In this document: positions 1-64,000 of the stretch, one piece after another
Layout of the letters: every line of letters begins with the position of its first letter
Position numbering within the stretch: position 1 is the first letter of the stretch
Assembly (NCBI GenBank): GCA_021786095.1
Contig: JAJYNX010000002.1
Coordinates: forward strand, 62,001-126,000
Direction: 5' to 3'
Length of the DNA stretch: 64,000 nt
DNA from: Actinomycetes bacterium
GTDB lineage: Bacteria; Actinomycetota; Acidimicrobiia; Acidimicrobiales; RAAP-2
Notes under the pieces: generated by a model
Told to the model about the DNA's origin: nothing
Database searches by the model: none
The model's input: only the letters and a program-made list of their open reading frames with translations
Position numbers and translations under genes: made by a program

Positions 1-79
1 CATCCTCGGCCAACAGCACCGTTCCTGACGGGAGCCGGCTCAGCAACTGGTGGGCGACGCGCCGCGCGACGGATCTCAC
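1..79 (-). CDS. N-terminal fragment of a CFA-synthase-like SAM-dependent methyltransferase (partial)
   Basis: Only the first 26 codons lie in the window. A GTG start at 79 overlaps the stop of the upstream DUF1365 gene by 4 bp (GTGA), so the two are translationally coupled. The visible peptide begins VRSVARRVAHQLLSRLPSGT and continues VLLAED at the edge. That matches the amino end of cyclopropane-fatty-acyl-phospholipid synthases, which are often the gene after DUF1365 and an FAD oxidoreductase. The family call rests mainly on context, because no catalytic part is visible. Confidence 0.5.
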   Translation of the reverse strand, partial: MRSVARRVAHQLLSRLPSGTVLLAED

Positions 80-873
80 GAGGCGGGCGGCGTCGGAATG
101 GGTACGGTCGACACGGGCGCGCGGGCCGCGTCCACGACGCGACGGGGGTGGAAGGGGGCGCCGCGGCGCCACAGCGTCAGGGCCTCGCGGTAGATCCCCG
201 CCGAGACCGCGTAGGTTCGCAGTGGTCGGCGCCAGACGAGGCGGGCCATCTCGGCGCGCGTCGGCTCGCGGCGTGTCAGGGTCAGGCCGGCGTCGAAGAG
301 CCGGGTCGCGCCCTGGTGATTGACGAGGTGGACGGCGACCGCCGCCGCCGGGACCGTCCAGCGCATCTCGTACTCGTGGTCCATGCCGAGGAAGGGCGAC
401 ACGTGCATCGCCTTGGCGAAGCGGGCGTGGTGGTCGCGTCCGTCGACGACGTAGACGTGGCGCTCGTGCCAGGGCGTGCTCGTCACCTCCAGGACGACCG
501 CCTCGACGCGCGTGACGTCCTCGTCGTAGCAGTAGTAGAGCGTCAGCGGGTTGAACAGCCAGCCCCAGGTGCGCAACTGGCCGAGCATCGCTACGGGTCC
601 GCGCGGGCGTACGCCGAGCCGCTCGGCGACGACGTCGCGCACCGCGTCGTCCAGCGGCGTGGCCGGGTCCCCGAGGTAGTCGCGGCGACGAAAGAGCACC
701 GGTCGCCACCGCGTCGCGGACCACAGGGGGTGGCGCGCCACGAGCTCGTCGACCTCGTCCAGGAAGAGGTAGGCCATCGTGACGCGTCGGGTGAAGGCGT
801 GGGCGACGTGGCCCGTCGCGGGCGTCGCGTGGCGACGGTGGGTGACGACGCCCTCGTAGATCGCGCTCCTCAC
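76..873 (-). CDS. DUF1365 family protein
   Basis: This is a 265-residue protein with a GTG start at 873 that overlaps the stop of the FAD oxidoreductase by 4 bp. The open frame extends upstream, but the conserved start of the family (S-A-I-Y-E-G-x-V-x-H-R-R at residues 3-14) begins here. Other family motifs are FRRRDYLGDP near residue 60, GWLFNPLTLYYCYD near 103-116 and KAMHVSPFLGMD near 155-166. DUF1365 proteins have no firmly assigned reaction. They recur with CFA-synthase-like methyltransferases and flavoproteins in lipid-modification and light or singlet-oxygen-stress operons, so a role in modifying membrane fatty acids is inferred. Confidence 0.85.
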   Translation of the reverse strand: MRSAIYEGVVTHRRHATPATGHVAHAFTRRVTMAYLFLDEVDELVARHPLWSATRWRPVLFRRRDYLGDPATPLDDAVRDVVAERLGVRPRGPVAMLGQLRTWGWLFNPLTLYYCYDEDVTRVEAVVLEVTSTPWHERHVYVVDGRDHHARFAKAMHVSPFLGMDHEYEMRWTVPAAAVAVHLVNHQGATRLFDAGLTLTRREPTRAEMARLVWRRPLRTYAVSAGIYREALTLWRRGAPFHPRRVVDAARAPVSTVPIPTPPAS

Positions 874-2192
874 GCCGGGGCCCCGATCGCGCCCACCGCC
901 TCGTTCGCCGACATCGTGCTCGCCGCAGCCGTGCTCGAGGAGACCGTACTCGCGTCGAGGGCGTCGCACACCACCATCGCGCTGCGCGCGCCGTCCTCGT
1001 GGAAGCCGTAGCCCCAGTACGCGCCGGCGAAGGAGAGGCCATCGCGCCCGCTGATCTCGTGGTGACGTCGCTGGGCCCTCATTGCCGCCGCGTCGAAGAC
1101 GGGGTGCCAGTAGGTGCGCGACCAGATCACCGCCTCGGGAGCGACCGCGTCCGGTGCGTTCAGAGTCAGGCACACCGGCGTGGAGGTGGCGAGCCCCTGC
1201 AGGCGGCTGAGGTCGTAGGTCAGCGTCGGCGCCGATTCCGCGGTTCCGAGACGGCGGTGCCAGTTCCAGCTGGCCCGCGCGCGCTCGCGGCGCGCCAGGA
1301 GGGACGGGTCAGTGTGCAATGTGGCCACGTTGGCACGGTAGCGAATCGCCGAGAGGATCTCGCGCTCGGCCCTCGTGGGCTCGCTCAGCAGTCGTAGAGC
1401 CTGGTCGGAGTGGGTGGCCAGCACGACGTGGTCGAAGTCCCCGGTCTCGCCCTGAGTGGTGGTGAGTCGTACGCCCCCCGCGTGACGCGACACCGACGCG
1501 ACGGCGACGCCCAGGCGCACGCGATCGCCGAGGGGGTCCAGCACGGCGCGCACGTAGCGCTGGGAGCCCCCGACGATCGTGCGCCACTCGGGGCGTCCCC
1601 CGAGTCCCAGCAGCCCGTGATTGTGGAAGAACCGGGCGAACGCGTGCGCCGGGAACTCCGTGAACACCGAGGGGTCGGCGGACCAGATGGCCGCACCCAT
1701 CGGGATGAGGTACCAGTCGCGGAACCCCGACGACCAACGACCACGCGCGAGGAACTCCTCGAGGGTCAGGTCCGCGTCGTCCGGGCCCTCGAGGAGTGCC
1801 CGGGCCGCGCGGTTGAAGCGCACCACGTCGCTCAGCATGCGCACGAAGGCCGGGCGCGCGAGGTTACGGGGCTGGGCGAAGATGGAGGCCGGCGACGACC
1901 CGCTCCACTCGATCCCCACCCGGTCGTCCGAGACGGCGAAGCTCATGTCGCTCGGCCGCGACGCGACGCCGAGCTCGTCCAGGAGTCGCGAGAAGATCGG
2001 GTAGTTGCGCTCGTTGAAGACGATGAAGCCGGTGTCGACGGCGTGGGTGGTCCCGTCCACGTCCACGCTCACGGTATGGGCGTGCCCCCCCGGACGCTCC
2101 TCGGCCTCGAAGACCGTCACGTCGTGGTGGGGAGCGAGTCGGTGGGCGCAGGTCAGCCCGGCGACTCCGGTCCCGATGATCGCGATGCGCAT
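870..2192 (-). CDS. FAD-dependent oxidoreductase (amine-oxidase / desaturase-like)
   Basis: The protein has 440 residues. It opens with a Rossmann dinucleotide-binding motif (GTGVAG at residues 7-12), the acidic residue of VFEAEERPGGHAHT and the FAD-contact segment DTGFIVFNERNYP. Together these are typical of the NAD(P)-binding flavin amine oxidase superfamily found beside DUF1365 and CFA-synthase genes. An ATG start at 2192 is chosen because GGAGG lies about 8 nt upstream and the Rossmann fold starts at once; longer readings run into the promoter. It heads a minus-strand operon with DUF1365 and the methyltransferase. The substrate is unknown; an unsaturated fatty acyl chain is an inference from its neighbours. 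Confidence 0.85.
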   Translation of the reverse strand: MRIAIIGTGVAGLTCAHRLAPHHDVTVFEAEERPGGHAHTVSVDVDGTTHAVDTGFIVFNERNYPIFSRLLDELGVASRPSDMSFAVSDDRVGIEWSGSSPASIFAQPRNLARPAFVRMLSDVVRFNRAARALLEGPDDADLTLEEFLARGRWSSGFRDWYLIPMGAAIWSADPSVFTEFPAHAFARFFHNHGLLGLGGRPEWRTIVGGSQRYVRAVLDPLGDRVRLGVAVASVSRHAGGVRLTTTQGETGDFDHVVLATHSDQALRLLSEPTRAEREILSAIRYRANVATLHTDPSLLARRERARASWNWHRRLGTAESAPTLTYDLSRLQGLATSTPVCLTLNAPDAVAPEAVIWSRTYWHPVFDAAAMRAQRRHHEISGRDGLSFAGAYWGYGFHEDGARSAMVVCDALDASTVSSSTAAASTMSANEAVGAIGAPA

Positions 2193-2236
2193 GGTGGTAC
2201 CTCCGGAGGGGTGGACAGTGGCCGCGGCGGCCCTGG

Positions 2237-2256
2237 CTATTTTAGCGCTAAAATAG
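2237..2256. promoter_or_regulatory. 20-bp perfect palindrome with a -10 hexamer on each strand
   Basis: CTATTTTAGCGCTAAAATAG is a perfect inverted repeat in the 84-bp gap between two divergent operons. It carries TAAAAT at 2249-2254 on the plus strand and TAAAAT (complement of 2239-2244) on the minus strand, so one dyad could supply both divergent -10 elements and also be an operator. Plus-strand transcription would start near 2261, followed by AGGAGGA at 2268-2274 and the ATG at 2277. The regulator that binds it is not identifiable here. Confidence 0.7.
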
Positions 2257-2276
2257 GAAACAGCCCGAGGAGGACC

Positions 2277-2708
2277 ATGGCTCGCTTTCAGACCACCGTC
2301 GACACCCCCCGTAGCGCCGAGTCGTCCTTCGCGTACCTCGCGGACTTCTCCCACGCCGTGCAGTGGGATCCGGGCGTCGTCGCGTCGCGTCGGGTCGACG
2401 ACGGGGCCCTGGGGAGAGGTTCGCGCTTCGCGCTGGTGGCGTCCTTCGCCGGACGTCGCGTGCCCCTGGAGTACGTGATCACCGAGATCGACGCGCCACG
2501 GCGGGTGGTGCTGCACGCCGAGAACCGGCTCTTTCGCTCGGTCGACACGATCGTCGTCACGCCGCGAGACAGCGGCTCGCGCGTCACCTACGACGCGCGA
2601 CTGACGCCCAAGGGGGTGCTGTGGCTCCTGGCCTGGCCGCTCGCGGTGACGTTCCGCCGCGTTGGTGAGCGCGCTCGCCGGGGGCTGGCGCGGTCCCTGG
2701 GCTCGTGA
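2277..2708 (+). CDS. SRPBCC (polyketide cyclase / START-like) family protein
   Basis: This is a 143-residue protein starting at an ATG with AGGAGGA 3 nt upstream. It has the layout of the SRPBCC helix-grip fold: MARFQTTVDTPRSAESSFAYLADFSHAVQWDPGV at the start, a central strand region (VPLEYVITEIDAPRRVVLHAEN), then TYDARLTPKG before a long C-terminal helix. These proteins bind hydrophobic ligands in a cavity. It overlaps the following SDR gene by 4 bp. The ligand is unknown; co-expression with the divergent lipid-modification operon through the shared palindrome suggests a lipid. Confidence 0.75.
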   Translation: MARFQTTVDTPRSAESSFAYLADFSHAVQWDPGVVASRRVDDGALGRGSRFALVASFAGRRVPLEYVITEIDAPRRVVLHAENRLFRSVDTIVVTPRDSGSRVTYDARLTPKGVLWLLAWPLAVTFRRVGERARRGLARSLGS

Positions 2709-3664
2709 CGCGTCGGGCACGGCTGCTCGACGCGGCGCTCGAGGCGAGCGTCGTGGGCAGCTTCTCGCGAGTCGGCTACGACGTGCGTCGTCGGCTCGAC
2801 CACTGGGAGCCGCTGACGCCGCGACCGGGCGCCACGGCCCTGGTCACCGGTGCGACGTCGGGGATCGGCCTCGCCGTGGCGATCGGCCTGGCTCGCCTGG
2901 GCTTCGCCGTGCGTTTCGTGGGTCGCCACGAGGATCGCGCCCGCCGCGCGCGTGAGCGCATCGTGGCGGCCAGCGCCAACTCCGACGTGGACTACGTCCT
3001 GGCGGACCTGACCGAGCTCGCGTCGGTGCGCGAGGCCGCCGCGTGGGTCAACTCGCGTGTCGGGCGCCTCGACGTGCTGGTGCACAACGCCGGCGCCATC
3101 ACGCCGACCCGCACGCTCAGCGGCGCGGGGGTCGAGGTGACCGTCGCCGCCCAGCTGCTCGGTCCCTTCCTGCTCACTCGCGAGCTCGACGGGGTCCTGT
3201 CCCGCGGAGACCCCGGACGGGTGGTGACGGTCTCCTCGGGGGGGCTCTACACCCAGCGTTTCGATCTGGAGGCCCTCGAGGACGATCGGGGGGAGTACGA
3301 CGGCGTCGCCCAGTACGCGCGGGTCAAGCGCGCCCAAGTGGTGCTCACCCGCGAGTGGGCCCGTCGGTTCGACCCCGCTCGGGTGGTGGCCCACGCCATG
3401 CACCCGGGCTGGGTCGACACGCCGGGGATGCGCGAGGCCCTGCCGGGCTTCTCGCGGGTGATGGGCCCGTGGCTGCGCCCACCCGACCAGGGGGCCGACA
3501 CGGTCCTGTGGCTGGCCAGCTCGTCGGTGGCGCGAGCCAGCAGTGGCGACCTGTGGCACGATCGCCGTCGCCGCCACGAGCACGCCGTTCCCTGGACTCG
3601 CTCCCGCGACCCGCTGGGCGATCAGGTGAATCTCTGGGAGTGGTGCCGCGCTCGCGTCGAGTGA
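2705..3664 (+). CDS. Short-chain dehydrogenase/reductase (DHRS12-like)
   Basis: The protein has 319 residues and a GTG start overlapping the SRPBCC stop (GTGA). It has a complete classical SDR core: cofactor loop TGATSGIG at residues 48-55, HNAG at 127-130, the catalytic serine in VSSGG near 177, and YxxxK as YARVK at 204-208. A 40-residue N-terminal extension (F-S-x-V-G-Y-x-x-R-R-x-L-x-x-W) before the Rossmann fold is typical of the DHRS12-like subgroup. An NAD(P)-dependent oxidation or reduction of a lipid or alcohol is likely, but the substrate is not known. Confidence 0.85.
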   Translation: MTRRARLLDAALEASVVGSFSRVGYDVRRRLDHWEPLTPRPGATALVTGATSGIGLAVAIGLARLGFAVRFVGRHEDRARRARERIVAASANSDVDYVLADLTELASVREAAAWVNSRVGRLDVLVHNAGAITPTRTLSGAGVEVTVAAQLLGPFLLTRELDGVLSRGDPGRVVTVSSGGLYTQRFDLEALEDDRGEYDGVAQYARVKRAQVVLTREWARRFDPARVVAHAMHPGWVDTPGMREALPGFSRVMGPWLRPPDQGADTVLWLASSSVARASSGDLWHDRRRRHEHAVPWTRSRDPLGDQVNLWEWCRARVE

Positions 3665-3764
3665 GCGTCGCCGCGGGCCGACATCACTGCGTGCGTCCCC
3701 CGTAGACTGTTAGAGCGGGCGGAGAGACGGACGACGCGAGTTCGGGCGCCGGCGAGCGTCATTT

Positions 3765-3792
3765 TTGCGTTTCCGTGATTTTCCGGTAGACT
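3765..3792 (+). promoter_or_regulatory. Probable promoter of the infA-rplQ ribosomal operon
   Basis: TTGCGT (3765-3770) and TAGACT (3787-3792) are separated by 16 nt in an AT-richer stretch upstream of infA, after the SDR gene ends at 3664. This would give a leader of roughly 85 nt before the infA start. A second TAGACT at 3703-3708 has no obvious -35. The promoter is predicted from sequence only. Confidence 0.5.
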
Positions 3793-3882
3793 AGTAAGCC
3801 GACCTCTCGACGCGTTCGTGAGGTCCCGCGTGCGGGAGCGTTGCCCCCGCACGTCCCGCGGTACGGAACAAGGAGAAGGAAC

Positions 3883-4107
3883 CTGAGTAAGCCCAAGGAA
3901 GATGCGTTCACCGTCGAGGGGACCGTGGTGGAACCTCTGCCCAACGCCATGTTTCGCGTGGAGCTGGAGAACGGGTACACCGTGCTCGCGCACAGCTCGG
4001 GCAAGATGCGCATGCACCGCATTCGCATCCTGCCGGGGGACAAGGTGCAGGTCGAGATCACGCCCTACGACATGACCCGTGGCCGCATCACCTACCGCTA
4101 CAAATAG
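3883..4107 (+). CDS. infA: Translation initiation factor IF-1
   Basis: This S1/OB-fold protein binds the 30S A site during initiation. The sequence ([20 protein letters not shown], then [19 protein letters not shown] and [10 protein letters not shown]) is a full IF-1. The start is odd: there is no ATG, GTG or TTG near the expected N-terminus. A CTG at 3883 sits 7 nt after AGGAG (3871-3875) and gives 74 residues, matching the family. The only other in-frame start is a TTG at 3841, which adds 14 residues of unusual sequence ([13 protein letters not shown]) and has no good ribosome-binding site. It is the first gene of the operon. Confidence 0.93.
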
Positions 4108-4135
4108 CTCCGGTTCGAATCGAGAGAGACACGAC

Positions 4136-4249
4136 ATGAAGGTTCGCGCGAGCGTCAAGCCGATGTGCGAGAAGTGCAAAGTCATCAAGCGGGAGGGTCA
4201 CGTGCGCGTGATCTGTGAGAACCCGCGCCACAAGCAGCGCCAGGGCTAG
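4136..4249 (+). CDS. rpmJ: 50S ribosomal protein L36
   Basis: This 37-codon gene reads [20 protein letters not shown] and ends [11 protein letters not shown]. It keeps the L36 zinc ribbon, Cys11, Cys14, Cys27 and His32 (the C+ form). It sits between infA and rpsM, the usual order, with an ATG at 4136 preceded by GAGAGAGACACGAC. Confidence 0.97.
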
Positions 4250-4260
4250 AGAGGACGAGT

Positions 4261-4638
4261 ATGGCCCGTATTTCCGGAGTCGACATCCCGCGTGACAAGC
4301 GCACGGTGATCGCCTTGACCTACATCTTCGGCATCGGTCCGACGATCGCGAGTCAGATCTGCGCCGCGACCGGCGTGGACGAGTCCACGCGCGTCAAGGA
4401 CCTCTCCGACGCCGAGGTCAACAAGCTGCGCACCTACATCGACCAGAACGTCACGGTGGAGGGGGACCTGCGCCGCGACGTGGCCCAGGACATCAAGCGC
4501 AAGATGGAGATCAACTGCCTCCAGGGAATTCGGCACCGCAAGGGCCTGCCGGTGCACGGCCAGCGCACCCGGACCAACGCTCGCACTCGCAAGGGACCCA
4601 AGCGCACCGTCGCGGGTAAGAAGAAAGTGACCAAGTAG
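4261..4638 (+). CDS. rpsM: 30S ribosomal protein S13
   Basis: The protein has 125 residues and starts [20 protein letters not shown], with the helix-hairpin region [13 protein letters not shown] and the C-terminal basic tail [10 protein letters not shown]-like ([19 protein letters not shown]) that contacts tRNA and the 30S head. AGAGGACGA precedes the ATG. It abuts rpsK directly (stop TAG then ATG), consistent with one transcript. Confidence 0.98.
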
Positions 4639-5034
4639 ATGGCCAAGCCCACCCCGACCCGCAAGGTTCGGCGCAAGGAGCGCAAGAACGTCGCCTTCGG
4701 CGTCGCGCACATCAAGAGTTCGTTCAACAACACGATCGTGTCCATCACCGACCCCGAGGGCAACGTCCTGTCCTGGGCCTCGTCGGGCAACGTGGGCTTC
4801 AAGGGCTCGCGCAAGTCCACACCCTTCGCCGCGCAGCTGGCGGCGGAGAAGTGCGCCCGCGCGGCGATGGAGCACGGGGTGAAGAAGGTCGACGTGCTGG
4901 TGCGCGGTCCCGGATCGGGCCGCGAGACCGCGATCCGATCGCTGGCCGCCGCCGGCATCGAAGTGGTCGCGATCAAGGACGTGACCCCGCTGCCGCACAA
5001 CGGCTGTCGGCCCAAGAAGCGTCGTCGAGGCTAA
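4639..5034 (+). CDS. rpsK: 30S ribosomal protein S11
   Basis: The protein has 131 residues. After a basic N-terminus it carries the S11 signature [15 protein letters not shown] and the C-terminal block [18 protein letters not shown], typical of bacterial S11 at the 30S platform. The start codon follows the rpsM stop with no gap, so translation is probably coupled. Confidence 0.98.
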
Positions 5035-5042
5035 GGAAGACC

Positions 5043-5687
5043 ATGGCTCGTTACACAGGACCCGTGTGCCGGCTCTGCCGCCGCGAACGCACCAAGTTGT
5101 ACCTGAAGGGGGAGCGCTGCTTCACTCTCAAGTGCCCCGTCTCGGAGAACTCTGATCGCCAGACCCGCGCCTTCCCGCCGGGCATGCACGGCCGCGACCG
5201 TCAGCGCCAGGGGTCGGAGTACCTCACCCAGTTGCGCGAGAAGCAGAAGGCGCGGCGCACCTACGGCCTGCTGGAGAAGCAGTTCCGCAACCTCTACGAG
5301 GAAGCCAGTCGGCGACCCGGCATCACCGGCACGAACCTGCTGCAGTTCCTTGAGCTGCGCCTGGACAACATCGCCTACCGGGCCGGCTGGGGCGCCTCGC
5401 GTGCCCAGGCCCGCCAGCTCGTGCGCCACGGCCACGTGAGCGTCAACGCCAAGCGGGTGACGATCCCCAGCTACCGCGTGCGGCCCGGCGACGTGGTGAC
5501 GCTCAAGCCCGCGACGCGCGAGAACTTCAACGTGAAGCGCAACCTCGACACGCTGGACCGCTCGGTGCCCGGCTGGCTCGAGACCGGTGACGGTGGCTTC
5601 TCGGTCACCGTGCGCGTCGTGCCCCAACGAGAGCAGATCGACGAGTCGATCCGCGAGCAGCTCATCGTCGAGCTGTACTCCAAGTAA
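5043..5687 (+). CDS. rpsD: 30S ribosomal protein S4 (zinc-binding C+ form)
   Basis: The protein has 214 residues from the ATG at 5043 (AAGGAAGACC upstream). Four cysteines in the N-terminal 35 residues (CRLCRRE, then ERCFTLKC) mark the zinc-binding C+ version. The S4 RNA-binding domain follows (LELRLDNIAYRAGW, ASRAQARQLVRHGHVSVNAK). S4 nucleates 30S assembly and in many bacteria is the autogenous repressor of this operon. No S4 leader structure was identified here. Confidence 0.98.
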   Translation: MARYTGPVCRLCRRERTKLYLKGERCFTLKCPVSENSDRQTRAFPPGMHGRDRQRQGSEYLTQLREKQKARRTYGLLEKQFRNLYEEASRRPGITGTNLLQFLELRLDNIAYRAGWGASRAQARQLVRHGHVSVNAKRVTIPSYRVRPGDVVTLKPATRENFNVKRNLDTLDRSVPGWLETGDGGFSVTVRVVPQREQIDESIREQLIVELYSK

Positions 5688-5711
5688 CTGACCGCGACGT
5701 AAGGAGTCCGC

Positions 5712-6653
5712 ATGCTGATCATCCAACGACCCACCGTTGAGGCCCTCGGTGAGGAGGTTGACCACCGCCAGTCCTTCGCCGTGGGACCGCTCGACCCGGG
5801 CTTCGGCCACACGCTGGGCAACTCGCTGCGCCGCACGCTGCTGTCCTCGATCCCCGGCGCCGCGGCCACGCGGGTCAAGTTCGACGCGGTGCTGCACGAG
5901 TTCGACGTCATCGAGGGCGTGAAGGAAGACGTCCAGGACATCTGCCTCAACCTGAAGGACCTGCTCGTGCGGGTGTACAGCGACGAGCCGGTGGTCCTAC
6001 GCCTGGACAAGCGTGGTGAGGGCCCCGTCACGGCGGCCGACCTCTCGACCACCGCCGACGTCGAGGTCCTGAACCCCGACCTGCACCTGGCCTACCTCAC
6101 CTCACCCAAGGCCACGCTCAGCTTCGAGCTGACGGTGGAGCGCGGCAAGGGGTACGTCGGCGCGGAGGAGAACAAGGGGTCCTCGACCATCGGCGTGATC
6201 CCCCTGGACGCGATCTTCTCGCCGGTGCGTCGGGTCAGCTTCGAGATCGACCCGGTACGCGTCGAGCAGTCACGCGACTTCGACCGCCTGGTGATCGAGG
6301 TGGAGACCGACGGCTCGATCAGCCCGCGTGAGGCGCTGGCCTCGGCCGCCAAGACCCTCGGGTCGCTGGTCGAGCTGATCGCCAGCTTCGACGAGGAGGC
6401 GCCCACCCTCGAGCTGGGCGACGTCGGCACGGCGCAGGCCGCCGCGAGCGAGCTGGACATCCGCATCGAGGAGCTCGGCTTGACCGAGCGCTCGCGCAAC
6501 TGCCTCAAGCGCGCCGGCATTAACACGGTGGCGCAGCTGGTCAACGCCACCGAGCGCGATCTCACCTCGATCACCAACTTCGGGGCGACGTCGCTGAAGG
6601 ACGTGACCGAACGGCTCGACGAGCGCGGCCTGTCGCTGCGAGTGGAGGACTGA
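5712..6653 (+). CDS. rpoA: DNA-directed RNA polymerase subunit alpha
   Basis: The protein has 313 residues. The N-terminal assembly domain includes PLDPGFGHTLGNSLRRTLLSSIPGAA. The C-terminal domain (RIEELGLTERSRNCLKRAGINTVAQL, ending TERLDERGLSLRVED) binds UP elements and activators. An ATG at 5712 follows AAGGAG. It lies between rpsD and rplQ, the conserved order. Confidence 0.98.
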   Translation: MLIIQRPTVEALGEEVDHRQSFAVGPLDPGFGHTLGNSLRRTLLSSIPGAAATRVKFDAVLHEFDVIEGVKEDVQDICLNLKDLLVRVYSDEPVVLRLDKRGEGPVTAADLSTTADVEVLNPDLHLAYLTSPKATLSFELTVERGKGYVGAEENKGSSTIGVIPLDAIFSPVRRVSFEIDPVRVEQSRDFDRLVIEVETDGSISPREALASAAKTLGSLVELIASFDEEAPTLELGDVGTAQAAASELDIRIEELGLTERSRNCLKRAGINTVAQLVNATERDLTSITNFGATSLKDVTERLDERGLSLRVED

Positions 6654-6654
6654 C

Positions 6655-7017
6655 ATGCGCGGAACCCCGACGCGCGGCGCCCGCTTCGGCGGGGACAGCG
6701 CGCACCAGAAGGCGATGATGGGCAACCTCGTCGCGTCGCTGATCGCGGCGGAGTCGCTGGTCACCACCGAGGCCAAGGCCAAGGCGCTGCGACCGATCGT
6801 CGAAAAGGTCGTGACCGCCGCGAGGAACGCCCCCGAGGGTTCGGTGCACGCGCACCGTCGCGTCGTGGCGCTGATCCGTGACAAGGACATGGCGCACAAG
6901 CTCTTCGAGGAGATCGCGCCGCGCTACGCCGAGCGTCCGGGTGGCTACACCCGCATCCTGAAGCTCGGTCCGCGTCAGGGCGACAACGCCCCGATGGCGC
7001 GCATTGAGTTCGTCTGA
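6655..7017 (+). CDS. rplQ: 50S ribosomal protein L17
   Basis: The protein has 120 residues (MRGTPTRGARFGGDSAHQKA, then ASLIAAESLVTTEAKAKALRPIVEKVVT, ending RQGDNAPMARIEFV), a standard L17. The ATG follows the rpoA stop with one base between. Its 3' end overlaps the truA start by 14 bp. Confidence 0.97.
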   Translation: MRGTPTRGARFGGDSAHQKAMMGNLVASLIAAESLVTTEAKAKALRPIVEKVVTAARNAPEGSVHAHRRVVALIRDKDMAHKLFEEIAPRYAERPGGYTRILKLGPRQGDNAPMARIEFV

Positions 7018-7879
7018 GCCAGCGTCGCGCGCCAGCACGCGCTGGCGACTGGATCTGGCCTACGACGGGACGGGTCTGCACGGCTTCGCGCTCCAGCCGG
7101 GCCAGGAGACGGTCGCGGGGCTCGTCAGCGCTGCGCTGACGCGCCTGACGGGTCTGGGGTCGCCGATCATCGTGGCGGCCGGGCGCACCGACGCGGGGGT
7201 GCACGCCCTGGCTCAGGTGCTGCACGTGGATCTGCCGAGCGAGTGGGAGGCGGCGGCTCGCGTCCCCGCGCCCGAGCGTCTGACGCGCTCGCTCAACTCC
7301 CAACTCGCCGGACGGGTGCGCGTGAACGCGGCGCGCGTGGCGCCGGTGGACTTCCACGCTCGGTTCTCGGCGCGCTGGCGCGCCTACCGCTACCTGGTGC
7401 TCGAGGAGGACGGACCGGCGCTGGAGGTCACGAGCCGCTGGAGCTGGTCGGTGCCGGGCCCGCTCGACCTGGCGGCGATGAACCGGATCGCCGCGGCGAT
7501 CGAGGGCGCGCACGACTTTCGGGCCTTCTGTCGGCGTCCCAGCGGCGCCTCGGATGAGCCCCTGGTCCGTGAGGTGTTCGCCGCGCGCTGGACTCGCCAC
7601 GACGACGACCTCGCCGTGGGCGCACCGGGGACGTCGGTGCTGCGTTTTGACGTCGTGGCGCGTTCGTTCTGTCACACCATGGTGCGCTCGCTGGTCGGCG
7701 CGATGGTGGCGGTGGGTCGCGGCGTCCAGGACGAGGGGTTCGTCGTGGGTCGACTGCGCGAGGCCAGCCGCGTGGGGCTGGATCGCCCCGCCCCGCCCGG
7801 TGGTCTGGCTCTCGTGGGCGTCGGTTACGACGCGCGCGACGGTGGCCCGTCCGGCGTCGGTGCGCCGACGGCTCGGTAG
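7004..7879 (+). CDS. truA: tRNA pseudouridine(38-40) synthase
   Basis: TruA isomerises uridines 38-40 in the anticodon stem-loop of many tRNAs. This 291-residue protein has the family start (DLAYDGTGLHGFALQPG), the catalytic aspartate in GRTDAGVHA near residues 65-73 and the C-terminal block FCHTMVRSLVGAMVAVGRG. The reading chosen starts at TTG 7004, inside rplQ. A later start would cut into the first conserved strand. Confidence 0.95.
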   Translation: MSSSEPASRASTRWRLDLAYDGTGLHGFALQPGQETVAGLVSAALTRLTGLGSPIIVAAGRTDAGVHALAQVLHVDLPSEWEAAARVPAPERLTRSLNSQLAGRVRVNAARVAPVDFHARFSARWRAYRYLVLEEDGPALEVTSRWSWSVPGPLDLAAMNRIAAAIEGAHDFRAFCRRPSGASDEPLVREVFAARWTRHDDDLAVGAPGTSVLRFDVVARSFCHTMVRSLVGAMVAVGRGVQDEGFVVGRLREASRVGLDRPAPPGGLALVGVGYDARDGGPSGVGAPTAR

Positions 7880-7888
7880 GCTGCGCCA
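7877..7888 (+). promoter_or_regulatory. -10 element (TAGGCT) predicting a leaderless M13 peptidase mRNA
   Basis: TAGGCT at 7877-7882 lies exactly 6 nt before the ATG at 7889. The hexamer overlaps the truA stop codon (TAG 7877-7879). No Shine-Dalgarno sequence is present. The same spacing recurs at glmS, tsaD, nrtR, icd, the LysR gene and the 62.6-kb secreted protein. Confidence 0.6.
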
Positions 7889-9835
7889 ATGGCCCCTGAC
7901 CACCTCGACGACGCCGAACTCGACCCCCGCCACCGCCCCCAGGACGACCTCTTCGCCCACGTGAACCAGCGCTGGATCGACGAGACGCCGATCCCGTCGG
8001 ATCGGGCCGCCTACGGCACCTTCTACCAACTGGCCGACGAGGCCGAGCGGGCCTCGCGGGCGCTGCTCGAGTCGTGCGTCTCGGCCGATCCCGGAACCCT
8101 CGAGCGCCAGTTGGGTGACCTCTACGGTGCGTTCATGGACGAGGCGGCGATCGACGCGCTCGGCGTCACGCCGGTGGCCCCGCGACTGGCCGCGGTGGCC
8201 GCGCTGCGCTCGATGACCGAGTGGGGCGCGCTGGTGGGGTCCCTGACCCGTGAGGGACTGGCCGGCGTCGTGTCGCTGTTCGTGGACACCGATCCCGGCG
8301 ACCCCGAGCGTTACCGGGTCTTCCTGGAGCAGGGGGGACTCTCACTGCCCGACGAGAGCTACTACCGCGAGGAGCGCTTCGCCGCCGTGCGCGAGGCTTT
8401 CGCGGAGCACGTGGCGCGCGTGCTGGCCCTGGCGGGCCTGGACGACGCCGTGGCGCGCGCGCGCCGGGTGATGGAACTCGAGACGGCGATTGCGGCCGGC
8501 CACTGGGACGCGGTGGCCTCGCGCGACGTCAGCGCGACCTACAACCCGCGCGCGATCGACGACGTGGTGGGCGACAGCGCGGCGCTGCGCGCCTGGCGCG
8601 ACGCGCTCGAGGTGCCCGCGGGGGCGCTGGACGAGGTCGTCGTGCGCCAGCCGAGCTTCGTGACGTCCCTGGTCGCCCTGCTGGACGAGTCGCGCCTGGC
8701 GTCGTGGCGCGACTGGCTGGCCTGGCGGGTGGTGCTGGGCGACGCGCGCTACCTGTCGAGCGACGTCGCCGACGCCCACTTCGACTTCTACGGGCGCACC
8801 CTGACCGGCGCCCCGAGCCAGCGCGAGCGCTGGAAGCGCGCGGTGGGCGTGGTGGAGTCGGCGATGGGCGACGCCCTCGGGCGGCTCTACGTGGCCCACC
8901 ACTTCCCGCCCTCGGCCAAGGGCGAGGTGGAGGAGCTGGTCGCGAACCTGGTGGCCGCGTACCGCGAGGCCATCACCGGCCTGACGTGGATGGGCGAGGC
9001 CACGCGCGAGCGGGCCCTGGCCAAGCTCGACGCCTTCACCCCCAAGATCGGCTACCCCGCGCGGTGGCGCGACTACGGCGCGCTCGAGGTGCGTCGCGAC
9101 GACCTGGTGGGCTCGGTGCACGCCGCCGAGGCCGTGGAGTTCGACCGCCAGATGGCCAAGATCGCCGGGCCGGTGGACCGCGACGAGTGGTTCATGACGC
9201 CCCAGACGGTGAACGCGTACTACAACCCCGGGATGAACGAGATCGTCTTCCCGGCGGCCATCCTCCAGCCGCCCTTCTTCGAGGCGGGCGGCGACGACGC
9301 GGCCAACTACGGGGCGATCGGGGCCGTGATCGGTCACGAGATCGGCCACGGCTTCGACGATCAGGGATCGCGCTTCGACGGCGTCGGGCGCCTGGTCGAC
9401 TGGTGGGAGCCGGCCGACCGCGCCGCCTTCGAGGAGCGCACGCGCGCCCTCATCGACCAGTACGACGCCCTGTCGCCGGCCGAGGCCCCCGACCAGCACG
9501 TCAACGGCGCGCTCACCATCGGCGAGAACATCGGCGATCTGGGGGGTCTGGGCATCGCCTGGCGGGCCTACCGGCTCTCGCGGCGCGACGCCGCGGACTC
9601 CCCGAGCGACACCGCGGCCGCCGCGCGGCGCTTCTTCGTGGCCTGGGCGCGGGCGTGGCGCTTCGTCGCGCGGCCCGAGGAGGTCGTGCGACGCCTGGCG
9701 ATCGACCCCCACAGCCCCCCGGTGTTCCGCTGCAACCAGGTCGCGGCGAACCTCGATGTCTTCCACGAGGCGTTCGCCACGGCTCCCGGGGACGGCCTGT
9801 GGCTCGACGCCGACCAGCGGGTCACGATCTGGTAG
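7889..9835 (+). CDS. M13 family zinc metallopeptidase (PepO / neprilysin-like)
   Basis: This is a 648-residue M13 (gluzincin) endopeptidase. The zinc site is HEIGH at residues 483-487 ([14 protein letters not shown]), with the third ligand region [10 protein letters not shown] near 548. [23 protein letters not shown] upstream is the family substrate-binding strand (N-A-Y-Y). It lacks the membrane anchor and signal peptide of neprilysins: residues 1-30 are acidic and polar, so it should be cytoplasmic. It sits between truA and rplM, interrupting a conserved ribosomal-protein order, and appears to have its own leaderless promoter. Its substrate (probably oligopeptides) is not known. Confidence 0.93.
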
Positions 9836-9851
9836 CGTGGACCCGGCGAAC

Positions 9852-9880
9852 TTGCCGTCGCCGTCCGGGTTTTGTAGGCT
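9852..9880 (+). promoter_or_regulatory. Promoter of the rplM-rpsI-glmM operon
   Basis: TTGCCG (9852-9857) and TAGGCT (9875-9880) are 17 nt apart, a near-consensus housekeeping spacing, in the 99-bp gap between the M13 peptidase and rplM. The leader would be about 48 nt, with AAGGAAGAGACT before the GTG start. Confidence 0.65.
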
Positions 9881-9934
9881 GGAGAGTTCCGGATCGCGCG
9901 GCGACCCGTCCCGAGATCGCTGAAGGAAGAGACT

Positions 9935-10381
9935 GTGCGCACCTACTCACCGAAGGTCAACGAGCTGACCCGTGCCTGGCACGTCATCGACGCCGAGGGC
10001 CTCGTGCTGGGACGTCTGGCCACGGTGGCGGCGTCGCTGCTGCGCGGCAAGCACCGCGTGTACTTCGCCCCCCACGCCGACACCGGCGACTTCGTGATCA
10101 TCGTCAACGCCGACAAGGTGGTGGTGACCGCCAACAAGGTCGGCCAGAACTTCGCCTACCGCCACTCGGGTTACCCGGGCGGGCTGCGCGCCACGTCGTG
10201 GCGTACCCTGATGGCCGAGGACCCGGCGACGCTGGTTCACGACGCGATCAAGGGCATGGTGCCCAAGAACCGGCTCGGCCGGGCGCAGCTGGGCAAGTTG
10301 TTCGTCTACGCCGGTCCCACCCACCCCCACGCGGCCCAGACACCCGTCCCGTTCGACACCTCGGCGATCCGCCGCGGATAA
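9935..10381 (+). CDS. rplM: 50S ribosomal protein L13
   Basis: The protein has 148 residues. L13 signatures are [37 protein letters not shown] and the loop [20 protein letters not shown]. The start is GTG at 9935, 6 nt after a purine-rich site (AAGGAAGAGAC). It is followed by rpsI, the universal pairing. Confidence 0.97.
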
Positions 10382-10389
10382 GGAGCGAC

Positions 10390-10782
10390 ATGACCACGCC
10401 ACTCACCCAGACCACCGGTCGACGCAAGGAGGCGGTGGCGCGCGTGCGCCTGCGCCCGGGCACCGGCTCGATCACCATCAACCAGCGGGCCTTCGACAAC
10501 TACTTCACCTCGGCGACGCACCGCCAGATGGTGATGGAGCCGCTGCGCCTTCTGGATCTGCAGGAGACCTACGACATCGACGCGACCATCGAGGGTGGGG
10601 GCGTGGCCGGACAGGCCGGCGCCCTGCGCCTGGGTATCTCGCGCTCCCTGCTCGAGCTCGACCCGGCGACGCGGGGCTCGTTGAAGAAGGCCGGCCTCTT
10701 GACGCGCGACGCGCGCAAGAAGGAGACCAAGAAGTACGGCCTCAAGAAGGCGCGTAAGGCTCCCCAGTACTCGAAGCGATAA
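10390..10782 (+). CDS. rpsI: 30S ribosomal protein S9
   Basis: The protein has 130 residues and ends [12 protein letters not shown], the conserved basic tail that reaches the P site. The core includes [20 protein letters not shown] and [26 protein letters not shown] precedes the ATG at 10390. Its stop (TAA) shares one base with the glmM ATG. Confidence 0.97.
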
Positions 10783-12110
10783 TGAGCGTGGCCGTGCGCT
10801 TCGGCACGGACGGCATCCGCGGTCGCGCCGAGGGCGAGATCACGGTCGACCTCGCCTACCGGCTGGGTCGCGCCGTGGCCGAGGTCTTCGACCGGCCGGC
10901 CTTCGTGGGCCACGACACGCGCGAGAGCTCGCCCCCCCTGGCGGCGGCCGTGCTGGCCGGACTGGCCGCCGGCGGCGCGATCGGGGTGAACCTCGGGGTC
11001 CTGCCGACGCCCGGCGTGGCGGTGGTGGCGCGCGAGCGCGCGGGAGTGGGCGTCGTGGTCTCGGCCTCGCACAACCCCTACTACGACAACGGGCTGAAGG
11101 TCCTCGGTCCGGGCGGGGCCAAGCTGGACCTCGCGACCGAGGCGGCGCTGGCCGACGCGCTGGCCCGCGTCGCGGCGCCGGTAGCGGCGTGGCCCGACTC
11201 ACCCGCCGTGGACCCCACGGGCGAGCTGCTCTACGTGGAGCACCTGCGCGCCCTGGTGCCCGACGACCTCTCGTCGCTGCGTCTGGTGGTGGACTGCGCC
11301 AACGGGGCCGCGAGCCACGTCGCGCACGAACTGTTCGTGGCCACTGGCGCGAGCGTCACGATGCTGCACGACCGGCCCGACGGGCGCAACATCAACGCGG
11401 GCTGCGGGTCCACCGACGTGCGCGACCTCGTGGCGGCGGTGGTGGCCTCGGGTGCCGACCTGGGCCTCGCCTTCGACGGCGACGCCGACCGGCTGGTGGC
11501 CGTGGACGCGCTCGGCACGGTGCGCGACGGCGACGACCTCATGGTGCTCTTCGCCCGCGACATGGCCGCGCGCGAGGTGTTGCGGGGCGGGGTCGTCGTG
11601 ACCTCCATGAGCAACCTGGGCCTACGCCGTGCGCTGGACGCGACGGGAGTGCAGGTCGTGGAGACCGACGTCGGGGACCGTCACGTGCTGGCCGAGATCG
11701 AGGAGCGGTCCTGGAACTTCGGCGGCGAGCAGTCGGGCCACCTCATCTTCGCCGACCTGGCGCCGACCGGTGACGGACTGCTGACCGGGCTGTTGCTGGC
11801 GGAGCTGGTGACCCGGCGCGGACCGCTCGACGAGCAGGCGCGTGACGCCTGGACGCGCGTGCCCCAGGCGCTGGTCAACGTGGCGCGCGAGGAGTACGAG
11901 GACGCGGCCGTGCGCCGCCTGTTCGACGAGGTGCGCGCGCGCTTCGCGGTGGGGCCCGACGACTGGCGCCTGGTGGTGCGCCCGTCGGGCACCGAGCCGG
12001 TGGTGCGTGTGATGGTCGAGGCGCTCGAGGCGGGACTGGTCGAGGAGTTCGCCGCGGCGCTGCGCGAGCGTTTCGCGCCGCCTCGGGGGGGCGATTCACC
12101 TCCCGAGTAG
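10782..12110 (+). CDS. glmM: Phosphoglucosamine mutase
   Basis: GlmM converts glucosamine-6-phosphate to glucosamine-1-phosphate for UDP-GlcNAc and peptidoglycan. The 442-residue protein opens FGTDGIRGRAEG, has the phosphoserine loop SASHNP with Ser96 as the phosphorylated residue, the Mg-binding DGDADR, a sugar loop at GGEQSGH, and the phosphate-binding RPSGTEPVVRVMVEA near the end. It follows rpsI with a TAATG junction and is followed by glmS, which makes its substrate. Confidence 0.96.
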   Translation: MSVAVRFGTDGIRGRAEGEITVDLAYRLGRAVAEVFDRPAFVGHDTRESSPPLAAAVLAGLAAGGAIGVNLGVLPTPGVAVVARERAGVGVVVSASHNPYYDNGLKVLGPGGAKLDLATEAALADALARVAAPVAAWPDSPAVDPTGELLYVEHLRALVPDDLSSLRLVVDCANGAASHVAHELFVATGASVTMLHDRPDGRNINAGCGSTDVRDLVAAVVASGADLGLAFDGDADRLVAVDALGTVRDGDDLMVLFARDMAAREVLRGGVVVTSMSNLGLRRALDATGVQVVETDVGDRHVLAEIEERSWNFGGEQSGHLIFADLAPTGDGLLTGLLLAELVTRRGPLDEQARDAWTRVPQALVNVAREEYEDAAVRRLFDEVRARFAVGPDDWRLVVRPSGTEPVVRVMVEALEAGLVEEFAAALRERFAPPRGGDSPPE

Positions 12111-12119
12111 GCTGAGCCC
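12108..12119 (+). promoter_or_regulatory. -10 element (TAGGCT) predicting a leaderless glmS mRNA
   Basis: TAGGCT at 12108-12113 is 6 nt from the ATG at 12120 and reuses the glmM stop codon TAG as its first three bases. There is no Shine-Dalgarno sequence. A glmS ribozyme is not expected in this phylum, and the space is too short to hold one. Confidence 0.6.
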
Positions 12120-13961
12120 ATGTGCGGCATCATCGGGGTGGTCGGGGCCTCCGACACCCTGGACGTGCTGCTGGAGGGCCTGGAGCGGCTCGAGTACCGC
12201 GGGTACGACTCGGCGGGCGTCGCGCTGGTGCGCCCGGGTGAGACCTGGCGCCGGCGGGCCGCGGCGGGGGTGGAGTCGGTGGCCGCGCTGCGAGTGGCTT
12301 GCGCCGACGCGCCGGGCGACGCGCGCACGGGGATCGGCCATACGCGCTGGGCCACCCACGGGGCGCCCGAGGCGGTCAACGCCCATCCGCACCTGGACTG
12401 CACCGGGCGCGTGGCGGTCATCCATAACGGCATCATCGAGAACCACGCGGCGGTCCGCGAGGAGCTCGAGGCGCGCGGCCACCACTTCGCCTCGGTCACC
12501 GACTCCGAGGTCCTCGCTCACTTGGTCGAGGAGTCGCGAGCCGCGGGACTCGACCTGCTCGACGCGGTGCGCGCGAGCCTGGCGGTGGTGCACGGGGCCT
12601 TCGCCGTGGCCGCGGTCGACGCCGACGAGCCCGAGGTGATCGTCGCCGCTCGGCGGGTCTCGCCGCTCATCGTGGGCACGGCGCCGGGGGTGAGCTACCT
12701 GGCGAGCGACGTACCGGCGATCCTGGGCCGCGCGACGACTTTCTACGCCGTCAACGACGACGAGGTCGTGCGCCTGGGGCCCGAGGGGTTCCGGGCGGTG
12801 GACCTCGAGGGGTCGCCGATCCGGCTGCGTCAGCTGGCGATCGACTGGGACCTGGAGACGGCGGAGAAGGGGGGGCACGATGACTTCCTCTCCAAGGAGA
12901 TCGCCGAGCAGCCCGAGGCGTTGCGCGCCACGCTGGCCGACCGCCGCCGCCGCGACGGCGCCATCACCTTCGACGAGCTGCGCATCGACGACGACGAGCT
13001 GGTGGCGGTGCGCCGCGTCGTGCTCGTCGCCGCGGGCACCTCGCACCACGCCGCCCTGGTCGCCAAGTACGCGATCGAGCGCTGGGCGCGGCTGAGCGTG
13101 GAGGTGGACATCGCCAGCGAGTACCGCTACCGCGACCCGATCGTCGAGATCGGCACGTTGGTGATCGCGGTGTCCCAGAGCGGTGAGACGATCGACACGA
13201 TCCAGGCGGCGCGCGAGGCGCGTCGTCGGGGCGCGCGCGTCGTCGCGGTGTCCAACATCGTGGACTCGTCGCTGGCGCGCGAGGCCGACGCCGTGATCTA
13301 CACGCGCGCGGGCCTGGAGGTCTCGGTGGCCTCCACCAAGGCGTTCGTCACCCAGGTGGCGGCGCTGGAGCTGCTGGCGCTGCGCCTGGCCCAGCTGCGC
13401 GCGACCCTGCCGGCCTCGGACGTCGAGGCGCTGTTCCTCGGGCTACGCGCGGTCGCCGATCAGGTGGCCGCGACCCTGGCGCGCCACGACGCGGTGCGCG
13501 ACGTCGCGGCGACTCTCGCCGGCGCGCGCGACTTCTTCTTCCTGGGGCGTCACGTCGGCTTTCCCACCGCCCTCGAGGGGGCCCTCAAACTCAAGGAGCT
13601 CACCTACCGCCACGCCGAGGGCTACCCCGCGGGCGAGCTCAAGCACGGCCCTCTGGCGTTGATCGAGCCCGGCGTGGTGGTGGTCGCGGTGACCACCGAT
13701 CCGGCGCTGCACGCCAAGATGCTCTCCAACCTGGCCGAGGTGAAGGCGCGCGGCGCGACCGTGGTGGCGGTGGCCACCGACGACGACGACTCCGTCGAGG
13801 CGGTCGCGGACTTCGTGCTGCGCGTGCCCGCGACCGAGCCGCTCTTCACCCCGATGGTCGACATCGTGGTGCTCCAGCTCTTCGCCTACGACACCGCCCG
13901 GCTGCTCGGGCGCAACGTGGACCGCCCGCGCAACCTGGCCAAGACCGTGACCGTGGAGTAG
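12120..13961 (+). CDS. glmS: Glutamine-fructose-6-phosphate aminotransferase (isomerizing)
   Basis: GlmS makes glucosamine-6-phosphate from fructose-6-phosphate and glutamine, the first step to UDP-GlcNAc. The 613-residue protein begins MCGIIGVVG: Cys2, exposed after Met removal, is the glutaminase nucleophile. The N-terminal Ntn domain includes GIGHTRWATHGAPEAVNAHPH and HNGIIEN. Two SIS domains follow (SQSGETIDTIQAAREA and GRHVGFPTALEGALKLKELTY), and the end is the family signature RPRNLAKTVTVE. Confidence 0.97.
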   Translation: MCGIIGVVGASDTLDVLLEGLERLEYRGYDSAGVALVRPGETWRRRAAAGVESVAALRVACADAPGDARTGIGHTRWATHGAPEAVNAHPHLDCTGRVAVIHNGIIENHAAVREELEARGHHFASVTDSEVLAHLVEESRAAGLDLLDAVRASLAVVHGAFAVAAVDADEPEVIVAARRVSPLIVGTAPGVSYLASDVPAILGRATTFYAVNDDEVVRLGPEGFRAVDLEGSPIRLRQLAIDWDLETAEKGGHDDFLSKEIAEQPEALRATLADRRRRDGAITFDELRIDDDELVAVRRVVLVAAGTSHHAALVAKYAIERWARLSVEVDIASEYRYRDPIVEIGTLVIAVSQSGETIDTIQAAREARRRGARVVAVSNIVDSSLAREADAVIYTRAGLEVSVASTKAFVTQVAALELLALRLAQLRATLPASDVEALFLGLRAVADQVAATLARHDAVRDVAATLAGARDFFFLGRHVGFPTALEGALKLKELTYRHAEGYPAGELKHGPLALIEPGVVVVAVTTDPALHAKMLSNLAEVKARGATVVAVATDDDDSVEAVADFVLRVPATEPLFTPMVDIVVLQLFAYDTARLLGRNVDRPRNLAKTVTVE

Positions 13962-13966
13962 TCGGG

Positions 13967-14014
13967 TCGTGGAGTCGTGGAGTTGTGGAGTCGTGGAGTT
14001 GTGGAGTCGTGGAG
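13967..14014 (+). repeat. Six tandem copies of an 8-bp unit between glmS and acpS
   Basis: The unit TCGTGGAG is repeated six times with no gaps (48 bp), copies 3 and 5 reading TTGTGGAG. The end of glmS at 13951-13958 (CCGTGGAG) resembles another degenerate copy. The array abuts the 132-bp duplication that begins at 14013. An 8-bp unit is prone to slippage, and any translation begun inside it (GTG 13977 is in frame with acpS) would change frame with copy number. Confidence 0.85.
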
Positions 14015-14276
14015 CCGTGAGGTAGTGATGGGTGTCGTGGGGGTGGGGGTGGACGTCGTGGACGTGGAGCGCTTCGCGGCGGTGCTGGCGCGTCGTGCGC
14101 GCTTCGCCCAGCGGGTCTTCACCCCCGGTGAGCGTGCCGACACCAGCCGTGAGGTAGCGATGGGCGTCGTGGGGGTGGGGGTGGACGTCGTGGACGTGGA
14201 GCGCTTCGCGGCGGTGCTGGCGCGTCGTGCGCGCTTCGCCCAGCGGGTCTTCACCCCCGGTGAGCGTGCCGACACC
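14013..14276 (+). repeat. 132-bp perfect-length tandem duplication of the acpS 5' end
   Basis: Copy 1 is 14013-14144 and copy 2 is 14145-14276. They abut exactly and differ at only two positions (14026/14158 and 14033/14165, both T in copy 1 and C in copy 2). Each contains a ribosome-binding site, an ATG and the first 39 codons of acpS. Because 132 is divisible by 3 the duplication keeps the frame. Confidence 0.95.
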
Positions 14277-14537
14277 CGTGACGCGCCGGAGCGCCTGGCC
14301 GCGCGCTTCGCGGCCAAGGAGGCGACGATGAAGTGCCTCGGCGTGGGTCTGGGTGCGGTGGGCCTGCACGACGTCGAGGTGCGCCGCGAGCCCAGCGGTG
14401 CCCCCCGCCTGGTCCTGCACGGCGCGGCCGCCGCGCTGGCCCGAGAGCGCGGGGCGCTCTCGTGGCACGTGTCGCTGACCCACACCGCCATCACCGCCGC
14501 GGCGGTGGTGGTCGCCAGCACCGAGACGTCGCCGTGA
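14028..14537 (+). CDS. acpS: Holo-[acyl-carrier-protein] synthase, with an internally duplicated N-terminus
   Basis: AcpS transfers 4'-phosphopantetheine from CoA to a serine of ACP. From the second ATG at 14160 the gene encodes 125 residues, the normal family length, with G-V-G-V-D-V-V-D (metal-binding Asp), [10 protein letters not shown] and the catalytic KEA of [13 protein letters not shown]. An upstream ATG at 14028 with an identical ribosome-binding region (GAGGTAGTG) reads in frame through a second copy of the first 44 codons, predicting a 169-residue form with two N-terminal strands. Both starts look usable. It overlaps alr by 4 bp (GTGA). Confidence 0.88.
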
Positions 14538-15685
14538 GCGCGTCGGGGGCGCACCGACCGGCGTGGGCCGAGATCTCGCGCGGCGCAATCGCCCACAACA
14601 GTGCCGCCCTGACCGCGGTGCTCGGGGCGACCCAGCTCTGCGCGGTGGTGAAGGCCAACGGCTACGGTCACGGCGCGCCCCTGGCGGCGCACGCCGCCCT
14701 GGCCGGCGGCGCGACCTCGCTGGCGGTGGCGATCGTCGACGAGGGGATCGAGCTGCGCGAGGCCGGCGTGTCCGCGCCGATCCTGCTGCTGGCCGAGGTC
14801 TCGGCGGACGCGATTCCCGACGCCCTTCGCCACTCGCTGACCCTCACCGTGGGCTCGCGCGAGGGCGCCCGCGCCGTGGTCGGCGCCGCGCGCGCCCGGG
14901 GCGGGCGGCACCGGGTCCACGTGAAGCTGGACACCGGCATGGGGCGCATGGGTGTGTCGACGGACGAGCTCGACGACGTGATCGACGTCCTCGCCGCCGA
15001 GGAGCACCTCGACCTCGAGGGCCTCTACACGCACCTGTCGGTGGCCGACTCGCTCGACGAGGACGACCAGGCCTTCACCCGGCGCCAGATCGCGCGCTTC
15101 GACGAGGCCGTGGCGCGCCTGGCCGCGCGCGGCGCGTGCCCGCGGGTGCGTCACGTGGCCAACAGCGCCGGGGCCCTGGGATATCCCGCCTCGCGCCAGT
15201 CCCTGGCCCGCGTCGGCCTGGCGCTCTACGGCTACCTGCCGGCGCCCCACCTCGGCCGCGCGCTCGACGACCTCGGCTGGTCCTTGCGTCCCGCGATGAC
15301 GCTGCGCGCTCGAGTGACGGCGGCGCGGCGTCTGGACGCGGGGGAGCGACCCAGTTACGGGCGTCGACGCGAGCTGACGCGGCCGGCCACGGTGGTCACC
15401 GTGCCCTTCGGCTACGCCGACGGCTACGCTCGCCGGCTCTTCGAGGCGGGCGCTTCGGTGCTGATTCGTGGTCGGCGCTTCCCGCTGGCCGGGGTGGTCA
15501 CGATGGACCAGATCCTTGTCGACGTCGGGGACGAGGCGGTGACGCCGGGTGAGGAGGTGGTCCTGCTGGGCGCTCAGGGCGAGGAGTCGATCGACGCCGA
15601 GGAGTGGGCGCGCCGGGCGGGGACGATCACCTGGGAGATCCTGTGCGCCGTCGGGGCGCGGGTGCCGCGCGTGCTCGTGGACTAA
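14534..15685 (+). CDS. alr: Alanine racemase
   Basis: This PLP enzyme makes D-alanine for peptidoglycan. The 383-residue protein has the PLP lysine in [11 protein letters not shown] near residue 38, the TIM-barrel phosphate-binding region with HVANSAG, and the second catalytic residue (Tyr) in [11 protein letters not shown]. Other landmarks are MGRMGVS and the conserved [10 protein letters not shown]. The GTG start overlaps the acpS stop. The acpS-alr pairing is common in actinobacteria. Confidence 0.96.
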
Positions 15686-15691
15686 GTCGGG

Positions 15692-16252
15692 ATGAGTCTC
15701 TCGCACGGGGAGCCGCGGCCGGTGCCCAACGGGCTGGTCGACTGCGTGCGCTGTCGACTCAGTGTCGCGCGCACGCGCGTCGTGGTGGGCGTGGGGCCGG
15801 CCCGAGCTCGCCTGGTCGTGGTGGGCGAGGCGCCGGGCCGCGAGGAGGACGAGGGCGGTGAGCCGTTCGTGGGGCGCAGCGGCCGGCTGCTGATGGCGCT
15901 GCTGGGCGAGATCGGCGTCGCTCGTGAGGACTGCTTCATCACCAACGCCGTGAAGTGCCGCCCTCCCCACAACCGCACGCCGCGCGCCGACGAGATCGCC
16001 GCCTGCCGGGGGTGGCTGGACCAGCAGCTGGTCGGGGACGGCGCGCCGGTCCTGACGGTGGGCGCCGTCGCGGCTCGAGCGGTCTTCGGCGAGCGGGGGT
16101 CCCTGGCGTCGCACCACGGCCGGCTGCGCGACCTCGACGGTCGAGCGGGCCTGGCCACCTACCATCCGGCCGCGGCGTTGCGCGGGGGCCCTAACGTGGT
16201 ACGGGTGATGCGTGAGGATCTCGCGGTGCTGGCCACCGTGGTGGCGCCGTGA
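15692..16252 (+). CDS. Family 4 (iron-sulfur) uracil-DNA glycosylase
   Basis: The 186-residue protein removes uracil from DNA at the start of base-excision repair. The family signature is [23 protein letters not shown] at about residues 48-70. Four cysteines are positioned for a 4Fe-4S cluster: Cys18 and Cys21, one in [11 protein letters not shown] and one in IAACRGWL. A histidine in TYHPAA near the end is the second active-site motif. It lies between alr and tsaE and is probably co-transcribed. Confidence 0.92.
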
Positions 16253-16716
16253 GCTGGCGGTGCCGCTGCACTAGCGCGGCCGACACGGCGGCCGCGGGGG
16301 AGGACTTCGCCGCGGCCCTGGCGCCCGGGGACGTCGTGCTGCTCACCGGTCCGCTGGGTGCCGGCAAGACCACCTTCGTCCAGGGGGTGGCGCGCGGTCT
16401 GGGCGTGAGCGAGCGCGTCACCAGCCCGACCTTCACGATGGTGCGTCCTCACACCTGTCACGGTGGGGCGATCGCCACCCTGTGGCACGCCGACCTCTAC
16501 CGGGTGCGCTCCCTCGACGAGGTCTGGGACCTGGCCTTGGGCGAGCTGGTCGAGGAGTCCGGGGTGGCCCTGGTCGAGTGGGGCGAGCTCGCGGCGTCGG
16601 CCCTCGGGCGCGACGCCTGGACGGTGCACGTCACCGTGCACGACGACGAGGCGCGGGTGCTCGAGGCGGCGGGGGCGCGCACCGACCGTGACGCTCCGGG
16701 TCGGTGGGCCTCGTGA
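16249..16716 (+). CDS. tsaE: tRNA t6A biosynthesis ATPase TsaE
   Basis: TsaE is the ATPase partner of TsaB-TsaD in making N6-threonylcarbamoyl-adenosine at position 37 of ANN-decoding tRNAs. The 155-residue protein carries a Walker A motif, [10 protein letters not shown], near residues 34-43, then [10 protein letters not shown] and a HADLYR motif, all typical. Its GTG start overlaps the glycosylase stop, and its own stop overlaps tsaB. Confidence 0.95.
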
Positions 16717-17402
16717 ACGTGCTGGTGATCGAGACGGCCACGCGGGCCTGCGCGGTGGCCCTGGTCGTGGGCGACGCCGACCCGGTCACGGCGCTGCTCG
16801 ACGAGGACCGGCGCCACACCGAGGTCCTGGTCGAGGGGGTCGGGGCGCTGCTCACGACGGCGGGGCTGCGCGCGCGCGACCTCGACCGCGTGGTGGTGGA
16901 CCAGGGCCCCGGGCTCTTCACCGGGCTGCGCGTCGGGGTGGCCACGGCCAACGCCCTGGCCCAGGCGGTGGGCTGTCAGCTGGTCGCCGTGTCCTCGCTC
17001 GAGCTGCTGGCCCGCGGCGCGCACGCCCGGGGCGCGCGCGGGACTCTCGTGAGCTGCGTCGACGCGCGCCGCGGCGAGGTCTTCGTCCAGACCTTCACGC
17101 TGGCCGACGACGCCGTGACGGCGATCACCGCGCCGACGGTGGCGCGCCCGCGCGCCGTGGCGATCGAGTGGGCCACCAACGGCGCGCCGGTCACCTTTAC
17201 CGGCGACGGCGTGGCGCGTTACGCCGAGGACCTGGGCGCCGTGCCCCAGGCGGCGATCGTCGAGCAGCGGGTGCCGCCCCCCGCCCAGGGAGTCGCCCTG
17301 GGCGCCACCCGCGAGCCGGTCGACGTTGTGCACCCGCTCTACCTGCGCGACGCCGACGCGGTCGCGAACTTCACGACGCGCGACGGCGCCACGCCGCGGT
17401 GA
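16713..17402 (+). CDS. tsaB: tRNA t6A biosynthesis protein TsaB
   Basis: TsaB is an ASKHA-fold partner that dimerises with TsaD. The 229-residue protein starts [20 protein letters not shown] and contains VVDQGPGLFTGLRVGVATANALAQ, the family core. GTG at 16713 is preferred over GTG 16704 because it forms the 4-bp coupling with the tsaE stop used throughout this operon. It is followed by rimI with another GTGA overlap. Confidence 0.94.
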   Translation: MNVLVIETATRACAVALVVGDADPVTALLDEDRRHTEVLVEGVGALLTTAGLRARDLDRVVVDQGPGLFTGLRVGVATANALAQAVGCQLVAVSSLELLARGAHARGARGTLVSCVDARRGEVFVQTFTLADDAVTAITAPTVARPRAVAIEWATNGAPVTFTGDGVARYAEDLGAVPQAAIVEQRVPPPAQGVALGATREPVDVVHPLYLRDADAVANFTTRDGATPR

Positions 17403-17917
17403 GCGGCGAGGTGCTCGGCGAGGTGATCGACGTCGTGGGCGGCGACTGGATCATTCGCCTGGTCGAGCGCCGCGACGTGCGCGAGCTGCTGGCGATCGAG
17501 CAGGCGCAGTTCCCCGAGCCCTGGAGTCGGGGCATGCTCCTGGACGAGATCACCAACGTCGCCACGCGCCGCTACACGGTGGCGGTGCGTGAGGGGCGAA
17601 TCCTGGGCTACCTCGGGGTGATGTTCGTGCTCGACGAGCTGCACGTCAACACACTGGGCGTGGCGCCGGGCGAGGAAGGCCGCGGGGTGGCGACCTCGCT
17701 GCTGGACGACGCCTGGGCCGACGCCGCGGCGCGCGGGATCACGCGCGCCACCCTCGAGGTGGCCGTCTCCAACGAGCGCGCCCAACGCCTCTACTGGCGC
17801 TACGGCTTCGCCCCGGTGGGGGTGCGTCGGCGCTACTACGAGCGCACCGGTGAGGACGCGCTGGTGATGTGGGCCGACCTCGCGACCCGCCTCGCGGACC
17901 GGCCGCCCGAGGCGTGA
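17399..17917 (+). CDS. rimI: Ribosomal-protein-alanine N-acetyltransferase
   Basis: The 172-residue GNAT acetyltransferase acts on N-terminal alanine, as RimI does on S18. It begins the GNAT fold near residue 20 (IRLVERRDVRELLAIEQAQFPEPWSRGMLL). The acetyl-CoA loop is APGEEGRGVATSLL (the R/Q-x-x-G-x-G/A pattern), and EVAVSNERAQRLYWRYGF supplies the C-terminal arm. A rimI between tsaB and tsaD is a conserved arrangement. Confidence 0.93.
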   Translation: MSGEVLGEVIDVVGGDWIIRLVERRDVRELLAIEQAQFPEPWSRGMLLDEITNVATRRYTVAVREGRILGYLGVMFVLDELHVNTLGVAPGEEGRGVATSLLDDAWADAAARGITRATLEVAVSNERAQRLYWRYGFAPVGVRRRYYERTGEDALVMWADLATRLADRPPEA

Positions 17918-17919
17918 CC

Positions 17920-17931
17920 TACGCTGGCTCG
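17920..17931 (+). promoter_or_regulatory. -10 element (TACGCT) predicting an internal leaderless promoter for tsaD
   Basis: TACGCT at 17920-17925 is 6 nt before the GTG at 17932 in the only non-overlapping junction of this operon. No Shine-Dalgarno sequence precedes that GTG, and the protein N-terminus fits the family from there. Confidence 0.5.
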
Positions 17932-18936
17932 GTGGGCGTGGTACTGGGGATCGAGACGAGCTGCGACGAGACCGCCGCCGCCGTGGTGGACGAGAACTAC
18001 CGCGTGGTCGCCTCGCGCATCGAGTCCTCGATCGACGAGCACCGCGACTTCGGCGGTGTCGTGCCCGAGCTGGCCGGTCGCGCGCACGTCACCCACCTGC
18101 CGGGCGTGGTCGCCGGAGCCCTGGCCGACGCCGGGCTCGACCCCCACCGCCCGTCGATCGACGCGATCGCGGTGACCAGCGGACCCGGCCTGGTGGGCTC
18201 GCTGCTGGTGGGGCTGTCCGCGGCCAAGGCCTACGCCCTCGCCTGGGAGGTGCCGGTCGTGGGGGTCAACCACCTGGAGGGGCACCTGTTCGCGCCGCTG
18301 CTCGAGCACCCCGACCTGGCCTGGCCGGTGCTGACCCTGCTGGTCTCGGGGGGGCACACCGCACTGGTCGTCGTCGAGGGTCCGGGCCGCTACGAGGTGT
18401 TGGGCGAGACCATCGACGACGCCGCCGGCGAGGCCTTCGACAAGGTGGCGCGCTGGCTGGGCCTCGGCTACCCCGGGGGGCCGGTGATCGACGCGCTGGC
18501 CGCGACCGGTGACCCCGCGGCCCTGCGGCTCCCGGCGTCGATGACCGGACCCGGCTTCGACCTCTCCTTCTCCGGGCTGAAGACCGCGGTGGTGCGCGCG
18601 CGCGGCGTGGCCGACCTGGCCCCCGCCGACGTCGCGGCGGCCTTCCAGGCGGCCGTGAACGAGCAGCTGGTGCGCAAGCTGCGCGCCGCGCTCGAGTCCC
18701 GCCCCGCCGCCGGCGTGGCCCTGGCCGGTGGGGTGGCCGCGAACTCGGCGCTGCGCGCGCGAGTGCGCGATCTGGCCGAGGAGTTCGGCGTGGCCCTGCA
18801 CCTGCCGAGTGCGCTGCTGTGCACCGACAACGCCGCCATGATCGCCGCCGCCGGGCGTTACCGGCTGGCCCACGACGGAGCCAGCGAGCCGTCGTTGGGG
18901 GCTCGGCCGAACTGGACGCTCCAGGAGCTGACGTGA
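17932..18936 (+). CDS. tsaD: tRNA N6-adenosine threonylcarbamoyltransferase TsaD
   Basis: TsaD transfers the threonylcarbamoyl group to A37 of tRNA. The 334-residue protein starts VGVVLGIETSCDETAAAVV. It has the metal-binding HxxxH as HVTHLPG near residue 50-54, VTSGPGLVGSLLVG, the motif HLEGHL, the nucleotide loop LVSGGHT, and GGVAANSALR and TDNAAMIAAAG near the end. The GTG at 17932 is chosen because it fits both the family N-terminus and the leaderless promoter. Confidence 0.96.
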   Translation: MGVVLGIETSCDETAAAVVDENYRVVASRIESSIDEHRDFGGVVPELAGRAHVTHLPGVVAGALADAGLDPHRPSIDAIAVTSGPGLVGSLLVGLSAAKAYALAWEVPVVGVNHLEGHLFAPLLEHPDLAWPVLTLLVSGGHTALVVVEGPGRYEVLGETIDDAAGEAFDKVARWLGLGYPGGPVIDALAATGDPAALRLPASMTGPGFDLSFSGLKTAVVRARGVADLAPADVAAAFQAAVNEQLVRKLRAALESRPAAGVALAGGVAANSALRARVRDLAEEFGVALHLPSALLCTDNAAMIAAAGRYRLAHDGASEPSLGARPNWTLQELT

Positions 18937-19571
18937 GTGACGCCGTGCCGAGCGCGCGCCACCCGCTCTGGGAGCCGCTGCACCTGTCCCAGTGCGACCC
19001 CGATCCGGTGGTGCAGTTCCGGCGCTGGTTCGACGAGGCCGCCCCGGTGATGGCCGAGCGCGAGGCGATCGCCCTGGTGACCGCCACGCCCGACGGGCGT
19101 CCGAGCGCGCGCATGGTGCTCCTGCGCCACGTGGACGACGACTCATTCGGGTGGTACACCAACTACGAGTCGCGCAAGGGCGTCGAGCTGGCGGCCAACC
19201 CCGTCGCCGCCCTCCTCTGGTACTGCGAGGCCCGGGGGCGCCAGGTGCGCATCGAGGGCGACGTCGCCCTGGCGCCGCCGGCCGCGTCGGACGCCTACTT
19301 CGCCCAGCGGCCGCGCGGCTCGCGCCTCGGGGCCCACGCCAGCCACCAGAGCGCGCCGCTGGCGTCGCGCGACGAGCTCGACGCGCGCGTCGCCGAGGTG
19401 ACGCGCGCCTTCGAGGGCCGCGAGGTCCCGCGACCCCCCTACTGGGGTGGCTACCGGCTCACGCCCACGCGCGTGGAGTTCTGGCAGCATCGCGAGAGCC
19501 GCCTGCACGACCGGATCCTCTACGAGCGTGATCCGGCGGGCGGGTGGCGGCGCACGCGCCTGGCTCCCTGA
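18933..19571 (+). CDS. pdxH: Pyridoxamine 5'-phosphate oxidase
   Basis: This FMN enzyme oxidises PNP or PMP to PLP. The 212-residue protein has the FMN-binding block RPSARMVLLRHVDDDSFGWYTNYESRKG, QVRIEGDV, the SRLGAHASHQSAPL segment, and the C-terminal signature YWGGYRLTPTRVEFWQHRESRLHDRILY. The GTG start overlaps the tsaD stop. Co-location with the PLP enzyme Alr a few genes upstream is notable but may be chance. Confidence 0.95.
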   Translation: MSDAVPSARHPLWEPLHLSQCDPDPVVQFRRWFDEAAPVMAEREAIALVTATPDGRPSARMVLLRHVDDDSFGWYTNYESRKGVELAANPVAALLWYCEARGRQVRIEGDVALAPPAASDAYFAQRPRGSRLGAHASHQSAPLASRDELDARVAEVTRAFEGREVPRPPYWGGYRLTPTRVEFWQHRESRLHDRILYERDPAGGWRRTRLAP

Positions 19572-19649
19572 GTCGCCGGCGAGCGACGGTCTCGCACGAG
19601 TCCTGACGCGGGCCGCCGGGTGGATCGCCGGGCGGGCCGTCGGGTGTGG

Positions 19650-20903
19650 TCAGGTCGCGCCGCTCGCGGCTTCGAGGGAGTGGGCGCGACGGCTGGCGCG
19701 CAGCGCCAGCGGTCCCAGGATCAGGGTGCTCGCCGTGGCGGCGACCCCGCCGATCTGAAAGACGGTGCGCGGGGCGACCAGCACGAGGATGGCTCCGCCA
19801 GCGGCCATCGAGGAGATCTCGGCGCCGGAGATGGCCGCGTTGAGCGTGGCGAACACGCGTCCGCGCAGGTGGTCGGGCGTGCGCAGCGTGAAGAGCGTCA
19901 TCGCGGCGACGTTGGCCACCCCGACGGCCGCCCCGGCGAGGAGCAGCAGCGGGTAGACGAGCCGGACGCGCGTCACCAGGCCCACCGCGCCGATGGCGAC
20001 GCCGACGACGACCACCGCGACGCTGAGCGAGGTGGCGAGGCTCATCGGGCCCTGGCGCAGCCGTCCCGCTCCCAGTGCCCCGGCGACCGAGCCCAGCCCG
20101 AAGGACGTGCCGACCAGCCCGTAGGCGAGCGCGGAGCCGTGCAGGGTCCTTGTGATGAAGAAGACCTCGGCGACGTTGATCATCCCGATGGCCAGCATGA
20201 ACACGACGATGTTCGCGAGCAGCGGGCGCAGGACGTCGTCGCGCCACACGTGGGTGACGCCGCCCATCGGCCCCCCCGAGGCGGCGTGGGCGAGGGTGAT
20301 CGCGGGCGAGGGCCGCCGATCGTGGCGCACGAGCGTCGTGAGCGCGCCGGCCAGCGCGAAGCTGGCCGCGTCGAGATAGAGCGGCCAGGACTGGCCGGCC
20401 ACCCCCACCAGGAGCCCCCCGATCGCCGGGCCCGCCACGTTGGCCACCCCCTGGACCGCCTGCATCAGGCCCTGGACGCGCGCGACGTTCGCGTCGCCCA
20501 CCACCGCGGGTAGGAGCGCCCCGTAGCCGGGCATGGAGAAGGCGACCGCGACGCTGAGCAGCCCCATCAACCCGATCGTGGCCGCGAGGCCGTGCCAGTA
20601 GCCCAGGCCGACGCAGACCACCCCCTCGACGAAGCCCAGCGCGCTGAGCAGGGGCTTCGCGCGCACCCGGTCGACCACGTGGCCGGCCAGCGGGGCCAGG
20701 AGCACCAGGGGCAGCGACCCCGCGACGGCCAGGGCCGCGATCGCCCAGGAGTGGCCCCGGGGGGCCACGCGAAGGAACAGCGCCACGATCGCGACGCTGT
20801 CGCCGAGGAACGATCCGCCGCGCAGCAGCGCGAGCAGCGTCACGTCGTGGCGCTGGGAGCGCGAGTAGCCAGCGCGCGGCTCGGGCGGATCGCGGGGCGC
20901 CAC
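19650..20903 (-). CDS. MFS transporter (MFS_3 / EntS-like exporter)
   Basis: The 417-residue membrane protein has about 12 predicted helices and MFS landmarks: [17 protein letters not shown] at the start, [18 protein letters not shown] (the loop 2-3 motif G-x-x-x-D-R), and [16 protein letters not shown] near the end. It resembles the enterobactin-exporter/macrolide-efflux branch. GTG at 20903 is chosen; TAGGCT (complement of 20911-20916) lies 7 nt upstream, so it may be leaderless or nearly so. It is divergent from groES and convergent with pdxH. The substrate is unknown. Confidence 0.85.
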
Positions 20904-20936
20904 GACGCCGAGCCTACGGGGCCGTGGGGACTCGTG

Positions 20937-20991
20937 TTGGCACTCGCCGGAGGTGTCTGCTAAATTGGCAGTCACAAGTTTCGAGTGCCAA
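20937..20991 (+). promoter_or_regulatory. groESL promoter with CIRCE operator and an extra half-site
   Basis: A CIRCE-type inverted repeat lies at 20965-20991: TTGGCAGTC, a 9-nt spacer, then GAGTGCCAA. This is the binding site of the HrcA heat-shock repressor. An additional half-site TTGGCACTC at 20937-20945 provides the -35 (TTGGCA), with TAAATT at 20961-20966 as the -10 (18-nt spacer). The repressor site therefore covers the transcription start. AGGAGG at 20995-21000 is the groES ribosome-binding site. Confidence 0.85.
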
Positions 20992-21009
20992 TCCAGGAGG
21001 CAAGACATC

Positions 21010-21303
21010 ATGAAGCTGCACCCCCTCGAGGACCGCATCGTGGTCCGTCCCAACACCGCCGAGGCGACGACCGCCTCGGGTCTGGTGATCCCCGACACCG
21101 CCAAGGAGAAGCCCCAGCAGGGCGAGGTCCTGGCGACCGGCCCGGGCCGGCGTACCGAGACCTCGGGCGAGCTGATCCCCACCGGCGTGAGCGTCGGTGA
21201 CACGGTCGTCTACTCCAAGTACGGCGGCACCGAGATCACCGTCGACGGTGAGGACCTGCTGATCCTGTCGAGCCGTGACGTGCTCGCCACGATCACCAAG
21301 TAG
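21010..21303 (+). CDS. groES: Co-chaperonin GroES (Hsp10)
   Basis: The 97-residue GroES caps the GroEL chamber. It reads [20 protein letters not shown] and has the mobile-loop region [21 protein letters not shown] and the end [14 protein letters not shown]. An ATG at 21010 follows AGGAGG by 9 nt. It is the first gene of a two-gene operon under a CIRCE operator. Confidence 0.97.
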
Positions 21304-22947
<1,644 letters not shown>

Positions 22948-22964
22948 TCACCCGTTGACGAGTG

Positions 22965-22996
22965 CGACGGCCGGGCCCTTCGGGGCCCGGCCGTCG
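22965..22996 (+). terminator. Strong hairpin terminator after groEL
   Basis: A perfect 14-bp stem (CGACGGCCGGGCCC and its complement) closed by a TTCG tetraloop lies 17 bp past the groEL stop. There is no T-tract, as is usual for high-GC actinobacterial terminators. Confidence 0.85.
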
Positions 22997-23090
22997 TGCT
23001 ATGGGCGTGTGTCGTCACGGCGTACTCGACGTCGCCGGGCGGTGGCTGACTCACGTTGAGGAATGGTTGCGAGTACGTTCTTAAACGCAA

Positions 23091-23100
23091 TTTTCGAAAA
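23091..23100. promoter_or_regulatory. 10-bp palindrome upstream of the TetR gene
   Basis: TTTTCGAAAA is a perfect palindrome in an AT-richer patch between groEL and the TetR-family gene, about 58 bp before its ATG. It is a candidate autoregulatory operator; no clear -10/-35 pair could be fixed. Confidence 0.35.
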
Positions 23101-23158
23101 CTCTCGCTGAGTCTTTCTGAAGTACGGTGGCTCATCGTCGTACTGGTTGGGGGGATCG

Positions 23159-23758
23159 ATGGCCCGCAGGGACTCGAAGGTCAAGCAGCACATCCTGGTC
23201 ACGACGGTGGCGATGATCGGCGAGTCCGGTCCGGCCAAGGTGCACGTCGCCGACGTGGCCCGGCGCGCCAGCGTGGGCATCCCGACGATCTACTACCACT
23301 TCGAGTCGCGCGCGAAGCTGATCGCCGAGGCCCAGTCCGTGCGCTACGAGGAGACCATCCGCCCCGTGCGCGAGCTGATGGACGAGATCGAGGTCGCGCT
23401 CACCGACGAGGACGAGGACGGCTTCTGGGAGGCCGTGGACCGGTACGTGGCCCTCGTGTGGACGCCCAGCCAGGTGCACGGCAAGTACGAGGTGGGCACG
23501 CTGCTTCTGGACGGGTCCCTCGACGCGGACGTGCGCGATGCGCTGTTCGGCGCGATGGACCGTCAGTACCGCCGTTGGCTCGACGTGGTCGTCGCGGCCC
23601 AGGCTCGCGGTTGGTTCACCCCGCGCGTGGACGGCGAGGCCCTCACGTCGCTCTTCTGGTCCGCCTCGGTGGGCCAGATCCTGGCCACGAACTCGGCGTA
23701 CAAGACGCTGACGCCCGAGGTGATGGTCGATCTCTTCCGCGACATCGTGCGGGCCTGA
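23159..23758 (+). CDS. TetR family transcriptional regulator
   Basis: The 199-residue protein has an N-terminal TetR helix-turn-helix (ARRASVGIPTIYYHFESRAKLIAEA at about residues 38-62) and a helical ligand-binding domain. The ATG at 23159 follows GGTTGGGGGGATCG. It stands alone between the groEL terminator and the convergent nrtR gene, so its target is not obvious; the palindrome upstream suggests autoregulation. The ligand is unknown. Confidence 0.9.
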   Translation: MARRDSKVKQHILVTTVAMIGESGPAKVHVADVARRASVGIPTIYYHFESRAKLIAEAQSVRYEETIRPVRELMDEIEVALTDEDEDGFWEAVDRYVALVWTPSQVHGKYEVGTLLLDGSLDADVRDALFGAMDRQYRRWLDVVVAAQARGWFTPRVDGEALTSLFWSASVGQILATNSAYKTLTPEVMVDLFRDIVRA

Positions 23759-23785
23759 TTGGCGCGGTGCACTGGCCCGCGACGG

Positions 23786-24532
23786 TTAGGACCCCTCGCC
23801 CTCCGGTGGGCGGAACGCGGCGAAGGGATTCGAGACGACGAGACGGCGGTCGACGAAGCGGTAGCGCGTGGCTGGCCGGCCGCCCGCGCGGGTGGGCGGT
23901 GCGGTGGTGCCGGTCGCCTCGATCAGTCGCCGGCGCAGGAGAACCCGCTGGAGATTGGTGGCCGCGACGGGGTGGCCGAGGCAGGCGACGTAGATCGCTC
24001 GCAGCTGCGCGATCGTGAACTCGTCGGGCGCGAGGGCGTAGCCGACGTTGGTGTAGGTGAGGGTGGCGCGCAGCCGCTCACGCGCCGACTCCACGATCGA
24101 CGCGTGGTCGAAGGCCATGACCGGCAGGTCGTCGACGCGGTGCCAGGCCGTGTCGTCGGGTACCCGCGGGTGGCGATCGGTCGCGACGAGCACGAGGTAG
24201 GCGGTGGCGATGGCACGCCCGCGCGGGTCGCGGTCCTCGTCGCTGCGGGTCTCGAGCTGGACCAGATAGGCGACGTCGGCGAGGTCGACCTTGTGGGCCA
24301 GGTGACGGCTGAGTGACGTCCCCAGCCGTTCGTGCTGGCCGAGGAGCCCCCCGGGCAACGCCCACGCGCCAGCGAACGGATCGCGGGCGCGCCGCCAGGC
24401 CAGCACGTGCAGGGCGCCGTCGCGGACCTGGAAGACCACCGCCAGGGCCTCGTGGAGGTAGTGGGAGGAGCGCGCGAGACCCTCGTGCGCCCCGGCCTCG
24501 GAACCGCCCGTCGCACGATCGCTGGTCGCCAC
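23786..24532 (-). CDS. nrtR: NrtR, Nudix-related transcriptional regulator of NAD synthesis
   Basis: The 248-residue protein combines an N-terminal Nudix-like domain ([32 protein letters not shown] at about residues 52-83) with a C-terminal winged helix ([33 protein letters not shown]). The Nudix box is degenerate: GX5EX7REUXEEXGU is not met, because H-L-A-H-K replaces R-E-L-x-E-E. That is what is seen in NrtR proteins that sense ADP-ribose derivatives rather than hydrolyse them. It is divergent from nadA-nadB-nadC, the usual regulon, with an operator-like repeat between. It has a GTG start with TACTCT 6 nt upstream (leaderless). Confidence 0.9.
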
Positions 24533-24544
24533 CGCCTCAGAGTA
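24533..24544 (-). promoter_or_regulatory. -10 element (TACTCT) predicting a leaderless nrtR mRNA
   Basis: On the minus strand TACTCT (complement of 24539-24544) is 6 nt before the GTG start at 24532. The NrtR-type repeat at 24558-24580 lies just upstream at the -35 position, consistent with autoregulation. Confidence 0.6.
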
Positions 24545-24557
24545 CCGGAGGTGCTAT

Positions 24558-24580
24558 GTTTTCGACTACAAGGCGAAAAC
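24558..24580. promoter_or_regulatory. Probable NrtR operator between nrtR and nadABC
   Basis: The inverted repeat GTTTTCG (24558-24564), 9-nt spacer, CGAAAAC (24574-24580) sits between the divergent genes. It overlaps the likely nadA -10 (TATGTT, 24555-24560), so a bound regulator would block nadABC. The identity as an NrtR site is inferred from context; I did not compare it with a motif database. Confidence 0.7.
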
Positions 24581-24623
24581 CGGGTCCGCGTCGGCGGGCG
24601 GGGTTCGCGCGCGGGAGGTTCGC

Positions 24624-25658
24624 ATGGCCACGACCGGTGACACCACGACCACGATCGACGCCCACGACGGCGGCACGACGGCCGACGGCGAGGCGGGCGG
24701 CGAGGAGTGGGCCGCCGAGGTGCGCCGATGGGCCACGCGACGCGACGCGATCATCCTCGCCCACAACTACCAGCGTCCCGAGATCCAGGACGTCGCCGAC
24801 GCGGTGGGCGACTCGCTGGCTCTGTCGCGCCTGGCCGCCGCGAGCGACGCCGCCACCATCGTGTTCGCGGGTGTGGCCTTCATGGCCGAGACCGCCAAGA
24901 TCCTCGCCCCCGATCGCACGGTGCTGCTCCCCGAGCCGCGCGCGGGCTGCTCGCTGGCCGACAGCGTCACCGCCGACCAGGTGCGGGCGTGGAAGGCCCA
25001 GCACCCCGGCGCGGTGGTGGTGGCCTACGTGAACACCAGCGTCGAGGTCAAGGCCGAGGCGGACCTCTGCTGCACCTCGGCCAACGCGGTGGAGATCGTG
25101 GCCAGCGTGGCCGAGGAGCGCGAGGTTCTCTTCCTGCCCGATCAGTTCCTGGGCGCGCACGTCCAGCGTCGCACCGGGCGCGACAACATCCACGTGTGGC
25201 TGGGCGAGTGTCACGTGCACGCCGAGATCACCCCCCAGGATCTGCGCGAGCGAGTCGCCGACGCTCCCGCGGCCGAACTCTTCATCCACCCCGAGTGCGG
25301 GTGCACCACGACCGCGCTGTGGATGGTCGGCCGGGGGGAGCTCCCCGCGCAGCGCACCCGCGTGCTCTCGACGGGGGGCATGCTCGAGGCGGCGCGCACC
25401 ACCAGGGCGCGTGAGGTGCTGGTGGCCACCGAGACCGGGATGCTGCACCAGTTGCGACGTGCGAACCCGGCGGTGCGCTTCGAGCCCGTCAACCCGGCGG
25501 CGCAGTGCCCCTACATGCAGATGACCACGCCGGCGGTGCTGTTGCGCAGCCTGCGCGAGGGGACTCATGAGGTCCACGTCGATCCCGAGGTGGCGCGCCG
25601 CGCGCGCGCCTCGGTGGAGGCGATGATCGCGGTGGGCGCGCCGGCGGGGGGTGAGTGA
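24624..25658 (+). CDS. nadA: Quinolinate synthase A
   Basis: NadA condenses iminoaspartate with dihydroxyacetone phosphate to give quinolinate, using a 4Fe-4S cluster. The 344-residue protein has [41 protein letters not shown] and cluster cysteines in RAGCSLADS (Cys109), HPECGC and [20 protein letters not shown] precedes the ATG at 24624. The first 30 residues (threonine-rich and acidic) are not conserved in the family. It is the first gene of nadABC. Confidence 0.96.
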
Positions 25659-27292
25659 TCGTGTCGCGGCTGCGCCACCTGCCGGCGACGGCGACGTCGT
25701 GGACGAGCGAGGCTGACGTGGTCGTCGTGGGCGCGGGCGCGGCGGGCCTCAGCGCGGCCCTGGCGGCCGGGCTCGCGCGGCGCCGAGTCCTGGTGCTGGT
25801 CAAGGGTGGTCTGGTCAGTGGGTCGACGCCCCTGGCCCAGGGGGGCCTGGCGGCGGTGAGCCTGGCCGAGGACTCGGTGGACGCGCACGTGGCCGACACG
25901 GTGGTCGCCGGCGCGGGACTGACCAACGAGACCGTGGCGCGCGAGGTGGTGGGCGCCGCCCCCGACGCCTTGCGCCGACTGCGCGAGTGGGGCGCTCACT
26001 TCGACGACGGACCACCCGGTCTCGAGGGGGGCCACTCGTTCCGGCGCATCACGCACGCCGGTGGCGACGCCTCGGGGGCCGAGGTGCACCGCACGCTGCG
26101 CGTCGCGCTGGAGCGCGCGCGCGTCGAGGTGTGGCGCGACACCGTCGCGCTCGACGCGCTGGTCGACGACGACGGACGGGTCGTGGGGCTCCTCGCGGGC
26201 CGAGTGGCGCGCAGTGCCGAGGGCGCGCCGGTGGGTGCGCTCGAGGTGGGGACGATCCGCGCGCGCGCCGTGGTGCTCGCGACCGGCGGTCTCGGGCAGG
26301 TCTACGACACGACCACCAACCCCTTCGACGTGACCGGCGACGGTCTGGCGCTGGCGGCGCGCGCCGGAGCGGCGCTCACCCACGTGGAGTTCGTCCAGTT
26401 CCACCCCACCGTCGTGTACCAGACGGGGCGCCGCGGCGTGGCGCCCCTGGTGACCGAGGCCCTACGCGGCGCCGGGGCGGTGATCGTCGACGTGCACGGG
26501 GACGCGGTGATGGCCGGTCGCCACCCGCGCGCCGACCTGGCGCCGCGCGACGTGGTGGCCGTCGAGATGCGCCGCCGGATGGGCGAGGGCGACGGACCGT
26601 CCACGCACCTGTGGCTCGACGCGACCCGCGTGGGGGCGAGCCGTCTCGCGCGCGAGTTCCCCACGGTGAGCGCCGCCTGCCGGGCGATCGGGATCGATCC
26701 GGCGACCGAGCCCATCCCGGTGGCCCCGGGCGCGCACTACGCCTGCGGCGGGGTGCGGGCCACGCTGGACGGCGCGACGACGGTTCCGGGGCTCTACGCG
26801 GTCGGGGAGGTGGCCGCGACGGGTCTGCACGGGGCGAATCGCCTGGCCTCGAACTCGCTCACCGAGGCGCTGATCACGGGACGGCGCCTCGGTGAGTGGC
26901 TGGGCTCGGGCGACGCCGTCGCCGAGCGCCCCGGACCGGGTGCGCCGCCCGCGCCGGGGCGCGGCGTCGATCCCCGGGCGCGCGCGCCGCTGACGCGCGC
27001 CATGTCGGCCCACGCCGGGGTGCTGCGCGAGCGCACCGGACTCGAGAGCCTGAGCGAGGATCTGGACCGGCTCGGGGTCGCGGGGCCGGGTCCCCTCGAC
27101 CTGGCCACGGTGGAGGCCACCAACCTGCACGCCGTGGCGACACTCGTCGCGCGCGCCGCCCTGGTGCGCGAGGAGAGCCGCGGGTGCCACCGCCGCCGCG
27201 ACTGCCCCGAGCCGCGCGCCGCGTGGGAGCGGCCGGTGGTGCTGCGCACGTCGCGCGACGCGCGCGAGGTGGGAGTGGAGGCGAGTCCGTGA
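25655..27292 (+). CDS. nadB: L-aspartate oxidase
   Basis: NadB oxidises L-aspartate to iminoaspartate with FAD. The 545-residue protein has the FAD motif [14 protein letters not shown] near residues 26-39, [13 protein letters not shown], the [13 protein letters not shown] segment, the active-site [13 protein letters not shown] and [16 protein letters not shown] at 25655 overlaps the nadA stop. A second GTG at 25661 is equally possible. Confidence 0.95.
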
Positions 27293-28176
27293 GCGCGCCC
27301 GCGCGGGTGCGCGACGCCCTGGAGGCGGCGGGCCTGGACGTCGACGGGGTTGCCGACCTGGTCGCGCGGGCTCTGGCCGAGGACCTGCGCGACGGGCCCG
27401 ACGTCACGACCGAGGCGACGGTGGCGGCCACGGCGATCGCGACCGGTGACGTGGTCGCGCGCGCGCGCGGCGTCGTGGCGGGGGTGGCGGTCGCGCGGGC
27501 GGTCCTCGACGCCGTGGCCTTTCCCCCGGACGGGGTCACCGTCGTGCGCGACGACGGCGAGCGGGTCGAGCCGGGTGACGTCGTGGTGACGCTGCGCGGT
27601 CCGCTGCGCCCGCTGCTGGTCGCCGAGCGCACCCTGCTCAACGTCCTGACACATCTCTCGGGTGTCGCGACGGCGACGCGCGCGTGGGTGGACGCACTCG
27701 CCGGGACGGGCTGCGTGGTGCGCGACACCCGCAAGACCCTGCCGGGACTGCGCGACCTCGAGAAGTACGCGGTGCGCTGTGGCGGGGGGCGCAACCACCG
27801 GCGCAGCCTCGGCGACGCCGCGCTGATCAAGGACAATCACGTCGCCGCCGCGGGCGGCGTGGCGGCGGCGGTGCGCGCGGTGCTCGAGCGGGCACCCGAC
27901 GTGGTGGTCGAGGTCGAGTGCGACACGCTGGATCAGGTGCGCGAGGCCCTGGGCGCGGGGGCCCGCCTGGTGCTGCTCGACAACATGGACCTCGACCAGC
28001 TGCGCGCGGCGGTGGCGCTCGCGCGCCGCGGGCCCGCCGTCGTGCTCGAGGCGAGCGGGGGGCTGACGCTCGCCGGCGCGCGGGCGGTGGCCGAGACGGG
28101 CGTCGACTTCGTGGCGGTCGGGGCGCTCACCCACTCCAGCCCGGCGCTGGACCTGGGGCTGGACCTGCGCGCGTGA
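27289..28176 (+). CDS. nadC: Nicotinate-nucleotide pyrophosphorylase (carboxylating)
   Basis: NadC converts quinolinate and PRPP to nicotinate mononucleotide. The 295-residue protein has ALAEDLRDGPDVTTEATV, the active-site block RTLLNVLTHLSGVATATRAWV, DTRKTLPGLRDLEKYAVRCGGGRNHRRSLGDAALIKDNH, VEVECD and LEASGGL. The GTG start is coupled to nadB by a 4-bp overlap. It is convergent with thiE, only 2 bp apart. Confidence 0.96.
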   Translation: MSAPARVRDALEAAGLDVDGVADLVARALAEDLRDGPDVTTEATVAATAIATGDVVARARGVVAGVAVARAVLDAVAFPPDGVTVVRDDGERVEPGDVVVTLRGPLRPLLVAERTLLNVLTHLSGVATATRAWVDALAGTGCVVRDTRKTLPGLRDLEKYAVRCGGGRNHRRSLGDAALIKDNHVAAAGGVAAAVRAVLERAPDVVVEVECDTLDQVREALGAGARLVLLDNMDLDQLRAAVALARRGPAVVLEASGGLTLAGARAVAETGVDFVAVGALTHSSPALDLGLDLRA

Positions 28177-28178
28177 GA

Positions 28179-28730
28179 CTACTCGCGGCGGGCGCGTAGC
28201 GCCCGGTCGACGGCGCGGGCCAGCTCGGGGTCGGTGGCGGCGCGGATCACGGCCACGCCCGCCGCCCCGGCGGCGACGCACGCCGCCGCGTTGGTGGCGT
28301 CGACGCCGCCGATGGCGATGACCGGTACCGCGACGGCGCGGCAGATTCGGGCCAGCTCCTCGAGCCCGAGGGGGTCGCCGGCGTCGTCCTTGGAGGGGGT
28401 CGGCCAGATCGGCCCGACGCCGAGGTAGTCCGCGTCGGCCGCGACCGCCTCGTCGAAGGTGGAGGCGGAGCGACCGAGGAGGAGCCCCTCGCGCCGCGCG
28501 ACGTCGGCGCCCGGATCACTCTGACCCAGGTGGACGCCGTCAGCGCGCAGGGCCAGGGCGGCCTCGACGTCGTCGTTCACCACGAAGAGGGCCCCCAGGT
28601 CGCGAAAGCCCCGGCCGCGCTCGATCAGCTGGTCGGTGGGCACCTTCGCGCGCAGCTGGATGACCGTGGCGCCCGCCGCCAGCGCGCGCCGCGCGCCGTC
28701 GAGGCTGTCGACGATCGCGTGGACCCTCAC
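28179..28730 (-). CDS. thiE: Thiamine-phosphate synthase (short form)
   Basis: ThiE joins HMP-PP and HET-P to thiamin phosphate. The 183-residue protein starts VRVHAIVDSLDGARRAL and has the substrate motifs QLRAK, VNDD, DGVHLGQSD, GVGPIWPTPSK and IAIGGVDATN. It is somewhat shorter than usual (about 210) because the N-terminal strand and helix are trimmed. All catalytic motifs are present. The GTG start overlaps the thiM stop by 4 bp. Confidence 0.9.
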   Translation of the reverse strand: MRVHAIVDSLDGARRALAAGATVIQLRAKVPTDQLIERGRGFRDLGALFVVNDDVEAALALRADGVHLGQSDPGADVARREGLLLGRSASTFDEAVAADADYLGVGPIWPTPSKDDAGDPLGLEELARICRAVAVPVIAIGGVDATNAAACVAAGAAGVAVIRAATDPELARAVDRALRARRE

Positions 28731-29509
28731 GAGAGCCTCGCGCGCGCGTCGAGGGTGTCGGGATCGAGGGCGGCCAGCGCGTCGTAGAGGTTGACCTGGA
28801 ACGAGCCCGGGCCGCGCGCCTCTCGCGCGGCGTCCTCGCCCGCGACGCCGAGGGCCACCAGGGCGTCGACCGCACCGTCCAGAGTGGACGTGGTGACGGC
28901 GAGGAAGCACCCGGTGAGGGCGCTGGCGGTGCAGCCCGTGCCGGTGATCGTGGCCAGCATGGGGTGGCCGTTGGCCACGCGTACCAGACGCGACGCGTCG
29001 GCGACGTGGTCGATCGGCCCGGTGACCGACGCGACGAGGCCGAAGGTGCGCGCCGCGCGCCGGGCGAGGTCGGCCGCGTCGAGGTGGCCGACGGACTCGA
29101 CGCCGCGCATCTCGCCGGCCCCGCCGAGTAGGGACGCGACCTCGCCGGCGTTGCCGCGCAGCACCGCGACGTCGACCTCGTCGAGGATCCGACGGGCGCT
29201 GGCCGTGCGAAACGCGGTGGCGCCGGCCCCCACCGGGTCGAGCACCACCGGGACGCCGTGCTGGTTGGCGGCGGTGCCGGCGAGGATCATCGCGTCGACC
29301 CACGACGCCGACAGCGTGCCGATGTTGAGCACCAGCGCGTGGGCCGCGCCCGCCATCTCGGCGACCTCCTCGGGGGCGTGGGCCATGACCGGCAGCGCGC
29401 CCAGGGCCAGGGTGGCGTTGGCGGTCTCGTTCATGACCACGAAGTTGGTGATCTGGTGCACGAGCGGTCGGCGGGCGCGTAGTTGGCGCAGTGAGTCTCC
29501 GGTGGCCAT
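28727..29509 (-). CDS. thiM: Hydroxyethylthiazole kinase
   Basis: ThiM phosphorylates 4-methyl-5-hydroxyethylthiazole, a thiamin salvage step that feeds ThiE. The 260-residue protein has RPLVHQITNFVVMNETANATLALGA, PVVLDPVGAGATAFR, RGNAGEVASLLG and the anion hole ITGTGCTASALTGCFLAV. An ATG at 29509 follows GAAAGAGACGAC. No TPP riboswitch core is visible upstream, unlike the transporter that follows. thiM-thiE without thiC or thiG here suggests salvage from imported precursors. Confidence 0.95.
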   Translation of the reverse strand: MATGDSLRQLRARRPLVHQITNFVVMNETANATLALGALPVMAHAPEEVAEMAGAAHALVLNIGTLSASWVDAMILAGTAANQHGVPVVLDPVGAGATAFRTASARRILDEVDVAVLRGNAGEVASLLGGAGEMRGVESVGHLDAADLARRAARTFGLVASVTGPIDHVADASRLVRVANGHPMLATITGTGCTASALTGCFLAVTTSTLDGAVDALVALGVAGEDAAREARGPGSFQVNLYDALAALDPDTLDARARLS

Positions 29510-29778
29510 GTCGTCTCTTTCGGGTTCGTGGCGCACGGGGCACGCCGCGCCGTCGGGGTCGTGCGACAGTCGACTCGGTGACGACTCGTCGTGGTGCGCC
29601 GCTACGACTGTAGGCCCGAGAGAGGTGGCGAGCGGGCGACTCGGTGACGGCGCCAGGTCGTGGCGGCGCGGTGGCGCCGTGGCCCGCGGGGTCAGCGGTG
29701 GTCGGCGTCGTGGCGCCACCGCCGATCACCGCTTGGTCCTCGCGCGAGTCACGGGGCCACGTCGCCTCTGAGCGAGGA

Positions 29779-31101
29779 CTAGGCGAGACGTCCGATCGTG
29801 TTCGTCTCGGGACCGAGCACGCCGCCGACGCACACCAGCGCCCCGCCGAGGCCGAGGAGAAGCGCGATCGCGGTCTGGTTGCCGAGGTGCGCCTGCAACG
29901 TCGGCAGGTAGTAGGGGTAGAGCGCGGGGAGCACGATCGAGAGGCTGTAGCCAACCCCGTAGCCGCTGGAGCGAACGGGGGAGGGGAACCGCTCGCACAG
30001 GTACGCGCCCACCGGGCCGTAGCCGGACACCGTCACGACCTGGAGGATGACCACGAGCAGCACGACGACCGCGAGTCGGTCCGTGTGGAAGATCGCCAGG
30101 TAGGTGAGCGGTGCCAGGAGGGCCGCGAGCAGCCCGAAGCCGGCGAAGAAGGTGCGCCGGCCCATCGCCGTCGAGATCGGTCCCGCGGCGAGCATCGTGA
30201 CGGCCGACGCCGCCGTGGCGCACAGCATGGTCCACGAGATCGATTGCGCGCTCAGCGGCGAGGCGAGTCGTAGCTCGCTCGTCAGAGTGGGGATGGCCAT
30301 GTCCGTCAGCAGCCACAGTCCGGTCATCATCACGAAGACCTGGACGAGCGCGCGCCGGTGTGGGCCCACGACGATCTCCTTCAGTGGGTTCGACCCCTTC
30401 GGCGCACGTTCCCCCGCCGGTGAGTCCACGACCACGCGGCGGTAGTAGGCCCGCATCGCGAGCGCCAGCGTCGCTCCGAGCAAAAAGGGAAGACGCCAGC
30501 CCCACTCGCCGTACATCCGAGGCGTGAGGGTGTGCAGCAGCACGAGCACGATCGCCGCGATCGTCGCGTTCGCCCAGGGCGACATCCACATGATGAACCC
30601 GCTGGCGAGCCCGCGGCGCCGGGGCGCGGACCACTCCATCGCCAGCGGCACGGCCGAGGTGTACTCCCCGCCCAGGAAGACCCCGCCCAGGAGCCGCAAC
30701 CCGACGATGCAGAACAACGTTCCGCCCCCGAGCACGGAGTAGCCGGGGACCAGCGCGATGAGGAGCGTCGTCATCGCGACTCCCATCAGCGCAACTTCTG
30801 TCGTCCGTGCTCGGCCCAGTCGATCGGAGATCGGACCAAACAGCGCGGCGCCCAGGGGGCGGCCCAGGAGCGCGGCGACGAACACCAAGCCAGCGTTGCT
30901 GACGAGATTGTTCGGGCCAAACACGTCGGCGGTTGCGGGGGTCAACACGATGACCGGGAGAAAGATGTCGAACTGATCGACGAAATTGCCGACGATGCCA
31001 CCGCGCACCGCACGGCGCACGGCAGTCGGCACCGGGGTGACTCGCTCCCCGGCCTGGTCGTGCACGGTCGCCGGATCGGGGGGTGGGGCGGACTCACTCA
31101 C
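29779..31101 (-). CDS. MHS-family MFS transporter under TPP riboswitch control (probable thiamin or precursor importer)
   Basis: The 440-residue protein has 12 predicted helices in the metabolite:H+ symporter layout: GNFVDQFDIFLPVIVLTP in helix 1, ALFGPISDRLGRARTTEVAL (loop 2-3 motif), and RLLGGVFLGGEYTSAVPLAMEWSAPRRRGLASG, close to the MHS signature. GTG at 31101 is 9 nt past AGGAAG, which is the 3' edge of a TPP riboswitch. Import of thiamin, HMP or a related compound is inferred from that riboswitch and the adjoining thiM-thiE. The family alone (often citrate, proline or shikimate) would not predict it. Confidence 0.85.
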   Translation of the reverse strand: MSESAPPPDPATVHDQAGERVTPVPTAVRRAVRGGIVGNFVDQFDIFLPVIVLTPATADVFGPNNLVSNAGLVFVAALLGRPLGAALFGPISDRLGRARTTEVALMGVAMTTLLIALVPGYSVLGGGTLFCIVGLRLLGGVFLGGEYTSAVPLAMEWSAPRRRGLASGFIMWMSPWANATIAAIVLVLLHTLTPRMYGEWGWRLPFLLGATLALAMRAYYRRVVVDSPAGERAPKGSNPLKEIVVGPHRRALVQVFVMMTGLWLLTDMAIPTLTSELRLASPLSAQSISWTMLCATAASAVTMLAAGPISTAMGRRTFFAGFGLLAALLAPLTYLAIFHTDRLAVVVLLVVILQVVTVSGYGPVGAYLCERFPSPVRSSGYGVGYSLSIVLPALYPYYLPTLQAHLGNQTAIALLLGLGGALVCVGGVLGPETNTIGRLA

Positions 31102-31110
31102 TGGAACTCA

Positions 31111-31200
31111 CTTCCTTCGCCGGCATTACCCGGACAGGTTCAACGGTCGGAACTGCGTCAGTTCCCTCTCAGCCCCTGCACCGGGGCCCCCGTGTGGATC
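31111..31200 (-). promoter_or_regulatory. TPP (thiamin pyrophosphate) riboswitch
   Basis: On the minus strand the leader carries the conserved THI-box core: GGGGCTGAGAGG, a short variable hairpin (GGAACTGACGCAGTTCC), then GACCGTTGAACCTGTCCGGG and TAATGCCGGCGAAGGAAG. The last part contains the ribosome-binding site of the downstream transporter, so control is likely at translation. A -10 (TAGAGT, complement of 31207-31212) lies 6 nt upstream of the aptamer. Confidence 0.93.
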
Positions 31201-31427
31201 AGCGTCACTCTAGCCTGGCGGGTCCGTCCCCGGGCGCCGCGTCGCCGCGTGGGCCGCGGTCGCCGCGGCCCACGTTCGAGAGCGGACTCGCGTCCTCGCC
31301 CGGCGTGCGTGATCGCCCTGACGACGGGAGCGTGGCGACGATCGCCGTCGTCGTCGCCCCAGCCGTGACTCGCCCCCGCGCCTCGGCGCCGCGACCGGAC
31401 GTCGTGGGCGATCTCTCGCGTTCGAGG

Positions 31428-33590
31428 CTAGAACTCCACGTCCTCGGTGGCCTCGACCGCGACGTGGGGGACGACGCGCTCCAGCCAGGCGGGCATCCAC
31501 CAGTTGGCGCGTCCGAGGAAGTGCATGAGCGAGGGAACGAGCACCGTGCGCAGGATGAAGGCGTCCATCAGCACCGCGCCACCCAGCCCCACGCCGAACT
31601 CGGCGATGACGCGCTGGCCGCCGAAGGCGAAGGAGAGGAAGACCGAGATCATGATGAGCGCCGCCGCCGTGATCACCCGACCGGTGTTGGCCTGGCCGCG
31701 GATGATGGCCTCCTCGTTGTCGCGCGTGTTGAGCCACTCTTCGTGCATGCGCGACACCAGGAAGACCTGGTAGTCCATGGACAGCCCGAACAGGATCGCG
31801 ATCATGATGATGGGCAGGAAGGACTCGATCGGGCCGGTGCCGGCGCCGAGAGCGGTGCTGCCCCAGCCCCACTGGAAGACCGCCACCACGAGGCCGAACG
31901 AGGCACCGACCGCGAGCACGTTCATCAGGGCCGCGACCAGCGGCACGACGACGCTGCGAAAGGCCACCATGAGCAGCAGGCAGCCCAGTAGCACGATGAC
32001 CGTGAGGAAGAGCGGCAGCTTGGAGCCCAGGACCGTGGCGAAGTCGTCGTAGATGGCCGTGATGCCGCCGACGTAGACGGCGCTGTGGCTGGTGAAGGTG
32101 GCGCGGGGGATGACCTGGTCGCGCAGCCTCGTGATCAGGGTCGAGGTGGCGACGGCCTGGGGACTCGAGCGGGGCACGACCGTGATCACGCCCACGTGGC
32201 CACCGTCCAGGGCCACGACCGGGCTGACGACGGCGACGTCGGGCATGGTCGCCACGCGTCGGTCGATGGCGCGCAGGGCCGCGAGGTCGGCGGGGCTGCG
32301 CACCGCGCCGACGACGGTCAGGGGGCCGTTGAAGCCGGGGCCGAAGCCCTTGGCGAGCAGGTCGTAGGCCTGGCGGGTGGTGGAGGAGGGCGGGTTCGAG
32401 CCCTGGTCGGCGCTGCCGAGGTGCAGGGAGAAGTACGGGATGATCATCACCCCGATGATCGCCAGGGCGAGCACCGACAGGGCGCGCGGGTGGCGCGCCA
32501 CGAAGTGCGACCAGCGCTGCCAGGGGCCGGCGACAACGACCGCCTCGGGCCCGTGCTCGGCCAGAGCGCGCCGCTCGCGGCGACTCAGCACGCGGGTCTT
32601 CTGGAAGGCCAGGAGCGCTGGCAGCAGGGTCACCGCCGCGACCATCGTGATGGCCACGGTGATCGTCGCCGAGATCGCGACCCCGTTGAGGAAGGACAGG
32701 CGCAGGATCAGCATCCCCAGCAGCGCGATGCACACGGTGGCCCCGGCGAAGAGCACGGCGCGCCCCGAGGTGTTGATCGCGGTCACGATCGACTCCTCGA
32801 CGCTGAGCCCGCGCTTGAGTCCCTGGCGGGCTCGGGTCACGATGAACAGCGCGTAGTCGATCCCCACGCCCAGCCCGATCAGCGAGCCGAGGATGGGGGC
32901 GAACTGCGCGATGACCAGGCCGTGGCTCAGCAGCGTGGTCGCCCCCGAGGCGATCCCCAGGGCGAAGAGGGCCACGCCGAGGGGTAGCAGCATCGCGAGC
33001 ACGGACCCGAAGGCCAACAGCAGGATCACCGCCGCGACGAGGAGCCCGACGAACTCGCCCTTGCTGCCGCCGCGACCGGCGAGCTGACCGAAGGCGTTGC
33101 CGGCGAACTGGACCTGGAGCGACGACGAGCGAGCGGTCGAGCCGACCGTCTCGACCTGCTGGATCGCCGAGTCGCTGAGCTTGTAGCCCGGCAGGGTGAA
33201 GTGCACCACGGCGAAGGCGATGGTGCCGTCACGGTTGACCTGGGTGTGCGCGGCCAGGCAGGGCGCGCCGCTCGGGCAGAACGGCGACGTGACGCTGGCG
33301 ATCTGGGGCAGGGCCGCCACGCGGGTCAGCATCACGGTGATCGCGCGCTGGTGGTCGGCGACCGTGCCGTGCTCGCTGGCGAAGACGATCTCGTCGGTGT
33401 CCCCGCCCTGGCCCTTGATCCGCGAGAGCAACTGGTAGGCGTGAGTCGAGTTGGTGCCGGGCAGGGAGAAGGAGTTCGCGTAGGCCGACCCCACGCTCTG
33501 GGCCGCGGCGACCACGCCCACGAACAGGGCGATCCAGGTGATCAGGACCCACCAGCGCCGGCGGACGCTCAGGCGAGCGAGTGACTTCAT
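31428..33590 (-). CDS. MMPL/SSD-type RND transporter
   Basis: The 720-residue protein begins with a basic head and membrane segment (MKSLARLSVRRRWWVLITWIALFVGVVAAAQ). A periplasmic loop (about residues 45-170), five helices with GLGVGIDYALFIVTRARQGLKRG (the MMPL signature), a second loop, and a second helix block with ILFGLSMDYQVFLVSRMHEEWL follow. This is the actinobacterial MMPL layout of exporters of lipids or hydrophobic compounds. ATG at 33590 follows CGGAGAG. It is monocistronic, and the substrate is unknown. Confidence 0.92.
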   Translation of the reverse strand: MKSLARLSVRRRWWVLITWIALFVGVVAAAQSVGSAYANSFSLPGTNSTHAYQLLSRIKGQGGDTDEIVFASEHGTVADHQRAITVMLTRVAALPQIASVTSPFCPSGAPCLAAHTQVNRDGTIAFAVVHFTLPGYKLSDSAIQQVETVGSTARSSSLQVQFAGNAFGQLAGRGGSKGEFVGLLVAAVILLLAFGSVLAMLLPLGVALFALGIASGATTLLSHGLVIAQFAPILGSLIGLGVGIDYALFIVTRARQGLKRGLSVEESIVTAINTSGRAVLFAGATVCIALLGMLILRLSFLNGVAISATITVAITMVAAVTLLPALLAFQKTRVLSRRERRALAEHGPEAVVVAGPWQRWSHFVARHPRALSVLALAIIGVMIIPYFSLHLGSADQGSNPPSSTTRQAYDLLAKGFGPGFNGPLTVVGAVRSPADLAALRAIDRRVATMPDVAVVSPVVALDGGHVGVITVVPRSSPQAVATSTLITRLRDQVIPRATFTSHSAVYVGGITAIYDDFATVLGSKLPLFLTVIVLLGCLLLMVAFRSVVVPLVAALMNVLAVGASFGLVVAVFQWGWGSTALGAGTGPIESFLPIIMIAILFGLSMDYQVFLVSRMHEEWLNTRDNEEAIIRGQANTGRVITAAALIMISVFLSFAFGGQRVIAEFGVGLGGAVLMDAFILRTVLVPSLMHFLGRANWWMPAWLERVVPHVAVEATEDVEF

Positions 33591-33623
33591 GGACTCTCCG
33601 ATGGTGGGGGCGGGGTGCCGGCG

Positions 33624-33635
33624 AGTAAAATTACT
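33624..33635. promoter_or_regulatory. Short palindrome in the divergent MMPL / Nudix promoter region
   Basis: AGTAAAATTACT (AGTAA, AA, TTACT) lies in the 78-bp gap between the MMPL gene and the Nudix gene. TTACTG (33631-33636) and TAGTGT (33652-33657), 15 nt apart, could be the Nudix promoter, and TAATTT on the other strand could serve MMPL. A shared operator is possible; the regulator is not identified. Confidence 0.4.
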
Positions 33636-33668
33636 GTCGAAAAAGCGTACTTAGTGTAGGGGAACCCG

Positions 33669-34466
33669 ATGGCGCCTGACCCGCTGGTGGAGCGCTTCCC
33701 CGGACACGCGTACCCCCAGGTGATCCCCACGCCCGACGAGATGCGCCCCGGGAGGCGCGCTCCGTGGGCCGCGCTGGACGCGCGCGAGCGCTCGTCGATC
33801 GACCTGGCTCGCGTGGAGTCGCGCCTGCGCGCCGCGCGCCGCCACCTCGAGCAGGCGGCGCCGCCCGGCGCACCGGCCGAGCTGAGCGCCGCGGGCGAGC
33901 TCTCGTCGCGGGTGCGTCGCTCGGCCGTGCTGGTCGCGCTCTTCGAGCGTGGGGGTGAGGCCCAGGTCGTCCTGACGCGCCGCTCGTGGCGCCTTCGCCA
34001 GCACCGCGGCGAGATCGCGCTACCCGGCGGGCGGGCGGAGCGGGGCGAGTCGCCGGTGGCCACGGCGCTGCGCGAGGCGCGCGAGGAGGTCGGCCTGGAT
34101 CCGGCGGCGGCGCGGCCCTTCGCCTGGCTGAGCCCGATCGTGGCCCTGGTCTCGAGCTCGGCGATCTGGCCGATCGTGGCGGCGCTTTCCGGGGAGCCGA
34201 CCCTACGGGCGAATCCCCGCGAGGTGGACCGGGTCTTCACGGTGGCGCTGGCGGACCTCGCGGCCGACGGCGCCTTCGTCGAGGAGCGCTGGCGGCGCGG
34301 TGCGCCGCGCCCCGGGGCCGACGAGGAGGGCTTCGTCCCGGTGCGCTTCTTCCGGGTGCCGGGAGAGGTCGTGTGGGGGGCGACCGCGCGGGTGCTGAGC
34401 GAACTGCTGTGCGTGGTGCTCGACGTCGCGCCGCTCGACGAGGGGACGGCGGGCGCCGTCCGGTAG
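33669..34466 (+). CDS. Nudix hydrolase, probable CoA diphosphatase (NudL family)
   Basis: The 265-residue protein has an intact Nudix box (GRAERGESPVATALREAREEVGLD). The upstream motif LTRRSWRLRQHRGEIALPGG is the NudL/UPF0035 signature associated with CoA pyrophosphohydrolases. It adds an N-terminal arm of about 80 residues rich in Arg and Ala. It is followed by guaB3 after 36 bp. CoA or acyl-CoA cleavage is inferred from the signature. Confidence 0.85.
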   Translation: MAPDPLVERFPGHAYPQVIPTPDEMRPGRRAPWAALDARERSSIDLARVESRLRAARRHLEQAAPPGAPAELSAAGELSSRVRRSAVLVALFERGGEAQVVLTRRSWRLRQHRGEIALPGGRAERGESPVATALREAREEVGLDPAAARPFAWLSPIVALVSSSAIWPIVAALSGEPTLRANPREVDRVFTVALADLAADGAFVEERWRRGAPRPGADEEGFVPVRFFRVPGEVVWGATARVLSELLCVVLDVAPLDEGTAGAVR

Positions 34467-34469
34467 AAT
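34464..34469 (+). promoter_or_regulatory. Probable -10 (TAGAAT) of the guaB3-guaA-pcrA operon
   Basis: TAGAAT at 34464-34469 overlaps the stop codon of the Nudix gene (TAG 34464-34466). The predicted start point is near 34476, 27 nt before the guaB3 ATG, with GTAGGAGTC as ribosome-binding site. No convincing -35 was seen. Confidence 0.4.
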
Positions 34470-34502
34470 CGACGCCACACCCCCGGCGGCGTAGGAGTCA
34501 TC

Positions 34503-35662
34503 ATGGCGGACGTAGAGATCGGCATCTATAAATCGGCTCGACAGGCCTACGGCTTCGACGACATCGCCATCGTGCCGTCGCGGCGCACGCGCGACCCCGA
34601 GGACGTGGACATCTCCTGGCAGATCGACGCCTACAAGTTCGAGCTGCCGATGCTGGGCTCGGCGATGGACGGTGCGGTGTCGCCGACCACGGCCATCGAG
34701 ATCGGCCGACTCGGCGGCCTGGGCGTGCTGAACCTCGAGGGGCTGTGGACCCGCTACGAGGATCCGACGCCGCTCTTCGAGGAGATCGCCGAGCTGGCGG
34801 ACGACAAGGCCACGGCGCGCATGCAGCAGATGTACGCCGAGCCGGTCAAGCTCGAGCTGGTGGCGGCGCGCATCGCCCAGATGAAGGAGGCCGGCATCGT
34901 GACCGCGGCGTCGGTCACACCCCAGCGCACCGCGTGGATGAGCAGCACGATCATCGACGCCGGCCTGGACATCCTGGTCATTCAGGGAACCGTCGTCTCG
35001 GCCGAGCACGTGTCCAAGACCGCCGAGCCGCTCAACCTGAAGCGCTTCATCCGCGAGTTCGAGATCCCCGTCATCGTCGGCGGGTGCGCCAGCTACCAGG
35101 CGGCGCTGCACCTGATGCGCACCGGCGCCGCCGGGGTGCTGGTGGGGGTCGGCCCGGGCAACGCCTGCACCTCGCGGGCGGTGTTGGGCATCGGAGTGCC
35201 CCAGGCCACGGCCATCGCCGACGTCGCCGGCGCGCGCATGCGCCACCTCGACGAGACCGGCGTGTACGTCCACGTGATCGCCGACGGGGGCATGAGCAAG
35301 GGTGGCGACATCGCCAAGGCGATCGCCTGCGGGGCCGACGCGGTCATGATCGGCTCGCCGCTGACCAGCGCCATCGAGGCGCCCGCGCGCGGGTACCACT
35401 GGGGCATGGCGACCTTCCACCCGACGCTGCCGCGCGGCACGCGTGTGCGCACCCAGGTGCGCGGCACGCTGCGCGAGATCCTGCTGGGCCCGGCCCACGA
35501 GAACGACGGGCGCCTCAACCTCTTCGGCGCCCTGCGCACCTCGATGGCGACCTGCGGCTACGAGAGCGTGAAGGAGTTCCAGAAGGCGGAGGTCATGCTC
35601 GCCCCGTCGCTGCAGACCGAGGGCAAGGCCCTGCAGCGCTCCCAGGGCGTGGGCATGGGGCA

Positions 35663-35666
<4 letters not shown>
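34503..35666 (+). CDS. guaB3: GuaB3 family IMP dehydrogenase-related protein
   Basis: The 387-residue TIM-barrel protein belongs to the actinobacterial GuaB3 branch. It starts with the characteristic [29 protein letters not shown] and lacks CBS domains. The IMPDH-like active-site loop [28 protein letters not shown] keeps the cysteine, and [30 protein letters not shown] is the phosphate-binding end. GuaB3 is usually beside guaA, as here. Whether this branch oxidises IMP or carries out another purine reaction is not settled by the sequence. Confidence 0.93.
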
Positions 35667-39471
<3,805 letters not shown>

Positions 39472-39577
39472 TGGCCGCGGGCCTTTGCTAAAACGCGGCT
39501 AAGAATGCGCCCCGCGGGCGTAAGAATCCCCGCGGCGCGAGTGGTGCACCGCGCGCGCGGTGCCAGAATGGGAGCCC

Positions 39578-40822
39578 ATGGATTACGCCCGACCCGCCTA
39601 CCGGCCGCCGAGCGCCCCGCGAAGCCATCGCCTGCCCCCGCGGGTCTACTGGCGCCGTCGGGCGATCGCCCTGCTGGCCGCCGTCACGATCGGCTGGACC
39701 GGCTACCTCGGCATCACGCTGGCCTTCGCGCTCAACAACCCCACCTACGGCGTCTCCTACATGGCGCGCGCCGCCGAGTGGGGGCGCAGCCACGGAATCG
39801 GGGCGTTCGTGACCTGGGCCGAGACCGAGTACTACAAGCTGAACCCGCCCAAGGTCGGGGGCAAGCCGCCCCTCAGTGCCTTCGGCTCGGGGCCCACGCG
39901 CGTGGTGGTGCCCGCGACCGGTCACCTCCCCGAGCCGCCCCCGATCATCTCGCCCGCGGCGCACCCGCTGCCCGGCGAGGGAGTGTGGCACGCCGTCGGA
40001 CGACGCACCGCCACGGGCGTGCCCACCGTCTACGAGGCGTTCGTGCGCCCCAACAACATCAACACCAGCTACGTCGTCGGGGTCGCCTGGATGGACCCGA
40101 CCCTGCTGCGCGCCCAGCTCTACTCCGGCTCGTACATACCCGGTGGCAACTACCACTTCACCTACAGCGCGCCGATCACGCCGACGGCGTCGCGCACCCT
40201 GGTCGCGGCGTTCAACGCGGGCTTTCGCATGCAGGACGCCCAGGGCGGCTACTACACCCAGGGCCACATGATCCTTCCCCTGCGCCGGGGGGCCGCGTCG
40301 GTGGTCATCTTCAAGGACGGGACGATGACCCTGGGCACCTGGGGCACGCCGGGCTTCACCATGTCCAACAAGATCGCCTCGGTGCGCCAGAACCTGCGCC
40401 TGCTGGTCAACAACGGCCGTCCGGTGGGCGATCTCTCCAACCCGGCGCTGTGGGGGGCGACCCTCGGGGGGACCTTCAACGTGTGGCGCAGCGGCCTCGG
40501 GGTGACCAAGGACGGCGCCATCGTCTACGTCGGCGGGCCCGCCATGTCGATCACCGACCTGGCCAACGTGCTGGTGCGCGCCGGTGCGGTGCGCGGCATG
40601 CAGCTGGACATCAACACCGACTGGGTGCAGTACTCGGTCTTCAACGGGGCGCTCAACGCGCCGGTCACCGGGGCCAACGGCGTCAGTCTCTTGAACTCGA
40701 TGAACGGCCCGCCGTCACGGTACTTCGCCAGCTGGTGGAACCGGGACTTCTTCACGATGAGCCTGCGACCGAGCGCGCTGCGCCCGGCGCACTCGTCGGC
40801 GACGGTGACGTCGGGGGGCTAG
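39578..40822 (+). CDS. Membrane-anchored phosphodiester glycosidase family protein (NAGPA/DUF2233-like)
   Basis: The 414-residue protein has a basic head and one membrane segment (RRRAIALLAAVTIGWTGYLGITLAFAL, about residues 26-52). The extracytoplasmic domain has the family landmarks AAFNAGFRMQDAQGGYYTQG, GLGVTKDGAIVYVGGPAMSI and a D-I-N-T-D near the end of the active site. NAGPA-type enzymes hydrolyse GlcNAc-1-phosphodiesters, so a role on phosphodiester-linked wall glycans is inferred. ATG 39578 (GGGAG upstream) is preferred to GTG 39560. TAAGAAT occurs twice upstream (39499 and 39519 regions) and may be a -10. Confidence 0.8.
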   Translation: MDYARPAYRPPSAPRSHRLPPRVYWRRRAIALLAAVTIGWTGYLGITLAFALNNPTYGVSYMARAAEWGRSHGIGAFVTWAETEYYKLNPPKVGGKPPLSAFGSGPTRVVVPATGHLPEPPPIISPAAHPLPGEGVWHAVGRRTATGVPTVYEAFVRPNNINTSYVVGVAWMDPTLLRAQLYSGSYIPGGNYHFTYSAPITPTASRTLVAAFNAGFRMQDAQGGYYTQGHMILPLRRGAASVVIFKDGTMTLGTWGTPGFTMSNKIASVRQNLRLLVNNGRPVGDLSNPALWGATLGGTFNVWRSGLGVTKDGAIVYVGGPAMSITDLANVLVRAGAVRGMQLDINTDWVQYSVFNGALNAPVTGANGVSLLNSMNGPPSRYFASWWNRDFFTMSLRPSALRPAHSSATVTSGG

Positions 40823-40842
40823 CTCGCGGCCCCTCGCGGGCT
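40821..40842. terminator. Possible bidirectional terminator
   Basis: An 8-bp stem (AGCTCGCG with CGCGGGCT, one G-T pair) around a 6-nt loop lies between two convergent genes whose stops are 22 bp apart. It has no T-tract, so it is weak evidence. Confidence 0.35.
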
Positions 40843-40844
40843 CG

Positions 40845-42371
40845 CTACTCGCGACCGTCGTCACCGGTGCGCGACGGTGTCGGTCCGGCCTCGCGCGCTA
40901 CGCGCGTGAAGGTGAAGCCGCCGGCGAACACGGCGCGACAGGCCTCGACCACGTCGGCGTCGTAGCGTGTGCCGGCGCCTTCGGTGATCTCGGCCAGGGC
41001 CTCGTCGAGGGTGCGCGCCGGACGGTAGGGGCGGTGGTGGGTCATGGCCTCGACGGTGTCGGCCACCGCGATGATCCGCGCGGGCACGATGATGTCGTCG
41101 CCGGTCAGGCCCCGCGGGTAGCCCGAGCCGTCGAGTCGCTCGTGGTGCGCCAGGGCCACGTCGGCGATCGGCCACGGCAGCTGGGCGTGGCGCAGGATCT
41201 GCGAGCCGATCTCGCAGTGGCCCTGGATGAGCGCGAGCTCCAACGCGCTGAGCGCGCCGGGGCGCGTCAGGACCTCCGCGGGCACGGCCACCTTGCCGAC
41301 GTCGGCCACCTCGCCCGCCTGGCGCACCAGGGCGGCGGAGGCTCGATCGAGCCCGAGCTGGCGGGCGATCGCCTCGCCCAGGGCTCCGACGCCGCGCTGG
41401 TGCCCCGCGTTGTAGGGATCGCGCGCCTCGCTGACCTCGGCCAGCGCGGCCAGGGTGCCGTCGAAGGCCTCGCGCAGCCGCTCGCTCGCGGCGACGTGGT
41501 CCATCCCGAGTTCCATCTCGCGCACGACCGCCTCGAGGCCCCGTACGGTCGTTTCGTCGAACTCGTCCTCGTGGTGGGAGAGGACGTGCAGCACGAGCGG
41601 CGCGCCGGCGGTGGCGAAGGGGATCGCGATCATCGCGCGTAGTCCCAGCGCGGCCAGCGGCTGGTGCCAGGGGGCGAGGCGGGGGTCGCGCAGCGCGTGG
41701 TTGGCGACCTGGGTCTCGCCCGCGCGCGCCGCGATCCCCGTCAGACCGTGTGCGGCGCGCGCCGCGGCGGGGGAGGCCGCCACGACCTCGCGCAGCTCGT
41801 GCACCAGACCCGCCGCGTGAGCGATCTGCGTGTCGCGCGCCAGGTCGCGCGTCAGGAACGTCAGGGGGAAGTGGCCGCGGTGGACTAGGGCCAGGCACAG
41901 CTTGTCGAGGTAGTCGACGTCGCGCTCGACCGATCGGGCGATCTGGCTGACCGCCAGGGAGACGTCGAGGTTGCGGTGGGTGCGCACGGCGTCGGTCACG
42001 TCGGCGTACGAGGACACGACACCGTTCACGCCTCGCGCGTCGAGCACCGGGTAGGTGTTGATCGAGAGCCAGCGGAAGTGGCGCGCACCCACGCTGAGCC
42101 CGAGCACCTTCGCGAAGGTCGGCTGGGCCGTGGCGAGGGTGCGCGAGGCCGGCTGCTCGGTGGTCTCGCCACTCAGTCGCTCGGCGCTCCAGTGCAGTTC
42201 GCGCGGCGATCGGCCGAGGAACTCGTCGCGCGACACGCCGAACAGCGCCAGGGCCGCGTCGTTGCAGTCGCGCACGACCAACTCCGCGTCGAAGAGCACC
42301 CACCCGACGGGCGAACGCGAGACGAGGTCGAGCGTACGCACCACCGTGCCCAGGTCGCCCACGTCCTTCAT
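40845..42371 (-). CDS. PAS-GAF-HD-GYP protein with degenerate HD motif
   Basis: The 508-residue cytoplasmic protein has a PAS domain (about residues 15-130), a GAF-like domain (150-290) and an HD-GYP domain (300-480). HD-GYP enzymes hydrolyse cyclic di-GMP. Here GHQRGV, GH in IQGHCEIG, HHERLDGSGYPRG and VADTVEAMTHHRPYRPA are present. The HD pair, however, reads A-D (EVADVGKVAVP, near residues 356-357) instead of L-H-D-I-G-K, so one metal-binding histidine is missing. It may be inactive and act as a c-di-GMP receptor. ATG 42371 is chosen; GTG 42407 is an alternative. Confidence 0.85.
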   Translation of the reverse strand: MKDVGDLGTVVRTLDLVSRSPVGWVLFDAELVVRDCNDAALALFGVSRDEFLGRSPRELHWSAERLSGETTEQPASRTLATAQPTFAKVLGLSVGARHFRWLSINTYPVLDARGVNGVVSSYADVTDAVRTHRNLDVSLAVSQIARSVERDVDYLDKLCLALVHRGHFPLTFLTRDLARDTQIAHAAGLVHELREVVAASPAAARAAHGLTGIAARAGETQVANHALRDPRLAPWHQPLAALGLRAMIAIPFATAGAPLVLHVLSHHEDEFDETTVRGLEAVVREMELGMDHVAASERLREAFDGTLAALAEVSEARDPYNAGHQRGVGALGEAIARQLGLDRASAALVRQAGEVADVGKVAVPAEVLTRPGALSALELALIQGHCEIGSQILRHAQLPWPIADVALAHHERLDGSGYPRGLTGDDIIVPARIIAVADTVEAMTHHRPYRPARTLDEALAEITEGAGTRYDADVVEACRAVFAGGFTFTRVAREAGPTPSRTGDDGRE

Positions 42372-42463
42372 GCCCCCCCGATCGAGTCGCCCCGCTCCCG
42401 TCCCCACGGTAGCGACGGACCGGCGCGAGGCTCGAAGAATTCGTTTTTACGCCGTGACGCCAC

Positions 42464-42502
42464 GACGCCGCGCCCCCGCCGATGAGGCGGGGGCGCGGCG
42501 TC
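42464..42502 (-). terminator. Very strong hairpin after the PadR gene
   Basis: A perfect 17-bp stem (GACGCCGCGCCCCCGCC) with a 5-nt loop lies 3 bp past the stop of the PadR gene on its strand. There is no T-tract. It separates PadR transcription from the HD-GYP gene. Confidence 0.85.
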
Positions 42503-42505
42503 CGA

Positions 42506-43102
42506 TCAGGCGCGAGGAGTCGCGTCGCCCTCGGCGAGGATGCCGTAGAGCGTGCGACGGGTCTCGGCGAGGATCGCCGTGGCTCGTGCGACCTGGCTCT
42601 CGGATCCGGCCAGGAGCACCTGGCGCGAGGCCAGCATCACCTGACGCGCGGTGCCCATGAGCTCGCGCGCGGGACCGCCCGTGCCGTCGGCGCTCTCCCA
42701 GGGTCGGCCCAGCTGCTCGCGCTGCTCGGCGACCAGGGCGCGTCCGGCACTGGTGAGCGCGTAGGAGCGCCCGCTGCCGGCGGCCACCTCGACCAGACCC
42801 TCGTCCTCCAGTTGCTGGAGCACGGGGTAGATCGAGCCGGGGCTCGGTCGCCAGGCGTCGTTGGAGCGCTCGGTGAGCTCCTGGATCAGCTGGTAGCCGT
42901 TGCGGGGCTGCTCCTCGAGCAGGACCAGCACCGCCGCGCGCACGTCGCCGCGACGCTGGCGGCGCCCCTCGCGGCGCAGGGACCCGCCCCGGAAGTGGCC
43001 GCCGGGACCGCCGTGATCGTGACCGGGGCCACCGCGGCGGCCCGCGCCCATCGCTCGACCGGGTCGCTCGGCCCAGGGGCTGTTGTTGTTTTCGTTGAAC
43101 AT
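42506..43102 (-). CDS. PadR family transcriptional regulator with Gly/His-rich head
   Basis: The 198-residue protein has a PadR winged helix in the middle (RGDVRAAVLVLLEEQPRNGYQLIQEL, then SPGSIYPVLQQLEDEGLVEV, about residues 54-110) and a C-terminal helical dimerisation arm. The first 50 residues are low complexity, with GRRGGPGHDHGGPGGHFRGG and an asparagine run, as in Vfr/PadR relatives of unknown ligand. ATG 43102 is chosen because GGAGG lies 7 nt upstream; ATG 43114 is less well placed. It has its own terminator and palindromic promoter, so autoregulation is likely. Confidence 0.9.
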   Translation of the reverse strand: MFNENNNSPWAERPGRAMGAGRRGGPGHDHGGPGGHFRGGSLRREGRRQRRGDVRAAVLVLLEEQPRNGYQLIQELTERSNDAWRPSPGSIYPVLQQLEDEGLVEVAAGSGRSYALTSAGRALVAEQREQLGRPWESADGTGGPARELMGTARQVMLASRQVLLAGSESQVARATAILAETRRTLYGILAEGDATPRA

Positions 43103-43120
43103 TCGTTCCTCCATTTCGCT

Positions 43121-43174
43121 GTACCGTCCGGTACTACGTACTATAACGATATATCGTTAGTGTTCGCTTGTCAA
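43121..43174 (-). promoter_or_regulatory. PadR promoter with two palindromic operators
   Basis: On the minus strand TTGACA (complement of 43169-43174) and TATCGT (complement of 43146-43151) are 17 nt apart, a strong promoter. The perfect 16-bp palindrome TAACGATATATCGTTA (43144-43159) covers the -10. A second inverted repeat, GTACCGTCCGGTAC (43121-43134), lies in the transcribed leader. The arrangement suggests repression of padR by its own product. Confidence 0.75.
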
Positions 43175-43301
43175 GGGGTACGTGCGTCCGATCGGTGGAG
43201 AAGCGGCCGTCGAGTCGTGGCGACGTCGCCGTCGCACGGGGCAGTCGTGGTACTCAGGGGTCGTCGGATCACGCGGCCGGACGTCCCAGGGCCGATGCGC
43301 C

Positions 43302-44069
43302 CTATCGATCCGCCACGAGGCGCCACAGTCGGCGCGGCAGCACGCGCAGGATGGTGAAGACGTAGCGTAGGATCGGCGGGCTGTAGAGCACGCGGTCCCC
43401 GCTCTCGAGGCCGCGCACGACGACGTCGGCCACCTCGCTCACGCCCGTGGTGAACGGCGGCTCCGCCAGGCCGGTGGTCATCTTGGAGCGCACGAAACCC
43501 GGCCGCACGATCTGCAGCGTGACCCCCGTGCCGTCCAGGGTGTCGGCCATGGCCAGGCACATCTGGTCCAGGCCGGCCTTGGCGGCGCCGTAGAGGTAGG
43601 CCGAGGGGCGCACCCGCGTGGCGGCCACCGACGAGAGCACGACGACGCGCCCGTGTCCCTGCGCGACGAGGGGCGCACGCAGGGCGCTGAGCGCGGCGGC
43701 GGGCCAGGTGAGATTGACGGTCATCATCGCCGCGGCGCGCGCGGGATCGTCCTGGTCGCGCGACTGGTCGCCGAGCTCGCCGACCGCGATCAGCACCAGG
43801 TCCACCCGGCCGCCCAGAGCGTCGAGGCAGGCGCGCACGGTCTCGCCGGCCAGATCGGGATGGGTGGCGTCGAACACGACGGTGGTGACGCTGGTGGCGC
43901 CGTAGTCGCGCGCCTCGGCCGCCGCCTCGTCGAGGCGACTCGGGTCGCGACCGGCCAGCACGACGTGGCGCGCGCGCGCGGCGCAGAGGCGGCGGGTGAT
44001 CGCGCGAGCGATGTCCGACGTGGCGCCAAGCACGATCACGTTCTGGGGCTGGCCGAAGGCGTTGTCCAC
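43302..44069 (-). CDS. dprE2: Decaprenylphosphoryl-2-keto-beta-D-erythro-pentose reductase DprE2
   Basis: DprE2 is an NADH-dependent SDR that reduces the keto intermediate made by DprE1, giving decaprenyl-phosphoryl-arabinose. The 255-residue protein opens NVIVLGATSDIARAITRRL (a G-A-T-S-D-I-A cofactor loop typical of DprE2), with Y-x-x-x-K as YGAAK and the catalytic serine in VVLSSVAATRVRPSAYLYGA. The GTG start follows AGGAGGACGATAACC. It is 2 bp from dprE1 and belongs to a ubiA-dprE1-dprE2 operon. Confidence 0.92.
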   Translation of the reverse strand: MDNAFGQPQNVIVLGATSDIARAITRRLCAARARHVVLAGRDPSRLDEAAAEARDYGATSVTTVVFDATHPDLAGETVRACLDALGGRVDLVLIAVGELGDQSRDQDDPARAAAMMTVNLTWPAAALSALRAPLVAQGHGRVVVLSSVAATRVRPSAYLYGAAKAGLDQMCLAMADTLDGTGVTLQIVRPGFVRSKMTTGLAEPPFTTGVSEVADVVVRGLESGDRVLYSPPILRYVFTILRVLPRRLWRLVADR

Positions 44070-44071
44070 GG

Positions 44072-45412
44072 TTATCGTCCTCCTAGGTTGAGCCGACGGG
44101 CCAGATCGCTGGTGAGACGGCCCTCGGGGTCTACGCGCGCGCGCACCGCCGCGAAGTCGTCGAGGCGCGGGTACATCGCGGCCAGACGCTCCGGCGCCAG
44201 ACGCGCGTCCTTGGCCAGGTAGACCCGCCCGCCGGCCGCCACCACCAGCTCGTCGAGCTCGTCGAGGACGGAGCCCAGCGTGGGCGGGCCGACGGGCAGG
44301 TCGAGCGCCAGCGTCCAGCCGGACATCGGGAAGGAGAGGGGGCCGGGGTCGCCAGGTCCGAAGCGCTTGAGCACCGCGAGGAAACTGGGCAGGCGCGACG
44401 AGGAGAGGCGCGTGATCGCGTCGACCACGCACTGGCCCTCGGTGGCGGGGACGCAGAACTGGTACTGCACGAAGCCGTGCGGTCCGTAGAGGCGGTTCCA
44501 GTCGCGCACGCCGTCGAGGGGGTGGAAGAACGAGGAGAGCGTCGCGAGCTCGCCGCGTCGCTGGCGCGGTGCCGAGCGGAACCACGCCTCGTTGAAGAGC
44601 CGGATCGAGAGCGGGTTCAACAGCCCCGGGGGGGCGGTGAGTGGTACCGCGAGGCGCGCGGGGCGCGGCGCGGCGAGCGTGGCCGCGCCGGGGTCGAGGT
44701 CGGCGGCGTCGGCGTGGTCGCCGCGCGTGAGGATGGCGCGGCCCATGTGCGATCCGCGGGTCATGCAGTCGACCCAGGCCACCGAATAACGGTAGGCGTC
44801 GTCGCCGTCGGCCATCGCCGCCATGACGGCGTCGAGGTCGTCGAAGCGGTCGGTGTCCACCCGCACCCGGTCCGAGCTGACCGCGAGGAGCTGGAGGGTG
44901 AGCGCCGTGACGACCCCCGTGAGGCCCATCCCGCCCATGGTCGCCCAGAAGAGGTCGGGGTCCTCGCGGCGCGACACCGTGCGCGCCCCGGTCGGGGTCA
45001 CCAGATGCATCGAGAGCACGTGGGCGGCGAAGGAGCCGTCGCGGTGGTGGTTCTTGCCGTGGACGTCGCTGGCCACGGCGCCGCCGAGCGACACCTGTCG
45101 GGTGCCCGGGGTCACCGGCACGAACCAGCCGCGCGGCAGGCTGGCCTCGAGGAGCTGGTCGATCGACACGCCCGCGCCCGCGGTCACCACGCCCGCGGGG
45201 CTGATGGGTCCGACGTCGGCGAAGCCGCGGTTGTCGATCACGACGCCGCCGCCGAGTTGGGCGGCGTCGCCGTAGCTGCGTCCCAGCCCTCGGGCGATCA
45301 GTGCCGGGCGGGTCGCGAGCAGCTCGGCCAGCTCGTCCTCGCGCGTGGGGGTGAGCACCTCGGCCATCGAGGGGGCCGTGCGCCCCCATCCGGCGAGCGC
45401 GACGCGGGTCAT
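44072..45412 (-). CDS. dprE1: Decaprenylphosphoryl-beta-D-ribose 2'-oxidase DprE1
   Basis: This FAD oxidase oxidises the 2' hydroxyl of decaprenyl-phosphoryl-ribose. The 446-residue protein has the FAD-binding PP-loop ARGLGRSYGDAAQLGGG, SLGGAVASDVHGKNHHRDGSF and the substrate-facing VYLAKDARL near the end. The segment SFPMSGWTLALDLPV aligns with the region holding the benzothiazinone-reactive cysteine of mycobacterial DprE1 (Cys387, in GWNICVDF). Here that position is alanine. ATG at 45412 overlaps the ubiA stop (ATGA). Confidence 0.93.
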   Translation of the reverse strand: MTRVALAGWGRTAPSMAEVLTPTREDELAELLATRPALIARGLGRSYGDAAQLGGGVVIDNRGFADVGPISPAGVVTAGAGVSIDQLLEASLPRGWFVPVTPGTRQVSLGGAVASDVHGKNHHRDGSFAAHVLSMHLVTPTGARTVSRREDPDLFWATMGGMGLTGVVTALTLQLLAVSSDRVRVDTDRFDDLDAVMAAMADGDDAYRYSVAWVDCMTRGSHMGRAILTRGDHADAADLDPGAATLAAPRPARLAVPLTAPPGLLNPLSIRLFNEAWFRSAPRQRRGELATLSSFFHPLDGVRDWNRLYGPHGFVQYQFCVPATEGQCVVDAITRLSSSRLPSFLAVLKRFGPGDPGPLSFPMSGWTLALDLPVGPPTLGSVLDELDELVVAAGGRVYLAKDARLAPERLAAMYPRLDDFAAVRARVDPEGRLTSDLARRLNLGGR

Positions 45413-46317
45413 AGGTAGATGCCGATCGCGAGCAGGACGGCCCAGGTGAGTCCGAGCACCTGGACCACGCGGTTGTGCACCAGCAGGTCCTCGGGCGAGG
45501 AGCCGTCACCGGCCTCGGCGGAGCGCATGATGAAGAGTATCGCCAAGGTCACCGGCACCGCGGTGAGCCGGATCGGCACGACGTGGTGGTCGTGGGAGGA
45601 GAGGCCGGTCGCCGAGGTGTCGAACGCCCACAGGCAGTAGCCGGTGACCACCACGGTGGCGCTCAGGGTCAGCGCCGAGTGCAGGAACTCGGGGGTGTAC
45701 TCGGCCAGGACCCGCCGTGTGGCGCCCGCCCCGACCTTCTTCAGCTCGCTGGAGCGCTTGCCCACCACCAGGAATAGGGCTCCGAAGGAGATGACCACGA
45801 GGAACCAGGTCGACACGAAGATGTGCGACGCCGCCGCGCCGGCGTAGGCGCGCAGGAAGAAGCCGCTGGCGACGACTCCGAGTTCCACGATGACGACGTC
45901 CTTCAGCCAGAACGTGTAGCTGAGCGAGATCGCCAGGTACAGCCCGAGGATCAGGTAGAGCCCCTCGGGCTGCCAGAGGAACGCCGGCAGCACGAAGGCG
46001 ATCCCCGCGAGGACGCTCGCCGCGACGATCGCCGCACGCACGCTGAGCTGGCCGGCGGCGATGGCGCGATGGCGCTTGGTGGGGTGGTGACGGTCGGACT
46101 CGACGTCGCGAACGTCGTTGATCAGGTAGATCGCCGACGCCAGGGCGCAGAACGACAGGAACGCGGCGCCGGTGTGGCGGATGACGTCGGCGTGCGTGGC
46201 CACTCCCGCGGCGGCGGGGGCGATGCCGATCAGGATGTTCTTCACCCACTGGACGGGACGCATCGCCGACACCAGCGCGCGCACGGCACCGCGCCGTGGT
46301 GCGGGCGTCTGACTCAC
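45409..46317 (-). CDS. Decaprenyl-phosphate phosphoribosyltransferase (UbiA family)
   Basis: The 302-residue membrane prenyltransferase carries the Rv3806c-type signature: [15 protein letters not shown], then the metal-binding [18 protein letters not shown] near residues 66-83, and a second aspartate-rich site [11 protein letters not shown] in the cytoplasmic loop. It should transfer 5-phosphoribose to decaprenyl phosphate, the first committed step to arabinosyl donors. It is the first gene of the operon. The gene is not named further because several UbiA names are in use. Confidence 0.9.
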
Positions 46318-46385
46318 GGGTCCACGCTAGTCGTGCGCGTGGCGCACTCTTCGATCGCGCGCCGGGGGGTCGCGGCGGTGGGTTC

Positions 46386-46391
46386 TATGCT
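46386..46391 (+). promoter_or_regulatory. Probable -10 (TATGCT) of the B12-binding subunit gene
   Basis: TATGCT at 46386-46391 is 9 nt before the ATG at 46401, in the 83-bp gap after the divergent ubiA gene. The leader would be at most a few nucleotides. No Shine-Dalgarno sequence is present. Confidence 0.45.
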
Positions 46392-46400
46392 GGAACGACG

Positions 46401-46811
46401 ATGGAGCGAACGTACCGCGTGGTGGTGGCCAAGCCGGGTCTGGACGGTCACGATCGCGGGGCCAAGGTCATCGCCCGCGCGCTGCGCGACGCCGGCTTCG
46501 AGGTGGTCTACACCGGGCTGCACCAGACGCCGGAGCAGATCGTCCAGGCGGTGATCCAGGAGGATGCCGACGCCCTGGGGCTCTCCCTGCTCTCCGGCGC
46601 CCACCTGGTCCTGGTGCCGCGGGTGATCGACCTGCTGGCCGAGGCCGGCCGCGAGGACGTGGTCGTGGTGGTGGGGGGCATCATCCCCGACGCCGACGTC
46701 GCGGTTCTGGAGGGCCACGGCGTGGCCGGCGTCTTCACGCCGGGCGCCTCGCTCGCCGACATCGGGACGTGGCTCGAGTCGACGCTCGACGCCCGTGACC
46801 ACGCGCACTAG
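46401..46811 (+). CDS. Stand-alone B12-binding domain of an acyl-CoA mutase (McmA2-type small subunit)
   Basis: The 136-residue protein is a single cobalamin-binding Rossmann domain with the base-off/His-on motif DGHDRGAK (residues 15-22), [11 protein letters not shown], and [15 protein letters not shown] with [15 protein letters not shown]. Such domains pair with a separate catalytic subunit of methylmalonyl-CoA, isobutyryl-CoA or 2-hydroxyisobutyryl-CoA mutases. No large subunit is in the window. Its position just before sucCD fits entry of propionate or branched carbon as succinyl-CoA; that is inference. Confidence 0.88.
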
Positions 46812-46864
46812 GCGTTGGCGGGGCCGAGGGTCGCGGTGACGCGCACGGAGTAGGTGGTCGTGCG

Positions 46865-46924
46865 GTGGTGGGGATCGCAGTGAGAGGTGTCGCAGTGGTG
46901 GGGATCGCAGTGAGAGGTGTCGCA
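46865..46924 (+). repeat. 30-bp tandem duplication upstream of sucC
   Basis: Two identical 30-bp units (46865-46894 and 46895-46924), each beginning GTGGTGGGGATCGCAGTGAG and ending AGGTGTCGCA, are followed by the first three bases of a third. They fill the gap between the B12-binding gene and sucC, just before the sucC leader. Perfect identity points to a recent duplication. Confidence 0.92.
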
Positions 46925-46959
46925 GTGCAGTCAGTGGGGACAACGGAAAGCAGACGGTC

Positions 46960-48102
46960 ATGGATCTCTTCGAGTATCAGGGCAAGCAGTACTTCGCGCG
47001 CTACGGGATCGCCGTGTCGCCCGGCGGCGTCGCCGACACGGTGGACGAGGCGCTGGCGGTCGCCGAGCGCGTCGGCTACCCCGTGGTCGTCAAGGCCCAG
47101 GTCAAGGTGGGCGGGCGCGGCAAGGCCGGAGGGGTCAAGCTCGCGGCGAACGCCGACGAGGTGCGCACTCACGCCGGCACCATCCTCGGGCTGGACATCA
47201 AGGGCCACGTCGTGCGACGGCTGTGGATCGAGCGCGCCAGCGACATCGCCCGCGAGTACTACGCCTCGTTCACGCTGGACCGACCCAACAAGGTGCACCT
47301 GGGGATGCTGAGCGCTCAGGGTGGCGTCGAGATCGAGACGGTGGCCCAGGAGGATCCCGACGCCATCGCGATGCTCTCGATCGATCCCGTGCGCGGACTC
47401 GACCTGGCCACCGCCCGGCGTTGGGTGGCCGAGGCGGGACTCGACGAGGAGGCGCGCGCCCAGGCGGCCGAACTGCTGGTGAAGCTCTACGAGTGCTACA
47501 CCAAGGGTGACTGCGACCTGGCCGAGATCAATCCCCTGATCCTGACGACTGCGGGCACGGTCCACGCGCTCGACGCCAAGGTCACCCTGGACGAGAACGC
47601 CAGTTACCGCCACCCCGAGTGGGACGAGTTCCGCGCCACCGAGACCGAGGACCCCCGCGAGCGCCGGGCCAAGGAGAAGGGACTGAACTACATCGGCCTC
47701 GACGGCGACGTCGGCATCATTGCCAACGGCGCGGGCTTGGCGATGTCCACCCTGGACGTCGTGAACCAGGTCGGCGGCTCCGCCGCCAACTTCCTCGACA
47801 TCGGCGGCGGCGCCAACGCCGACGTGATGGCCGCCGCCCTCGAGTTGATCAACTCGGACCCGAAGGTCAAGGTCATCTTCGTCAACGTCTTCGGCGGCAT
47901 CACGCGCGTCGACGAGGTGGCCACCGGCGTGCTCGAGGCGCTCGGACGTGTGACGATCACCTCGCCCATCGTGCTGCGTCTCGACGGCACGAACGCCGTG
48001 GAGGGGCGCGCCATCCTGGCGCCGCACCTCAGCGACACCCTGATCACCGAACCCACCATGCTGGACGCCGCCCGCCGGGCCGTGGCCATCGCGAACGCCT
48101 GA
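46960..48102 (+). CDS. sucC: Succinate-CoA ligase (ADP/GDP-forming) subunit beta
   Basis: The 380-residue beta subunit has the ATP-grasp N-terminus (MDLFEYQGKQYFARYGIAVSPGGV), VVKAQVKVGGRGKAGGVKLA, the metal-binding DLAEINPLI, GLNYIGLDGDVGIIANGAGLAMSTLDVV, and NVFGGITRVDEVATG. ATG 46960 follows GGAAAGCAGACGGTC. It is followed 9 bp later by sucD. The complex makes ATP (or GTP) from succinyl-CoA in the TCA cycle. Confidence 0.97.
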   Translation: MDLFEYQGKQYFARYGIAVSPGGVADTVDEALAVAERVGYPVVVKAQVKVGGRGKAGGVKLAANADEVRTHAGTILGLDIKGHVVRRLWIERASDIAREYYASFTLDRPNKVHLGMLSAQGGVEIETVAQEDPDAIAMLSIDPVRGLDLATARRWVAEAGLDEEARAQAAELLVKLYECYTKGDCDLAEINPLILTTAGTVHALDAKVTLDENASYRHPEWDEFRATETEDPRERRAKEKGLNYIGLDGDVGIIANGAGLAMSTLDVVNQVGGSAANFLDIGGGANADVMAAALELINSDPKVKVIFVNVFGGITRVDEVATGVLEALGRVTITSPIVLRLDGTNAVEGRAILAPHLSDTLITEPTMLDAARRAVAIANA

Positions 48103-48111
48103 GGAGGCACC

Positions 48112-48996
48112 ATGAGCATCTTTGTCGACGAGAACACCACGGTCATCGTCCAGGGCCTGACGGGCGGCCAGGGCCGCTTCCACGGGCTGCGCAACCGCGA
48201 CTACGGCACCCGCGTGGTGGCCGGGGTCACCCCGGGCAAGGGGGGCTCGGACGTCGAGGGCATTCCCGTCTACAACACCGTGCGCGAGGCGGTGGACGCG
48301 ACGGGCGCCACGGCGTCCTTCGTCGTGGTGCCCCCGCCCTTCGCCGCGGGCGCGATCATGGAGGCCGCCGAGGGCGGCATCACCTTCATCGTGTGCATCA
48401 CCGAGGGGATCCCGGCCCAGGACGAGGCGGTTACCTACAACCGCCTGGTCGAGGAGTTCCCCGGGGTGCGCCTGCTGGGACCGAACTGCCCCGGCATCAT
48501 CAGCCCCGGCAAGTGCAACATCGGGATCACCTCGGGCGACATCGCGCTGGCCGGTGGCCCCGTCGGCATCGTGTCACGGTCGGGCACGCTCACCTACCAG
48601 GCGCTCTACGAGCTGAGCGTGCAGGGCGTGGGCCAGACGACCTGCGTGGGGATCGGTGGCGATCCGGTGCCGGGAACCAACTTCATCGACTGCCTGAGTG
48701 CCTTCGAGGCCGACCCCGAGACCAAGGCGGTGATGATGATCGGCGAGATCGGCGGATCCGAGGAGGAGCGCGCCGCGGAGTGGATCACCCACCACATGAC
48801 CAAGCCCGTCGTGGCCTACATCGCCGGCGTGACCGCCCCTCCGGGGCGCAAGATGGGCCACGCGGGGGCGATCATCTCCGGCTCGAAGGGGACGGCGCAG
48901 GCCAAGATGGCGGCGCTGTCCGCCGCCGGGGTGCGGGTCTGCCAGAACCCGACCGAGGCGGGACAGGCGATGGTCGACATCGTCGCGTCGCTCTAG
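48112..48996 (+). CDS. sucD: Succinate-CoA ligase subunit alpha
   Basis: The 294-residue alpha subunit has the CoA-binding QGLTGGQGRFHGLRNRDYGTRVVAGVTPGKGG, VCITEGIPAQD, LLGPNCPGIISPGKCNIG and the active-site histidine in GRKMGHAGAIISG. AGGAGGCACC precedes the ATG. It is translationally close to purN (2 bp). Confidence 0.97.
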   Translation: MSIFVDENTTVIVQGLTGGQGRFHGLRNRDYGTRVVAGVTPGKGGSDVEGIPVYNTVREAVDATGATASFVVVPPPFAAGAIMEAAEGGITFIVCITEGIPAQDEAVTYNRLVEEFPGVRLLGPNCPGIISPGKCNIGITSGDIALAGGPVGIVSRSGTLTYQALYELSVQGVGQTTCVGIGGDPVPGTNFIDCLSAFEADPETKAVMMIGEIGGSEEERAAEWITHHMTKPVVAYIAGVTAPPGRKMGHAGAIISGSKGTAQAKMAALSAAGVRVCQNPTEAGQAMVDIVASL

Positions 48997-48998
48997 CG

Positions 48999-49616
48999 TT
49001 GCGCGAGGTCCGTCTGGGGGTCCTGGTGTCGGGGACCGGCACGATCCTGGAAGCGATGCTGGAGGCGGGTCTGGTCGTGACCGTGGTGGCGGCCGACCGG
49101 CCCTGCCGAGGGCTGGAGGTGGCGCGCGACGCGGGCGTCGCGACGGTGCTGGTGGACCGGGCGGACTTCGGCGGCTTCACCGCGGCCTTCGACCGTGGCG
49201 CCTACAGCGCCGCGCTGGCGCGCGAGCTGGTCGCGCGCGACGTCGACCTGCTGGCCATGGCGGGCTTCGGGACCGTGCTCACCTCGGCGCTGCACGAGGC
49301 CTTCCCCGGCCGCGTGCTCAACACTCACCCGAGCCTGCTGCCCGCCTTCAAGGGCTGGCACGCGGTGACCCAGGCGCTGGCGGCCGGGGTGAGCGAGACC
49401 GGGTGCACCGTGCACGTGGCGACCGAGGCGCTCGACGAGGGGCCGATCCTGGCCCAGCGCCGCGTGGCGGTGGCGCCCGACGACGACGAGGCGTCCCTGC
49501 ACGAGCGCATCAAGGCCGTCGAGCGCGATCTCTACCCGCGCGTCGTGGCTAGGGTGATGGCGTCGCTGGCCCGGGGCCGGGAGCCCTCTGCGGGCGGCGA
49601 CGCGGAGGAGGAGTGA
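48999..49616 (+). CDS. purN: Phosphoribosylglycinamide formyltransferase
   Basis: PurN transfers formyl from 10-formyl-THF to GAR. The 205-residue protein has LGVLVSGTGTILEAMLEA, and the catalytic Asn and His in RVLNTHPSLLPAFKGWHAV, with the Asp in TEALDEGPIL. The start is TTG 48999, two bases after the sucD stop. No other start is available close to the conserved first strand. It ends with a TGATG junction to purH. Confidence 0.94.
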   Translation: MREVRLGVLVSGTGTILEAMLEAGLVVTVVAADRPCRGLEVARDAGVATVLVDRADFGGFTAAFDRGAYSAALARELVARDVDLLAMAGFGTVLTSALHEAFPGRVLNTHPSLLPAFKGWHAVTQALAAGVSETGCTVHVATEALDEGPILAQRRVAVAPDDDEASLHERIKAVERDLYPRVVARVMASLARGREPSAGGDAEEE

Positions 49617-51159
49617 TGCGGGCGCTGCTCAGCGTGTGGGACAAGACGGGCCTGGTGGACCTGGCCCGGGGCCTGGCCGCCCTGGACGTGGAGCTGATCG
49701 CCTCGGGCGGAACCGCGGCGGTGCTGGCCGCGGCTGGCGTGGCGCACCTGGACGTGGCCCAGGTGACCGGCTCGCCCGAGATGCTCGACGGCCGCGTGAA
49801 GACCCTGCACCCGGCGATCCACGCGGGGATCCTCGCCGATCGCGACGAGCCGTCGCACTGGGCCGACCTGGCGCGCGAGGGCTTCTCGACGATCGACCTG
49901 GTCGTGTGCAATCTCTACCCCTTCGCCTCGAACCCCTCGATCGAGCTGATCGACGTGGGGGGACCGACCATGGTGCGCGCCGCGGCCAAGAACCACGCGC
50001 ACGTGGGGGTGCTGACCAGTCCCACCCAGTACGCGGGGGTGCTCGAGGAGCTCACCGTCAACGGGTCGCTCAGTGCGGCCACGCGCCACGACCTGGCGCG
50101 CGCCGCCTTCGCGCACACGTGCGCCTACGACGCCGAGATCGTCCGGTGGCTGGACGCCGGCGGCGCGATCGGCGCGCCCGCCGAGCCGGCCGAACGGCTC
50201 CTGGCGCCCACGCTGCACCTCACGCTCGAGCGCCGCGACGCTTTGCGCTACGGCGAGAACCCGCACCAGGTCGGGGCTCGCTACCGGCTGGCCGGAGGGT
50301 CCCCGTGGTGGGACGGGGTCGTCCAGCACGCCGGCAGTGCCCTGTCGTACCTGAACCTCTTCGACGCCGACGCCGCCTGGCGCCTGGTCCACGAGCTGGC
50401 CGCCGACGCCCCGGGGCGCCGGGCCGTGGCCATCATCAAGCACGCCAACGCCGCCGGGGCCGCGGTGGCGGCCACGAGATCGCCGGCGCCTTCGCCGCGG
50501 CGCTGGACGCCGACCCCCAGAGCGCCTTCGGAGGCGTCGTGGCGGTCGGCGGTCACCTCGACGACGAGCTGGCCGCGCTGATCGCCGCGGGACCCCAGGC
50601 CGACGTGATCGTCGCCTCCTCCTACGACGACGACGCCCTGGCGCGCCTGCGCGCCCGACGCAAGGCCACCCGCCTGCTCAGCGCCGGCCCGCCCGAGCCG
50701 CTCGGGTTGTCGGTGCGCACGATGGGGGCGACCGCCCTGGTCCAGGAGGCCGACGAGCTGCGCACGCCGCCCGACCAGTGGCGCTGCGTGACGCGCACCT
50801 CGCCGAGCGACGCCCAGTGGCGCGACCTGGTGGTCGCGTGGCGGGTGTGCGCGCGCACCACCTCCAACGCGATCGTGATCGCCCGCGACGAGGTCGCCGT
50901 GGGCGTGGGCGCGGGTCAGCAGTCGCGCGTGGTCGCCGCCGACGTGGCCGTCGCCAAGGCCGGCGAGCGCGCCCGCGGCGGCGCGGCGGCGTCGGACGCC
51001 TTCTTCCCCTTCGCCGACGGTCTGGAGTCGCTGGTGGCGGCGGGGGTCGTCGCGGTCGTCCAGCCGGGCGGGTCGGTGCGCGACGGCGAGGTCATCGCCG
51101 CCGCCGACGCCGCGGGAATCGTCATGATGCTCACCGGCGAGCGTCACTTCCGGCACTAG
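49616..51159 (+). pseudogene. purH: Bifunctional AICAR transformylase/IMP cyclohydrolase, interrupted by a frameshift
   Basis: PurH performs the last two steps of IMP synthesis. The N-terminal IMP cyclohydrolase part (LLSVWDKTGLVDLARGL, SGGTAAVL, VKTLHPAIHAGIL, PFASN) reads from ATG 49616, 1 bp into the purN stop. After IIKHANAAGAAVAA near 50470 the frame is lost. The rest (HEIAGAFAAALDADPQSAFGGVVAVG through SDAFFPFADG, SLVAAGVVAVVQPGGSVRD, ending MLTGERHFRH) continues in the -1 frame to 51159. Adding one base near 50465-50480 would restore a normal protein. The usual NPCG after KHA reads NAAG. A sequencing error is as likely as true inactivation. Confidence 0.88.
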
Positions 51160-51168
51160 GGGGGACGA

Positions 51169-52023
51169 ATGGCACAGCTACTGGATGGGGAGCGCCTCGC
51201 CGGGCAGATCAAGGCCGAGCTCGCCGCGCGCGCGGCGCGCCTGGCTGGCGCCGGGCGTCCGGTCGGGCTGGGCACCGTGCTGGTGGGCGACGACGGCCCC
51301 AGCGCGCGCTACGTGGCGATGAAGCACGCGGACTGCGAGGAGGTGGGTATCGCCTCCTACGGGGTGCACCTGCCGGCGACCGCCTCCCAGGACGAGATCG
51401 AGGACGCCGTCGACGCGATGAACGTCGACGAGCGCGTGCACGCGATCCTGGTCCAGTTGCCCCTGCCCGCGGGGATCGACGAGGAACGGGTGCTGCTGCG
51501 CGTGGATCCGGCCAAGGACGTCGACGGACTGCACCCCACCAACCTGGGCCGCCTGGTGATGGGCGCGCCCGGTCCGCTGCCGTGCACCCCGGCCGGGATC
51601 GTCGAGCTGCTGGCCGCGCACCACGTGCCCGTCGAGGGCCGTCACGTGGTGATCATCGGCCGCGGTCTGACGATCGGGCGGCCCCTCGCGCTGCTGCTCG
51701 CGCTGAAGCGACCCGGGTGCAACGCGGCCGTGACGGTGGTGCACACCGGCGTGGCGGACCTCGGGGCGCTGACGCGCCTGGGTGACGTCGTGGTGGCCGC
51801 GGCCGGCGTGGCCGGGCTGGTCACCGCGGACATGATCAAGCCGGGCGCGGCGGTGGTCGGCGCCGGGACCAGCTGGTCCGGTCGGCGTCTGCTGAGTGAC
51901 GTCGCCGACGACGTGGCGGACGTGGCCGGCTGGATCACGCCGCGCCTGGGTGGCGTCGGGCCCATGACCCGTGCCATGCTGGTGCGCAACGCGGTGCTGG
52001 CGGCGGAGAGGGTGTCACGATGA
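51169..52023 (+). CDS. folD: Methylenetetrahydrofolate dehydrogenase/cyclohydrolase
   Basis: FolD interconverts 5,10-methylene-, methenyl- and 10-formyl-THF, supplying PurN and PurH next door. The 284-residue protein has the catalytic lysine in SARYVAMKHADCEEVGI, VQLPLPAGID, KDVDGLHPTNLG, PCTPAGIVELL and the NADP loop VIIGRGLTIGRPLALLL (T-I-G-R where S-x-x-V-G-x-P is more usual). It overlaps the following cupin gene by 4 bp (ATGA). Confidence 0.95.
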   Translation: MAQLLDGERLAGQIKAELAARAARLAGAGRPVGLGTVLVGDDGPSARYVAMKHADCEEVGIASYGVHLPATASQDEIEDAVDAMNVDERVHAILVQLPLPAGIDEERVLLRVDPAKDVDGLHPTNLGRLVMGAPGPLPCTPAGIVELLAAHHVPVEGRHVVIIGRGLTIGRPLALLLALKRPGCNAAVTVVHTGVADLGALTRLGDVVVAAAGVAGLVTADMIKPGAAVVGAGTSWSGRRLLSDVADDVADVAGWITPRLGGVGPMTRAMLVRNAVLAAERVSR

Positions 52024-52391
52024 CCACGACGGACGAGCGGGGCCGCGAGCACGACGAGCGGCCGTGGGGCAGTTACACGGTGCTCGACGACGAGATGTCC
52101 GACCACAAGGTCAAGCGCATCGTGGTGGCGCCGGGCAAGCGCTTGAGCTACCAGAGCCACACGCGTCGTGCGGAGCACTGGTTCTTCGTGAGTGGGCGGG
52201 CCACCGTGATCCTCGACGACGTCGCGCGCGAGGTCGGGCCCGGCGACAGCGTCGACGTGGCGGTGGGCGAGAAGCACCGGGTGGAGAACCACACGGACGC
52301 CCCGGTCGTCTTCATCGAGGTCCAGACCGGCACCTACTTCGGCGAGGACGACATCGTGCGCTACCAGGACGACTTCGGAAGGGCGAGCTGA
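52020..52391 (+). CDS. Cupin protein, mannose-6-phosphate isomerase type II-like
   Basis: The 123-residue single cupin opens ERPWGSYTVLDDEMSDHKVKRIVVAPGKRLSYQSHTRRAEHWFFVSGRATV, which is the pattern of the C-terminal isomerase domain of bifunctional ManC proteins. The metal-binding Q-S-H and E-H-W residues and the second motif HRVENHTDAPVVFIEVQTG are present. It overlaps folD, so it is co-expressed with one-carbon genes. Mannose or fructose-6-phosphate isomerisation is inferred and could be wrong for a stand-alone cupin. Confidence 0.8.
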   Translation: MTTTDERGREHDERPWGSYTVLDDEMSDHKVKRIVVAPGKRLSYQSHTRRAEHWFFVSGRATVILDDVAREVGPGDSVDVAVGEKHRVENHTDAPVVFIEVQTGTYFGEDDIVRYQDDFGRAS

Positions 52392-52395
52392 GTGC

Positions 52396-53250
52396 GTGCG
52401 CGTTGACGCCCTGCTCGCGGCGGGCCTGACCCGCTCGTTCGAGTTCTTCCCGCCCAAGTCCGACGCCGAGAGCGCCCAGCTCGCGACGACGCTGCGCGAC
52501 CTCGAGCCTCTGGAGCCCTCCTTCGTGTCGGTGACCTACCGGGGTGGCTCGGCCTCGCGCCAACGCACCCTCGAGCTCGTCACCCGAGTCCAGCGTGAGG
52601 GGCGCCTGACGGCCGTTGCCCACCTGACCTGCGTGGGCCACACGCCGACCGAGCTGCGCGACATCCTGGGCGAGTACGCACGCGCCGGCGTGGAGAACGT
52701 GATGGCCCTGGGCGGTGACGTCACCGACGACGTCGTGCCGTCGCCCTCGTCGCCGCGCTACGCGCTCGAACTGGTGGAGCTGGCCCGTGAGGTGGGGACG
52801 TTCTCGATCGGCGTGGCCGCGCACCCGCTCGGCCACCCCCGCTCGGCGGACCGAGCCAGCGACCGTCGCCACCTGGCCGCCAAGCTGCGCGTCGCGGACT
52901 TCGCGGTGACCCAGTTCTTCTTCGCGGCGCACGAGTGGTCCGAGCTGGTCGAGGACCTGGCCGCGCTGGGGGTGGACAAGCCGGTGCTGCCCGGAGTGAT
53001 GCCGGTCACGACCCTGCGATCGGTGGCGCGGATGGCGACGATGGGCGCCGCGGTGCCGCCCGAGCTGGTCGCGCGGCTCGAGGCGGCCGACCGACGAGGG
53101 GGTGCGCCCGCCGTGCGCGACGAGGGGGTGCGCGCCGCCCTCGAGCTGTGCCAGGACCTGCTGACGCGCGGGGTGCCGGGGCTGCACTTCTACACGATGA
53201 ACCACTCGAGCGCGACGCGCGAGCTGCACCGGGCGCTCTTCGCGGTCTAG
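52396..53250 (+). CDS. metF: Methylenetetrahydrofolate reductase
   Basis: MetF reduces 5,10-methylene-THF to 5-methyl-THF for methionine synthesis with FAD. The 284-residue TIM barrel opens RSFEFFPPKSDAESAQL, then FVSVTYRGGSASRQRTLEL, HLTCVGHTPTELRDIL, NVMALGGD and a LPGVMPVT-FYTMNHS end. The start is GTG 52396, 4 bp after the cupin stop. It follows folD, which supplies its substrate. Confidence 0.94.
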   Translation: MRVDALLAAGLTRSFEFFPPKSDAESAQLATTLRDLEPLEPSFVSVTYRGGSASRQRTLELVTRVQREGRLTAVAHLTCVGHTPTELRDILGEYARAGVENVMALGGDVTDDVVPSPSSPRYALELVELAREVGTFSIGVAAHPLGHPRSADRASDRRHLAAKLRVADFAVTQFFFAAHEWSELVEDLAALGVDKPVLPGVMPVTTLRSVARMATMGAAVPPELVARLEAADRRGGAPAVRDEGVRAALELCQDLLTRGVPGLHFYTMNHSSATRELHRALFAV

Positions 53251-53293
53251 GCGCTCGGGACTTTCGGCCCTCGGGGCGCGTCGCGGCGCGTCG

Positions 53294-53305
53294 TAGGATG
53301 AGGTC
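53294..53305 (+). promoter_or_regulatory. -10 element (TAGGAT) predicting a leaderless icd mRNA
   Basis: TAGGAT at 53294-53299 is 6 nt before the ATG at 53306, and no Shine-Dalgarno sequence precedes it. This separates icd-mdh from the folate genes. Confidence 0.6.
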
Positions 53306-54502
53306 ATGGCTGAGAAAATCACGATGAGCGCCGACGGCGTGCTGCAGGTCCCCGACAACCCCATCATCCCCTTCATCGAGGGCGACGGCACCGGCGTGGA
53401 CATCTGGCCGGCGGCCAAGCTGGTGCTCGACGCGGCCGCCGCCAAGTACGGCAAGACGATCGCCTGGAAGGAGGTGCTGGCCGGGGAGAAGGCCTTCCAC
53501 GAGACCGGCAACTGGCTGCCCGACGAGACCATCACCGCCTTTCGTGAGTACCTGATTGGCATCAAGGGCCCGCTCACCACGCCGATCGGCGGGGGGTTCC
53601 GCTCGCTCAACGTGGCGCTGCGTCAGATCCTCGACCTGTACGTCTGCCTGCGCCCGGTGCGCTGGTTCCAGGGCGTGCCCTCGCCGGTCAAGCACCCCGA
53701 GCAGGTCGACATGGTGATCTTCCGCGAGAACACCGAGGATGTCTACGCCGGCTTCGAGGTCGAGGCGGGCACCGCCGAGGCCGACAAGTTGCGCGCGTTC
53801 CTGCACGACTCTTTCGGGTGGGACATCCGCGAGAAGAGCGCGCTGGGCGTCAAGCCGGTCTCCCAGTTCGGCTCCGAGCGGCTGATCCGCGCGGCACTGA
53901 CCTACGCGCTGGCCCACCAGCGCCGCTCGGTGACCCTGGTGCACAAGGGCAACATCCAGAAGTTCACCGAGGGTGCCTTCATGAAGTGGGGCTACCAGCT
54001 GGTGCGCGACGAGTTCGCCGACCGCGCCGTGGGCTGGGACGACTGCGGCGGCGAGCCGGGCTCGAAGTTGCTGGTGAAGGACGCCATCGCCGACATCGCC
54101 TTCCAGCAGACGCTGCTGCGCCCGCGCGAGTTCGACGTCATCGCGACGCTGAACCTGAACGGCGACTACCTCTCCGACGCGCTAGCCGCCCAGGTCGGCG
54201 GAATCGGCATCGCCCCGGGGGCCAACATCAACTACGTGACCGGCCACGGCATCTTCGAGGCCACCCACGGCACCGCGCCGAAGTACGCGGGCCAGGACAA
54301 GGTGAACCCGGGCTCGGTGCTGCTGTCGGGGGTGCTGATGTTCGAGCACCTGGGCTGGACCGAGGCGGCCCAGGACATCGTGCGCGCGCTCGAGGCGACC
54401 ATCGCCGCCAAGATCGTCACCTACGACTTCGCCCGTCAGATGGAGGGCGCCACCGAGGTGAAGTGCTCGGAGTTCGCCGCCGCCATCGTCGACCGCCTCT
54501 AA
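53306..54502 (+). CDS. icd: Isocitrate dehydrogenase (NADP+), homodimeric type
   Basis: The 398-residue TCA enzyme is of the short, E. coli-like dimeric type. It has [21 protein letters not shown], the substrate-binding [68 protein letters not shown] and the NADP determinant [18 protein letters not shown]. The K-Y of that motif is what the NADP-specific enzymes carry. It is followed by mdh after 28 bp. Confidence 0.96.
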
Positions 54503-54530
54503 CCCCTACCCGTCCCGACAAAGGAGCACT

Positions 54531-55523
54531 ATGACCACCCCCGTCCACGTCACCGTCACCGGCGCCGCCGGTCAGATCGGCTACCAGCTGCTGTTTCGCA
54601 TCGCCTCGGGTCAGATGCTCGGGCCCGACACGCCCATCGTGCTGCGCCTGCTCGAGATCGAGCCGGCGATGAAGGCTCTCGAGGGGGTCGTCATGGAGCT
54701 CGACGACTGCGCCTTCCCGCTGCTGGCGGGGATCGAGGCCACCAGCGACCTGGACGTGGCCTTCAACGGCACGTCGTGGGCTCTTCTCGTGGGCTCCGTG
54801 CCGCGCAAGGCCGGCATGGAGCGCAGTGACCTGCTCGGGGTGAACGGGGGGATCTTCAAGCCCCAGGGCGAGGCCATCGCCGGGCACGCCGCGAGCGACG
54901 TGCGGGTGCTGGTGGTGGGCAACCCCTGCAACACCAACTGCCTGATCGCGCGCTCCCACGCGCCCGAGGTTCCCGCGGACCGCTGGTTCTCGATGACGCG
55001 CCTGGACCAGAACCGCGCCGAGACCCAGATCGCCAAGCGGGTGGGGACGGGCGTGGCCGGGGTGAAGAACCTGGCCATCTGGGGCAACCACTCCTCGACC
55101 CAGTTCCCCGACTTCGCCAACGCCACCGTCGACGGCGTCCCGGTGATCGACGCGGTCAACGACCGGGCGTGGCTGGAGGGCGAGTTCATCACCACGGTCC
55201 AGAAGCGCGGCGCGGCGATCATCGAGGCGCGCGGCGCCTCCTCCGCGGCGTCGGCGGCGAACGGCGTGATCGACACCGTGGTCAGCCTCACGACGCCGAC
55301 TCCGGCCGACGACTGCGTGTCGGTGAGCGTGACCAGCCGCGGCGAGTACGGGATTCCCGAAGGACTCACCTTCGGCTTCCCGGTGGTCGCTGATGGCGTC
55401 GGCGGGTGGTCGGTGAAGGAGGGCTTCGAGATCGACGAGTTCTCCCGGGCCAAGATCCAGCTGACCGTGGACGAGCTCGTGGGCGAGCGCGACGAGGTCG
55501 TGAAACTGGGCCTGCTCGGCTAG
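54531..55523 (+). CDS. mdh: Malate dehydrogenase
   Basis: The 330-residue protein has the NAD fold [20 protein letters not shown], the arginine-rich substrate loop [42 protein letters not shown] and the catalytic histidine in [16 protein letters not shown]. This is the long LDH-like cytosolic type used by actinobacteria. AAGGAGCACT precedes the ATG. Its TAG stop overlaps the convergent O-methyltransferase stop. Confidence 0.96.
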
Positions 55524-56113
55524 TTCACCCGGCGAGCGACGAGTTCGCCGCGACCGATGGGCACCACCACCGCGTCCACGCGCGGGTCGCGCAGGACGGC
55601 GTCGACGACGCCCGCGAGTTCGTCGCGGTGGCTGATCACGTTGTCGGCCACCAGCAGTCCCCCGGGGACGAGGTTGGCGAGCACCGCGTCGGCGCAGGCG
55701 CCGTAGACGTCCTTCTCGGCGTCGAGGAAGCAGAACCCGACGTCGCCCAGCGAGCCGGCGTGGTCGAGGAAGTCACCCTCGACGAGCCCCACGACGTCGC
55801 GCACCCCCGCGCGCTCGAAGGTGTCGCGCGCTCGACTGGCCTTGGCCGCCAGGATCTCGAAGGTCGTCAGCTGCCGGCCGCGGGCGCGGCAGGCCAGCGC
55901 CAGCCACAGGGCCGAGTAGCCGGCGCTGGTGCCGATTTCGATGACGCCGCCGTCGGGGGCGCTGGCGCAGAGCAGGGCCAGGAACTGGCCGGTCTCGCGC
56001 GGCACCTGGCGCAGGCGCTCGAGTCGGGGGGTGCCGTCGAGACGGTCGCGCCGGTCGGCGTCCTCGAGTTCCTCCATGACCTCGCGCACCCGGCCGGGTA
56101 TCTGGTGGAACAC
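55520..56113 (-). CDS. Class I SAM-dependent O-methyltransferase (COMT-like)
   Basis: The 197-residue protein has motif [19 protein letters not shown] near residue 60, the acidic loop-2 position in [21 protein letters not shown], and the metal/substrate region [36 protein letters not shown], the pattern of Mg-dependent catechol-type O-methyltransferases. GTG 56113 is chosen because AGGAGG sits just upstream; GTG 56119 is also possible. It is convergent with mdh, overlapping 4 bp at a shared CTAG. The substrate is unknown. Confidence 0.87.
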
Positions 56114-56156
56114 GCGCACCTCCTCGGCGACGAGTGTAGCCAGGGGTGCACCGTCG

Positions 56157-56191
56157 GCCCGCCGTGGCGTCGAGGCGACGCCACGGCGGGC
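56157..56191 (-). terminator. Hairpin terminator after the TDT carrier
   Basis: A perfect 16-bp stem (GCCCGCCGTGGCGTCG and its complement) with a 3-nt loop lies 36 bp past the stop of the TDT-family gene on its strand. There is no T-tract. Confidence 0.8.
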
Positions 56192-56227
56192 GTCACGAGA
56201 GCGTTGCCGGCGCGGCGCGGCGAGACG

Positions 56228-57400
56228 TCAGGTCGCGGGGACGGTCAGGGGCTCCTTGCGCCCCGCGGGCGTGGTCACGCCGGGCGCCGGGGCGCGCAGC
56301 AGCTCGCCGTGGCGCGAGGCCCACGACGTGCGGGCGGCGACCAGGGCCCAGGCACCCAGCAGGGCGGCGTAGCCGAGGGCCGACGCCCAGCGAAACGCCG
56401 GGAGCCCCGTCTGCAGCGCCAGGCGTATCGTGCCGGTGACCGTCACCCCGACGGGGAAGGTGAAGCTCCACCAGGTCAGTGAGAAGGGGAGGTGCGAGCG
56501 CGCGGTACGGATCGTGATGGCTAGCGCCAGCACGGCCCAGAGCATCGCGAAGCCCCACATTGGCACCCCGTAGAGCAGGGCGAAGACCGTCATCCCCGAC
56601 GCCACGGAGGCGGGCACGGCGAGGTGGGCCAGGGCGCCGAGGGTGCCCGCGGCCGTGATGGACTGGCCGAGGGGCCCGAGCACGATCCACAGCGTCGGCA
56701 CGCGGCCGGTGCCCGACGTGCCGTAGTGCACCAGGCGCGACCAGATAAGGGTGATGACGATGATGGCCACCACCAGACTCATGCCGAACATCGCGTAGAG
56801 GCCGTAGAGCAGGGTGGCTCGCCACTCCAGTGAGGCCACGTGGGGGAGCAGCAGGGCGCCGGTCGCCGCGGACACCATCGGGGGCACGATGGGCATCAGC
56901 CAGCCACCGAAGGCGGCGTCGGGGCGTACCTCGATCTGGGTGAAGAGCCGGTAGGGGATGATCGTGACGCTGGCGAGCCCGGTCACCGTGCCGATCGCCC
57001 ACAGCACCCAGTCGAGGTCGACGGCGGCGCGCAGCCCGATCAGGGTGGGGACCGCCAGCAGGGCGCCCGCGCCCACCGTCAGGAACGCCATGGGCGGCGC
57101 GCCGTAGAACTGGGCCATCGAGACGTCGCGTCCGTAGGAGCGCGCCACGTGGGGCGAGCGCGCCCAGTGGACCACGGTGGCGACCACCAGGGCGGCCAGC
57201 AGGGCCGCGGACGCGATCCAGACGACCTCGACGAAGACTCGCAGCCCCGGCACGTCGAAGGGCAGCAGGGCCCCGGCGTTGGCGACGATGCCGGTGCCCA
57301 TCACCGAGGCGTACCAGTTGGGGCCGAGGTAGCGCACGTCGCCACTCGTCGCGTCGGGCGAGGCCAGTACGTCGACGTCGGGTAGGTGGGGCACGGTCAT
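56228..57400 (-). CDS. TDT-family (TehA/SLAC1-like) C4-dicarboxylate or anion carrier
   Basis: The 390-residue membrane protein has about 10 helices. It has the TDT landmarks WYASVMGTGIVANAG at helix 1, AFGGWLMPIVPPMVSAATGALLLP, and HLPFSLTWWSFTFPVGVTVTGTIRLA, close to the malate/tellurite-resistance/dicarboxylate signature. ATG 57400 is chosen, though AAGGAG directly abuts it; upstream GTG codons are alternatives. Placement beside mdh and sdh fits transport of malate or succinate, but the substrate is inferred. Confidence 0.85.
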   Translation of the reverse strand: MTVPHLPDVDVLASPDATSGDVRYLGPNWYASVMGTGIVANAGALLPFDVPGLRVFVEVVWIASAALLAALVVATVVHWARSPHVARSYGRDVSMAQFYGAPPMAFLTVGAGALLAVPTLIGLRAAVDLDWVLWAIGTVTGLASVTIIPYRLFTQIEVRPDAAFGGWLMPIVPPMVSAATGALLLPHVASLEWRATLLYGLYAMFGMSLVVAIIVITLIWSRLVHYGTSGTGRVPTLWIVLGPLGQSITAAGTLGALAHLAVPASVASGMTVFALLYGVPMWGFAMLWAVLALAITIRTARSHLPFSLTWWSFTFPVGVTVTGTIRLALQTGLPAFRWASALGYAALLGAWALVAARTSWASRHGELLRAPAPGVTTPAGRKEPLTVPAT

Positions 57401-57494
57401 CTCCTTGGTCGTCACCGCCGCACAGCGGGTTGGCACGATGTTAACGGGCGGGCGACCCTCCTCGTTCAATCCGGTGCGATACGTGCTATCTGAT

Positions 57495-57516
57495 GATGCC
57501 ACCTACGTCTGGCATC
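57495..57516. promoter_or_regulatory. Inverted repeat upstream of the TDT carrier
   Basis: GATGCC (57495-57500), a 10-nt spacer and GGCATC (57511-57516) form a perfect inverted repeat in an AT-richer stretch upstream of the TDT gene, which also holds TAGATCTA. This 225-bp gap (57401-57625) is the likely promoter region. No regulator is identified. Confidence 0.45.
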
Positions 57517-57625
57517 GGCATTGATGAAGAACTATTCCTAGTTGCTTAGATCTATTTAGGTGATCGCGAAGGGCCGTCCCGTCTCGGCCGTCGCCGACGG
57601 TCGGGTCGGCGTCGTGGCGAGGTCG

Positions 57626-57985
57626 TCACCGTGCGTGGTGGGCGTCGCGCGCCCAGGCGAGCAGCGCCACCGCCGGACCGAGGTCGCCGCGCACCCTGAG
57701 GCGCCCCTCGCGCAGGGCGTCCGCACTCGTCAGGCGGCCGGCCGACAGGGCTCGCGCGTCGTCGAAGGTCAGGCGGATCAGAGTCTCGGCCCCGAGGTGG
57801 TCGCCCGGCTTGAGGCGGGCGCCGTCGTCGTCGATCGTGAGGGTGAGGGCGTGCGGGCCGGTCGCCGGCGCTCCGGTGAACTCGACCACCAGTCGCCAGG
57901 GCGCGACGACGCGCGGTGGCGTGGGCGCGTGGGCCAGCGTCTCGTTGACTTCCTCGAACCAGCGCGCCGAGAGGAAGTCGGCCAC
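57626..57985 (-). CDS. SCP2-like (sterol carrier) domain protein
   Basis: The 119-residue protein MADFLSARWFEEVNETLAHA continues with VVEFTGAPATGPHALTLTIDDDGARLKPG, then DVRALSAGRLTSADALREGRLRVRGDLGPAVALLAWA-like sequence, the layout of SCP2 domains that bind hydrophobic ligands. The start is GTG 57985, 3 bp past the sdhB stop, so it is the last gene of the sdh operon. Its function with succinate dehydrogenase is unknown. Confidence 0.65.
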   Translation of the reverse strand: MADFLSARWFEEVNETLAHAPTPPRVVAPWRLVVEFTGAPATGPHALTLTIDDDGARLKPGDHLGAETLIRLTFDDARALSAGRLTSADALREGRLRVRGDLGPAVALLAWARDAHHAR

Positions 57986-57988
57986 GGG

Positions 57989-58768
57989 CTAGGGAGCCGG
58001 CTGGACGGCGGCCTCGGCGGCGGTGCGCTTCGGGCGCCGCAGGATCTTGCGGCCCAGCCAGGCCACGGGATCGTAGTGGGCGTCCACGACCCGCTCCTTG
58101 AGGGCGATCAGCGCGTTGTCGGTGATGTGGATGCCCTCAGGACAGACCTCGGTGCAGCACTTGGTGATGTTGCAGTAGCCCAGACCCATCTCCTCGCGTG
58201 CGTACTCGCGGCGGTCGTTGGTGTCCAGGGGGTGCATCTCGAGCTCGGCGATGCGCATCAGGAAGCGCGGCCCGGCGTAGTGCTGCTTGTTGTCCTCGTG
58301 GTCGCGGATCACGTGGCAGACGTCCTGGCATAAGAAGCACTCGATGCACTTGCGGAACTCCTGGCCGCGCTGCACGTCCTCCTGGAACATGCGGTAGCCG
58401 TCGGCGGGCATCGGTGGGGGGAGCAGGGCGGGGATCCGCTCGGCCATGGCGAAGTTGAACGAGACGTCGGTCACCAGGTCGCGAATGATCGGGAAGGTCT
58501 TCATCGGGGTCACCGTGATGGGCCCCTCGGGCAGCTCATCGACCCGGGTCATGCACATCAGGCTGGGCTTGCCGTTGATCTCGGCCGAGCACGAGCCGCA
58601 CTTGCCGGCCTTGCAGTTCCACCGACACGCCAGGTCCGGGGCCTCGGTGGCCTGGATCCGGTGCACGACGTCGAGCACGACCTCGCCCTCGTTCTTGGGC
58701 AGGGTGTACGTCTCGAAGTCGCCTCCGCTGGCGTCGCCACGCCAGACTCGCATCGTCACCTCGGCCAT
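57989..58768 (-). CDS. sdhB: Succinate dehydrogenase iron-sulfur subunit
   Basis: The 259-residue subunit has a 2Fe-2S ferredoxin domain (CRWNCKAGKCGSCSAEING, then LMC) and a C-terminal 4Fe-4S/3Fe-4S domain (CIECFLCQDVC and CNITKCCTEVCPEG). These pass electrons from FAD to quinone. The ATG is 1 bp into the sdhA stop (TGATG). It belongs to an sdhC-sdhA-sdhB operon. Confidence 0.95.
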   Translation of the reverse strand: MAEVTMRVWRGDASGGDFETYTLPKNEGEVVLDVVHRIQATEAPDLACRWNCKAGKCGSCSAEINGKPSLMCMTRVDELPEGPITVTPMKTFPIIRDLVTDVSFNFAMAERIPALLPPPMPADGYRMFQEDVQRGQEFRKCIECFLCQDVCHVIRDHEDNKQHYAGPRFLMRIAELEMHPLDTNDRREYAREEMGLGYCNITKCCTEVCPEGIHITDNALIALKERVVDAHYDPVAWLGRKILRRPKRTAAEAAVQPAP

Positions 58769-60585
58769 CAGTTGCCCTCCTCCATGAGAGTCGCCAGTTC
58801 CGGGGGCATGACGAGAAGGGGCGACCGCTCGGTCGTGATCTCGCCATCCCAGCGCCCACCCGACATCGAGTGGGCGAAGTTGATCGTGCCGTACTCGGGG
58901 TCGGCCTTGGGGTAGTCGTCGCGGGTGTGCCCGCCGCGCGACTCCTTGCGCTCGATCGCCCCGCGCGCGGTGCACTTGGCCACGGTGATCATGCTGGGCA
59001 GGTCGGTGGCGAGGTTCCAGCCGGGGTTGTACGCGCGCCCCCCCGGCACCGAGAGGTTCTTCACGCGCTGCGTGAAGGTCTCGAGCTGGGTGATCGCGTC
59101 GGCGATCTCGCTGCCCGTGCGGATGATGCCGACGTTGGTCTGCATCATCTCCTGCAGGTCGCGGTGCACGTCGTAGGGGCTCTCGCCACCGGTGTTCTCG
59201 AAGGGGGCCAGCGCCTCGGCGATCGCCGCCTCGGCCTCGGCGAGGTTGAAGTCGGTGGCGACCTGGCCGCCCTCGATGTACTCGGCCGCGCCCATGCCGG
59301 CGCGGCGCCCGAAGACCACGAGGTCGCTCAGCGAGTTGCCGCCCAGGCGGTTCGCCCCGTGCATTCCGCCGGCGACCTCACCGGCGGCGAAGAGGCCGGG
59401 CACCGAGGTGGCGGCGGTGTCGGCGTCCACCTTCACGCCGCCCATGATGTAGTGGCACGTCGGCCCGATCTCCATGGCCTCGCGGGTGATGTCGACGCCC
59501 GCGAGCTCCATGAACTGGTGGTACATCGAAGGGAGGCGCCGCTGGATGTACTCGGCCGAGCGGCGCGTGGCGATGTCGAGGTAGACACCGCCGTGGGGGC
59601 TCCCGCGGCCGGCCTTGACCTCGGTGTTGATGGCCCGGGCGACCTCGTCGCGCGGCAGCAGTTCGGGCGGCCGGCGGCCGGCGTTGTGGTCCTCGTACCA
59701 GCGGTCACCCTCCTCCTCGGACTCGGCGGTCTCGGCGCGGAACATGTCGGGCACGTAGCGGAACATGAAGCGCTCGCCCTCGGAGTTGCGCAGCACGCCG
59801 CCGTCGCCGCGCACGCCCTCGGTGACCAGCAGGCCGCGTACGCTGAGCGGCCAGACCATGCCGGTCGGGTGGAACTGGATGCACTCCATGTCGATCAGCT
59901 GCGCGCCGGCCCACAGGGCCAGAGCGTGGCCGTCGCCGGTGCTCTCCCAGGAGTTGGAGGTGAACTTCCAGGTCTTGCCGACGCCGCCCGTGGCCAGGAT
60001 GATCGCCTTGGCGGCGAAGGTCACGAACTCGCCGGTCGGGCGCCAGTAGGCAACGCAGCCGGCCACACGCCCGTCGGCGTCGTGCACCAGGCGCAGGACC
60101 TTGCACTCCATGTAGACATCGGTGCCCATGGAGACGACCTTCTGCTGGAGCGTGCGGATCAGTTCCAGACCAGTGCGGTCGCCGACGTGGGCCAGGCGCG
60201 CGTAGCGGTGACCGCCGAAGTCGCGCTGGAGGATCTTGCCGTCCTTGGTGCGATCGAAGAGCGCTCCCCACTGTTCGAGCTCGTAGACCCGGTCGGGGGC
60301 CTCTTTGGCGTGCAACTCGGCCATGCGGTAGTTGTTCAGCATCTTGCCGCCGCGCATGGTGTCGCGAAAGTGCACCTTCCAGTTGTCCTCGCTCCAGACG
60401 TTGCCCATGGCCGCCGCCATGCCGCCCTCGGCCATGACCGTGTGGGCCTTGCCGAGGAGGGACTTGGTGACGAGGGCGACCGAGAGGCCGCGCTGCTTGG
60501 CCTCGATGGCCGCGCGCAGTCCGGCGCCGCCGGCGCCGATGATCAGGACGTCGTACTCGTGGTGTTCGTAGGGGGACGTGGTCAC
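58768..60585 (-). CDS. sdhA: Succinate dehydrogenase flavoprotein subunit
   Basis: The 605-residue subunit has the FAD motif VLIIGAGGAGLRAAIEA, the histidine of KAHTVMAEGGMAAAMGN (covalent flavin site), the catalytic HFRDTMRGGKMLNN region, MECIQFHPTGMVWPLSVRGLLVTEGVRGDGG and GLFAAGEVAGGMHGANRLGGNSL. It is the long actinobacterial Sdh1 form. GTG at 60585 follows GGAGGAACCC. Confidence 0.95.
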   Translation of the reverse strand: MTTSPYEHHEYDVLIIGAGGAGLRAAIEAKQRGLSVALVTKSLLGKAHTVMAEGGMAAAMGNVWSEDNWKVHFRDTMRGGKMLNNYRMAELHAKEAPDRVYELEQWGALFDRTKDGKILQRDFGGHRYARLAHVGDRTGLELIRTLQQKVVSMGTDVYMECKVLRLVHDADGRVAGCVAYWRPTGEFVTFAAKAIILATGGVGKTWKFTSNSWESTGDGHALALWAGAQLIDMECIQFHPTGMVWPLSVRGLLVTEGVRGDGGVLRNSEGERFMFRYVPDMFRAETAESEEEGDRWYEDHNAGRRPPELLPRDEVARAINTEVKAGRGSPHGGVYLDIATRRSAEYIQRRLPSMYHQFMELAGVDITREAMEIGPTCHYIMGGVKVDADTAATSVPGLFAAGEVAGGMHGANRLGGNSLSDLVVFGRRAGMGAAEYIEGGQVATDFNLAEAEAAIAEALAPFENTGGESPYDVHRDLQEMMQTNVGIIRTGSEIADAITQLETFTQRVKNLSVPGGRAYNPGWNLATDLPSMITVAKCTARGAIERKESRGGHTRDDYPKADPEYGTINFAHSMSGGRWDGEITTERSPLLVMPPELATLMEEGN

Positions 60586-60596
60586 GGGTTCCTCCG

Positions 60597-61412
60597 TTAG
60601 AAGAGCTTGTAGTCGGTGAGGACGCCCGAGGCGACCAGTCGCACGTAGACGTCGGTGAGCGCCACGAAGATCAGCGAGGCCCACGCGAAGTTCATGTGCT
60701 TGGCGTTGAGGGGGCTGACGAACTGCCAGAAGCGTGCGCGCAGCTTGTGCGCCGAGAGGCGCCGCGAGCCGCCGCCGAAGAGATGGCGACAGGCGTGGCA
60801 GGTGAGCGAGTACATCCACAGCAGGGCCGCGTTCACCACGAGCACGACCGTGCCCACCGTGACGCCCCACCCGAGGCCCGGCTGCTGGAAGGCGCGCACC
60901 GCGTCGTAGGTCAACATGATGTTGAACAGCACGCCGAAGTAGAAGAACCAGCGGTGCACGTTCTGCATGACGAGGGGGAAGCGTGTCTCACCCGAGTACG
61001 TCGGGTGCGCGTCGGCGACGGCGCACGACGGTGGCGACCACCAGAACGCGCGGTAGTAGCTGCGCCGGTAGTAGTAGCACGAGAGGCGAAAGCCCAACGG
61101 GAAGATGAGGATCAGCAGCGCCGGCGACAGGGGCCAGCCGTGCAGGATGAAGCCGGCCGACGAGCCCGGTACGCAGTGATCGGTCAGGCACGGGGAGTAG
61201 AAGGGGCTGATCAGATCACGGTGGACGTTGGCGCCGACGAAGTAGTTCTTGTTCTGGAAGGCGGCCCACGTCGAGTAGATGACGAACGCCGTCAGCACGG
61301 ACACGGTGGCGACCGGCTGGATCCACCAGCGGTCCGTGCGCAGCGTGGGGGCGTCGGGACCGCCGCGCGTGCCCCCTAGGACAACCTTGGTCGAAGTTTC
61401 CAGCGTCGCCAC
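60597..61412 (-). CDS. Succinate dehydrogenase membrane anchor (Rv0249c-like SdhC)
   Basis: The 271-residue protein has about five membrane segments with no similarity to the short SdhC/SdhD pairs. It matches the single-chain anchor of mycobacterial Sdh1 in length and layout (RWWIQPVATVSVLTAFVIYSTWAAF, YYYRRSYYRAFWWSPPSC, MQNVHRWFFYFGVLFNIMLTYDAVRAF, CHACRHLF). It is the first gene of the operon. The start is GTG 61412 after GAGGAGACGAA. Conserved histidines near residues 150-165 and 225-230 are candidate haem or quinone contacts. Confidence 0.85.
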   Translation of the reverse strand: MATLETSTKVVLGGTRGGPDAPTLRTDRWWIQPVATVSVLTAFVIYSTWAAFQNKNYFVGANVHRDLISPFYSPCLTDHCVPGSSAGFILHGWPLSPALLILIFPLGFRLSCYYYRRSYYRAFWWSPPSCAVADAHPTYSGETRFPLVMQNVHRWFFYFGVLFNIMLTYDAVRAFQQPGLGWGVTVGTVVLVVNAALLWMYSLTCHACRHLFGGGSRRLSAHKLRARFWQFVSPLNAKHMNFAWASLIFVALTDVYVRLVASGVLTDYKLF

Positions 61413-61457
61413 TTCGTCTCCTCGCTCACTCGTACTGGACGCGAGGCTACCCTCGCT

Positions 61458-61493
61458 CTGGCGTGACGACCCCCATACTAGGCAGCACGCCAG
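61458..61493 (-). promoter_or_regulatory. Inverted repeat around the sdh operon -10
   Basis: CTGGCGTG (61458-61465) and CACGCCAG (61486-61493) form a perfect 8-bp inverted repeat with a 20-nt spacer. TAGTAT (complement of 61475-61480), the likely -10 of sdhC, lies between the arms. A regulator bound to both arms would occlude the promoter. The regulator is not identified. Confidence 0.55.
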
Positions 61494-61522
61494 TGGTCCT
61501 TTGAACGACGGCAGTGTCCAAT

Positions 61523-61567
61523 GACCCAACCTCGACCGACCCAACCTCGACCGACCCAACCTCGAGT
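61523..61567 (+). repeat. Three tandem copies of a 15-bp unit
   Basis: The unit GACCCAACCTCGACC occurs at 61523-61537 and 61538-61552 and, with two terminal changes, at 61553-61567. It lies between the sdh promoter and the LysR gene stop. No coding role is visible. Confidence 0.85.
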
Positions 61568-61612
61568 CCACTCGTGTGGCGGTGCCCGACCCAGTCCATC
61601 GCGCGGCCTCCG

Positions 61613-62548
61613 CTACGGCGCGCGTAGCTCGGAGGACGGGCTGGGCCAGCCGCTCTCGGCGAGGTAGAGGGTGATCTCACTGAAGAGAGCGGCGGCGGCG
61701 CGCGACAGCTCGTGGTGCAGGGGCCGCACGAGCCCGATGGTGCGCTCCAGATGGGGTGCCTCGAGGTGGATGACGCGCACGGTGTCGTGGCCGTGGGCGA
61801 CGATGCTCGGCACGATGGCCGCCCCCAGGCCGGCCGCGACGAAGGAGTGGATGGTGCCCATCTCCGCTCCGTCCAGTGCGATGGTGGGCGCGAAGCCCGC
61901 GCGATCGAACGCGGCGAGGGTGCTGGCTCGCAGCTCGTAGCCCTCGGAGAACATGATCATCGCCACCCCGCGCAGATCCGACAACGTGATCGTCTCGCGC
62001 GACGCCAGCGGGTGGTCGGGTGCGACCATCACCACCATCTGCTCGACGGCGAGCACGGTGGTCTGCAGGGTCGCCCGGCGCAGCGGCATCACCACGAGCG
62101 CCAGGTCCAGTGCTCCCGCTTCGAGCTGCTCGGCGATCTCCAGGGAGTCGCGCTCGACGAAGGTCAGGGCGATCTCGGGGTAGTCGTGGTGGAAGGCGTT
62201 CAGGATCGGCGGCAGCAGCGTCGCCGAGAGGCTTGGCGTAGCGCCGACGGTGACGTGGCCCCGCCGCAGTCCCTCGACCTCGCTGATGGCGTGGAAGATG
62301 TCGTCCAGACCGTTGAGCACTCGCCGCGCGAGGGGGAGGAGCTCGAGGCCGGCGTCGGTCAGCAGGACGGGGCGATGTCCCCGGTGGAAGAGCGGCGTGC
62401 CCAGCACGCGCTCCAGGCGATGGATCTGGGAGCTGATCGAGGGCTGGGCCACGTTGAGCAGGTCGGCGGCGGCCGTGAATTGGCGCTCCTCGGCGACGGC
62501 GACGAAGCAGCGCAACTGCTGGGCCGTCAGATCCCGGCTGGTTAGCAT
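61613..62548 (-). CDS. LysR family transcriptional regulator
   Basis: The 311-residue protein has an N-terminal winged helix (LRCFVAVAEERQFTAAADLLNVAQPSISSQIHRLERVLG, about residues 12-50) and a two-lobed effector domain (GHVTVGATPSLSATLLPPILNAFHHDYPEIAL). This resembles CbbR/CysB-like regulators. The start is ATG 62548 with TAGTAT 6 nt upstream (leaderless). It is divergent from a secreted protein, so it may control that gene or the sdh operon behind it. The effector is unknown. Confidence 0.9.
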   Translation of the reverse strand: MLTSRDLTAQQLRCFVAVAEERQFTAAADLLNVAQPSISSQIHRLERVLGTPLFHRGHRPVLLTDAGLELLPLARRVLNGLDDIFHAISEVEGLRRGHVTVGATPSLSATLLPPILNAFHHDYPEIALTFVERDSLEIAEQLEAGALDLALVVMPLRRATLQTTVLAVEQMVVMVAPDHPLASRETITLSDLRGVAMIMFSEGYELRASTLAAFDRAGFAPTIALDGAEMGTIHSFVAAGLGAAIVPSIVAHGHDTVRVIHLEAPHLERTIGLVRPLHHELSRAAAALFSEITLYLAESGWPSPSSELRAP

Positions 62549-62561
62549 AGGTAGATACTAT
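62547..62561. promoter_or_regulatory. LysR-type box over the regulator's own promoter
   Basis: ATAG, a 7-nt spacer and CTAT form the T-N11-A arrangement of LysR sites. It overlaps the TAGTAT -10 (complement of 62555-62560) and the ATG of the LysR gene, 6 nt apart, so autorepression is likely. Confidence 0.55.
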
Positions 62562-62582
62562 CAAATGGACAGCGAAAATCGA

Positions 62583-62618
62583 TTGGACATCTTCAGTAAT
62601 TCTACGTAGTCTGAGAAC
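62583..62618 (+). promoter_or_regulatory. Promoter of a leaderless secreted-protein gene
   Basis: TTGGAC (62583-62588) and TAGTCT (62607-62612) are 18 nt apart. The ATG at 62619 is 6 nt beyond the -10, and there is no Shine-Dalgarno sequence. This is the clearest full example in the window of the leaderless arrangement. Confidence 0.7.
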
Positions 62619-63209
62619 ATGCTTACTTTTAAGAAACTCTTACCACTAGGGGTAACCGGTGTCCTGGCGCTCTCAGGCGTGACCGCCGCCGGAGCCGCCG
62701 TCACCGCAACACCCGCCGCACACCACGACGCCGTCGTGCACTCGCTGCGCGCCAAGGCCGTGAAGTACCACAGGGTGGTCTTCGCCGGTAGTTACAAGGG
62801 AACGATCGCGATGCTCTGGTCCTCGAGCTCGGTGAAGGCCACGTCGGTGCACGGCACCGGCGTCGGCACCCTGCTCGGCCACGGCATCCTGAACGGGACC
62901 GGCACGGCGGCCACCGCCAGCACCTGCGACCCGCTGTCGGGGACCGGGTACCTGCTCGGCTCGGGGTCCAAGTTGCTGATCAGGGTGGTCTCATCGTCCA
63001 AGACCCAGGCGTGCGCGGCCAGTGACTCGGCGCCGACCACCGTGACTGTCTCGGGTGTCGCCTCCGTGATCAACGGCACCGGCAAGTACGTCGGTGCGCA
63101 CGGCACCCTGTCGTTCAAGGGCTCGTTCCAGATCCAGTCCAACAAGGCCGGATCGAGCGAGAAGGACTCGTTCAGCGCGACGCTGCACGGCGCCCTGCTC
63201 GTCAGGTAG
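62619..63209 (+). CDS. Secreted protein of unknown function
   Basis: The 196-residue protein has a signal peptide (MLTFKKLLPLGVTGVLALSG followed by VTAAGAAVTATPA, cleavage near residue 28-34). The mature part is rich in Ser, Thr, Gly and Ala with alternating strand-like segments (GTGVGTLLGHGILNGTGTAATAS, VASVINGTGKYVGAHGTLSFKGSFQIQSN). Two cysteines near residues 107 and 133 could form a disulfide. I do not recognise the family; an extracellular beta-rich protein is likely. The LysR regulator is divergent. Confidence 0.8.
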   Translation: MLTFKKLLPLGVTGVLALSGVTAAGAAVTATPAAHHDAVVHSLRAKAVKYHRVVFAGSYKGTIAMLWSSSSVKATSVHGTGVGTLLGHGILNGTGTAATASTCDPLSGTGYLLGSGSKLLIRVVSSSKTQACAASDSAPTTVTVSGVASVINGTGKYVGAHGTLSFKGSFQIQSNKAGSSEKDSFSATLHGALLVR

Positions 63210-63380
63210 CGGTACTCGACGGAGGTGGTTGGACAGGAGTGACGTTGCGCGCGGCCGCGGGGGCACTGGTCCCGGCGGGCGGCGCGACGAAGGGTGTAGG
63301 GGTTGCGTCGGGTGAGCCACGGCCACCAGGGGCGCCTCGGTGAAGGTCCGATGACAACGAGAGCAACAGAAAGGCACACA

Positions 63381-64000
63381 ATGAAGAGATTGATTCACAG
63401 CACGATCGCCGGAGCGCTCGTCCTAGGGGGCGTGACGCTCGTCGGAGTAGGCGTGGCGTCAGCCCAGGGCACGACCACGACGACGACGGCGCCGACCACG
63501 ACGACGACGGCGCCCCCGTACGCGAGCGGCAACAAGTTCATGTCGTTCACGGTGGAGACCGTCGCGGGCGGCGGGAGCCCCGCGGGGTCCGTCTTCCCAG
63601 GCGCGTGCGCCCTGGAGAACAACTTCGGCCTCGGCGCGATGGTCGTCTTTCGTATGTGGGGCATGGACTCCGTGAGTGGCACCCCGCTGGTCGGCGCGCC
63701 GGTGGCGAACCCCAACGTGTCGAGCGTCACGATCAATGGGCTGCCGGGCGTCTCGCCGGCCCCGACCATGAGCTACTCGACCAGGGACGGGTACTGGACC
63801 TACGGCTGGAAGACGTCGTCCGCCACGCCGACCGGCACGGTGGCCTACACGGTCACGGTGACGCTCGTTCCGAAGGCGGCCGTCTACAAGACCGCGTACA
63901 AGAACGTCGTCAAGATCATCAAGGGCAAGAGGGTCATGCGGCGAGTCGCGTACAAGAAGCTGGTCTCGCCGGCCATTCCCGCGAAGAGTTACACCTTCGT
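63381..64000 (+). CDS. Secreted protein with Thr-rich linker (partial, runs off the window)
   Basis: An ATG at 63381 (GAAAGGCACACA upstream) opens a frame with no stop to the end of the window (206 codons). It has a signal peptide (MKRLIHSTIAGALVLGGVTL, then VGVGVASAQG), a threonine-alanine-proline linker (TTTTTTAPTTTTTAPP), a domain with SFTVETVAGGGSPAGSVFPGACALENNFGLGAMVVFRMWG, and near the edge a lysine-rich segment (KNVVKIIKGKRVMRRVAYKK). The family is not recognised. It may be a surface or biofilm-associated protein. Confidence 0.8.
   Translation, partial: MKRLIHSTIAGALVLGGVTLVGVGVASAQGTTTTTTAPTTTTTAPPYASGNKFMSFTVETVAGGGSPAGSVFPGACALENNFGLGAMVVFRMWGMDSVSGTPLVGAPVANPNVSSVTINGLPGVSPAPTMSYSTRDGYWTYGWKTSSATPTGTVAYTVTVTLVPKAAVYKTAYKNVVKIIKGKRVMRRVAYKKLVSPAIPAKSYTF

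Follow-up and report, generated by a model that had tools for sequence, protein, structure and literature searches.

Does a short repeat array that stands directly ahead of a doubled gene start act as a switch, or is it the trace of an accident of replication? The question is raised by the start of acpS in the window, by which we mean the whole stretch of 64,000 nucleotides analysed here, part of contig C29 in a draft genome of 2.1 Mb in 117 contigs. The initial annotation saw in this arrangement ongoing and possibly phase-variable change at an essential lipid-synthesis gene. Our analysis leads us to favor, at a probability of roughly 0.7, a model in which a recent, near-neutral and species-specific pair of replication-slippage events altered the glmS/acpS operon junction with no switching of the reading frame.

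An array and a duplication ahead of acpS

The genes of this locus follow one another in the order glmS, acpS and alr (Table 1), and the start of alr overlaps the acpS stop. A search of the genome placed both acpS matches at the locus described here, which is probably the sole acpS of the genome. The upstream ORF, which we take to be glmS, has a tail that reads ...ACCGTGGAGTAG, and the first 8-bp-like unit falls within its final codons. Six good units, five of GTGGAGTN and one of GTGGAGCC, are flanked by degenerate ones that reach into those final codons on one side and into the ribosome-binding site of copy 1 on the other. Tandem Repeats Finder describes the array as a repeat of period 8 with 8.5 copies (13952-14019), and the predicted secondary structure of the array is no different from that of shuffled sequence. 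The array contains two GTG codons, at 13977 and 14001, that share the acpS frame, as the initial annotation had indicated for one such codon, and that would give proteins of 186 and 178 residues, respectively, 17 or 9 residues beyond the 169-residue form.

Table 1. Positions, in window coordinates, of the features at the glmS/acpS/alr locus.
Feature	Position	Strand	Remarks
glmS (glutamine--fructose-6-phosphate aminotransferase)	12120..13961	+	ORF, upstream gene; Pfam SIS and GATase_6; stop at 13959-13961
8-bp array	13953..14024	+	six units at 13969-14016; degenerate units before (13953, 13961) and after (14017)
Copy 1 of the 132-bp duplication	14013..14144	+	T in place of the sister species' C at 14026 and 14033
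SD-like GAGG (14019-14022), 5-nt spacer, ATG1 (14028-14030)	14019..14030	+	start of the 169-residue form, from sequence
Copy 2 of the 132-bp duplication	14145..14276	+	same base as the sister species at each of the two differing sites
SD-like GAGG (14151-14154), 5-nt spacer, ATG2 (14160-14162)	14151..14162	+	start of the 125-residue form, from sequence
acpS (holo-[acyl-carrier-protein] synthase), core gene	14160..14537	+	Pfam PF01648; solved AcpS relatives, best 2jbz
alr (alanine racemase)	14534..15685	+	next gene; Pfam Ala_racemase_N and _C

The six units adjoin a tandem duplication to which Tandem Repeats Finder assigns a period of 132, 2.0 copies, 98% matches and a score of 514 (14013-14276), the highest among the 31 repeat rows for the window. 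The 15-mer GTGGAGTNGTGGAGT has four matches in the window, all at the array, and none in 100 shuffles; these counts, together with the top repeat score, exclude a chance origin of the array and the 132-bp repeat. The abutting of the two repeats was thus described correctly at the outset, as were the two sites at which the copies differ (14026/14158 and 14033/14165, T/C in each case), and only the word "exact" for the duplication cannot be taken literally. The copies are near-identical, stand head to tail and include the start codon, which makes this a tandem duplication at a stop/start junction. Each of them holds GAGG, the spacer, the ATG and 39 acpS codons, and ATG1 and ATG2 lie in one open frame with a common stop at 14537; the sequence therefore bears out the earlier reading of a repeated ribosome-binding site with in-frame forms of 125 and 169 residues, and a gene caller may choose either start.

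The junction in the sister species and the genus

The nearest relative with a readable junction is a sister species (locus L033, JAJYSU010000008.1), whose genome (G061) and a further genome of the set, G459, give identical matches. Its DNA is 85.5% identical to the window over 11018-14147 and 83.6% over 14147-17510. There glmS ends in ACCGTGGAGTAG, and 5 nt separate it from the ATG of the one acpS copy, to which the 125-residue form from ATG2 corresponds. Both the 8-bp array and the duplication are absent from this junction in L033 and G459, so that a close relative displays the single-copy state.

A wider comparison drew on a genus set of 99 genomes, our own included, in which 91 of the 98 others were examined and seven were left out (four had no match and three had weak matches only). 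The glmS stop overlaps the acpS start in 89 of the 90 junctions read: a script scored 88 of 91, and G442, which its overlap pattern had missed, was added by reading. The script divided its 88 overlaps into 69 of one base and 19 of four bases, a split that is not exact. The sister is the only one of the 90 with a gap, the 5 nt mentioned above. None of the 89 scored same-genus loci has a second match to the acpS N-terminus, and neither the array nor the duplication occurs at any of the 90 same-genus junctions read, so that both are confined to this species in the sample.

The closest genome by glmS, G462 (about 95% of residues; 93-94% DNA identity in the matched piece), has a contig that ends ~210 bp before the glmS stop and carries no acpS, and its junction is not among the 90. 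Because that junction is unreadable, the age of the event, as judged from sequence, is bounded only by the 85%-identical sister. The initial proposal of change at acpS is supported to the extent that the locus has altered after its lineage parted from the sister species, in which acpS is single and the array is absent.

Replication slippage is a known source of short tandem duplications, and the present case resembles it in its head-to-tail, near-identical copies, its repeat-prone junction and its occurrence in one species among those read; it differs in that the copied piece holds a whole translation start and that both neighbours are intact. We envision two steps. The array unit is identical to the final codons of glmS (CGTGGAGT followed by AG) and also to the glmS tail of the sister, and slippage at the former glmS/acpS junction is therefore the probable source of the array: the glmS end, in which an SD-like GGAG also stands ahead of acpS, would have been amplified into the 8-bp array. 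In a second step 132 bp, from the last array-derived unit through acpS codon 39, would have been duplicated in tandem. The 132-bp unit opens with AG and then CCGTGAGGTAG, similar to the glmS tail CCGTGGAGTAG, and the true glmS stop lies outside it. CCGTGA occurs near both ends of the copied piece (14015 and 14276) and is a possible anchor for slippage; against this, slippage at CCGTGA would yield a unit of 129 bp rather than 132, which leaves the exact breakpoint unexplained. The array pattern was found at no other place in a genome-wide search of the species' own genome, and a dispersed repeat family is thereby ruled out.

The glmS gene ends before the six-unit array and is untouched, and copy 2 still starts the normal 125-residue AcpS, with acpS unchanged from ATG2. 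The duplicated segment supplies a ribosome-binding site and an ATG of its own, which leaves both genes intact, and since neither is broken the duplication is probably close to neutral; its fixation without selection is plausible. With the sister as outgroup, the locus illustrates how a tandem duplication can cross the start of an essential gene without breakage, by bringing a start of its own.

A different explanation is that the assembler joined strain variants of the acpS start in tandem. The duplication rests on one draft assembly, the many contigs of which are in keeping with such an error, G462 cannot confirm it, and the two single-base differences between the copies could be strain variants. 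The closeness of these differences means little, because two random differences fall within 7 nt of each other in ~10% of cases. An assembler normally needs a read with the join of copy 1 and copy 2 before it places them in tandem, which counts against an artefact, and the copies share no identical run of more than 111 bp (14034-14144 and 14166-14276), which is shorter than common read lengths, so that ordinary short reads could probably resolve them. We also scanned 20 stretches of the genome plus the window (342,832 bases, ~16% of the genome) for large repeats, and found no other with a score of at least 70 and a unit above 48 bp; the next-longest units measured 48 bp (70% matches) and 30 bp (100%). 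At that score, these bases thus give no sign that large tandem repeats are generally in excess in the assembly. We consider an artefact unlikely.

Tandem repeats at gene boundaries in other genomes

We searched the genomes of the order for N-terminal duplications of this kind. A match was obtained in 339 of 397 genomes, and among the matches listed only our own genome matched from residue 1. Nine other listed matches began between residues 8 and 19, and scanning all nine loci for tandem repeats flagged one, L163, with an 18-bp match 77 nt apart; its upstream member lies at the end of the gene before acpS, which has no match to glmS.

A scan of 189 acpS loci, in which the window itself is not counted and some genomes are present twice, brought to light three cases of a comparable kind at this operon in other genomes. 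In L036 (DAHUZE010000002, an Acidimicrobiaceae MAG), three 27-bp units lie across the glmS stop (~2922-3000), each with a GTG that overlaps the TGA, and each of these GTGs can be read in the acpS frame (144, 135 and 126 residues). In L215, from the same order, a 74-bp unit is repeated across the end of acpS and the start of the next gene (~1146-1310), such that the ribosome-binding site and ATG of that gene are present twice and are identical; the length of this unit is not divisible by three, and a 25-codon ORF runs from the first start and ends on the second ATG. The third, L059 (Mobilicoccus massiliensis), has an 81-bp repeat from the glmS stop in which the acpS start is not copied. All three resemble our locus in being tandem repeats placed where one gene ends and the next begins, and differ from it in the length of their units (27, 74 and 81 bp, against 132) and in having no 8-bp array. 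Because the units and the places differ, we infer that the three repeats arose separately.

These cases raise the possibility that the glmS/acpS junction is a special hot spot, and the counts argue against it. Repeats scoring at least 16 occur at 4 of the 117 glmS/acpS junctions (the loci with glmS read through, 72 of the 189 being omitted from the junction counts because glmS was not found beside acpS) and around the acpS end at 11 of 187; two windows in the glmS interior gave 2/117 and 3/117, and positions further downstream 2/125. Repeats are thus at least as common at the acpS end, which suggests that gene ends in general carry them and that glmS/acpS is not special. Two of the four junction matches, L036 and L059, involve the glmS stop, and the repeats of the other two, L187 and L214, lie within long intergenic regions; among six of the 11 acpS-end matches read by eye, only L215 repeats a start. 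As far as these sequences go, there is nothing unusual about this kind of event, and repeat units do not as a rule keep the frame. In a separate observation, two contigs of G448 (L279 and L280) meet at the glmS tail with 23 bases in common, the assembly breaking just before the junction.

Reading frame and the longer AcpS

In Neisseria and Haemophilus, phase-variable repeats lie in the coding frame or in the promoter, so that their length switches expression, and a frame switch requires a repeat between the start and the gene body. Here, unlike there, both ATG starts lie downstream of the array, and array length cannot therefore alter the acpS frame. When the frame was recomputed with the array set to 1-11 units, the ORF that begins at ATG1, and hence also the one that begins at ATG2, stayed open throughout, with 1 to 6 GTG or TTG starts still in frame upstream, because successive GTGs fall in all three frames. 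The suggestion that array length could switch the frame of acpS is refuted by this result, and phase variation as a frame switch is rejected. At most, array length could alter glmS-acpS spacing and upstream initiation, and spacing may have a weaker effect on expression. Phase variation by array length strikes us as very improbable: the array is prone to slippage and has GTG codons beside a start, but it is absent from the relatives read, and to turn off an acpS that is probably the only one in the genome would presumably be costly. A repeat beside a start is not by itself a phase switch.

What the locus has in common with the simple sequence repeats of Neisseria and Haemophilus is a short repeat array beside a gene start (PMC5084427, PMC2651432). 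A second parallel is offered by the Beggiatoaceae, where heptamer repeats of TAACTGA lie upstream of start codons in 169 sets in one draft genome (PMC4679880). These too are short direct-repeat arrays near start codons, also before essential genes, but they comprise 169 sets of one heptamer, against a single place for the pattern described here. Narrow multi-term searches of open-access papers, which do not establish absence from print, returned no account of phase variation with AcpS or of a junction or start duplication, and further searches yielded general analogues only.

The protein itself is a member of the AcpS family (PF01648) by score, with enzyme activity predicted. The Pfam model gives 66.1 bits for the 125-residue form and 86.3 bits, in two stretches, for the 169-residue form, both above the curated cut-off of 25, and the 44-residue extra piece alone scores 24.6, just under it. 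In an AlphaFold2 model of the 169-residue form the blocks from residue 51 to 160 have pLDDT values of 94-98 and the final block 80, and the model matches the solved AcpS 2wds with an E-value of 8.4e-13 and a TM-score of 0.88 by target length. The first four blocks (residues 1 to 40) have values of 50-60; these are weak evidence of disorder in copy 1, because no other row of the alignment has residues there. The best solved relative, Streptomyces coelicolor AcpS (2jbz), shares enzyme family and fold; its PDB chain matches from residue 21, with 20 residues standing in front of the matched part, and no repeated N-terminus was seen in it.

Because the length of the 132-bp unit is divisible by three and no stop interrupts the frame, initiation at ATG1 would yield a 169-residue AcpS with 44 extra residues as a spare N-terminus. 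Such a protein could be made on purpose and mixed with the short form, and the two starts, with the same SD-like GAGG and 5-nt spacer ahead of each, lend themselves to this reading, as does the weaker predicted 5' structure around ATG1 (-12.5 kcal/mol, versus -24.9 around ATG2), although neither value differs from its shuffles. Yet neither the sister nor any other genus junction read has the arrangement, copy 1 is not confidently folded, chance alone would put a third of such units in frame, and the comparable start duplication of L215 is out of frame. We regard a selected pair of isoforms as improbable and favor slippage that was close to neutral, of which the longer AcpS may be a by-product. 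More speculatively, nested starts, here and separately in L036, could give rise to at least two AcpS isoforms that co-assemble in the trimer, with operon stop/start junctions serving as permissive places in which essential enzymes can try out N-terminal extensions at no cost, an idea that we think unlikely to hold.

Elsewhere in the window, three shorter exact repeats lie at or near the starts of other genes. A 30-bp tandem repeat of 2.1 copies (46865-46927) ends 32 bp before the ATG of a gene at 46960-48102 with Pfam ATP-grasp_2 and Ligase_CoA matches, presumably sucC. A 15-bp repeat of 2.9 copies (61523-61565) occupies the first codons of a minus-strand ORF (60597-61571) and encodes a repeated GRSRL peptide, and a 21-bp repeat (63472-63514) falls in a Thr-rich stretch near the N-terminus of an ORF that begins at 63303 and may encode a secreted protein.
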